Origin: an uncultured Acetobacteraceae bacterium
GTDB lineage: Bacteria > Pseudomonadota > Alphaproteobacteria > Acetobacterales > Acetobacteraceae
Length of the DNA: 32,234 bases
Direction of reading: 5' to 3'
Assembly (NCBI GenBank): GCA_903895595.1
Contig: CAITUP010000146.1
Location: 1-32,234, forward strand
Positions 1 through 32,234 of the stretch are shown in pieces. The first letter of the stretch is position 1, and each line of letters opens with the position of its first letter. The notes beneath the pieces were generated by a model. The model had not been told where the DNA came from and did not search any database. It was given only the letters and a program-made list of their open reading frames with translations. The position numbers were made by a program, and so were the translations under genes.

Positions 1-71
1 AACCGGAAAGCGGCGTCGATGGGGAGAACGGCGAGCGATTGCCAATTGTCGGTGGAACAAAGCAGGAATAC

Positions 72-114
72 TGTCAACCATCATCCCGGTATAAGTGTCA
101 GGGATCATCCCGGT
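72..114 (+). repeat. Two tandem 19-bp repeats, possible IS21-like element end
   Basis: Two copies of a 19-bp sequence lie at 72-90 and 96-114, a 24-bp period. Both read TGTCA, three variable bases, then ATCATCCCGGT; only the three middle bases differ (ACC versus GGG). Insertion sequences of the IS21 family start with TG and carry tandem subterminal repeats of about this size, so this may be a solo left end. No transposase gene is visible beside it. The family assignment is inference. Confidence 0.4.
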
Positions 115-120
115 CACACA

Positions 121-142
121 GGGTCAAGCCCGACCATGACGA
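121..142 (-). repeat. Short intergenic repeat fragment
   Basis: Read on the - strand this begins TCGTCATGGTCGGGCTTGAC, resembling the intergenic sequences at 11007-11037 and 32115-32145, which also start with CGTCAT followed by a CTTG core. It is probably a diverged member or half-copy of a dispersed palindromic repeat. Similarity was judged by eye only. Confidence 0.3.
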
Positions 143-202
143 GCGGGGGCGCCAAAGGTCATATGCGATAGCCCTGGGGGGGTGAGCTGTCGGGACAGAA
201 CC

Positions 203-255
203 GGAAACGTTCCACCCTTGGTGGAAGCGCCTCAGCCCGACGTGTGCGGGCTGAG
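203..255 (-). terminator. Tandem hairpins at the end of the thiolase-like gene
   Basis: A perfect 9-bp stem, CTCAGCCCG with CGGGCTGAG and a 7-nt loop, occupies 231-255 and includes the stop codon of the thiolase-like gene. A second stem (TTCCACC with GGTGGAA, 3-nt loop) follows just downstream on the - strand. There is no long T-run, so intrinsic termination is uncertain; the hairpins could also protect the 3' end. Confidence 0.35.
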
Positions 256-1404
256 AATCAACGTCGAGTGGAAGTTCAAAATTCCGCCATTGCCGCTGAC
301 CATGGTGAAATCGTTGTTCGGTACCTGCCGGACACCGCCCTGGCCACGGGCTTGGACCACGGCTTCCGACAACGGCGTAAACGCCCACATGTAATAGCCG
401 GACAACTGTCCGCCGCCGGTATTGGTCGGAAGCGCACCGCCCGGCCCGAGTTTCCCGTCGGCGACGAACGGCCCGCCTTCGCCCTTGGCGCAGAAGCCGT
501 AATCCTCCAGCGTGACCAGCACGGTGTAGGTGTAGCAGTCATACAATTGCAGGCTGCCGATGTCGGCGCGGGTGACGCCGGCCATGCGCAACGCGGCCTC
601 GCCCGATTTCTTCGCACCGGTCTCCACCGCCGGATGACGGGCGCTGTTGAGGTTGTCGCCCGGCGCCGCCTGCGCGTAGCCCAGCACATTCACCGGTTTC
701 TGTTTTAAATCCCGCGCCCGTTCCGGCGACGTGACGATCAGCGCCACCGCCCCGTTCGACACCAGGCAGCAATCGAACAACCGCAACGGTTCAGCGATCC
801 AGCGGGAGTTGTGGTGATCCTCCATCGTCATCGGCGCCTTCATTTGCGCCCAGGGGCTGAGCTGCGCCCATTGCCGCTGGCCGACGGCGATAATGCCGAG
901 ATGGTCCTCGTTCGTACCGTAAAGATGCATGTGCCGCTGCGCTGCCATCGCATAGCCGAGATTGGCGCCAAAATCGCCGTACGCCGCTTTCAGTCCGGTC
1001 ATGCCGCCGAGCGGGAAGCGGTGCGGGCCGGAGTAGGACGCGCCGGCGCCTCGGGACGGGGTTAAGGGCGCGTCGGCATAGACGAGCACAATGGTCTTCG
1101 CGAGACCCTCGCGGATCGCCATGCAGGCGTATTGCATCATGCTGCCGGCGGTGGAGCCGTAGGCGCTCATGACATTGATCAGCGACAGGTTCTCGAACCC
1201 GAGCGTCATTTGCGCTCGGGGGTCCATGTCGTTGGGGATGTTGGCGTTGATCAGCAGGCCGTCGATGTCGTTCTTGTGCAGGCCGGCGTCTTCCAGCGCC
1301 AAAGCAATGGCTTCGGCGGCGAAATCCACGGACCGGCGGCCGTAGATCTTGCCCATGGGGGTGACGCCGAGACCGACGATCGAACCTTTGGGTTGATTGG
1401 CCAT
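232..1404 (-). CDS. Thiolase-family (SCP-x-like) protein lacking catalytic cysteines
   Basis: A 390-residue thiolase-fold protein of the SCP-x/lipid-transfer type, with the usual two-domain layout: an N-terminal half beginning with a GLGVTPMG strand and a C-terminal half with LYDCYTYTV (about residue 285) and GNGGILNFHS near the end. In biosynthetic and degradative thiolases the nucleophilic cysteine lies in a CASG-like motif near residue 85; here that stretch reads AYGSTAGS, and the C-terminal CGG-type motif reads GNGG. Classical Claisen thiolysis is therefore unlikely. The stop of the DUF35 gene lies 2 nt upstream, so the pair is certainly co-transcribed. Paired thiolase-like/DUF35 proteins include retro-aldolases that cleave acyl-CoA side chains (the Ltp2/ChsH2 type). 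By inference this pair acts on a CoA thioester in the cytoplasm. The substrate cannot be read from the sequence. Confidence 0.85.
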   Translation of the reverse strand: MANQPKGSIVGLGVTPMGKIYGRRSVDFAAEAIALALEDAGLHKNDIDGLLINANIPNDMDPRAQMTLGFENLSLINVMSAYGSTAGSMMQYACMAIREGLAKTIVLVYADAPLTPSRGAGASYSGPHRFPLGGMTGLKAAYGDFGANLGYAMAAQRHMHLYGTNEDHLGIIAVGQRQWAQLSPWAQMKAPMTMEDHHNSRWIAEPLRLFDCCLVSNGAVALIVTSPERARDLKQKPVNVLGYAQAAPGDNLNSARHPAVETGAKKSGEAALRMAGVTRADIGSLQLYDCYTYTVLVTLEDYGFCAKGEGGPFVADGKLGPGGALPTNTGGGQLSGYYMWAFTPLSEAVVQARGQGGVRQVPNNDFTMVSGNGGILNFHSTLILSPHTSG

Positions 1405-1406
1405 GA

Positions 1407-1832
1407 CTATGCTCCCGCCTGTTGGGCTGGCTGGAATTTCGGAATGCTGACGGTGCCGTCGTGAGATTCGAACACAACCTCCAGGCGCATGCCGGGTTTC
1501 AGCGCCGCGTTCTCGATCCCGACGACGTTGGAGACCATGCGCACGCCTTCGTCGAGGTCCACCTGCGACACGTTATAGGGCACGGACGAGGCGAAGCCGG
1601 GGTTCATGACCTGGTGCATGACGGCGAAGGTGTAGAGCGTGCCTTTCCCCGATGCCGCGCGCCATTCGAGCTTGGCGGCGAAGCAGTGCGGGCAGCGCTC
1701 GCGGACCGGGAAGCTCCAGCCGTCGCAGGCGGTGCAGTGTTGCAGCATGAGGCGACCTTGGCGGGCGCCGTCGAAGAACGGGGCGCTGATCTCATCGGGG
1801 ACGGGGGACGGTTTGGCTATTGTGTCCGGCAT
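1407..1832 (-). CDS. DUF35 zinc-ribbon/OB-fold protein
   Basis: A 141-residue protein of the DUF35 (OB-fold, rubredoxin-like zinc ribbon) family. C33, C36, C47 and C50 form the two CxxC knuckles of the zinc ribbon (HCTACDGW...RCPHCF), followed by the OB-fold with a typical GTLYTFAVMH strand. The start at 1832 is chosen because AAGGAG lies just upstream and the zinc ribbon then sits at the normal distance; a longer reading to 2006 adds non-homologous sequence. It precedes the thiolase-like gene by 2 nt. Members of this family bind acyl-CoA or serve as obligate partners of thiolase-fold enzymes, and that is the likely role here. Confidence 0.85.
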   Translation of the reverse strand: MPDTIAKPSPVPDEISAPFFDGARQGRLMLQHCTACDGWSFPVRERCPHCFAAKLEWRAASGKGTLYTFAVMHQVMNPGFASSVPYNVSQVDLDEGVRMVSNVVGIENAALKPGMRLEVVFESHDGTVSIPKFQPAQQAGA

Positions 1833-2430
1833 GGCGTTTTCTCCTTGGCTTGGACGGTAAGCGGGCGAGCCATAGGTGACAAGCCAGCCAATCCGATGGG
1901 TCGCGGCCCATGATCGACCTTCGTCACGTCCCGAGCCGGAGCGCCCATGAACCATTTCGACGACTCCGCCAAATGGGGGCCACGGCACCATGCGCATGCT
2001 GTTCACCTGTAGGGCGCTCGACGGCCACTTTCAGCCCATGTTGCCATTGGCTGACGCTGCCCGAAGGTAAGGCGATGCCGGGAAGCTGCCACACCGCTCG
2101 CGCCATGGGCGCCCATACGCCAAAGCCTCGGAAACCATCAGATAACGCTATAAGAGCCCCAATTTAACCCGCGATCACCAAGCATAAGGACCGTCCCCCA
2201 CCATTTTTCCAGACCGCCGGGCAGAATTTGGAATGTCCAATAAAGATGCGCGATGAACATACCGCCGAGCGTGAGCCGGGGCAGCAATGCCACCGTCCTT
2301 CCCCGGGATCTGAAACGACCGGGTTCGTGTTCGCCTCCAACTGCCATCCCGCAATGATGCGGCGCGGCACCCTTGAGATATGCGGTGGCGTCACCAACAC
2401 TCCGCCGCATTTTGTGCGTAGCATCGACGC
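1833..2430. other. Gene-free stretch with no intact gene
   Basis: About 600 bases between the DUF35 start and the DUF1194 gene contain no convincing intact coding region. The open frames are short, lack ribosome-binding sites and have unconserved-looking products. The one recognisable trace is a possible DoxX-like fragment on the - strand at 2138-2275. The promoter of the DUF35/thiolase pair should lie just above 1832, but no strong -35/-10 pair stands out. Confidence 0.5.
2138..2275 (-). pseudogene. Possible DoxX-like membrane protein remnant
   Basis: The - strand reads a hydrophobic segment containing GMFIAHLYWTFQILPGGLEK followed by WWGT. It resembles the first transmembrane segment and loop of DoxX-family proteins, which have a run of the type FLAHxxWKFxxLPGG. 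The frame stops at 2138 and the remaining three membrane segments are not found in any frame. If the resemblance is real this is a truncated relic. It was judged by eye and is weak. Confidence 0.22.
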
Positions 2431-3069
2431 ATGGACCCAGTGGCAATAGCGATGGTGCTGGCGGTGGATGGCTCCGCCAGCGTGACCTACGACGAGTTCG
2501 GCCTGATCGCGGGCGGGATGGCGGCTGCCTTGCGCGACCCGTCGGTCTCGGCCGGCTTGATCGCCGGCCCGTCGATGCTGTCGCTGCTGTTATGGTCCGG
2601 CGCCGGCGCGCAGGAGGTCATTACAGGCTGGACCCGCATCGCCTCGGCCGAAGACCTGACGCGTTTCGCCGATGAGGTCGACAACATGCCCCGCCTGGTC
2701 AAAGCCGGGGAAACCGCGATCGGAGAAGCGCTGCTGGCGTCGCTGACGTTACTCGCGCATTTGCCGGCCACGACCAAACGCAGCATCGTCAACGTGATCG
2801 GCGACGGCCGCTCCAACGCCGGCATCGCACCAGCACCGATTCGCGACCGGATGGCGGACGCCGACATTACCATCAACGGCCTGTGCATCCTGCATGAGGA
2901 ACCGGACCTGCTGGCATCCTACGAAGCCGAGGTCATCGGCGGCCCCGGCGCTTTCGCCGTGGTCTGCCGCGACTACCCCGACTTCGAGGACGCGATGCGC
3001 CGCAAGCTGATGCGCGAGCTGGGTCAGCCGATCGTCCGGAACGGCCCCGTCAGCGGCGACATCGCATAG
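2431..3069 (+). CDS. DUF1194 family protein (VWA-like)
   Basis: A 212-residue protein matching the DUF1194 family, which has a von Willebrand factor A-like fold. The metal-binding DxSxS motif is DGSAS at residues 13-17, within VLAVDGSASVTYDEF. NVIGDGRSNAG near residue 125 is the conserved central strand (usually DVSGDG.NN.G), and LCILHEEPDLLASYEAEVIGG follows the family pattern. Relatives usually carry an N-terminal signal peptide. Here an in-frame TAG lies four codons before the ATG and the protein starts directly at the first beta strand, so it is probably cytoplasmic or has lost its leader. No Shine-Dalgarno sequence precedes the start. The last 46 nt overlap the end of the convergent oxidoreductase gene. 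Function is unknown. Confidence 0.75.
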   Translation: MDPVAIAMVLAVDGSASVTYDEFGLIAGGMAAALRDPSVSAGLIAGPSMLSLLLWSGAGAQEVITGWTRIASAEDLTRFADEVDNMPRLVKAGETAIGEALLASLTLLAHLPATTKRSIVNVIGDGRSNAGIAPAPIRDRMADADITINGLCILHEEPDLLASYEAEVIGGPGAFAVVCRDYPDFEDAMRRKLMRELGQPIVRNGPVSGDIA

Positions 3070-4019
3070 GCCTGTTCGATCAGCGCGACGGCGGCGGCAT
3101 TGTCCGCCAAATCGGCGATCGGGGGACGCCCGTCCCGCACGCGTTGTAACGTGTCGCGGCAAAATTCAGGGTAGAAGAAGACGTTGGTCAGCTTCATCTC
3201 CCGCGTCGTGCGCTGACGGTCGTTGGTGACGATTTCCAGCCTCCCGTTGTCGCGGGCCGAGAAATAATGCCCCTCTGTCCGGATGCTGTAGTGCATGTCG
3301 AACACCGAATTGGGGGCCGGATACAGATACCCGGTCTCGACCATGCACGACGCCCCCCCGCCCTGCATCAGCATGACAGCGTGATCCTCGATCGTGAGGT
3401 GTTCCGCCCGATTCGACATCATCGCCCCGGTGACTTTCAAGTCGGCGCCCGGCAGCAGGACTCGGCAGAGGTCGACGAAGTGGATTCCCAGGTTCAGCAA
3501 CGGCCCGCCGCCGGACGTCTGGCGGTCGATCACCCAGGTGACATCCTGCTGATAATAGCGGTTCACCATGCCGCCGACGAATTTGAACATCAGGTATTGC
3601 AGCGCTTCCTTGTCGGCGATCTCCCGGATGGTGTCGATGATCGGGCAATAACGAAACACCATCGGCACCGCCGCGAACACCCCGGCCGCCGCCGCTTGGT
3701 TCGCGATATCCTGCGCCTCGGCGGCGTTCAGGGCGCAGGGTTTTTCCATTGCGAAGGGGATTCGCTGTTCAATGAGGAAACGGGCTTCCTCGGCCATGTC
3801 GCAGTGGCGCCCGAGCGCGAAGGCGAAATCGGGTTTGAGCTTGGCGCACATTTCGCGGTAGTCGGCGAACGCGGGACACTTCGCCAGCGCGGCGGTAGGT
3901 TCGGCGCGGGTCATGTCGGGGTCGCTGACGCCGACGATCGCGACGTCAGGCATCGCCAGAGCAGGGTCGAGGTAAAACGGCGTGTGCCAGTGGGATACGC
4001 CGATCAGGACGATGCGCAT
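3024..4019 (-). CDS. Gfo/Idh/MocA family oxidoreductase
   Basis: A 331-residue NAD(P)-dependent oxidoreductase of the Gfo/Idh/MocA family. The N-terminal Rossmann strand is MRIVLIGVSHWHTPFY (the glycine-rich loop is degenerate, GVSHWH rather than GxGxxG). The diagnostic EKP motif is at about residue 95 (FAMEKPCALNAAEA), and the C-terminal alpha/beta domain includes GGGPLLNLGIHFVDLCRVLL. The start at 4019 has AAGGAGACC just upstream; a longer reading to 4100 begins in unlikely sequence. Family members reduce or oxidise sugars, inositols and related polyols; the substrate here is not evident. The 3' end overlaps the DUF1194 gene tail-to-tail by 46 nt. Confidence 0.85.
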   Translation of the reverse strand: MRIVLIGVSHWHTPFYLDPALAMPDVAIVGVSDPDMTRAEPTAALAKCPAFADYREMCAKLKPDFAFALGRHCDMAEEARFLIEQRIPFAMEKPCALNAAEAQDIANQAAAAGVFAAVPMVFRYCPIIDTIREIADKEALQYLMFKFVGGMVNRYYQQDVTWVIDRQTSGGGPLLNLGIHFVDLCRVLLPGADLKVTGAMMSNRAEHLTIEDHAVMLMQGGGASCMVETGYLYPAPNSVFDMHYSIRTEGHYFSARDNGRLEIVTNDRQRTTREMKLTNVFFYPEFCRDTLQRVRDGRPPIADLADNAAAVALIEQAYAMSPLTGPFRTIG

Positions 4020-4435
4020 GGGGGTCTCCTTGTTGTCCGGGGCATCGTAGCGCGGGGTGTAGCGAAGGAAAGCATACAACCGCCGATACACACGATACAA
4101 AACTCCTCCCGCGTGACATAACGACGATACAATCCAGGCATTAGAAACGTTTCACCAGCCATACAGGCTTGGGCTTTCGGCGGCGGCGTTCGGATCCAAG
4201 GATCTGGATACCCAAATCCGCAACCGGCCAGGGTGCTTTGGTTTCCGGTGGTTACCCCACCACCGTGGAGCGCGCTATCACCACCCTGGCCGGCATTTTT
4301 TCCGATGATTTATCAATATCGATACAAGCATCGCGAATCCTACCATTCCAGTCGTCATTCCAATACGGCCGAGTACCATAGTATCCAATACGGAGACGTT
4401 GCGAACGGTGCCCCGATACAATGGAAGGGACGTCC
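4020..4435. other. Divergent intergenic region with repeated CGATACA boxes
   Basis: This 416-nt region separates the leftward oxidoreductase gene from a rightward small gene. It contains five exact copies of CGATACA on the + strand at 4084-4090, 4093-4099, 4125-4131, 4320-4326 and 4414-4420. Three of them sit 65-112 nt upstream of the oxidoreductase start, where operator sites would be expected. The short direct repeat TCCAATACGG occurs twice between 4350 and 4395. A long-stem structured element is listed separately. No other gene is visible. Confidence 0.4.
4224..4301 (+). terminator. Nested hairpin followed by T6, terminator/attenuator-like
   Basis: A perfect 12-bp inverted repeat (CCGGCCAGGGTG at 4224-4235, CACCCTGGCCGG at 4282-4293) encloses a second perfect 7-bp hairpin (CGGTGGT 4246-4252, ACCACCG 4259-4265, 6-nt loop). 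Two bases after the outer stem comes a run of six T (4296-4301). The orientation suits a + strand intrinsic terminator, attenuator or 3' end of a small RNA. It lies 135 nt before the small gene at 4436. Confidence 0.45.
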
Positions 4436-4678
4436 ATGTCGAAGCTATGCCTCGCCATCGCGCTCGCTCTCGGGTTGACCACTGCCCCCGCGCAATCGCG
4501 CCTGGCCGAAAGCCGAAACCTCTCCACCGGCGCCGACATCGCGCTGCTGGATACCGATAACTGGTTCATGCAGGCTGCGGGGCCGAATGTCGGGGAGCAA
4601 ACGCTGCCGGGCATCAATGACACCGCGCAATCCGAGCGGCCCGAGCAAAACGTCGGTTTTTGGCGATCCGCCCCGTAG
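4436..4678 (+). CDS. Small putative exported protein, unknown
   Basis: An 80-residue open frame with a plausible Sec signal peptide: MSKLCLAIALALGLTTAPAQ, a short positive N-terminus, a hydrophobic core and an Ala-x-Ala-like cleavage region. The mature part is short, polar and rich in Asn, Glu and Ser, with no recognised domain. The start at 4436 is preferred over an in-frame ATG at 4421 because GGAAGGGAC lies 5-11 nt upstream of it. The downstream gene starts 58 nt after its stop on the same strand, so they may be co-transcribed. Function is unknown. Confidence 0.5.
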   Translation: MSKLCLAIALALGLTTAPAQSRLAESRNLSTGADIALLDTDNWFMQAAGPNVGEQTLPGINDTAQSERPEQNVGFWRSAP

Positions 4679-4736
4679 CGCGGGACCGGGCAATCGGCGC
4701 ATGCTGCGCTCCCATGGTACCGCGAAGGAGCGCGCG

Positions 4737-5639
4737 ATGATCGTCTTGTCGGAAAACTTCCGGGCGTTGTTCTACGCCCCCTTCTACGCCGCGCACGAAA
4801 TCGGTGCCTTCGAGGCCGAGGGCGTGGATGTCGCGCATCGCGATACCGCCAATCCCGGTCAGGCCACGGCCGATCTGCTGGCCGGGCGCACCGATGTCAT
4901 GTGGGGCGGGCCGCTGCGCGTGCTGCTGACGCATCAGGCGGACCCGGCGTCCGACATCGTGTGTTTCTGCGACGTGGTGGCGCGGGATCCGTTCTTCGTG
5001 ATCGGGCGGGAGCCACGCCCGGGATTCGTGCTGGCCGACCTGCTTGGTTTGCGATTCGCACGAGTTTCGGAAGTGCCGACGCCCTGGCTGTGCCTGCAGG
5101 ACGATCTCCGCCAAGCCGGGGTGGACCCGGAGGCACTGAACCGCGTGCCGGATGCGAGCATGGGCGATAACGCCGCCGCCTTGCGTGCCGGCAAGCTGGA
5201 CGCGGTGCAGCTGTTTCAGCCGTATGCCGAGGAACTGATCGCCTCAGGCGCCGGGCATGTCTGGTACGCTGCCGCGAATCGCGGGCTGACGGCCTACACG
5301 ACGCTGGTGACGCGCCGCGCGACGTTGCTGTCTCGGCAGGAGGAGCTGCTGGCGATGGTGCGCGCTTTGTATCGCGCCCTGCGCTGGATACGGGCGACTC
5401 CGGGTGCCGAGGTCGCACGCACGCTGGCCGGATACTTCCCCGACGTCCCCGCCTCGATCTTCGCCGCCGCCATCGATCGCTACCGCATGCTGGAACTGTA
5501 CGGCCCCGACCCGGTGACCCGGCGCGAGGGCTTCGACCGCCTCGCCGCCGCGATGCTGTCCGGCGGCGCGCTGAAGGCCCCGATCCCGTTCGAAGACTGC
5601 GTGGACAACAGCCTCGCCGAAGCGGCGGTCGCGGGGTAG
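4737..5639 (+). CDS. NMT1/THI5-like ABC substrate-binding family protein
   Basis: A 300-residue protein with the fold of NMT1/THI5-like periplasmic binding proteins (SsuA/TauA relatives). The N-terminal strand and helix IVLSENFRALFYAPFYAAHE followed by IGAFEAEGVDV, the DLLAGRTDVMWGGPLRVLL segment (about residues 45-65) and the hinge stretch with ALRAGKLDAVQLFQPYAEEL (about residues 145-165) fit the family. The start at 4737 follows GAAGGAG and gives no signal peptide, so it appears cytoplasmic unless exported another way; no permease or ATPase gene is adjacent. It is followed 29 nt later by an acyl-CoA dehydrogenase gene, probably in one transcript. The ligand is unknown; small aromatic or sulfonated acids and pyrimidine precursors are typical for the family. 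Confidence 0.75.
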   Translation: MIVLSENFRALFYAPFYAAHEIGAFEAEGVDVAHRDTANPGQATADLLAGRTDVMWGGPLRVLLTHQADPASDIVCFCDVVARDPFFVIGREPRPGFVLADLLGLRFARVSEVPTPWLCLQDDLRQAGVDPEALNRVPDASMGDNAAALRAGKLDAVQLFQPYAEELIASGAGHVWYAAANRGLTAYTTLVTRRATLLSRQEELLAMVRALYRALRWIRATPGAEVARTLAGYFPDVPASIFAAAIDRYRMLELYGPDPVTRREGFDRLAAAMLSGGALKAPIPFEDCVDNSLAEAAVAG

Positions 5640-5668
5640 AAGGCGCCACCAGACCGGAGGTTCCGCCC

Positions 5669-6805
5669 ATGCCCGACAGTTTCTCCCCCAACGGCGACAC
5701 CATCATCGTCGATATGGTCCGCAAATTCTCCCAGGACCGGCTGCTGCCGCTGGCAGCGGAGCGGGAGAAAGCGGCGCGAATCGAACCGGAAATCGTGCAG
5801 GAGCTGGGCGAACTCGGCATTCTCGGCGCCACCACGCCCGCGGAATGGGACGGCAGCGAGATCGACGCCGTCACCTATGCGATGCTGCTGGAGGAAATCG
5901 CCGCCGGCGACGGATCGGTGTCCACGCTGGTGTCGGTGCACAATTCCCCCACCTGCATCGTCGTCAACAACTACGGCAACAACGCGCAGAAAGACCGCTG
6001 GCTGCGCAAGCTCGCGACCGGGGAGCATGTGGGGTCGTTCGGCCTGACCGAACCGCAGGCCGGTTCGGACGCGTCGAACCTGCGCACGCGGGCGGTGAAG
6101 AAAGGCGACCGTTACATCGTCAACGGCGCCAAGCAGTTCATCAGCAACGCCGCCCATCCCGGCAGTCTGGTGTTCTTCGCCGTGACCGATCCCTCGGCCG
6201 GGAAGAAAGGCCTGTCGGCCTTCATCGTGGACAAGAACACGCCCGGCTTCTCCATCGCGCGCGTGGAAGAAAAGCTCGGGCAGAAAGCGTCCGACACCTG
6301 TGCGCTGAGCTTCGACGACATGGAAGTGCCGGAAGACCAGCGCATCGGCGCGGAAGGCGAGGGTTACAAGATCGCCCTGTCCACCCTGGAAAGCGGCCGC
6401 ATCGGCATCGCCGCGCAAAGCGTTGGCATGGCTCGCGCCGCACTGGAATACGCGATCAACTATGCGCGGGAACGCAAAGCCTTCGGTGGCGCGATCATCG
6501 ACTTCCAGGCGGTGGGGTTCCGGTTAGCGGACGCCAAGACGAAGCTGGAGGCCGCGCGCCAGTTGGTGCTGTTCGCGGCGCGCCTGAAGGCCGAGGGCAA
6601 GCCGGCCCTGGAAGCCGCCTGCATGGCCAAGCTGTTCGCCTCCGAAGCCGCCGAAGCGATCTGCACCGCGTCCATCCAGACGCTCGGCGGCTACGGGTTC
6701 CTGGCGGATTATCCGGTGGAGCGGATCTATCGCGACGTCCGCGTCTGCCAGATCTACGAAGGCACGTCGGATGTGCAGAAGCTGATCCTGCAGCGGATGT
6801 TGTAA
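5669..6805 (+). CDS. Acyl-CoA dehydrogenase
   Basis: A 378-residue flavin-dependent acyl-CoA dehydrogenase, which introduces a trans-2 double bond into an acyl-CoA and passes electrons to ETF. The three-domain layout is complete: an N-terminal helical domain, a middle beta domain with FGLTEPQAGSDASNLRT and NGAKQFISNA, and a C-terminal helical domain with RKAFGGAIIDFQAV. E364 in QIYEGTSDVQ is at the position of the catalytic base of short-chain enzymes. GGAGG lies 9 nt before the ATG. The neighbouring ligand-binding protein, together with the thiolase-like gene further upstream, suggests acyl-CoA catabolism, but chain length cannot be predicted. It ends 6 nt before the convergent YraN gene. 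Confidence 0.93.
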   Translation: MPDSFSPNGDTIIVDMVRKFSQDRLLPLAAEREKAARIEPEIVQELGELGILGATTPAEWDGSEIDAVTYAMLLEEIAAGDGSVSTLVSVHNSPTCIVVNNYGNNAQKDRWLRKLATGEHVGSFGLTEPQAGSDASNLRTRAVKKGDRYIVNGAKQFISNAAHPGSLVFFAVTDPSAGKKGLSAFIVDKNTPGFSIARVEEKLGQKASDTCALSFDDMEVPEDQRIGAEGEGYKIALSTLESGRIGIAAQSVGMARAALEYAINYARERKAFGGAIIDFQAVGFRLADAKTKLEAARQLVLFAARLKAEGKPALEAACMAKLFASEAAEAICTASIQTLGGYGFLADYPVERIYRDVRVCQIYEGTSDVQKLILQRML

Positions 6806-6811
6806 CGGGGG

Positions 6812-7201
6812 TTAATCCTCTTGCCGAAAGGCATCGGAGATACGGCGCACGCGGCCTTGCGCGTCCACTAGCAGAATGTCGAAGCGTACCCCGGCGGCGC
6901 CCCAATCGGGATGGTCGGCCAACACGATGTCGCAGGCCGCCAGCAGCCGCGCCTGTTGATGTTGCGTCAGCGCGATGGCGGCTTCGGTGAGGGTGGGGCG
7001 GGCTTTGACCTCGACCAATGCCAGCAGGCCGTCTTTCTCCGCGGCGATGTCGATTTCGCCGGCTTTGGTGCGCAGGCGCTGGGCGAGCACGGTCCAGCCA
7101 TCGGCTTCCAGCGCTGCTCGGGCGGTGGCCTCGGCGCCCATGCCGCGGGCGTGGGCGATTTGGCCTCGGGTGCGGCGGTTGCCGGGGGTGGACGGTGTCA
7201 T
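6812..7201 (-). CDS. YraN family (UPF0102) nuclease-fold protein
   Basis: A 129-residue protein of the YraN/UPF0102 family. The sequence shows the family core: GxxAExxAxxxLexxGW near the N-terminus (GMGAEATARAALEADGW) and the PD-(D/E)xK-like motif GEIDIAA...LALVEVKAR, where D and the E-x-K lysine would form a nuclease-type site. Family members are close to Holliday-junction-resolvase-like endonucleases, but their cellular role is not settled. The start at 7201 gives the normal family length, although no good Shine-Dalgarno sequence precedes it. A longer frame to 7357 is not supported. It lies 61 nt downstream of the DNA methyltransferase gene on the same strand. Confidence 0.88.
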   Translation of the reverse strand: MTPSTPGNRRTRGQIAHARGMGAEATARAALEADGWTVLAQRLRTKAGEIDIAAEKDGLLALVEVKARPTLTEAAIALTQHQQARLLAACDIVLADHPDWGAAGVRFDILLVDAQGRVRRISDAFRQED

Positions 7202-7262
7202 CGGGGGAGGATGACAGGGAAAGGTTAAGGAACGGTTAACGGAGGCAAGCAAACAGCGCTTT

Positions 7263-8645
7263 TCAATCCCCGGCCGGCGCTGCCTCGGCTCGGGATATAT
7301 GGCGTTGCGCCTCGACTTCGCGTTGCGAACGCTTGAGGGCACCGCTCTTCCTGTCACGTCGTCCGATCGGTTTTTCGATCCCGAAATAAGCGGACGCTTC
7401 CGACATATCCATGCGGATCAAGGTGGGATCGCCAAGGGAAATCTTGCCCACCGTTCGCACCGGTTCGATACCCAGGGCCTTCATCAAAGCGCCAGCAACC
7501 GCACGCCCGAGCGGCGGGGGCACGGAATTGCCGATTTGGCGCGCGCCGTGCCATTTCGTGGTGTGAAAGCGGAACCAATCTGGGAACCCGTGCAGGCGCG
7601 CCATTTCCCGCACCGTCACGCAGCGCGGCAGCGCGTAATGTATGGGGCGTGGGCTGGTGAATGCCCCGCGCGCCGCATCCGTGCCGGCCCGTAAGGTATT
7701 GCTCAGGCCGGTGCCGCTTAATTTGAAAAAGCGGGAGATGGGCTCGACTTCCCCCGGCACGGTTGCCGCGAAACGGCGACGGGAGATGTCGGTGTGATCG
7801 GTCCGCGCGCTGGATGTCAGAACGGCCGGGTTCCATTCGCGAACATGCCCGAAATGCCACGCATCGTTCGCCAGGCACCGCATCTCGCGCGCATAGGCAC
7901 TCGGCTCCCGCCATTTTCCCGGTAGAACTTCGTCGGTCGTGAGCAAAGCGTCGAATCCATCGGCATCGGGAAGGTCGCCGAGCGCGTCCTCGCAGGTGGG
8001 ACCTTTGGGTTGCGGGCGCCAATCGTTGTCGGCCGGGCTGGTCGCCTTCGCCGGGTAAGCCGGCATCGGCAACCCCTTGCGGGCGCCATAGAGGAACAAA
8101 CGCTCCCGATGCTGCGGCGTGCCGTAATCGGCGGCGTCGAGGACCTGCCACGGCAACAGCACATTATAGCCGATTGCGTCGAAAGCGGCGATCAGCTCGT
8201 CCAGGAAGGCTCGATGGCTGCCGACGGTAAGGCCTTTGACATTCTCGAACACGAAATAGGACGCTTGCAGCTCGCCGACGATACGCACGAATTCCCGCAC
8301 CAATGAATTGCGCGGGTCGTCGAGGACGCGTTGTCCGATCAGCGAGAAACCTTGGCACGGTGCGCCGCCGAAGACGATATCGACCTGACGGTCCCCGATG
8401 CCGGCGGCTTCGCGGATTGCGGCGCCGGTCAGCCCGACCACCGAACGCGGCAGAACGGCACAGTCCGGGAAATTGAACTTGTGAACGGCGGCATGGATCG
8501 GATCGATCTCGACCGCACCCACGACATCGAAACCGGCTTGTTCGAACCCGAGGCTCAGCCCGCCCGCGCCGGCAAACAGATCGATCCCAATCGGTCGCAC
8601 GGCCATTCCTTCATGCAGCGGCGATGAGGCGCTGGGCTCCACCAT
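7263..8645 (-). CDS. dcm: DNA (cytosine-5-)-methyltransferase
   Basis: A 460-residue C5 DNA methyltransferase transferring methyl from S-adenosylmethionine to cytosine. The motifs are in order: I, IDLFAGAGGLSLGFEQAG (about 21-38); IV, GGAPCQGFS with catalytic C97; VI, FENVKG with E134; VIII, QHRERLFLYGA; IX, MARLHGFPDW; X, QIGNSVPPPLG. The target-recognition region lies between VIII and IX. About 70 charged residues follow motif X, an unusually long tail. Two starts are possible: ATG at 8645, overlapping the end of vsr by 35 nt, or ATG at 8606, 4 nt after the vsr stop but with AAGGA directly abutting it. The second still keeps motif I. The neighbouring vsr suggests an m5C mark made at a sequence where deamination repair is needed. 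No adjacent restriction enzyme is evident. Confidence 0.93.
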   Translation of the reverse strand: MVEPSASSPLHEGMAVRPIGIDLFAGAGGLSLGFEQAGFDVVGAVEIDPIHAAVHKFNFPDCAVLPRSVVGLTGAAIREAAGIGDRQVDIVFGGAPCQGFSLIGQRVLDDPRNSLVREFVRIVGELQASYFVFENVKGLTVGSHRAFLDELIAAFDAIGYNVLLPWQVLDAADYGTPQHRERLFLYGARKGLPMPAYPAKATSPADNDWRPQPKGPTCEDALGDLPDADGFDALLTTDEVLPGKWREPSAYAREMRCLANDAWHFGHVREWNPAVLTSSARTDHTDISRRRFAATVPGEVEPISRFFKLSGTGLSNTLRAGTDAARGAFTSPRPIHYALPRCVTVREMARLHGFPDWFRFHTTKWHGARQIGNSVPPPLGRAVAGALMKALGIEPVRTVGKISLGDPTLIRMDMSEASAYFGIEKPIGRRDRKSGALKRSQREVEAQRHISRAEAAPAGD

Positions 8646-9078
8646 CCAGGAACGCTACCATCTCGTCCGTGAGCGCGTCGAGCGTGCGGAGCTGACACTG
8701 CCAAACGGTCACTACCCCCCACCCCATCGCCCGCAGCTCGGCTTCCTTCGCGGCGTCGCGGGTTCGGTTGGCGTCCAGCTTCGGCGCCCAGTAGTCCAGT
8801 CGAGATTTCGGCGGTTGTCCGATCTTGCACCCGTGCGCATGCCAGAAGCAGCCATGGACAAAGATCGCCTTCCGGCGGCCGGGAAACACGATGTCCGGCT
8901 TGCCCGGCAGGTGCTTCGCATGCAGCCTGAAACGATACCCCAACCCATGCAACCGCCGCCGCACGATCTGCTCGGGTGTCGTGTTCTTGCCGCCGATGCG
9001 CGCCATGAGGGCGCTGCGGCTCTCTGCTGTGCGGTTGTCGGTCATGCGGACGCCTGCGACTCGGGATTTCGCTGCCAT
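8611..9078 (-). CDS. vsr: Very short patch repair endonuclease Vsr
   Basis: A 155-residue Vsr endonuclease, which nicks DNA beside T:G mismatches arising from deaminated 5-methylcytosine. Numbered from the ATG at 9078, the key residues sit at a constant +11 offset from the E. coli enzyme: catalytic D62, H75 and H80, and zinc ligands C77, H82, C84 and C128 (motifs [23 protein letters not shown] and TVWQCQL). All expected active-site and zinc residues are present, so it should be active. A second in-frame ATG (M12, MTDNRTAE) could be the true start. It is the first gene of a vsr-dcm unit, with the methyltransferase starting within or just after its 3' end. Confidence 0.95.
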
Positions 9079-9181
9079 TGTATGCGGCGGTGACGCGAAC
9101 CGACAGCATCACCCCGCTTCACCCTCCGGCAGCGTGCATGCTACAGGGTCGCTTCCGTATCCCCCCGCCCCTCAGGACCCC

Positions 9182-10486
9182 ATGAACGAGCAGCTCCCCG
9201 CCGCCAGCCTCCAACGCTTCTTCTCCGCCCCGCTGGCGGAAACCGACCCCGAACTTGCCGCCGCGATCGGCAATGAGTTGCACCGCCAGCAGGACGGGAT
9301 CGAGCTGATCGCGTCGGAAAACGTCGTGTCCGCCGCCGTGCTGGAAGCGCAAGGCTCCGTCCTGACCAACAAATATGCCGAGGGTTACCCCGGCCGCCGC
9401 TACTACGGCGGCTGCGTCTACGTGGACGTGGCGGAAACCCTGGCGATCCAGCGCGCGACCAAACTGTTCGACTGCGCCTTCGCCAACGTCCAGCCGCACT
9501 CCGGCGCGCAGGCCAACCAGGCCGTGTTCCTGGCGTTGTGCCAGCCGGGCGACACCGTTCTGGGCATGAGCCTCGCGGCCGGCGGCCATCTGACGCACGG
9601 TGCCGCACCCAACCTGTCGGGCAAATGGTTCAACGCCATCCAATACGGCGTCCGCAAGGAAGACGGCATCCTGGATTATGAGGAACTGGAGCAGAAGGCC
9701 CGCGCCCACAAGCCCAAGCTGATCATCGCCGGCGGCTCCGCCTATCCGCGCTTCATCGATTTCGCGCGTATTCGCGCGGTCGCGGATGAAGTCGGGGCGT
9801 ATTTCATGGTGGACATGGCGCATTTCGCCGGTCTGGTTGCCGCCGGGCTGTTCCCGAGCCCGCTGCCGCATGCGCATGTGGTGACGACCACGACCCATAA
9901 GACCCTGCGCGGCCCGCGCGGCGGTATGATCCTGTCCAACGACCTGGACCTGGGCAAGAAGATCAACTCCGCCGTGTTCCCCGGCCTGCAGGGCGGGCCG
10001 CTGATGCATGTCATCGCCGGCAAGGCCGCCGCCTTCGCGGAAGCGCTGCGCCCCGATTTCCGCGTCTACCAGAAGGCGGTGCAGGACAACGCCCGCGTGC
10101 TGGCGGAAACCCTGAAAACCCAGGGCCTGGACATCGTCAGCGGCGGCACCGATTGCCATCTGATGCTGGTGGACCTCCGCCCCAAGAACGTCACCGGCAA
10201 GGCGGCCGAGGCGTCGTTGGAGCGTGCGCACATGACCGCCAACAAGAACGCCATCCCCTACGATCCCGAGAAACCGACCATCACCTCCGGCATTCGGCTC
10301 GGCTCCCCCGCCGCCACATCGCGCGGCTTCGGTGAGGCGGAATTCCGCGAAATCGGGCTGATGATCAACGACGTGCTGGAGGGACTCGGGCGTTCCAACG
10401 ACGGCACGAACGCGGCCATCGAGGCCGCGGTCGGTGCGCGGGTGCAGGCCATGTGCGCCCGCTTCCCGATGTATCCGGGGCGCTGA
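9182..10486 (+). CDS. glyA: Serine hydroxymethyltransferase
   Basis: A 434-residue PLP enzyme interconverting serine and glycine with transfer of the one-carbon unit to tetrahydrofolate. The signatures include [20 protein letters not shown], the [14 protein letters not shown] motif, and the cofactor lysine K240 in [16 protein letters not shown]. Length and motifs are those of a complete bacterial GlyA. The ATG at 9182 is chosen because the protein then begins at the conserved N-terminus and AGGA lies 5 nt upstream; the frame is open further upstream but overlaps vsr antisense. nrdR follows 6 nt after the stop. glyA-nrdR leading into the rib genes is the standard alphaproteobacterial order, here interrupted after nrdR. 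Confidence 0.97.
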
Positions 10487-10492
10487 ACCGCC

Positions 10493-10957
10493 ATGCGCTG
10501 CCCGTTCTGCGGCTCCGACGATACGCAGGTGAAGGATAGCCGTCCCACCGAGGACAACGGTGCCATCCGCCGCCGCCGTTTCTGCGGCAATTGCGGGCAG
10601 CGTTTCACGACCGTCGAGCGCGTGCAGCTGCGGGAGCTGACGGTGATCAAGACCGACGGCCGCCGGGTGCCGTTCGATCGCGACAAGCTGGCGCGCTCCA
10701 TCCGCGTATCGTTACGCAAACGCCCGATTCAGGAGGAACGGATCGAGCGGATCGTGAACTCCATCGTTCGCCAGTTGGAAGCCTCCGGCGACAGCGATGT
10801 GCCGAGCAAACAGATCGGGGAGCTGGTGATGGATACGCTGAAGGAACTGGACAAGGTGGCGTATGTTCGGTTCGCGAGCGTTTACCGGAATTTCCGGGAA
10901 GCGAAGGATTTCGAGGATTTCGTCGGTGGGTTGGGCGAGGGCGGGGTGTTGGAGTAG
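10493..10957 (+). CDS. nrdR: Transcriptional repressor NrdR
   Basis: A 154-residue NrdR, the nucleotide-sensing repressor of ribonucleotide reductase genes. The N-terminal zinc ribbon uses C3, C6, C31 and C34 ([17 protein letters not shown] and [13 protein letters not shown]). It is followed by the ATP-cone domain ([20 protein letters not shown] and [18 protein letters not shown]), which binds ATP or dATP and controls oligomerisation. It lies 6 nt after glyA and is surely co-transcribed with it. In many relatives ribD follows directly; here about 5.6 kb of other genes intervene. Confidence 0.96.
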
Positions 10958-11006
10958 GTGGGACCGTAACACCCGGTTTGCCATCCGCCCGCTCTCGCCG
11001 CCTCCC

Positions 11007-11037
11007 ACCCGTCATCCCCGCGCTTGTCTCGGAACCA
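11007..11037 (+). repeat. Dispersed intergenic repeat, diverged copy
   Basis: This 31-nt stretch begins ACCCGTCATCCC and ends AACCA. It closely resembles 32115-32145 at the other end of the window, with a few substitutions and a shifted G. Both copies are intergenic. It lies at the left edge of the accessory block that separates nrdR from ribD. Confidence 0.45.
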
Positions 11038-11114
11038 ATCCCGGCACGCGTCCGCGCCGCATCGCCACCGGGAAGCCTTTGAACCACCCCACTATCCCCG
11101 ATAAACTACCCCCC

Positions 11115-11360
11115 ATGACAATCGTCCTGACCCCCGACCAGCAGGCCTGGATCGACGAGCAAGCGGAACGCGGCCGCTACCCATCGGTCCAAGCCGCGAT
11201 CACGCAGCTGCTCGACGAACGCATCATGGAATTGGATATCGAGGACGACGACCTCGCCTGGGCCAAGCCGCTGGCCGATGAAGGGCTCGCGGATATCGCC
11301 GCCGGTCGGGCCATGACCTTAGAGGCGCATCGGGCGCGCAACCGTGCTCGGCTAGCCTGA
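11115..11360 (+). CDS. Orphan ParD-like antitoxin
   Basis: An 81-residue protein resembling ParD/ribbon-helix-helix antitoxins. The N-terminal MTIVLTPDQQAWIDEQAERG is the usual short beta strand plus helix, followed by a GRYPSVQAAITQLLDERI helix. The acidic C-terminal half (LDIEDDDLAWAKPLADEGL and onwards) would bind a toxin. The usual ParE/RelE partner does not follow: the next 50 nt carry no open frame. It is therefore an orphan, or it works with a remote toxin. It lies at the left side of an accessory block together with other toxin-antitoxin genes. Confidence 0.65.
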   Translation: MTIVLTPDQQAWIDEQAERGRYPSVQAAITQLLDERIMELDIEDDDLAWAKPLADEGLADIAAGRAMTLEAHRARNRARLA

Positions 11361-11380
11361 TGCATGGTCCGTGATTCCGA

Positions 11381-11408
11381 TTGCCACTAGGCGCCAATGA
11401 CGTATAAT
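11381..11408 (+). promoter_or_regulatory. Sigma-70-type promoter of the HigBA-like pair
   Basis: TTGCCA at 11381-11386, a 16-bp spacer and a perfect TATAAT at 11403-11408 form the best sigma-70 promoter seen in the window. The predicted transcription start falls at about 11414-11415, on the first ATG of the toxin gene. The mRNA would thus be leaderless, or translation begins at the second ATG (11429). Confidence 0.6.
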
Positions 11409-11413
11409 CAGGC

Positions 11414-11764
11414 ATGCCACACGTACCCATGACCGTGGTTGAATTGCCGCTTTTTCTGCGTCTCGCCCGCGACGTTTGGGATGAGGCGGAGCGGGCGGCG
11501 TTCGTCGATTACATCGCTCGTAATCCCGACGCTGGCGATGTCATTCCGGGAACGGGAGGGGTGCGGAAGGTGCGTTGGCAGAAAAGCGGGACCGGCAAAC
11601 GTGGAGGAGCCGGGGTCGTATATTTCTATCACGACACGCGGATGCCGGTGTTTCTGATTTTGGTTTACGCCAAGGCCCGGCAAGGGGACATGACGCCGGA
11701 TGAAAAGAGGAAAGTGACGGCGCTCGCGGGCGCGCTGCGCGACGAGTATCTGCAAGGGGACTAA
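11414..11764 (+). CDS. RelE/HigB-type toxin
   Basis: A 116-residue toxin of the RelE/HigB superfamily of ribosome-dependent mRNA interferases. Features seen are GGVRKVRWQKSGTGKRGGAG (positively charged central strands with RKVRW), VVYFYHDTRMPVFLILVYAK (the conserved strand pair) and TPDEKRKVTALAGALRDEYL (C-terminal helix). These fit the HigB-2/DUF1044 type that pairs with a downstream helix-turn-helix antitoxin. The ATG at 11414 coincides with the predicted transcription start; MTVVELPLF at 11429 is an alternative start. The antitoxin gene begins 4 nt after the stop. Toxin-first order is typical of higBA. It appears intact. Confidence 0.8.
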   Translation: MPHVPMTVVELPLFLRLARDVWDEAERAAFVDYIARNPDAGDVIPGTGGVRKVRWQKSGTGKRGGAGVVYFYHDTRMPVFLILVYAKARQGDMTPDEKRKVTALAGALRDEYLQGD

Positions 11765-11768
11765 GGAC

Positions 11769-12059
11769 GTGACCAAATTCGGCGACGATCTGATTCAGGG
11801 CCTGACCGAAGCCTTGGCCTTCGCGCGGGGCGACAAGACCGGTGCTGCGGTGCACACGGTCGAGATACCCGACGTGCGAGCGATCCGCCGGAAGCTGCAT
11901 ATGTCGCAGCACGCATTCGCCGACGCGTTCCGTATTCCGGTAGCGACACTGAAAAATTGGGAGCAGGGGCGGCGGGCGCCGGATGCTCCGGCGATGGCTT
12001 ACCTTCAGGCGATCGCGCGGCGGCCGGAGGCGATACGGGAGGCGTTTCAGGAGGGGTGA
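11769..12059 (+). CDS. HigA/NadS-type helix-turn-helix antitoxin
   Basis: A 96-residue antitoxin with a Cro/C1-type helix-turn-helix: VRAIRRKLHMSQHAFADAFR continuing IPVATLKNWEQGRRAPD (about residues 37-75). SQHAFADAF and ATLKNWEQG are the two DNA-contacting helices. The N-terminal helix probably contacts the toxin. It starts with GTG at 11769, preceded by AAGGAC, 4 nt after the toxin stop. It matches the NadS-like antitoxins found behind HigB/RelE toxins. It would neutralise the toxin and repress the shared promoter at 11381-11408. Confidence 0.82.
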   Translation: MTKFGDDLIQGLTEALAFARGDKTGAAVHTVEIPDVRAIRRKLHMSQHAFADAFRIPVATLKNWEQGRRAPDAPAMAYLQAIARRPEAIREAFQEG

Positions 12060-12217
12060 GAGGGTCCGAGGGCAGAAGTTAAGACTTACGTACGGGGTGC
12101 AAAGCTTCGATCTGACTGGGATTTTCCCGCGCGGAGGTTTCGTCCCAAACAATCGCCAATTTCCTGGACAAGCCAACGGATACGGGCCTCAATGTGGCGC
12201 TTATGGAGATTTCAGCG

Positions 12218-12454
12218 ATGACCGAAAGTGCCGTTGTACGCGCCCGCTCTGCTGTTCTCGCTTCCATGGGACTAACCCTGTCGGATGCTTTCCGGATGCT
12301 CCTGAAGCGCGTGGCGAAGGAGAAAGCCTCGCCGTTCGAGCCGCTTACTCCGAATGCGGAAACGATTGCGGCGATGCGGGAGGCACGCAGCGGCGAGCTG
12401 CCGCGTTTCAAGACAGTCGAAGATCTGATGCGGGACTTGAATGCGGGAGATTGA
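12218..12454 (+). CDS. RelB/DinJ-type antitoxin with internal deletion
   Basis: A 78-residue antitoxin of the RelB/DinJ family. The body is typical: ASMGLTLSDAFRMLLKRVAK (ribbon-helix-helix), EKASPFEPLTPNAETIAAMR and a C-terminal DLMRDLNAGD helix. The N-terminus reads VVRARSAVLASMGL. In the family, VRARID is followed by about ten residues of helix (a pattern like PxLKxEAExVL) before this point, so roughly ten residues seem to be missing in frame, removing the first helix. The start at 12218 is preferred because GGAGAT lies upstream. The next gene, a truncated toxin, overlaps by 14 nt. DNA binding may be impaired. Confidence 0.7.
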   Translation: MTESAVVRARSAVLASMGLTLSDAFRMLLKRVAKEKASPFEPLTPNAETIAAMREARSGELPRFKTVEDLMRDLNAGD

Positions 12455-12557
12455 ACACACCACGCAGTTTAAACGCGACATCAAACGGGAGCTGCTCAGC
12501 GAGATCGCTCGGAGCTCCATCGTCAGCCGCAGGACCATTGTAGGGCTGACAATATGA
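12441..12557 (+). pseudogene. Truncated YafQ/RelE-family toxin remnant
   Basis: An ATG at 12441 inside the antitoxin's 3' end opens a 38-codon frame beginning [17 protein letters not shown]. This is the characteristic start of YafQ-type toxins (pattern of the form MRxIExTxQFKRDxKRE). After residue 17 the similarity ends abruptly. None of the three frames contains the remaining 70 or so residues, including the catalytic histidine region. The stop TGA overlaps the ATG of the SEC-C frame at 12554. The toxin is therefore inactivated by a deletion junction near 12491. Confidence 0.7.
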
Positions 12558-14090
12558 CCACCGACTGGCCGAAAACTGGCCGGAATGCGCCATGCCCTTG
12601 TGGCAGTGGCCGGAAATACAAGCATTGTTGTGGCAATTTTCCGGTAATCCGAGACCGCAATCGGCGTCGCCCGAGGTGATTCGAGCCCTCGAAGGACACT
12701 ATGCCAAGGAACGCATCCGGCAGGAGCAACAGGGTCTAGGTAAGCCGATCATCGCCGCACGATTCAACGATTATCAAATCGTCGCCGTTGGCAATACCGT
12801 ACATTGGTCTCCGAAGGCGAAGACGTTTCCCGACTTCCTAGGCGAATATATCAAACGCGTCCTAGGGTCGGATTGGGGCAACGCCGAAATCGCAAAACCG
12901 TTCGACGAGCGACATACGCTCTTGCAGTGGTATGACGGCTATTGCCGATACCAAGCTGCTACGATCAATATCCCAGGGGAAGTGAGTGGCGCAGTGATGA
13001 CGGGCGTCGTTGCCTGTTATCTTGGCACTGCCTACAGTCTCTACCTTCTCGATCACAATGTCGAACTACAGACCCGCCTTGTCCAGCGGCTAAAAAACCA
13101 GAAGGATTTTCAGGGCGCATATTATGAACTCATCGTCGCGAATGCACTAATCCGTGCAGGCTTTAAATTGACCTTGGAAGACGAGACAGATTCATCCACC
13201 AAGCACTGCGAATTTGCGGCTGTCTCGCAGCGCTCTGGGAAGAAATATTGTGTCGAGGCTAAAATGCGCGCGGTAATTGGCTTACTGGGTGCCGACGACA
13301 AAGATGGAACTAAGAAGTCCAATCCGCTATCACACATGATCAAGCACCTGAACGCCGCATTGGCAAAACCGGCGACGGACGACCGGCTGATATTTATTGA
13401 CCTGAACACCGACGCTACGCTCGGAGCCGACGGCAAACCCACATGGACGCATCACTCCTTCACACGGTTGGAGCGATTCGAACGCGACGAACTGGCCACC
13501 GACGTCGCGGCCTACGTGTTCATCTCGAACACACCCTTTCACAGGATGCTGAACGAACCGCAACACACCGCGCTTGCGGCATTTGGCTTGGGCATACCGG
13601 ATTTCAACCGACCCGGTACGGTCCGGTTGACCGATATATATCGGCAACGGCGGAAACACGCTGATGCTTTTCAGATCGCGGAGGCATTTATGAAATATCC
13701 TCAGCTTCGGACGACGTTCGATGGTAGTCTTCCTTGCGACAGCCACGCCCGATAATCGGAGAAACCTATTTGTTCGAAGGTGTGAGAAATTTGCCGATTC
13801 GCTAAGTGAGAATCTGCTTGCGACGGTAACAACCGCTTGCGTGTTGGAAGCGGAGAAGACCGCATATATCGGCGTCACCGATCAAAACGGCCGGTCGTAT
13901 ATTTTGGTTGAACCAATGACCGACCAACAAATCACCGATTACGAGGCTCACCCGGAGGCGTATTTTGGGATAATCTGGAAGGTCGGCAAAACTAGCAGCA
14001 ACAGATACGAGCTGTTCGCGTTCTTCATGGATTCGTCTACTGGTCTTAGCCGCACAACTCTGTTGGAGCGTTTAGCCACCCATCCGACCC
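12554..14090 (+). pseudogene. SEC-C motif gene split over three reading frames
   Basis: The N-terminus is at 12554-12679: [20 protein letters not shown] then KYKHCCG, a perfect SEC-C zinc-binding motif with four cysteines, running to TGA at 12677. From about 12660 the sequence continues in the -1 frame as [20 protein letters not shown] and stays open to TAA at 13753. Coding-like sequence then continues in other frames: [15 protein letters not shown] from about 13746, then SENLLATVTTACVLEAEKTA and YIGVTDQNG, fading by about 14090. The simplest reading is one ancestral gene of about 500 codons with two or three single-base frameshifts. Sequencing error, or slippage at the TTTT run at 12637-12640, is the alternative for the first shift. 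Base composition is visibly more AT-rich than the neighbours, suggesting transfer. Function is unknown. The right boundary is approximate. Confidence 0.55.
12592..13755 (+). CDS. Main open frame of the SEC-C protein (387 codons)
   Basis: This is the longest open segment of the SEC-C locus. Its first 22 or so residues are an out-of-frame reading of the zinc-motif DNA, so a real product would need a frameshift or another start. The remainder looks like a genuine soluble protein: [60 protein letters not shown] and [20 protein letters not shown] followed by AK. This last pair of segments (E in helix, C-E-F strand, then V-E-A-K) looks like a PD-(D/E)xK nuclease core with E-A-K as the last motif; that is inference from spacing. 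No close functional family was recognised beyond SEC-C association. Confidence 0.5.
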
Positions 14091-14113
14091 CGCGGCCCTC
14101 GGCGTATAACCGA

Positions 14114-14329
14114 TCAACGGACGGCGGCGCTCTCAGCGGTTCGCCCAGCGGCACGGGCCTCTACCCGAGCAATGCTATCGAGCAACCTCTGCCGGACGAC
14201 GTCAGCCGGCACGAACAACCCAGCCTCGGCCTCGGCATCGCTTTCCGCCAGCGCGGCCAACAGGTCGGCCTCGTCCGGCAACGGCGGCTCCCAATCGACG
14301 GAAGATCTATGGCTCGGTGCGTCGTTCAT
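14114..14329 (-). CDS. Small antitoxin-like protein, orphan
   Basis: A 71-residue acidic protein: DWEPPLPDEADLLAALAESD, then AEAEAGLFVPADVVRQRLLD and SIARVEARAAGR. The central pattern (S-x-A-x-x-x-A-G-x-x-V-x-x-x-x-V, then a helix ending S-I-A-R-x-E) is common in small uncharacterised antitoxin-like proteins of Alphaproteobacteria. The start at 14329 is chosen over an in-frame ATG at 14392 because homologous-looking sequence begins there; no clear Shine-Dalgarno sequence is present. No toxin gene is adjacent. Function is unknown. Confidence 0.5.
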   Translation of the reverse strand: MNDAPSHRSSVDWEPPLPDEADLLAALAESDAEAEAGLFVPADVVRQRLLDSIARVEARAAGRTAESAAVR

Positions 14330-14542
14330 GGGTCGAGCATAGCGGCGATCCGCCTTGCATTCCAGTCCGATCACCCCGGCCGCCCAGGCCAAATCGGCAG
14401 CACCGGCCGAACAGCCAAAACTATCAATAAAAATATTATCTTAAAACCCTCCACCCCAACCACGCTCCCCACCCTCGCGATCATCCAGACAGAGACGGCC
14501 AGCGTCCACGACATCATCGCAGCGTGGCAAACGTTGGCGCTA
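14330..14542. other. Intergenic region with an AT-rich patch
   Basis: This stretch separates the antitoxin-like gene from the end of the LysR gene. A patch at about 14410-14448 is nearly all A and T, in strong contrast to the surroundings, and could hold a promoter reading leftward into the antitoxin-like gene. A 48-codon hydrophobic frame beginning at the ATG at 14517 (-) is present but unsupported. Confidence 0.3.
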
Positions 14543-15424
14543 CTATTGACCCACCGCCCCCATCAACCACCCCCGAAACACTCCAAAAGCCGCATCCCGC
14601 CGCCGAGCCTCCCGGTAGACCAAATACCAGCCCATCCCCTTGGGCACCGACAGCCCGAACGGCGCCACCAGCCGCCCCGCCGCCAGATCGTCGTCCACAT
14701 ACGGTCGTATTCCTACCGCGACGCCCACCCCGTCTGCCGCGGCCTGCAATGCCTGCCCGTAGAACTCGAACACCGGCCCGTCCGCCGCGACGCCCTCCAC
14801 CTCGGCCGCCGCCAGCCATAACGGCCAATCCGCGGGCGCATGCGCCACACGCAGCAGGGTCGCCGCCCGCAAATCCTCGGGCGCCGCCAAAGAACGCCCT
14901 ACCGATGGCGCGCACACCGGCAGCAAATCCGCGGCGAACAGCGGCTCCGCCACCAGCCCCGGCCAATCCCCGCTGCCCATCTGAATCCCGCAGGTCCAAT
15001 CTGCCGCGAACGGCGCCGCCGCGCCGCCGGTCACGATTCGCACCTCCACCTCCGGCGCCGCTCGTCTAAAATCCGCCAGCCGAGGGATCAGCCAGCGGAT
15101 CGCGAAGGTCGGTCCCACGCCCACCGTCAACACCTGCCGAGACCCCTGTGTCACGATCTGTTCGGTCAGCGCCGCCAGAGACGCGAACAGCGGCGTCAAC
15201 CCGGCCTGATAGCGCCGCCCGGCTTCGGTCAGCACCAGCCCGTTCGGCCGGCGCTCGAACAACGCGACACCCATCCGGTCTTCCAGCAGCCGCACCATCC
15301 GGCTGACGGCGGCCGGGGACACGTGCAACTCGGTCGCCGCGGCCGCGAATCCGCCGCCGCGCGCCGCTGCCTCGAACGCCTTGATCCCGTTCAGATAGGG
15401 TAAGCCGGGCATCCGTACCCTCAC
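14543..15424 (-). CDS. LysR-family transcriptional regulator (GcvA-like)
   Basis: A 293-residue LysR-type regulator. The winged helix-turn-helix occupies about residues 10-70 (LNGIKAFEAAARGGGFAAAA, then TELHVSPAAVSRMVRLLEDR and MGVALFERRPNGLVLTEAGR), with the effector-binding domain following (LTVGVGPTFAIRWLIPRLAD onward). The GcvA-like subgroup is suggested by the short LPYLNGIKAFEAAAR start and the FAxRWLIPRL strand. Translation probably begins at GTG 15424, which has AGGA just upstream; ATG at 15412 is an alternative. The gene is divergent from a TauE/SafE permease with about 80 nt between them, the classical LysR arrangement. It probably controls that permease in response to its substrate. 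Confidence 0.9.
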   Translation of the reverse strand: MRVRMPGLPYLNGIKAFEAAARGGGFAAAATELHVSPAAVSRMVRLLEDRMGVALFERRPNGLVLTEAGRRYQAGLTPLFASLAALTEQIVTQGSRQVLTVGVGPTFAIRWLIPRLADFRRAAPEVEVRIVTGGAAAPFAADWTCGIQMGSGDWPGLVAEPLFAADLLPVCAPSVGRSLAAPEDLRAATLLRVAHAPADWPLWLAAAEVEGVAADGPVFEFYGQALQAAADGVGVAVGIRPYVDDDLAAGRLVAPFGLSVPKGMGWYLVYREARRRDAAFGVFRGWLMGAVGQ

Positions 15425-15504
15425 ATTTCCTAAGCCTCAGGGTCAGATAATACCGCTCGCCACCCAGCCGCAAGCTCGCTACGTCAATGAAAAGGGAGAA
15501 GCCG
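15425..15504. promoter_or_regulatory. Divergent LysR/permease promoter region
   Basis: The 80-nt gap between the divergent LysR and permease genes contains TATTATC on the - strand and GATAAT on the + strand around 15445-15452, both possible -10 elements. A LysR operator would be expected here, but no clear T-N11-A palindrome could be picked out with confidence. Confidence 0.35.
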
Positions 15505-16254
15505 ATGACCGTGCCGACGATGCTGCTGGTTAGCCTGGTGATGCTGTTCACCGCGTTCCTGTCGGGCGTGTTCGGCATGGCCGGCGGGCTGATCCTGATC
15601 GGCGTGCTGTTGGCGTTGATGCCGCTGCCGGAGGCGATGGCATTGCACGCCGTCACCCAGATGGCCTCCAACGGTTGGCGCGGCTTGCTGTGGTATCGCT
15701 ACGTCCGCTGGTCCGCGACCTGGGCCTTTCTGGTCGGCTGCACCCTGGCGCTGGTCGGCTGGACGCTATGGCGTTACGTGCCATCCAAGCCGCTGGCGTT
15801 GCTGTGCCTGGGCCTTAGCCCGTTTCTGACCCGGGTGCTCCCCGCCAGCCTGCGCCCCAACCCCGACAGCAAAATCCAAGGCGCGTTGTATGGCGCCGCC
15901 TGCATGACGCTGATGCTGCTGACGGGAGTCAGCGGGCCGTTGCTGGACACGTATTTCCTCGGCGGCGGGATGGACCGGCGGCAGATCATCGCGACCAAAT
16001 CGGTCTGTCAGGTCTTCGGCCACGCGGTCAAGCTGCTGTATTTCAGTACGGTGATCGATCGGGCCGCGCCGGTCGATCCCTTGATGATGGCGCTGGCGGT
16101 CGCGGCCTCGATGGCCGGCACCAGCCTCGCCAAGCCGGTGCTCGATCGTCTGACCGACACGCAATACCGCGTCTGGGCGACGCGCATCATCACGGTCATC
16201 GCCCTTTACTATGTGGCCCAGGGCCTGTGGCTACTGGCCAAACCCCCGGTGTGA
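15505..16254 (+). CDS. TauE/SafE family permease
   Basis: A 249-residue integral membrane protein of the TauE/SafE (TSUP) family, with about eight hydrophobic segments. The N-terminal repeat carries the family signature FLSGVFGMAGGLILIGVLLA followed later by HAVTQMASNGWRGLLW; the second repeat contains GVSGPLLDTYFLGGGMDRRQ and the TKSVCQVFGHAVKL motif. Family members carry sulfite, sulfoacetate, taurine-derived or other organic anions across the inner membrane. The start at 15505 follows GGGAGAAG at good spacing; ATG at 15487 lacks this. It is divergent from the LysR gene, its likely regulator. The substrate is unknown. Confidence 0.9.
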   Translation: MTVPTMLLVSLVMLFTAFLSGVFGMAGGLILIGVLLALMPLPEAMALHAVTQMASNGWRGLLWYRYVRWSATWAFLVGCTLALVGWTLWRYVPSKPLALLCLGLSPFLTRVLPASLRPNPDSKIQGALYGAACMTLMLLTGVSGPLLDTYFLGGGMDRRQIIATKSVCQVFGHAVKLLYFSTVIDRAAPVDPLMMALAVAASMAGTSLAKPVLDRLTDTQYRVWATRIITVIALYYVAQGLWLLAKPPV

Positions 16255-16267
16255 AGGAGAATCCGCC

Positions 16268-16504
16268 ATGTCCGCCATCCTCGATCCGCTGGTCATGGAC
16301 CTCGTCCAGTTCGTGGCCAACGCACCGCGCCCGTATGAAGAGGTCATCGACGCTTGGCGCACATCCTGCCCCCGCCTGACGGTGTGGGAGGACGCGATCG
16401 ACCGAGGCTACATCGCCTGCGGCCGCGACGCCGACAAAGCCCTGGTCGTGGCAGCGACAAACGCAGGCATGCGTTTCCTGCGGGACGCCGGCCGCCTGCA
16501 CTGA
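16268..16504 (+). CDS. Small conserved protein of unknown function
   Basis: A 78-residue soluble protein. The core RPYEEVIDAWRTSCPRLTVW followed by EDAIDRGYI recurs in many small alphaproteobacterial proteins that I know only as hypothetical. The helix pattern and the later FLRDAGR segment would fit a compact winged-helix-like fold, but this is inference. AAGGAGA lies 7 nt before the ATG, so translation is well supported. It follows the permease by 13 nt and precedes ribD by 48 nt, so it may be co-transcribed with either. Confidence 0.7.
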   Translation: MSAILDPLVMDLVQFVANAPRPYEEVIDAWRTSCPRLTVWEDAIDRGYIACGRDADKALVVAATNAGMRFLRDAGRLH

Positions 16505-16552
16505 CACAGCCCGCTTTGCCCGAACCGTCGGGTCGGCTACCCTGTCGGTTCA

Positions 16553-17659
16553 ATGACAGACCATGCCTCCGACCTGACCCATATGCGTGCCGCGCTGGCC
16601 CTCGCCCGCCGAGGCCTCGGCACGACTTGGCCCAACCCCTCGGTCGGCTGCGTCATCGTCAACCAGGGCCGTGTGGTGGGCCGCGGTTTCACCAGCCCCG
16701 GCGGCCGTCCGCACGCCGAACCGAACGCGCTGGCGATGGCCGGCGCCCAGGCCAAAGGCGCCACCGCCTACGTCACGCTGGAGCCATGCTGCCATTGGGG
16801 CCAGTCGCCCCCCTGCACGGATGCGCTGATCCAGGCCGGCATCGCCCGCGTCGTCGTCGCCACGCGAGACCCCGACAAGCGCGTGGACAGCCAGGGAATC
16901 GCCCGCCTGCGCGACGCCGGCATCGACACCGAGGAAGGCCTGTGCGCCGGGGAAGCCCGCGAGACCCTCGCCGGCTTCTTCCAGCGCACCGCGACTGGGC
17001 GTCCCCTGGTAACCCTGAAACTCGCCACGACGTTGGACGGCAAAATCGCCACCCACGCCGGTGAGAGCCAATGGATCACCGGCCCCGAAGCCCGCCGCAT
17101 GGCGCATGCGATCCGCGGCCGGCACGATGCCGTCATGGTCGGCGTCGGCACCGTCCTTGCCGACAACCCCGATCTGACCTGCCGCATCCCCGGCTACGAC
17201 CGCCGCCCCGTCGTCCGCGTCGTCGCCGACAGCCACCTCCGCACACCCCTGACCGCGCGCCTTGTCGCCACCGCGCGGGACATCCCGACCTGGATGCTGA
17301 TCCGCGCCGGCACCGACAAGGACCGCCAGCACGCATTTGAAGCGGCTGGCGTCAAACTCCTGCACATTCCCGCCGCACCCGCCGGCGTCGATCTGGACAA
17401 AGCCCTGCAAGCCCTGGGCGAAGCCGGCCTCACCCGCCTGATGGTGGAGGGCGGCGGTCAAATCGCGGCTGCCCTGCTTCGCGCGGGGCTGGTGGACCGG
17501 CTCGCCTGGTTTCATGCTCCCGCGACCATGGGCGGCGACGGCTGGCCGGGCGTGCAAGCGTTCGGACTTGAAAAACTGGCCGACATGCCCCGATTTACAC
17601 GCCAACGCGTCACCCAACTCGGCGCCGACCTGCTGACCGAATTCACACGGGAAAAATAG
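16553..17659 (+). CDS. ribD: Bifunctional pyrimidine deaminase/reductase RibD
   Basis: A 368-residue bifunctional riboflavin biosynthesis enzyme: zinc-dependent deamination of the diamino-pyrimidinone phosphate, then NADPH reduction of the ribosyl side chain. The deaminase zinc site is complete: H54 and E56 (GRPHAEPNAL) with C79 and C88 (LEPCCHWGQSPPCTDA). The reductase half begins around residue 148 (LVTLKLATTLDGKIATHAGE) and ends with MVEGGGQIAAALLRAGLVDR. The E-P-C-C-H-W-G form is a variant of the usual E-P-C-S-H-x-G, with the metal ligands retained. ribE follows with no gap. In related genomes nrdR directly precedes ribD. Confidence 0.96.
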   Translation: MTDHASDLTHMRAALALARRGLGTTWPNPSVGCVIVNQGRVVGRGFTSPGGRPHAEPNALAMAGAQAKGATAYVTLEPCCHWGQSPPCTDALIQAGIARVVVATRDPDKRVDSQGIARLRDAGIDTEEGLCAGEARETLAGFFQRTATGRPLVTLKLATTLDGKIATHAGESQWITGPEARRMAHAIRGRHDAVMVGVGTVLADNPDLTCRIPGYDRRPVVRVVADSHLRTPLTARLVATARDIPTWMLIRAGTDKDRQHAFEAAGVKLLHIPAAPAGVDLDKALQALGEAGLTRLMVEGGGQIAAALLRAGLVDRLAWFHAPATMGGDGWPGVQAFGLEKLADMPRFTRQRVTQLGADLLTEFTREK

Positions 17660-18274
17660 ATGTTCACCGGTATCGTCACCGCCCTCGGCACCGTCGCCGC
17701 CATTGAGCCGCTGGGCAACGGCAAGGATATGCGCCTGACTATCGCCGCGCCGTGGGCCGACACGGCCTCGATCGCGCTCGGCGCCTCCATCGCCTGCTCC
17801 GGCTGCTGCCTGACGGCGGTGGAACTGCACGCCGACCGGTTCATCGTGGACGCCTCGGCCGAAACCCTGGCCTGCACCACGCTGGGCACCTGGAAGGTCG
17901 GTAGTCAGGTTAACCTGGAACGGTCGTTGAAAGTCGGCGACGAACTCGGCGGCCACATCGTGTCCGGGCACGTGGACGGCGTCGGCAAAACCCTTTCGAA
18001 AACCCCGGAAAACGGCTCCATCCGCTGGCGGTTCGAGGTTCCTCGCGACATTGCCCGCTTCATCGCGGCCAAGGGCAGCGTCGCCATCGACGGCGTGTCG
18101 TTGACGGTGAACGACGTCCAGGACAATACATTCGGGGTGAACATCATCCCCCATACCGCCAGCGTCACCCGCTTCGGCACTCTCGTCCCGGGCGACGCGG
18201 TCAACATCGAAATCGATATGCTGGCGCGATACGTCGCCAGACTCGGGGAAACCCATCTCGCGGAGACAAGATAA
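17660..18274 (+). CDS. ribE: Riboflavin synthase alpha chain
   Basis: A 204-residue riboflavin synthase, which dismutates two 6,7-dimethyl-8-ribityllumazines into riboflavin and the pyrimidinedione that is recycled by lumazine synthase. Two tandem lumazine-binding beta-barrels are visible: the first begins MFTGIVTALGTV with SIACSGCCLTAVEL, and the second includes LGGHIVSGHVDGVGK and GSVAIDGVSLTVNDV. Length is normal. The ATG at 17660 directly follows the ribD stop, so translation is probably coupled. The next gene starts 1 nt after its stop. The gene is called ribC in some species. Confidence 0.96.
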   Translation: MFTGIVTALGTVAAIEPLGNGKDMRLTIAAPWADTASIALGASIACSGCCLTAVELHADRFIVDASAETLACTTLGTWKVGSQVNLERSLKVGDELGGHIVSGHVDGVGKTLSKTPENGSIRWRFEVPRDIARFIAAKGSVAIDGVSLTVNDVQDNTFGVNIIPHTASVTRFGTLVPGDAVNIEIDMLARYVARLGETHLAETR

Positions 18275-18275
18275 C

Positions 18276-19433
18276 ATGGAGAACCTGGCCCTCCACGAGC
18301 ATGTGCTTCGCGCCGAGCTCTCGACCTACCTCGCCAGCGCCGAGGAACTGATCGAGGAAGCACGCAACGGCCGCATGTTTATCCTCGTCGACGACGAAGA
18401 CCGGGAAAACGAAGGCGATCTGATCATCCCGGCGCAGTTCGCGACCCCGGATGCGATCAACTTCATGGCGCGCCATGCCCGCGGCCTGATCTGCCTCGCG
18501 CTGACACAGCAACGCGTCGATAAGCTCGGCCTGTCGCTCATGAGCCAGCAGAACGGCACGCGGCATCAGACGGCGTTCACGGTGTCGATCGAGGCCCGCG
18601 AAGGCGTCACCACCGGCATCTCCGCGCACGATCGCGCCCATACGATCGCCGTGGCGACGAACCCGGACAGCACGCGCGACGACATCACCACGCCCGGCCA
18701 CGTGTTCCCGCTGCTGGCCCGCGAAGGCGGTACCTTGGTGCGCGCCGGCCATACCGAGGCCTCGGTCGATATCGCCCGCAAAGCCGGCCTCGCCCCCGCC
18801 GCCGTGATCTGCGAGATCATGAACGACGACGGCACCATGGCCCGCCTGCCCGACCTCGTGACCTTCGGCCAGAAGCACAATCTGAAGCTCGGCACCATCG
18901 CCGACCTGATCGCGCATCGCCGCCTGACCGAACGCCTCGTGCGCAAGGTCGAGGAAGGCACCTACCAGCACCCGGCCGGCGGCGAGTGGAAAGCCATCGT
19001 CTATGCCAACACCGTCGAATACCAGGAGCATCTGGTGCTGGTGAAAGGCGATATCTCCGGCCCCGAACCGGTACTGGTGCGCATGCATGCTGTCGATCTG
19101 TTGGACGACATGACCAGCGCGCCGCACTGGATCGCCATCCATAACTCCATGCATGCCATCGCCGAGGCCGGCCGCGGCATCGTCGTGATGGTACGCGAGC
19201 ACCACAAGACCGCCCTCGCCGAACGTGTCCGCCTGCTCGGTACCTCCCCCCGGCCGCAGCGCGCGCTGCGCGATTACGGCATCGGGGCGCAGATCCTGCT
19301 GGACCTCGGCGTCAAGGACATGATCCTGCTGACCAACCGCCGTCGCACCGTGGTCGGCCTGGAAGGCTACGGCCTGAACATCCTCGAACAGCGGCCCATC
19401 CCGAACATCGTCAACGAGAAGCCCAAGACATGA
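18276..19433 (+). CDS. ribB: 3,4-dihydroxy-2-butanone-4-phosphate synthase with degenerate GCHII domain
   Basis: A 385-residue two-domain protein. The N-terminal domain (to about residue 220) is a complete DHBP synthase, making the four-carbon unit from ribulose-5-phosphate: DDEDRENEGDL (acidic loop, about 39-49), C73, TPGHVFPL, and RAGHTEASVD with H159 and E161. The C-terminal domain has the GTP cyclohydrolase II fold (RALRDYGIGAQILLDLGVKD, RTVVGLEGYGLNI). However, the zinc site, normally HSECLTGD...RCDCG, reads RMHAVDLLDDMTSAPHWI, so all three zinc cysteines are gone. GTP opening must then be done by a separate RibA elsewhere. This matches the RibBX type known from some proteobacteria. It overlaps ribH by 4 nt. 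Confidence 0.95.
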   Translation: MENLALHEHVLRAELSTYLASAEELIEEARNGRMFILVDDEDRENEGDLIIPAQFATPDAINFMARHARGLICLALTQQRVDKLGLSLMSQQNGTRHQTAFTVSIEAREGVTTGISAHDRAHTIAVATNPDSTRDDITTPGHVFPLLAREGGTLVRAGHTEASVDIARKAGLAPAAVICEIMNDDGTMARLPDLVTFGQKHNLKLGTIADLIAHRRLTERLVRKVEEGTYQHPAGGEWKAIVYANTVEYQEHLVLVKGDISGPEPVLVRMHAVDLLDDMTSAPHWIAIHNSMHAIAEAGRGIVVMVREHHKTALAERVRLLGTSPRPQRALRDYGIGAQILLDLGVKDMILLTNRRRTVVGLEGYGLNILEQRPIPNIVNEKPKT

Positions 19434-19912
19434 GCACGCAAGACGCCGCACTCCCCTCCGCCCCCAAGGTCGAGGGGCCCGCGCCGCGCGTGCTGATCGT
19501 ACGCGCACCGTATTATCGCGATGTGATCGACGGGCTGACCGTCGGGGCAGTGCGCATCCTGACCGAAGCCGGGGCGAGCCACGAAATCCTGGACATCGCC
19601 GGCGCCTACGAGCTGCCGCAGGCGATCCGTCTGGTGGTGCGCGGCAACCAGCGCTTCGACGCGTTTGTGGCCCTGGGCTGCATCGTGCGTGGCGAGACCG
19701 ATCACTACGACTTCATCTGCAAGGCCACGATGGACGGCATGATGAACGTCGCGTTGCAATTCGGTCTGTGCACCGGCACCGGCCTGCTGACCTGCGACAC
19801 TCTGGCGCAGGCCGAGGCTCGGTCGGGCCAGGACGGTCACAACAAGGGCGCCGAGGCCGCCGCCGCCGCGCTGCTGCAAATCAACGCCGCCCGCCGCTTC
19901 GGCGCCGCTTGA
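19430..19912 (+). CDS. ribH: 6,7-dimethyl-8-ribityllumazine synthase
   Basis: A 160-residue lumazine synthase condensing the RibD product with the RibB product to form the riboflavin precursor. The core starts at PRVLIVRAPYYRDVIDGLTV; IAGAYELPQAIRL is the substrate loop, and ALGCIVRGETDHYDFIC contains the catalytic-histidine region (RGETxHxD). The C-terminal NKGAEAAAAALLQINA helix is typical. The first 18 residues before the core are an unconserved extension. Its ATG overlaps the ribB stop by 4 nt (ATGA), and its stop overlaps the nusB start by 1 nt (TGATG). Confidence 0.96.
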   Translation: MSTQDAALPSAPKVEGPAPRVLIVRAPYYRDVIDGLTVGAVRILTEAGASHEILDIAGAYELPQAIRLVVRGNQRFDAFVALGCIVRGETDHYDFICKATMDGMMNVALQFGLCTGTGLLTCDTLAQAEARSGQDGHNKGAEAAAAALLQINAARRFGAA

Positions 19913-20388
19913 TGGTCGAGGCCCCGAAAACCCGCCCCCGCACCGCATCGCGGGTGGCGGCGGTTCAAGCGCTGTTTCAAAGCGAACAGGCCGGCGACAA
20001 CGCCGAGACTGTGATCGACCAGTTCGTTCGTCACCGCCTGGGCGATTTGGCCGGTTCGGACGGGTTCGAGGATGGGCGTATCCCCGACGCCGAGGTGCCG
20101 CTGTTCGCCGCCATCGTCCGTGGCGCGGTGCGCCAGCAGGATACGATCGATGCGATGCTGAGCGATGCGCTGCCGGCCGATTGGCCTCTGGCACGCATCG
20201 ATCCGGTGCTGCGCGCGCTCCTGCGCTGCGCGGGCGGGGAGCTGGCGGGGGCGAGTGCCGCCCCGGCGAAGGTGATCATCAACGAATATCTGGATGTGGT
20301 CCGGGGGTTCCTGACGGGGCCGGAGCCGGGGATCGCGAACGCGGTGCTGGACCGGTTGGCGCGGTTGTTGAGGGTTGGGGAATTCTGA
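19912..20388 (+). CDS. nusB: Transcription antitermination factor NusB
   Basis: A 158-residue NusB, an all-helical RNA-binding factor that joins NusE (S10) on boxA RNA for rRNA antitermination. RTASRVAAVQALFQSEQAGD is the conserved N-terminal arginine-rich helix. The C-terminal half has WPLARIDPVLRALLRCAGGE and the INEYLDVVRGF...GIANAVLDRLAR signature. The internal loop (residues 48-60) is longer than in E. coli, as usual in this class. ribH-nusB coupling is standard in Alphaproteobacteria. Here the thiL gene that often follows is replaced by an HNH endonuclease gene overlapping the last 14 nt. Confidence 0.95.
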   Translation: MVEAPKTRPRTASRVAAVQALFQSEQAGDNAETVIDQFVRHRLGDLAGSDGFEDGRIPDAEVPLFAAIVRGAVRQQDTIDAMLSDALPADWPLARIDPVLRALLRCAGGELAGASAAPAKVIINEYLDVVRGFLTGPEPGIANAVLDRLARLLRVGEF

Positions 20389-21508
20389 GGGGGGAGCTAC
20401 TCTGTCTTTCGCGGCATTCCACCGGTATCTGAGCCACGATTTTCGCTCGGCCAGAACGGGACGGCCGCTCGGGGCGGATGCGGCTGTCGATTACCGGTCC
20501 CGATTGCGGCGGCTGGAACAGGCATTGGGAACGCCCCTTGAAAATGCCCCTGCGATGCTGTTGCGTACGCTGGCATCGACACTGAAGAACGATCCGCGCG
20601 TTGTCGGGATAACGTCCACCAAATTTATCGGCGATGTCGGTGTTGCGCTTCGCGCCTATGCCGGTTTCCTTGATAGTTGGCACGGCGAAGAAGCGCTGCG
20701 TTTGCTTCCCGCGCGCATCCTGGTTGCCGAGTTGGCCGCTTTGGGTTTCAGCCATACCCAGGCCCCGGGCCAGATATTCGTGCGGATGCAGCGGCAGGAG
20801 ATTGTGCTTTACGTCGCTAACGGATCGGTTGTGGTGCATCCGGCGTTCGAGGCACGCTATGACATACTTGCCGATGGTCAGGCGCCCATGCGCTTTTGCC
20901 ATCATGCCGAGTTGCGGGAATTCCCCGAACAGGACACGGGTGACGGACCGGTGCATTACGGCATTCGGTTCGGTTTTGTCGCGATCGAGCCGCTCCGTTG
21001 GTTTATCGAAAAACTACAGGTGTCCATGGAATTCGCCAGTCCGGCCAATCCCGAGAATACGATCGGGGACGACTTACGGAATACCGAAACCGAAACATCT
21101 GTCCTGGCCAAAGCGCGAATCGGCCAGGGCCGGTTCAGGACAGACCTTTTGCATTACTGGCAAGGGCGCTGTGCCGTAACCGGCGTCGATAATCCGGCGC
21201 TGCTGCGCGCGTCGCATATCAAACCATGGAGCGTCAGCACGGACACCGAACGATTGGATCCATTCAACGGACTGCTGCTCGCGGTTCATTTGGATGCTCT
21301 GTTCGACCGGGCCTTCATCACGTTTCAGGACGGTGGTGAGATGCATATCTCTCGCCGGTTGAACGAACGGGAAAAGACCGTCTTCGGTCTTGCGGAACCA
21401 GCGGGAAAATTACTGCTCGCGGTGCCGCACCTTGAATATATGCGGCACCATCGCAGTCGGTTCGATGCGGACGAATTTGGTTCTTATACCAACCGAACTA
21501 ACCATTGA
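20375..21508 (+). CDS. HNH endonuclease
   Basis: A protein of up to 377 residues whose C-terminal part (about residues 260-340) is an HNH_2-type nuclease domain: LLHYWQGRCAVTGVDNPALL, then RASHIKPWSVS, then DPFNGLLLAVHLDALFDRAF. These supply the H of ASHIKPW, the N of FNGLLL and the H of VHLD. The N-terminal 250 residues have no recognised domain; they may recognise modified or specific DNA. The start is unclear. The frame opens with TTG at 20375 inside nusB, while the best Shine-Dalgarno-like sequence (GGGGGGAG, 20389-20396) points to a CTG at 20402; the first in-frame ATG is far inside. Base composition is lower in GC than nusB. It is probably a defence-type nuclease acquired behind the rib operon. 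The role is inference. Confidence 0.8.
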   Translation: MGNSEGGATLSFAAFHRYLSHDFRSARTGRPLGADAAVDYRSRLRRLEQALGTPLENAPAMLLRTLASTLKNDPRVVGITSTKFIGDVGVALRAYAGFLDSWHGEEALRLLPARILVAELAALGFSHTQAPGQIFVRMQRQEIVLYVANGSVVVHPAFEARYDILADGQAPMRFCHHAELREFPEQDTGDGPVHYGIRFGFVAIEPLRWFIEKLQVSMEFASPANPENTIGDDLRNTETETSVLAKARIGQGRFRTDLLHYWQGRCAVTGVDNPALLRASHIKPWSVSTDTERLDPFNGLLLAVHLDALFDRAFITFQDGGEMHISRRLNEREKTVFGLAEPAGKLLLAVPHLEYMRHHRSRFDADEFGSYTNRTNH

Positions 21509-21527
21509 CGCACCGGAATTCGCCACG

Positions 21528-21612
21528 TCGTCATGCTGACGAAGGTCAGCATCCACGATTTTTTTGGTGGCGGCTAGCAAGTCGTGGATGCCGACCTGCG
21601 TCGGCATGACGA
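21528..21612. repeat. Nested palindromic intergenic repeat
   Basis: Two 31-nt arms at 21528-21558 and 21582-21612 are inverted copies with 28 of 31 matches. Each arm is itself a perfect 8-bp hairpin: ATGCTGAC-GAAG-GTCAGCAT on the left and ATGCCGAC-CTGC-GTCGGCAT on the right. Two of the three differences between arms are a T-A pair replaced by a C-G pair, so each hairpin remains perfectly paired. The third difference lies in the loop. It could act as a bidirectional terminator after the HNH gene or be a mobile palindromic repeat. Confidence 0.75.
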
Positions 21613-21653
21613 GTTGGCACGGACCGGTGTGTCAATGGTGAGGGCGGCTGGTA

Positions 21654-22550
21654 TTAACCATCCCCCTTCGGCAGCTCGATCCCCGTCAGCTGCTCCCAAA
21701 CCCGAATCACAAACGAATCGTCCTTCATCCCCTGCCCGTTCGCCGCCGCCGCCAGGAACAACTGGTGCGCCGCCGCGGCCATCGGCAGCGGGAATGTCAG
21801 CTGCCGCGCCTGATCCAGCACGATCCCCAAATCCTTGACGAAGATATTCACCGCCGACAGCGGCGTATCGTCTCCCGCCAGAATATGCGGCACCCGGTTT
21901 TGCCACATCCAGGACGATCCGGCCGATTCCGAAATCACATCGTACAGGGTCTGAGGATCGGCCCCGGCGCGAATGCCCAGCGCCAACGCCTCGGCCGCTG
22001 TGGCGATATGCACACCGGCGAGCAACTGGTTGACCATTTTCACCGTGCTGCCGACCCCGACCGCATCGCCCAGGCGCCAGACTTTCGTCGAAATCGCCTC
22101 CAGCACCGGTTCGGCCTTGGCGAACGCGGCCTCCGGCCCGGAACCCATCACCGTCATCGTGCCGGCATGCGCGCCGACCTTGCCGCCGGAGACTGGGGAA
22201 TCCAGCATCAGGAACCCGGCCTCGGTAATCCGGGTTTCCAGGGCGCGCGCGGCTTCCGGCGCGATCGTGGCGCAGCACAGGATGACCGCGCCCTTGTTCA
22301 GATGCCCCAGACAACCTTGCGCGCCGAACAAGACCTCATTCGTCTGGGCGGCGTTGACAACGAACACCACGACGGCTTCCAGATCGGCCGGGAACTCGGC
22401 TGGGGACGCCACCGCCGCACCGCCTGCCGCCACGAATTCCGCCCGCCCGGCCTCGCGGGTTTCGCAGCCCGTTACCGTGTGCCCTTTACGGACCAGATTC
22501 GACGCCGCGCCCATGCCCATCGTGCCCAGGCCGATTACACCGACTTTCAT
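21654..22550 (-). CDS. ltnD: 3-hydroxyisobutyrate dehydrogenase-family enzyme, probably L-threonate dehydrogenase
   Basis: A 298-residue NAD(P)-dependent beta-hydroxyacid dehydrogenase. The N-terminal Rossmann motif is KVGVIGLGTMGMGAA. The substrate-binding SGG loop is at 121-123 (LDSPVSGGKVGA), and the catalytic lysine is K171 (GSTVKMVNQLLAG). The stretch AVVVFVVNAAQTNEVLFG is characteristic of the L-threonate dehydrogenase (LtnD) branch, which makes 2-oxotetronate. The sub-family call rests on memory of those sequences and is less certain than the family call. The start at 22550 has GGGAG upstream; longer frames have no support. Its usual ltn partners (kinase, isomerase, aldolase) are not in the window. 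It lies 14 nt downstream of the proline iminopeptidase gene on the same strand. Confidence 0.85.
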   Translation of the reverse strand: MKVGVIGLGTMGMGAASNLVRKGHTVTGCETREAGRAEFVAAGGAAVASPAEFPADLEAVVVFVVNAAQTNEVLFGAQGCLGHLNKGAVILCCATIAPEAARALETRITEAGFLMLDSPVSGGKVGAHAGTMTVMGSGPEAAFAKAEPVLEAISTKVWRLGDAVGVGSTVKMVNQLLAGVHIATAAEALALGIRAGADPQTLYDVISESAGSSWMWQNRVPHILAGDDTPLSAVNIFVKDLGIVLDQARQLTFPLPMAAAAHQLFLAAAANGQGMKDDSFVIRVWEQLTGIELPKGDG

Positions 22551-22564
22551 TCTTGAAACTCCCT

Positions 22565-23515
22565 TTATCGCCCGACGCGAAACCGTTCGACTGCCGTCAC
22601 CAGTGCCCGCCTGATACCCGTCTCCAACGCCGAGTGCCCAGCGTCCGGCACCACCGTCAGCCGCGCTTTCGGCCAAGCGTCCACCAGATCGAACGCGGTT
22701 TTCGCCGGACAGACCATGTCGTACCGCCCTTGCACGATTTCCGCGGGAATATGCGCGATCCGAGGCATGCCGCCCAGCAGGCCCTCGGGCGGCAGAAACA
22801 GATTATGGACGAAGTAGTGGGCTTCGATCCGAGCCAACCCCAAAGCGGTGCGATCCTGAGCGAAGGCGGCGACGGTGTCGGGGCTGGGCAGCAGCGTGCT
22901 GCACGTGCCCTCGTACACCGACCATTCCCGCGCGGCGGGCAGATGGACGGCGGGATCCGGGTTCGTGAGTCGGCGCATATAGGCGCCCAGGATATCGTCC
23001 CGTTCAGCCGCCGGAATGTGCCCGACGAACGCGGCGTGCGCTTCGGGGAACACGAGGCCCATGCCGTTCAGGAACCAATCGACCTCCGACTGGCGGCCCA
23101 GAAAGATGCCGCGCAGAACGCAGCCGGACACGCGGTCGGGATACGCCTGCGCATAGGCCAGCGCGAGCGTGGAACCCCAGGACCCGCCGAACAGCAGAAA
23201 CCGCTCCACGCCGAGGTGGCGGCGGAGTTGTTCGATGTCCTCCACCAAATGCGGTGTGGAATTGTCCGCCAAGCCGCCCAAGGGCCGAGACCGCCCGGCA
23301 CCGCGCTGGTCGTAGATGATGACCCGCCAGAACGTGGGGTCGAAGAAACGCCGATGCACCGGGCCGGCGCCGGCGCCCGGGCCGCCGTGCAGAAACAGCA
23401 CAGGGCGGCCGCGCGGGTTGCCCGACTGCTCCCAGTACATCACATGGCGTTCGGACAGCGGCAGGTAGCCGGTCTCGTAAGGGCCGATATCGGGAAACAG
23501 ATCACCACGGGGCAT
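22565..23515 (-). CDS. pip: Proline iminopeptidase
   Basis: A 316-residue alpha/beta-hydrolase that removes N-terminal proline from peptides. The oxyanion motif is HGGPGAGAG (about 43-51), followed by DQRGAGRSRP, nucleophile S112 in FGGSWGSTLALAYA, the acid in VQGRYDMVCP and the histidine in DAGHSAL, all complete. The ATG at 23515 begins the conserved MPRGDLFPDI start. No Shine-Dalgarno sequence is present; TTGCCC-16-TATACC lies just upstream, placing the transcription start at the ATG, so the mRNA is probably leaderless. The first 18 codons and the promoter are duplicated at 25778-25870 across an inserted restriction-modification-like unit, yet the gene itself is intact. ltnD follows 14 nt after the stop. 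Confidence 0.95.
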   Translation of the reverse strand: MPRGDLFPDIGPYETGYLPLSERHVMYWEQSGNPRGRPVLFLHGGPGAGAGPVHRRFFDPTFWRVIIYDQRGAGRSRPLGGLADNSTPHLVEDIEQLRRHLGVERFLLFGGSWGSTLALAYAQAYPDRVSGCVLRGIFLGRQSEVDWFLNGMGLVFPEAHAAFVGHIPAAERDDILGAYMRRLTNPDPAVHLPAAREWSVYEGTCSTLLPSPDTVAAFAQDRTALGLARIEAHYFVHNLFLPPEGLLGGMPRIAHIPAEIVQGRYDMVCPAKTAFDLVDAWPKARLTVVPDAGHSALETGIRRALVTAVERFRVGR

Positions 23516-23554
23516 GCGGAATGGTATAGGCACACCGACGGCCGGGGCAAAGGG
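23462..23554. repeat. 93-bp direct repeat, left copy
   Basis: This copy is identical to 25778-25870 except at one position (C at 23539, T at 25855). It spans codons 1-18 of the proline iminopeptidase gene, the start codon and 39 nt of upstream DNA including the -10 and -35 boxes. Sequence identity ends abruptly on both sides. It marks the left edge of the inserted unit. Confidence 0.97.
23523..23550 (-). promoter_or_regulatory. Probable leaderless promoter of pip
   Basis: On the - strand, TTGCCC (23550-23545), a 16-bp spacer and TATACC (23528-23523) lie 7 nt before the pip ATG at 23515, so transcription should begin at or beside the start codon. The whole promoter falls within the 93-bp repeat. 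Confidence 0.5.
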
Positions 23555-23643
23555 GCAGCGTACTTTAAGGAGTTGGATGCGGTGAGGCTTGTCACCCGCT
23601 CGGGAAACATGCAGCATCCGTGCAACCGGAAGTTGGAGTGACC

Positions 23644-24528
23644 ATGCCTGCCAAGGACGTGATACCGGCATACGACGCACTCATTCGACGGGCGTCCTCG
23701 CCGGGCCGGAGAGATCTGAAAGGTATCGACATCGAAGATAAGTTGATCGCAGTGATAGCGAGCAGCAGGTTGTTTTTGGAAAGCCTGATCCGGGCACCAT
23801 TGGTCTCGAAGATCGTCGGCAAGGAATATTTTATGTTTGTCGGAAATGACGGGAAAAAGACGTCAAGAGCTGTCAACAGCGCACTGTATCTCGATACCTT
23901 TGACGCCGGTCAGCTCCGTTGTGCCCTGTCCTGCCAAACGGATGGCCTTGGTTCGGAAGTGCTCACCAAAATCGTGTACACCGCTGCGATATCCTATTGC
24001 TGCGCTGCCGATCTATTAAAGCAGGGCGATCAGAAAACACCCGGTACATTTTTTGAGGTTTTGATTGGGCACATCGTCGCGGTTGCGTTAGACGTAAACC
24101 CTGAGCAACAAATTCGCGTGCCGACGCTGGATATGGATATCACCATACCAACCGATTACGTCTTCGATCTAGGCCCCCTTAAGAATCGCATTCATCTGCC
24201 GATCAAAATATCGACACGGGAGCGTGTGGTACAGGTATGGGCGCATCAGCGCGTGTTGGACGGCATGCACGGCGTGGCCCGTTTCAAGGGTATTCTTATC
24301 GCGATGGCCGAGACAAACAAACAGAAAGAAACATCGGTTGTCGAGGTATGTCTGCCCAATCAGTGGATCGCATACCAAATGTATATCGCGCAGATGTTCC
24401 GCGTCTACTATTTGGATTTGCCGCAACAATACCTCCGCTTGAAGGATCGATATCCGTTCATTCAAGTGAAGCCGTTTGGCGATTTTTACGAGGAGATAGC
24501 GAAGATAGAGGGGAACGATGTACTCTGA
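23644..24528 (+). CDS. Candidate type II restriction endonuclease, unclassified
   Basis: A 294-residue soluble protein of no family I can name. Its position, paired tail-to-tail with a C5 methyltransferase inside a small mobile unit, makes a restriction endonuclease the best guess. A possible PD-(D/E)xK-like core is visible: E138 in a helix (GTFFEVLIGHIVAVA), then IPTDYVFDLG with D171 and D175, and K188 in HLPIKISTRERVVQV. The residue two before the lysine is P rather than E or D, so the acidic ligand would have to come from E138, a displaced arrangement known in this superfamily. The start at 23644 has GGAG 7 nt upstream. The stop TGA directly abuts the methyltransferase stop. Lower GC than its surroundings suggests transfer. 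The assignment is inference from context. Confidence 0.6.
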   Translation: MPAKDVIPAYDALIRRASSPGRRDLKGIDIEDKLIAVIASSRLFLESLIRAPLVSKIVGKEYFMFVGNDGKKTSRAVNSALYLDTFDAGQLRCALSCQTDGLGSEVLTKIVYTAAISYCCAADLLKQGDQKTPGTFFEVLIGHIVAVALDVNPEQQIRVPTLDMDITIPTDYVFDLGPLKNRIHLPIKISTRERVVQVWAHQRVLDGMHGVARFKGILIAMAETNKQKETSVVEVCLPNQWIAYQMYIAQMFRVYYLDLPQQYLRLKDRYPFIQVKPFGDFYEEIAKIEGNDVL

Positions 24529-25674
24529 TTATTCCGCAGCCGACAGTTCCAAATGCGGCTGTTTAGCACGTCTGAACGGTTGCCAGCCGGCGTCCTTTCC
24601 CGCTGTCTCAAGTACTTTTTTCACTGCCATTCCCACCGCTTTTCCGAGAGGTGGCGGTACAGCATTGCCAATTTGCAGGCGAACGTCATAACGCGTGCCG
24701 TAGAACCGAAAACTATCCGGAAACCCCTGGAGCCTCGCTCCTTCGCGCAGGGTTAACGACCTGTGCTGCTCGGGATGACCGTAACGCCCTCGCGTGAAAG
24801 AATCGAAACCAGCTGTTATCGTCGGGCATTGTCCATCCCACTCCAGACGCCCATAAACGTCAGGCCATCCGCCTTTCGACGAATCGACCTCATTATGGCA
24901 GCTTAGTCGTAAATTTACTGGAATATCAACCCATCCACCTCCCGGTGGCACATGGCGAAACCGTTCCTCGTTGAGAGGGGTGATGCGGCATTTGATATGA
25001 TTGGCAAACCGGACATGCTCGCTAAAGTCGTCTGGCGGCGGCGGCAGATCGCCGATGACATCCCTGATCGTAACATTGTTCCGGGATACTTCGATCTTCG
25101 GCGCTACGTTGGATACATCGCGGCGGATACCGATCATAATAAAGCGGTCTCGCTGCTGTGCCAGACCGAAACTCGCGGAATTCACGAAATACCGATGGAC
25201 ATGATAATCGTCCAACGCCTCCTCCAGTTCGTCCAGCAATCGAACGCCTCTCTTCTGGCCGAAGATTTTTACATTTTCGAACATGAACGCGCGCGGACGA
25301 ATTTCGGAGACAAGGCGAGCGTATTCCAAAACCAAACTGTTTCGTTCATCTGCCGCCAGATGCGCACCTCGTTTTTGTTTGGAAAAGCCCTGGCAGGGCG
25401 GCCCCCCGCTCAATATGTCGACCGATGTCACGCCCAATCTGCTTAGAAGGCTCCGCCCCTCCAGCGTCCGCACATCGGCCACTTCCGCGTGCGGTGCTAT
25501 GTTTCGGTTGTACGTTTCCACGGCCCAAGGGTCGATGTCGCAGGCGTAAATGACGTCCAATCCAGCCTGTCGCAAGCCCAAGGAAAGGCCACCGGCGCCG
25601 GCGAACATCTCGATGCAGGTCAACCGATTCGCAGTGGCTGGAATTTTTGTGATCATGGAGCACAGCAAAGCCAT
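24529..25674 (-). CDS. DNA (cytosine-5-)-methyltransferase
   Basis: A 381-residue C5 DNA methyltransferase with all motifs: I, CIEMFAGAGGLSLGLRQAG (about 20-38); IV, GGPPCQGFS with C94; VI, MFENVK with E133 (followed by IFG instead of the usual G); VIII, LAQQRDRFIMIG; IX, REGARLQGFPD; X, QIGNAVPPPLG. The recognition region lies around 215-300. It should protect the host from the convergent candidate nuclease. Starts at 25674 or 25656 (MITKIPATAN) are possible; neither has a clear Shine-Dalgarno sequence. A copy of the pip promoter lies 165-192 nt upstream and reads toward it. It is clearly distinct from the Dcm at 7263-8645 (different N-terminus, no long C-terminal tail). Confidence 0.94.
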   Translation of the reverse strand: MALLCSMITKIPATANRLTCIEMFAGAGGLSLGLRQAGLDVIYACDIDPWAVETYNRNIAPHAEVADVRTLEGRSLLSRLGVTSVDILSGGPPCQGFSKQKRGAHLAADERNSLVLEYARLVSEIRPRAFMFENVKIFGQKRGVRLLDELEEALDDYHVHRYFVNSASFGLAQQRDRFIMIGIRRDVSNVAPKIEVSRNNVTIRDVIGDLPPPPDDFSEHVRFANHIKCRITPLNEERFRHVPPGGGWVDIPVNLRLSCHNEVDSSKGGWPDVYGRLEWDGQCPTITAGFDSFTRGRYGHPEQHRSLTLREGARLQGFPDSFRFYGTRYDVRLQIGNAVPPPLGKAVGMAVKKVLETAGKDAGWQPFRRAKQPHLELSAAE

Positions 25675-25774
25675 AGACGCATAACATGGTCAAGACCCAC
25701 GAACAAAAAAGCAACCTACGCCGGTATGTTGGCTTTACGCCCAGGATGCATGCCAGCTATTCGCGCCGTCAAAT

Positions 25775-25831
25775 CTACAGGTAGCCGGTCTCGTAAGGGC
25801 CGATATCGGGAAACAGATCACCACGGGGCAT
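25775..25831 (-). pseudogene. Duplicated 18-codon 5' fragment of pip
   Basis: The right-hand repeat copy keeps the pip ATG and its first 18 codons (MPRGDLFPDIGPYETGYL); the next triplet, just across the junction, is the stop TAG. The fragment can make only an 18-residue peptide. It shows which copy is the relic: the intact gene is at 22565-23515. Confidence 0.9.
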
Positions 25832-25870
25832 GCGGAATGGTATAGGCACACCGATGGCCGGGGCAAAGGG
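25778..25870. repeat. 93-bp direct repeat, right copy
   Basis: This is the right copy of the repeat at 23462-23554 (92 of 93 positions identical). It lies directly before the DUF423 gene and supplies its native upstream sequence. Confidence 0.97.
25839..25866 (-). promoter_or_regulatory. Duplicated pip promoter facing the methyltransferase
   Basis: The TTGCCC-16-TATACC promoter is exactly repeated here and reads leftward through the 18-codon relic toward the methyltransferase start 165 nt away. The single substitution between copies falls in the spacer. It may therefore help drive the methyltransferase; this is inference. Confidence 0.4.
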
Positions 25871-25876
25871 ATAGGT

Positions 25877-26230
25877 ATGGGGCGGTTGTGGTTTGGGTTG
25901 GGCGCGCTGACGGGACTCGGTGCCGTCGCGATGGCGGCGTTCACCGCGCATGGGTTGGAGCCGGCATCGCAGCGCATGGCCGGCAGCGCGGTGCAGATGG
26001 AGGGCTGGCACGCCTTGGCGCTGCTCGCCACCGGCTTATGGGCGCCGCGCGGCGGCCGCTGGGCCGATGCCGCCGGCTTCGCCTTCACCGCCGGAATCGT
26101 GCTGTTCTGCGGCGCGGTCTTCACCCTCGCTTTGACAGGCCGGTCCGCGGGCGGGGTCGCCCCGGCCGGCGGCACGCTGCTAATGATCGGCTGGGCCTTG
26201 CTGGCCGTGTCCGCGTGGCGGGCCCGATGA
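25877..26230 (+). CDS. DUF423 family membrane protein
   Basis: A 117-residue protein of the DUF423 (YgdD-like) family with four predicted transmembrane segments: GLGALTGLGAVAMAAFTAHG, WHALALLATGLWA, AGFAFTAGIVLFCGAVFTLA and AGGTLLMIGWALLAVSA. The AFxAHGL and GW/HALxLL patterns are diagnostic. It sits in the inner membrane; function is unknown. Its stop overlaps the start of the rRNA-methyltransferase-like gene by 4 nt (ATGA), an arrangement also seen in gammaproteobacteria, where DUF423 genes neighbour rlmM. Its upstream DNA is the right repeat copy, so the insertion left its promoter region unchanged. Confidence 0.9.
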   Translation: MGRLWFGLGALTGLGAVAMAAFTAHGLEPASQRMAGSAVQMEGWHALALLATGLWAPRGGRWADAAGFAFTAGIVLFCGAVFTLALTGRSAGGVAPAGGTLLMIGWALLAVSAWRAR

Positions 26231-27132
26231 TCCGCTCCTGCTACCTCGCCGCCCCGGGGTTCGAGGCCAAACTGGCCGAGGAACTCAGCCGCCGCGAGGT
26301 CACCATCGACCGCTGGCACGGGCTGCTGGCGCTGTCCCGCGACGAACCCGTCCCCTCCGCCTGGGCACTGGACGCCTGGACCGCGCCGGTCGAAATCGAA
26401 ATTCCGTCCATCAAAGCCGCCGCCGACGCCTTGCGGGCGATCCAGCGCAACTGGGCCGTCTACGCGGTGAAGCATTTCCGGCGGATGACCCTGATCGGGG
26501 AGCGTCTGCCCTCCGTGCAGGTCCGCCCGCTGATCTTCCCCGCCGCCGCGCCGACCTCGCATCTCGGCGCCTGGACCCTGCTGGCGCCGGACCGGCTGCT
26601 GGCCAGCCCGACCAAATCCAGCCCGTTCGTGAACGGCGAAATCCTGTTTCAGGAGGACCGCATCGGCCCCCCAAGCCGAGCCTACCTGAAACTGTGGGAA
26701 GCCTGTGCCCGCCTGCGCCGCTGGCCGCTGCCCGGAGAAACCTGCCTGGACCTCGGCGCCAGCCCCGGCGGCTGGACCTGGGCCATCGCCCAGCTCGGCG
26801 CCACCGTCACCGCCGTGGACAAAGCCCCTCTGGCACCGGACGTCGCCGCGATGCCCGGCGTGAGCTGGCGCAACGACAGCGCCTTCGGCCTGGAACCTGA
26901 GAAAGTGGACTGGTTGTTCAGCGACGTGATCGCCTACCCGGAGCGCCTTTTGGCTCTTGTGCAGCGCTGGATCGAAGCGAAAGCTGCCTGCCACATCGTC
27001 TGCACCATCAAGTTCCAGGGCGAAACCGCGCACGAAACCGCCGAGGCCTTCGCGGCCATTCCCGGCGGGCAGGTGATGCACCTGTTCCACAACAAGCACG
27101 AGCTGACATTCCTTTGGGAGGACCCGGCATGA
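26227..27132 (+). CDS. RlmM-like 2'-O-ribose RNA methyltransferase
   Basis: A 301-residue SAM-dependent methyltransferase of the FtsJ/RlmM type. The N-terminal part (MIRSCYLAAPGFEAKLAEEL onward) resembles the RNA-binding region of RlmM. The Rossmann domain starts near residue 175 with CLDLGASPGGWTWAIAQLGA. The catalytic K-D-K-E tetrad can be placed at the K of AYLKLWEA, D of FSDVIAYP, K of CTIKFQGE and E of KHELTFLW. E. coli RlmM methylates C2498 of 23S rRNA; that target is probable here but not proven. It starts at 26227, overlapping the DUF423 stop, and its own stop overlaps the next ATG (ATGA), so the three genes form an operon. Confidence 0.85.
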   Translation: MIRSCYLAAPGFEAKLAEELSRREVTIDRWHGLLALSRDEPVPSAWALDAWTAPVEIEIPSIKAAADALRAIQRNWAVYAVKHFRRMTLIGERLPSVQVRPLIFPAAAPTSHLGAWTLLAPDRLLASPTKSSPFVNGEILFQEDRIGPPSRAYLKLWEACARLRRWPLPGETCLDLGASPGGWTWAIAQLGATVTAVDKAPLAPDVAAMPGVSWRNDSAFGLEPEKVDWLFSDVIAYPERLLALVQRWIEAKAACHIVCTIKFQGETAHETAEAFAAIPGGQVMHLFHNKHELTFLWEDPA

Positions 27133-27749
27133 TCACCCTCTATCGCTCCCCCGGCTCCTGCGCGTTGGCGTCGCACATCGCGCTGGAAGAGGCCGGCGCG
27201 GACTACACCACCGTTCGGATCGATTTCGCCTCCGGTCAGCAGCGCAGCGATGCGTATCTGAAGGTGAACCCGAAAGGCCGCGTGCCCGCGCTGGTCACCG
27301 ATCGCGGTGTCCTGACCGAAACCCCCGCTTTGCTGGCCTTTATCGCCCAGAACTTCCCCGCCGCGCGTCTGGCGCCGCTGGACGACCCTTTCGCCTTCGC
27401 CCGGGTGCAGGAATTCAACTCGTTCTTGTGCTCCACCCTGCACATCGCGCACGCCCACCGCATGCGCGGCCATCGCTGGTCCGACGATCCCGCCGCGCAT
27501 GAGGCGATGCGCCGCTTCGTGCCGCAATCCGTCGGCGCGGCTTGGGAACTGGTGGAAAACACGATGTTCGCCGGCCCCTGGGTCATGGGGGACGCCTACA
27601 CGATCTGCGATCCCTACCTGTTCACTCTGGCGCGATGGATGGAAGGCGACGGCATCGACCCGGCGCGCTTCCCGAAAGTGCTGAACCACCGCAATCGCAT
27701 GGCGGAACGGCCGAGCGTGCAAAAGGCGCTCGCGGTCGAGGCGGGGTAG
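27129..27749 (+). CDS. Glutathione S-transferase
   Basis: A 206-residue glutathione S-transferase. The N-terminal thioredoxin-like domain begins MITLYRSPGSCALASHIALE, where S and C of the SPGSCALA motif are the beta-class active-site positions; NPKGRVPALVTDRGVLTETP contains the cis-proline and the glutathione-binding E-T/S segment. The helical C-terminal domain runs from about residue 90. It conjugates or transfers glutathione in the cytoplasm; the substrate is unknown. It overlaps the RlmM-like gene by 4 nt and ends 3 nt before the convergent cytochrome gene. Confidence 0.92.
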   Translation: MITLYRSPGSCALASHIALEEAGADYTTVRIDFASGQQRSDAYLKVNPKGRVPALVTDRGVLTETPALLAFIAQNFPAARLAPLDDPFAFARVQEFNSFLCSTLHIAHAHRMRGHRWSDDPAAHEAMRRFVPQSVGAAWELVENTMFAGPWVMGDAYTICDPYLFTLARWMEGDGIDPARFPKVLNHRNRMAERPSVQKALAVEAG

Positions 27750-27752
27750 ACT

Positions 27753-28721
27753 TCATTTCCCCAGCCGGTCGTACCGCACAATCTTGCAGCCTGCCGCCCC
27801 CGGATTTTCGCAACAGGCTCCAATACGAGCGATACTGTCGTCGTAGGCTTGGTGCCACTGGGCCTCGGACTTCAAGTCTCCCGGCGGCATCCAGTGCGAT
27901 TGCGGATAGGCATGGCCCCAGGCGTCCAGCCCGATAACAGGCTTCGCGCCGAAGGACTGGTACATCGTGGTGTGGCAGCTTTCCATATTGCCCATGCGGT
28001 GGCAGCCCGTGCAGGTGTTGCCGTCGGTCGATACCCCGAACGCCTTGGGCCAAGCCTTGAACACCGCACCGACATCGTTGTTGTAAGGCCCGAACGGATC
28101 CGACGGCACCGCCCGCGCCTGGGCAATGAACGGGCTGTACATAAACGGCCCGCTGTCGTGGCAGCTTACGCATGTCAGCTTCGCCGTCTGCGCCGGAGCG
28201 TTCCAGAATTTCGCCGGATCGGGAAAACCGGGACCCGAGGACACGGATGTCGGCGACGGCACCTTCCGCCCATCCACCCCCTTATCAGTCGCCAGAGGCC
28301 CCGGCACCGTCGCCTGGAACCAGCATGTCTTCCCGTTGCGGACGTTGTGCGCGATCACGTCGATCTCATCGTAAAGCGGCGACGTGGCGGAACGAATTTT
28401 CTTCTGTCGGCAGAATGCACTCACCTGCCCGAGCGAATCGTCGCGCAGCACCAACGCGCGGGAGTAGGGCACGCATTGCCCGTCGGTCTTCTGCCCGGGA
28501 TCGGGCGGCAGCAACGCCGGCCGGTCGCAGCTCATGCCGGGGGTATATTCGGTTGGCACCGATCCGTTCACGGTGATCGGTACGGGCGTGCCGTCCTCGC
28601 AACGGAAGGCCGGCACCGCGACGGCCTCGCTGGCGCAGGCGGCGCCGTACTCCATAACCGTTTGTGCCCGAGCGGCGGGGGCGGCGAGCAGAAAGGCCAG
28701 CACGAGAACGAAGGTCTTCAT
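27753..28721 (-). CDS. Diheme c-type cytochrome
   Basis: A 322-residue exported cytochrome. The signal peptide is MKTFVLVLAFLLAAPAARAQ. Two heme-attachment motifs are present: CVSCH at 184-188 and CTGCH at 237-241. Six or more additional cysteines, several in pairs (C104, C133, GACC), could form disulfides. It is the last gene of a three-gene operon, starting inside the stop of the [2Fe-2S] subunit (ATGA). It should carry electrons from the molybdenum enzyme in the periplasm to the respiratory chain. The sequence between the motifs does not match the small mono-heme class; the family is unnamed. A frame extending upstream to 29117 runs antisense to nothing useful and is rejected. Confidence 0.85.
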   Translation of the reverse strand: MKTFVLVLAFLLAAPAARAQTVMEYGAACASEAVAVPAFRCEDGTPVPITVNGSVPTEYTPGMSCDRPALLPPDPGQKTDGQCVPYSRALVLRDDSLGQVSAFCRQKKIRSATSPLYDEIDVIAHNVRNGKTCWFQATVPGPLATDKGVDGRKVPSPTSVSSGPGFPDPAKFWNAPAQTAKLTCVSCHDSGPFMYSPFIAQARAVPSDPFGPYNNDVGAVFKAWPKAFGVSTDGNTCTGCHRMGNMESCHTTMYQSFGAKPVIGLDAWGHAYPQSHWMPPGDLKSEAQWHQAYDDSIARIGACCENPGAAGCKIVRYDRLGK

Positions 28722-29230
28722 CGAACCGCCCCCGCCTGTTCGTGGATCAGATCGCGGATGGCTTGATGATACCGCGCGTAACCGCTGCACCGGCAGATAT
28801 GCGCGCCGACCGCACCCTCGATCGCCGCGTCGATCTCCTGCTCCGGGATCGGCGCGACCCGCAGCCGTTCCAGCAGCATCGTCGTCGCCAGCACGAAACC
28901 CGGAGCGCAATACCCGCATTGGAAAGCGAAATGATGCAGGAATGACTCCTGCACTTTGCTCAAGCCGGACGGTGACCCCACACCTTCGATCGTGGTTACG
29001 TACTCCCCATCCAGCAGCACCGCCGGCGTCGAGCACGCCAGTACCGGCACCGCCACACTGCTTTCCACCCGTCTCACCGCCACCGTGCACGCTCGGCATA
29101 CCCCGATGCCGCAACAAAGCTTGGTGCCGGTCAGGCCCAAATCCTCCTGGAGGAAATCGATCAACGCCAAATCGGCCGGCACATCGCGGGTCACCGGCGT
29201 GCCGTTGATATAAATCGTGACGGCGGTCAT
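28718..29230 (-). CDS. [2Fe-2S] subunit of a molybdenum hydroxylase
   Basis: A 170-residue small subunit of the xanthine-dehydrogenase/aldehyde-oxidoreductase family. The N-terminal plant-type ferredoxin domain holds one cluster (C40, C45 and C48 in LCCGIGVCRACTV, with C66); the C-terminal helical domain holds the second (C105 and C108 in FQCGYCAPG, C146 and C148 in HICRCSGY). All eight ligands are present. It has no signal peptide and probably leaves the cell by hitch-hiking on the Tat signal of the large subunit. It overlaps both neighbours by 4 nt. This is the IorA/AldG-like type without a separate FAD subunit, so electrons go to the cytochrome. Confidence 0.95.
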   Translation of the reverse strand: MTAVTIYINGTPVTRDVPADLALIDFLQEDLGLTGTKLCCGIGVCRACTVAVRRVESSVAVPVLACSTPAVLLDGEYVTTIEGVGSPSGLSKVQESFLHHFAFQCGYCAPGFVLATTMLLERLRVAPIPEQEIDAAIEGAVGAHICRCSGYARYHQAIRDLIHEQAGAVR

Positions 29231-31938
29231 CGCAGTGCCTCCCTGATCTGTGCGGACGTGATGGGCAAGTCCCGAAACCGGTGTCCGGTCGCCGCCGAGA
29301 CCGCGTTGGCGATGGCCGGCGCGATCGGGCACAGTACCGCCTCGGCGATGCCGCGCGCGGTGGTTTCCTCGGTCGGCAGCACCGTCAGGCCCAGATGTTT
29401 CAGCGGCATATCCGACGCCAGCGCCACCCGGTAATTATCCAGATTCCATCGACCATCGCCGGGTCCGTCCTGCAGCAGCGGCAGGTTTTCCAGCAGCGCG
29501 TAACCGATACCCATGGCGACACCGCCCTGGGACTGGCCTTCCAGCAAATCCGCCTGCAACACCCGCCCGGCGTTCAGGAAGGTCTGCATCGCGATCACAC
29601 GCGCCACCCCGGTCTTCGGTTCGATCCGCACGGCGGCCAACGCGCCGGAGGGGGCATACAGGCTGCGGCCATAGAGTTTCGCATTGGCAGGCGGCGGCTG
29701 GGTGTTCCGCCGGTCGTGACGCCGCCAGTCGTTGCTGCCGGCCAGCCGCGTGGACAACCCGTCCAGCGGCAAGGTCGCGGCCCAGTCATCGACGGTATAA
29801 TCCGCCACGATCCATTGCGACCGGAACACCGCGTGGGTCATCGCCGCCGCCGGCAGCCGAACCTTATACAACGCAGCCGCCAGCGCGGCCGAGGTCAACG
29901 GACGCAACCCCGGCTGCGACGGCACCTCCAGCAACGAATCCCGCCAGCGCGTCTTGCCGCGCAAGGCCGCCACGTTGACGCCCCAGACCGACGCTGCTGC
30001 CGGCAGAAGGCCGGTCTCGAACAGGACCCGGCTCGCCTGTTCCGCGGCATGTACCTGCTGGAACGCCGTCAGGCAGGCGCTGGAGGACATCGAAAAACTC
30101 GCGGTCCAATAGGGGTCGTCCCAATGCGTCCCCTTCGGCTGGCGAAAACCCAGCGGCGCGATGAACGATGCGGCATCGCCCATGTCGATGCGCGCGGCGT
30201 TGGCGCCGGTCCAGGTGGCGGTGCTGATCGCCAGCGTCGTCGCCGATCCGTTGCCCATGTCCACGCAATTGGTCCGCACCGCGAACGCGCCGTCCGGCCC
30301 GATGGAAACCTCGGCCATTACACCGTCGGTCCCGGTGCCGAACGCCTGGTTGGCCAGCGCGAAGCCGACGCCATAGCGCAGCCCGTCCCGCGCGTAGCGT
30401 GCCGCCTCGGCGCTGCGGTCCCGCCACAACGGATGGGCGCGGGCGCGGCGGCAAATTTCATCCAGCCGGAGGGAATGGCGTAACGGCGCGCCGGTGACCG
30501 TACGATCGCCCTCGTGCAGGACATTGCGTTCGCGCAATTCGATCGCGTCGATCTTCAGGGTATCGGCGATTTCATCGACCAACGTCTCGACCGCGAAGCT
30601 CGCCTGCGGCCCGCCGAAGCCGCGCATGGAACCGGCGATCACAGCGGGAGTCGGTGTCGCGAAGGCATCGACGGCGGTCTTGTCGATCCGGTAGCCGCTG
30701 GCGCCGCAATAGCCCGCGAGTTCCGCGACCCATTGGCTGTAATTGTTGAACCCGCCGCCGTTCATCTGGATTTTGCTGGCCAGCGCCAGGAAGCGGCCCT
30801 GCGCGTCGAAGGCGATCCGCTGCGTCACATGCGAATCGAGTTGCTTCAACCCCGACTGAAACTGCTCATAACGGTCCTGCGCGATTCGCACCGGTAGGCA
30901 ACCGAATGGCGCCGCGTAGGCCGCCGCCAGCGCCAGCAGTGCCGGGAACGGCGAGGTATCCCGTCCCCCGAATCCGCCGCCGGGATAGCAGGAATTCAAC
31001 ACCACGGTTTTCACCGTTATCGGACAGCCGTCGCCGGCAAACAGCCCGAGCGTGCCGGACAGATCGCCGTTGGTCGCCTGCGTGCCGAGGACCAGATTTA
31101 GGGTTTGCGTCCCGCTGTCCAGCCACCCCAGCCCGGCCTCCGGCTCCATGAACATCGGATCCAGAATTTGGGTCGAGTAACTGCCGGACACAGTCCGCAC
31201 ATCCGAACGCGCAAAAACCCGATCGATCATGCCGCGGTACTGGATCGCCTGCTGGTCCACCGCGGTCGGCGGGTTGGCATAAGGATCGCTTTCGCCGTTC
31301 TTGACCTGAGAGAATTTCTCGTCCGCCCCGTCGGCGTAACGGGTGAGGTAGGTCGGCGGGTTATACGGCGCCGCCACCACCGGCACCGGGGCCGCGTCGC
31401 CGTATGTCACCACGGCGGGGTTGAATTGCAGGATTTGTTTCGCCTGCCGCCATGTTGCGAAATCCGCGAAAATCAGAATCGCCGCCGGCTGTCCATAAAA
31501 TGCCGCGCGCTGGCCCTTCGAAACCAAAAGCCCCGACGGCCATTCCGGCGGCGGGGATGTCCCGTATGGCGGAACGATTTTGTCCGCCGTCAGCATATCC
31601 CCCGTCACGCAGGTCAACGGCTGCAACGCTTTCGGCAACATCGACAGATCGATCCCGGCGAACAAACGGGTGACATCGGTCACCCGCAAAATCGTCGCCA
31701 CCCGCTCGTGCGCCGGCCATCCCTTCATATCCCGCGCTCGGAAGTCCCGAGCGTAGATTTTCTGGCCGGTGACTTTCTCCACCCCCTCGATACGATAGCG
31801 GGCGTTGCCGGGCCGGCCGCTCCACGATTGGGATGGGGACTGGGCGGCGACCGCGAGCTTGTTGAACACGACGGTCAGACCGGCCGCGCCGATGCCTTTG
31901 AAGAAGTCGCGCCGGGACGTCTGGAATAGGGAACCCAC
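29227..31938 (-). CDS. Tat-exported molybdopterin-binding subunit of aldehyde/isoquinoline oxidoreductase type
   Basis: A 903-residue large subunit of the xanthine dehydrogenase family, binding the molybdenum cofactor. A twin-arginine signal lies at the start (SRRDFFKGIGAAGLTVVF, R9 and R10), so folding and cofactor loading occur before export. The hammerhead domain follows (RIEGVEKVTGQKIYARDFRA); the cofactor-binding segments include GGFGGRDTSPFPALLALAAA and GSMRGFGGPQASFAVETLVD. Near the end ARGIAEAVLCPIAPAIANAV retains the active-site glutamate (usually GxGE, here GIAE). It is longer than the usual 700-780 residues. It starts at GTG 31938, with GAGGA 8 nt upstream. With the [2Fe-2S] and cytochrome subunits it resembles the three-component aldehyde dehydrogenases of acetic acid bacteria or isoquinoline oxidoreductase; the substrate is not predictable. 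Confidence 0.92.
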   Translation of the reverse strand: MGSLFQTSRRDFFKGIGAAGLTVVFNKLAVAAQSPSQSWSGRPGNARYRIEGVEKVTGQKIYARDFRARDMKGWPAHERVATILRVTDVTRLFAGIDLSMLPKALQPLTCVTGDMLTADKIVPPYGTSPPPEWPSGLLVSKGQRAAFYGQPAAILIFADFATWRQAKQILQFNPAVVTYGDAAPVPVVAAPYNPPTYLTRYADGADEKFSQVKNGESDPYANPPTAVDQQAIQYRGMIDRVFARSDVRTVSGSYSTQILDPMFMEPEAGLGWLDSGTQTLNLVLGTQATNGDLSGTLGLFAGDGCPITVKTVVLNSCYPGGGFGGRDTSPFPALLALAAAYAAPFGCLPVRIAQDRYEQFQSGLKQLDSHVTQRIAFDAQGRFLALASKIQMNGGGFNNYSQWVAELAGYCGASGYRIDKTAVDAFATPTPAVIAGSMRGFGGPQASFAVETLVDEIADTLKIDAIELRERNVLHEGDRTVTGAPLRHSLRLDEICRRARAHPLWRDRSAEAARYARDGLRYGVGFALANQAFGTGTDGVMAEVSIGPDGAFAVRTNCVDMGNGSATTLAISTATWTGANAARIDMGDAASFIAPLGFRQPKGTHWDDPYWTASFSMSSSACLTAFQQVHAAEQASRVLFETGLLPAAASVWGVNVAALRGKTRWRDSLLEVPSQPGLRPLTSAALAAALYKVRLPAAAMTHAVFRSQWIVADYTVDDWAATLPLDGLSTRLAGSNDWRRHDRRNTQPPPANAKLYGRSLYAPSGALAAVRIEPKTGVARVIAMQTFLNAGRVLQADLLEGQSQGGVAMGIGYALLENLPLLQDGPGDGRWNLDNYRVALASDMPLKHLGLTVLPTEETTARGIAEAVLCPIAPAIANAVSAATGHRFRDLPITSAQIREALR

Positions 31939-31994
31939 GATGTTTGTCCTCTTCCGCCCTGTTTCGGCCCAGCGTCGACGAAGGTACCGCCGGC

Positions 31995-32015
31995 CGTATC
32001 GTTATTGATACGATA
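31995..32015. promoter_or_regulatory. Palindromic operator-like site upstream of the Mo-hydroxylase operon
   Basis: CGTATC (31995-32000) and GATACG (32007-32012) form a perfect 6-bp inverted repeat around a 6-nt centre. A second overlapping repeat pairs TATCGT (31997-32002) with ACGATA (32010-32015). The site lies 57 nt before the GTG start of the operon, a suitable place for a repressor or activator. The core CGATAC recurs in 4084-4131. Confidence 0.45.
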
Positions 32016-32114
32016 GTGGCACAGACGCAGGAGGATGGCAATGGCGACGCGGCTGGTATCAGGGCAATCGCTTGAAGGTCCCCGGACCACTGCATTGGGG
32101 CATTGGCCTACCCA

Positions 32115-32196
32115 ACCCGTCATCCCGGGCTTGTCCCGGGGACCAGGACAAGCACAAACTCGCGAGTCCCTGCCAGTATTGGTCCCCGGGACAAGC
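32115..32196. repeat. Dispersed palindromic intergenic repeat
   Basis: A perfect 17-bp inverted repeat pairs 32129-32145 (GCTTGTCCCGGGGACCA) with 32180-32196, separated by 34 nt. The left arm extends outward as ACCCGTCATCCCGG, which is shared with 11007-11037. It belongs to the CGTCAT...CTTGTCCC class of intergenic palindromes common in GC-rich Alphaproteobacteria. Confidence 0.65.
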
Positions 32197-32234
32197 TCTA
32201 CCGGGTTCACACATCCTGGGAACGACCTTCCGGC

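Follow-up and report, generated by a model that had tools for sequence, protein, structure and literature searches.

Insertion of restriction-modification (R-M) genes with a long duplication of the target has been described by Nobusato et al. 2000 and Furuta et al. 2010 (both as cited in PMC3031569 and PMC3874152, the former also in PMC1643837). A literature passage extends the pattern to all R-M types, and the original prediction, in which it was known mainly from Helicobacter, was overstated on this point. For the HpyAII R-M system, loss and restoration through flanking repeats of 80 bp are mentioned in PMC7494987, which cites Aras et al. 2001. The route by which R-M genes devoid of a recombinase get into chromosomes is a long-standing question.

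The locus reported here, contained in a stretch of 32,234 nucleotides (the window), adds a fresh example to this insertion pattern. As in the insertions of Nobusato et al. and Furuta et al., as far as the citing passages describe them, R-M genes alone are found between direct repeats of about 100 bp, with one copy in relatives; the present locus differs from them in its host group, the plasmid-borne GroEL matches at the top of the listing being alphaproteobacterial, in its Kpn2I-like gene pair and in its position at a 45-nt gap between divergent genes. With HpyAII it shares a Type II R-M system placed between direct repeats of similar length, whereas loss and return are reported, in the cited passage, for HpyAII. 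It is a clean and recent case, where the unit is intact, the repeats differ by one mismatch in 93 bp and empty sites have been sequenced in congeners. In the reading that we favour, with a probability of roughly 0.7, a Kpn2I-like Type II R-M pair entered after the split from the sampled congeners, was inserted by illegitimate or break-repair-like integration, and was retained as harmless to its neighbours.

Direct repeats and target site

The repeats, located at 23462..23554 and 25778..25870, are identical at 92 of 93 positions (self-BLAST E about 1e-41), the sole difference being a C at 23539 against a T at 25855; coordinates and identity are exactly those given in the original prediction. 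Over 652 kb, made up of the window and 40 further stretches from the same genome, direct-repeat pairs were surveyed with a minimum length of 35 bp, an identity of 90% or more and a separation below 12 kb. Six pairs were detected, among which this one shows the highest identity (98.9%), followed by pairs at 97.7% over 44 bp and at 94.3% over 175 bp.

The left copy, aligned to one-copy relatives, consists of the 5' end of pip (prolyl aminopeptidase; 22565..23515, minus strand) and of 39 nt upstream of it. The start codon of pip, placed via relatives, falls within this copy, and the reading frame is open throughout, as expected for an intact gene. The right copy holds a 5' fragment of pip (25775..25831, minus strand), which reads MPRGDLFPDIGPYETGYL and then stops; the predicted stop at the junction was found at 25775-25777, immediately outside the repeat. 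DUF423 follows on the plus strand (25877..26230), also open throughout, and the 45-nt interval between the two start codons (25832..25876) is complete at the right copy only. The suggestion that the neighbours suffered no loss holds for the genes, both of which are whole, but only in part for the upstream DNA of pip, of which the left copy retains 39 of 45 nt. Judging from conserved columns in relatives and from base counting, both neighbours probably keep their control region; a consensus promoter scan of the gap found no promoter.

Relatives without the unit had been predicted to carry a single repeat copy, and one match to the 93-bp repeat per locus was indeed found in 29 of 29 relatives' loci, scanned for about 1.5 kb on each side. 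A 45-nt gap between pip and DUF423 had also been anticipated: the joined site measures 45 bp, and the two genes are arranged head-to-head with starts 43-58 bp apart in 14 of the 17 loci where DUF423 was recognised beside pip, the remaining three having gaps of 129, 156 and 797. This one-copy ancestral site argues for insertion with target duplication, and the best reading of the sequences is that the unit would have entered an intact two-way start region, duplicating 93 bp. The repeat region is 78-91% identical between species over its aligned part, and the comparison with 92 of 93 between the two copies points to a recent insertion.

A repeat created by mis-joining during assembly has to be considered in a draft of 170 contigs. 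The two copies, however, differ by one base and are contained in a contig of 32 kb, and each flank continues as in relatives, which makes such an artefact hardly credible.

The inserted R-M pair

The insert (23555..25777; 2,223 bp) has a G+C content of 0.53, against 0.64 in a genome sample. Its main ORFs are a restriction endonuclease gene, R (23644..24528, plus strand, ATG at 23644 with an alternative GTG at 23620), and a C5 cytosine methyltransferase gene, M (24529..25674, minus strand), arranged tail to tail with abutting stop codons, that of R at 24528 and that of M at 24529. Both reading frames are open, with conserved residues kept; further ORFs, of 60 aa or more, overlap R and M in different frames. 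The reported absence of a recombinase agrees with these main ORFs, which were the two scanned against family libraries. Terminal inverted repeats had likewise been reported as absent, and among 23 listed inverted-repeat pairs none has its two arms at the two ends of the insert. The end stretches of the insert gave one 25-bp match among 144 relatives, located where the R gene begins; beyond it they are unmatched in these relatives, and no donor was found among them.

The candidate endonuclease is now identified, on the basis of sequence, predicted fold and conserved residues, as a CCGG-family enzyme related to Kpn2I. The predicted structure (pLDDT 91) has its best fold match in Kpn2I (PDB 6ekr; E 5.2e-17, TM 0.75), and PspGI comes second (E 1.4e-4). 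R shares fold and conserved residues with Kpn2I, but the two are 27% identical in the fold alignment and cleavage at a CCGG core by R is putative. Kpn2I is described in PMC6344858 as having a permuted active-site order and a glutamine. In R the D...K order, the glutamine as in Kpn2I and an R-E-R stretch after the lysine are present, and D171, K188, R192-E193-R194 and Q202 are invariant across 24 aligned sequences. Q202 and the R-E-R stretch are presumed to have active-site roles. The TCCGGA palindrome shows an observed/expected ratio of 0.56 in this genome against 1.07 in relatives, and of 0.69, from 6 sites only, in the genome of a sister species (G017); it ranks 12th of 64 palindromes, with CCCGGG similar, and as a sign of CCGG-core cleavage its depletion is only suggestive.

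In searches by sequence the unit is patchy across relatives: among 193 genomes, including 32 from congeners, the endonuclease was found in two, namely its own genome and G017. Related R-M pairs occur on small plasmids and on one virus-labelled contig. Those on small E. coli and Klebsiella plasmids also combine a Kpn2I-like R with a convergent C5 methyltransferase, 62% identical to M; they reside, however, on replicating plasmids, unlike the chromosomal unit described here, and their endonucleases are 30-31% identical to R. In two other phyla, matches came from 2 of 387 genomes in one and 2 of 296 in the other, own genomes counted, the second extra match being very weak. Phage records contained no match to the unit, as protein or as DNA.

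Other insertions of the family

The G017 unit (L033:9068-11391) is inserted blunt at another site, where it splits a gene, and no long direct repeat was found in its flanks. The corresponding empty site is present, with no base lost or gained, in L038 and L047 (both from genome G019) and in L039 (G020). DNA homology between the two units spans 23716-25622, extending weakly to 25730, and their ends are not common. Duplication therefore does not accompany every insertion of the unit, and the blunt event fits variable repair. A DNA transposase making an unusually long staggered cut could account for the target duplication, but no inverted-repeat pair lies at the insert ends, no transposase is found among the main ORFs, the ends are not shared with the G017 unit, and the latter has no duplication; this explanation is barely tenable.

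A total of 31 Kpn2I-family loci, G017's included, was gathered, the yield being limited by the peptide patterns used. Among these and the present locus, repeats straddling the endonuclease with E <1e-5 were detected, besides this locus, only at L063 and L065. For the enrichment test 27 of the 32 loci were scored, L054, L062, L064, L078 and L080 being dropped for an unrecognised partner gene, and L177 and L179 were added, for a total of 29 units; unit ends are approximate for L059 and L060, and some flanks, such as those of L058, are short. L178 and L082 stand outside the test and have no flanking repeat; L082 is identical in sequence to L069. Long flanking repeats were found in 3 of 29 units and at 8 of 1,028 sham positions (p 0.003), with p rising to 0.03 without this locus and to 0.2 when L065 is set aside too. 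The score cut-off, 34, is L063's own score and was chosen after seeing the data, the sham positions overlap one another, and a single stretch (L146) accounts for four of their eight matches; the test points only weakly to a family-wide enrichment.

The original prediction had proposed searching for the unit at other sites with different long duplications, and the outcome is mixed. L063 is a plausible further case, with a 40-bp repeat (37/40) corresponding to the 3' end of a gene; for its empty site, the DNA of the flanking gene was matched in one of 59 genomes, its own. L065 is ambiguous: its copies share 96 of 135 aligned bases, while the left copy matches L086 at 102 of 117. The right copy, whose derivation from the left is not clear, possibly represents a paralogue remnant. 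With G017 showing no duplication, the 93-bp one between pip and DUF423 is the sole secure one among the units compared.

Alternatively, an integrase supplied in trans could have integrated the unit site-specifically, in which case the 93 bp in the 5' end of pip would represent attL and attR. Integrase islands typically show repeats rebuilding a gene end, and the L063 repeat is a gene 3' end. None of the insert's main ORFs, however, is an integrase, a second copy of the site is present in 0 of 29 relatives' loci, and the G017 copy is blunt at another site; such an origin is very improbable. The three repeat-flanked units belong to different phyla, and their partner methyltransferase is of one or the other of two types, distinguished by motif. 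It is unlikely that Kpn2I-family units enter chromosomes by a cargo-specific route with long target duplication, possibly triggered by their own nuclease, instead of being passive fragments that selection retains.

Possible course of the insertion

By comparison with the empty site, one insert end was joined after 23554 and the other 93 bp back, at 23462, so that the 93 bp between the joins are now present twice. Such a structure would also result exactly from Campbell-type integration, in which a circle with one 93-bp copy, popped out for example of another strain's chromosome, recombines with the single site. HpyAII, lost and restored through its repeats according to the passage in PMC7494987, provides a precedent, and the single mismatch between the copies allows two origins. 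The donor, however, must already hold the duplication, which leaves the first event unexplained, and among sampled congeners the endonuclease is found only in G017, at a different place. As the origin of the locus this route is rather unlikely; being compatible with the favoured reading, it could describe the later spread of an older insertion.

According to the favoured reading, the R-M pair, foreign by base composition, would have arrived after the split from the sampled congeners as a fragment with neither a site nor an enzyme of its own, and been joined by illegitimate recombination or break repair. At a 45-nt gap between divergent genes duplication would be favoured, because a neighbour would presumably lose its start or control region through a deletion, and also through many of the possible blunt insertions, and the insertion would have been kept because neither neighbour was harmed. 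The pair would then keep itself in place: cells losing the methyltransferase get cut, and R-M pairs thereby hold themselves in place. Homologous recombination between the repeats could later remove the unit, which could come back from another strain, as reported for HpyAII. Together with the blunt G017 insertion, this locus suggests that long duplications may be survivors of selection, with no dedicated machinery behind them.

CCGG was also considered as the start of the break, but is not supported as such: the repeat contains two CCGG, at 23469 and 23542, neither at its ends, and CCGG occurs at 11.9 per kb.

Elsewhere in the same genome, the 175-bp, 94% repeat found in the survey corresponds to the 3' end of groEL and flanks a macA/macB-like gene pair, read by eye. 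It resembled a second case of the same kind, but the loci of relatives gave only noisy tblastx matches and many congeners carry several groEL copies, so that it is at most a candidate.

The flanking repeat and the ancestral site

Two direct repeats, at 23462-23554 and 25778-25870, are identical at 92 of 93 positions, as originally predicted, and enclose an insert of 2,223 bp with a G+C content of 0.53, against 0.64 across 652 kb sampled from this genome. That sample contains six pairs of direct repeats that are at least 35 bp long, at least 90% identical and less than 12 kb apart; the 93-bp repeat is the most similar (98.9%), followed by a pair with 97.7% identity over 44 bp. The two main genes of the insert, encoding an endonuclease (23644-24528, plus strand) and a methyltransferase (24529-25674, minus strand), are convergent, with their tails meeting. 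No mobility gene was seen among its main ORFs, in agreement with the claimed absence of a recombinase.

The 5' region of pip, the prolyl aminopeptidase gene on the left (22565-23515, minus strand), is present in 58 of the 98 genomes searched, its own genome included. Twenty-nine loci, fetched from among the 57 other genomes, were checked for the single repeat copy expected in relatives, and all 29 contain a single match to the 93-bp stretch (48-96 aligned columns; about 1.5 kb searched on each side). The DUF423 gene, located on the right of the insert (25877-26230, plus strand), was recognised beside pip in 17 of them; in 14 of these loci 43-58 bp separate the start codons, and in the remaining three 129, 156 and 797 bp. 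Joining the window flanks without the insert yields a 45-bp gap, alignable to relatives over its whole length, and the 45-nt spacing predicted for relatives fits the prevalent distances. In the 797-bp case, from another genus, the gap is filled by other DNA, with no repeat, in which a putative crcB-like gene was read by eye.

The left repeat includes the start codon of pip plus the 39 nt preceding it, while the complete 45 nt upstream of DUF423 lie in the right repeat and the six bases that follow it; each neighbour therefore retains its start and all, or nearly all, of the shared region. The proposal that no coding or promoter DNA was lost holds for both starts and for the DUF423 side, but on the pip side 39 of the 45 nt are kept. 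At this locus the one-copy ancestor, the insertion, the duplication, its recency, the foreign composition and the open state of the genes are established, and insertion with target duplication, as first proposed, is the correct reading of a sound finding.

The endonuclease and its partner

The candidate endonuclease of the original prediction matches Kpn2I (PDB 6ekr) by sequence (E 4e-28) and, as a predicted model (pLDDT 91), by fold (E 5.2e-17, TM 0.75), which supports its assignment as a probable Kpn2I-like enzyme. Residues D171, K188, R192-E193-R194 and Q202 are invariant across 24 aligned sequences; the active-site order of the CCGG family is given as PD...K...D/E, with glutamine in Kpn2I (PMC6344858). 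The partner gene encodes a C5 methyltransferase (Pfam E 2e-62). Kpn2I-like genes with the same kind of partner, 62% identical and also convergent, are found on small E. coli and Klebsiella plasmids, and a close pair is carried by a virus-labelled contig (endonuclease 73%, methyltransferase about 77%), where it adjoins a putative Vsr gene, identified by eye.

Related units and the mode of insertion

The endonuclease is present in two of 193 genomes, the window's own and a congener, G017. The G017 unit (L033:9068-11391) is of the same kind, occupies a different site and separates two halves of one gene, by eye a two-domain VOC protein; its insertion is exactly blunt, the empty site being seen in three relatives' loci from two genomes. 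In a public genome collection 31 loci, including that of G017, encode endonuclease relatives. A downstream convergent methyltransferase gene was recognised by motif in 24 (13 of C5 and 11 of DPPY type); in two (L068, L069) a C5 gene lies at the opposite side of the endonuclease, and five have no methyltransferase recognised by motif. The convergent layout is mostly kept, although the partner type varies.

Three units were picked by a flanking-repeat test: the window (93 bp), L065 (96/135 aligned bases) and L063 (37/40). At a score cut-off chosen after the data had been seen, 3 of the 29 units scored are repeat-flanked, compared with 8 of the 1,028 sham positions (p = 0.03 without the window). 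The L063 repeat corresponds to the 3' end of the adjoining gene, and no empty site was found for it; for L065, an old duplication and the remnant of a paralogue are both possible origins. The expectation of units elsewhere with other long duplications may be borne out in part, plausibly by L063 and ambiguously by L065, but not by the blunt G017 case. This blunt case, and the lack of common ends between the G017 unit and the present one, argue against an integrase or transposase as the agent of insertion. Break repair or illegitimate joining may instead have caught the two ends of the insert 93 bp apart, and the insertion would have survived because both neighbours remained whole. For later spread, homology-driven arrival from another strain is possible.

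The locus belongs to an already described kind of restriction-modification (R-M) insertion, of which it is a good, clean case with a long target duplication. Genome comparison is reported to suggest that R-M systems of every type can enter with long, variable target duplications (PMC3031569, citing Nobusato 2000 and Furuta 2010), whose size is put on the order of 100 bp (PMC3874152); HpyAII is reported to be lost and regained via 80-bp flanking repeats (PMC7494987, citing Aras 2001), and an H. pylori genome comparison is described (PMC1643837). A full-text search combining target duplication, restriction-modification and Alphaproteobacteria returned no paper, which does not prove absence. The host group first proposed, an alphaproteobacterium, fits the GroEL of this genome: among the plasmid-borne matches listed, those at the top come from Bosea, Azospirillum and Bradyrhizobium, at about 77% identity.

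Other genes and repeats

A second C5 methyltransferase gene (7263-8645, minus strand; Pfam DNA_methylase, 4e-63) sits 15 kb away from the unit, with a putative Vsr-like repair gene, located by eye at about 8600-9000 (minus strand), on its upstream side. About 1 kb off the far end of pip, an HNH_2 endonuclease gene (20375-21508, plus strand; DUF2002 match) of low third-position G+C (0.63) is possibly another defence gene. An ORF of 387 aa (12592-13755, plus strand), similarly low in third-position G+C (0.61) and without a Pfam match at E 0.001, is possibly foreign. Elsewhere in the genome, on contig 105, a 175-bp stretch made up of the 3' end of groEL and the sequence directly following it occurs twice, at 94% identity (L128:7067-7241 and 10846-11020), flanking a gene pair which reads as putatively macA/macB-like; the repeat is either another long-duplication insertion or a groEL paralogue remnant.
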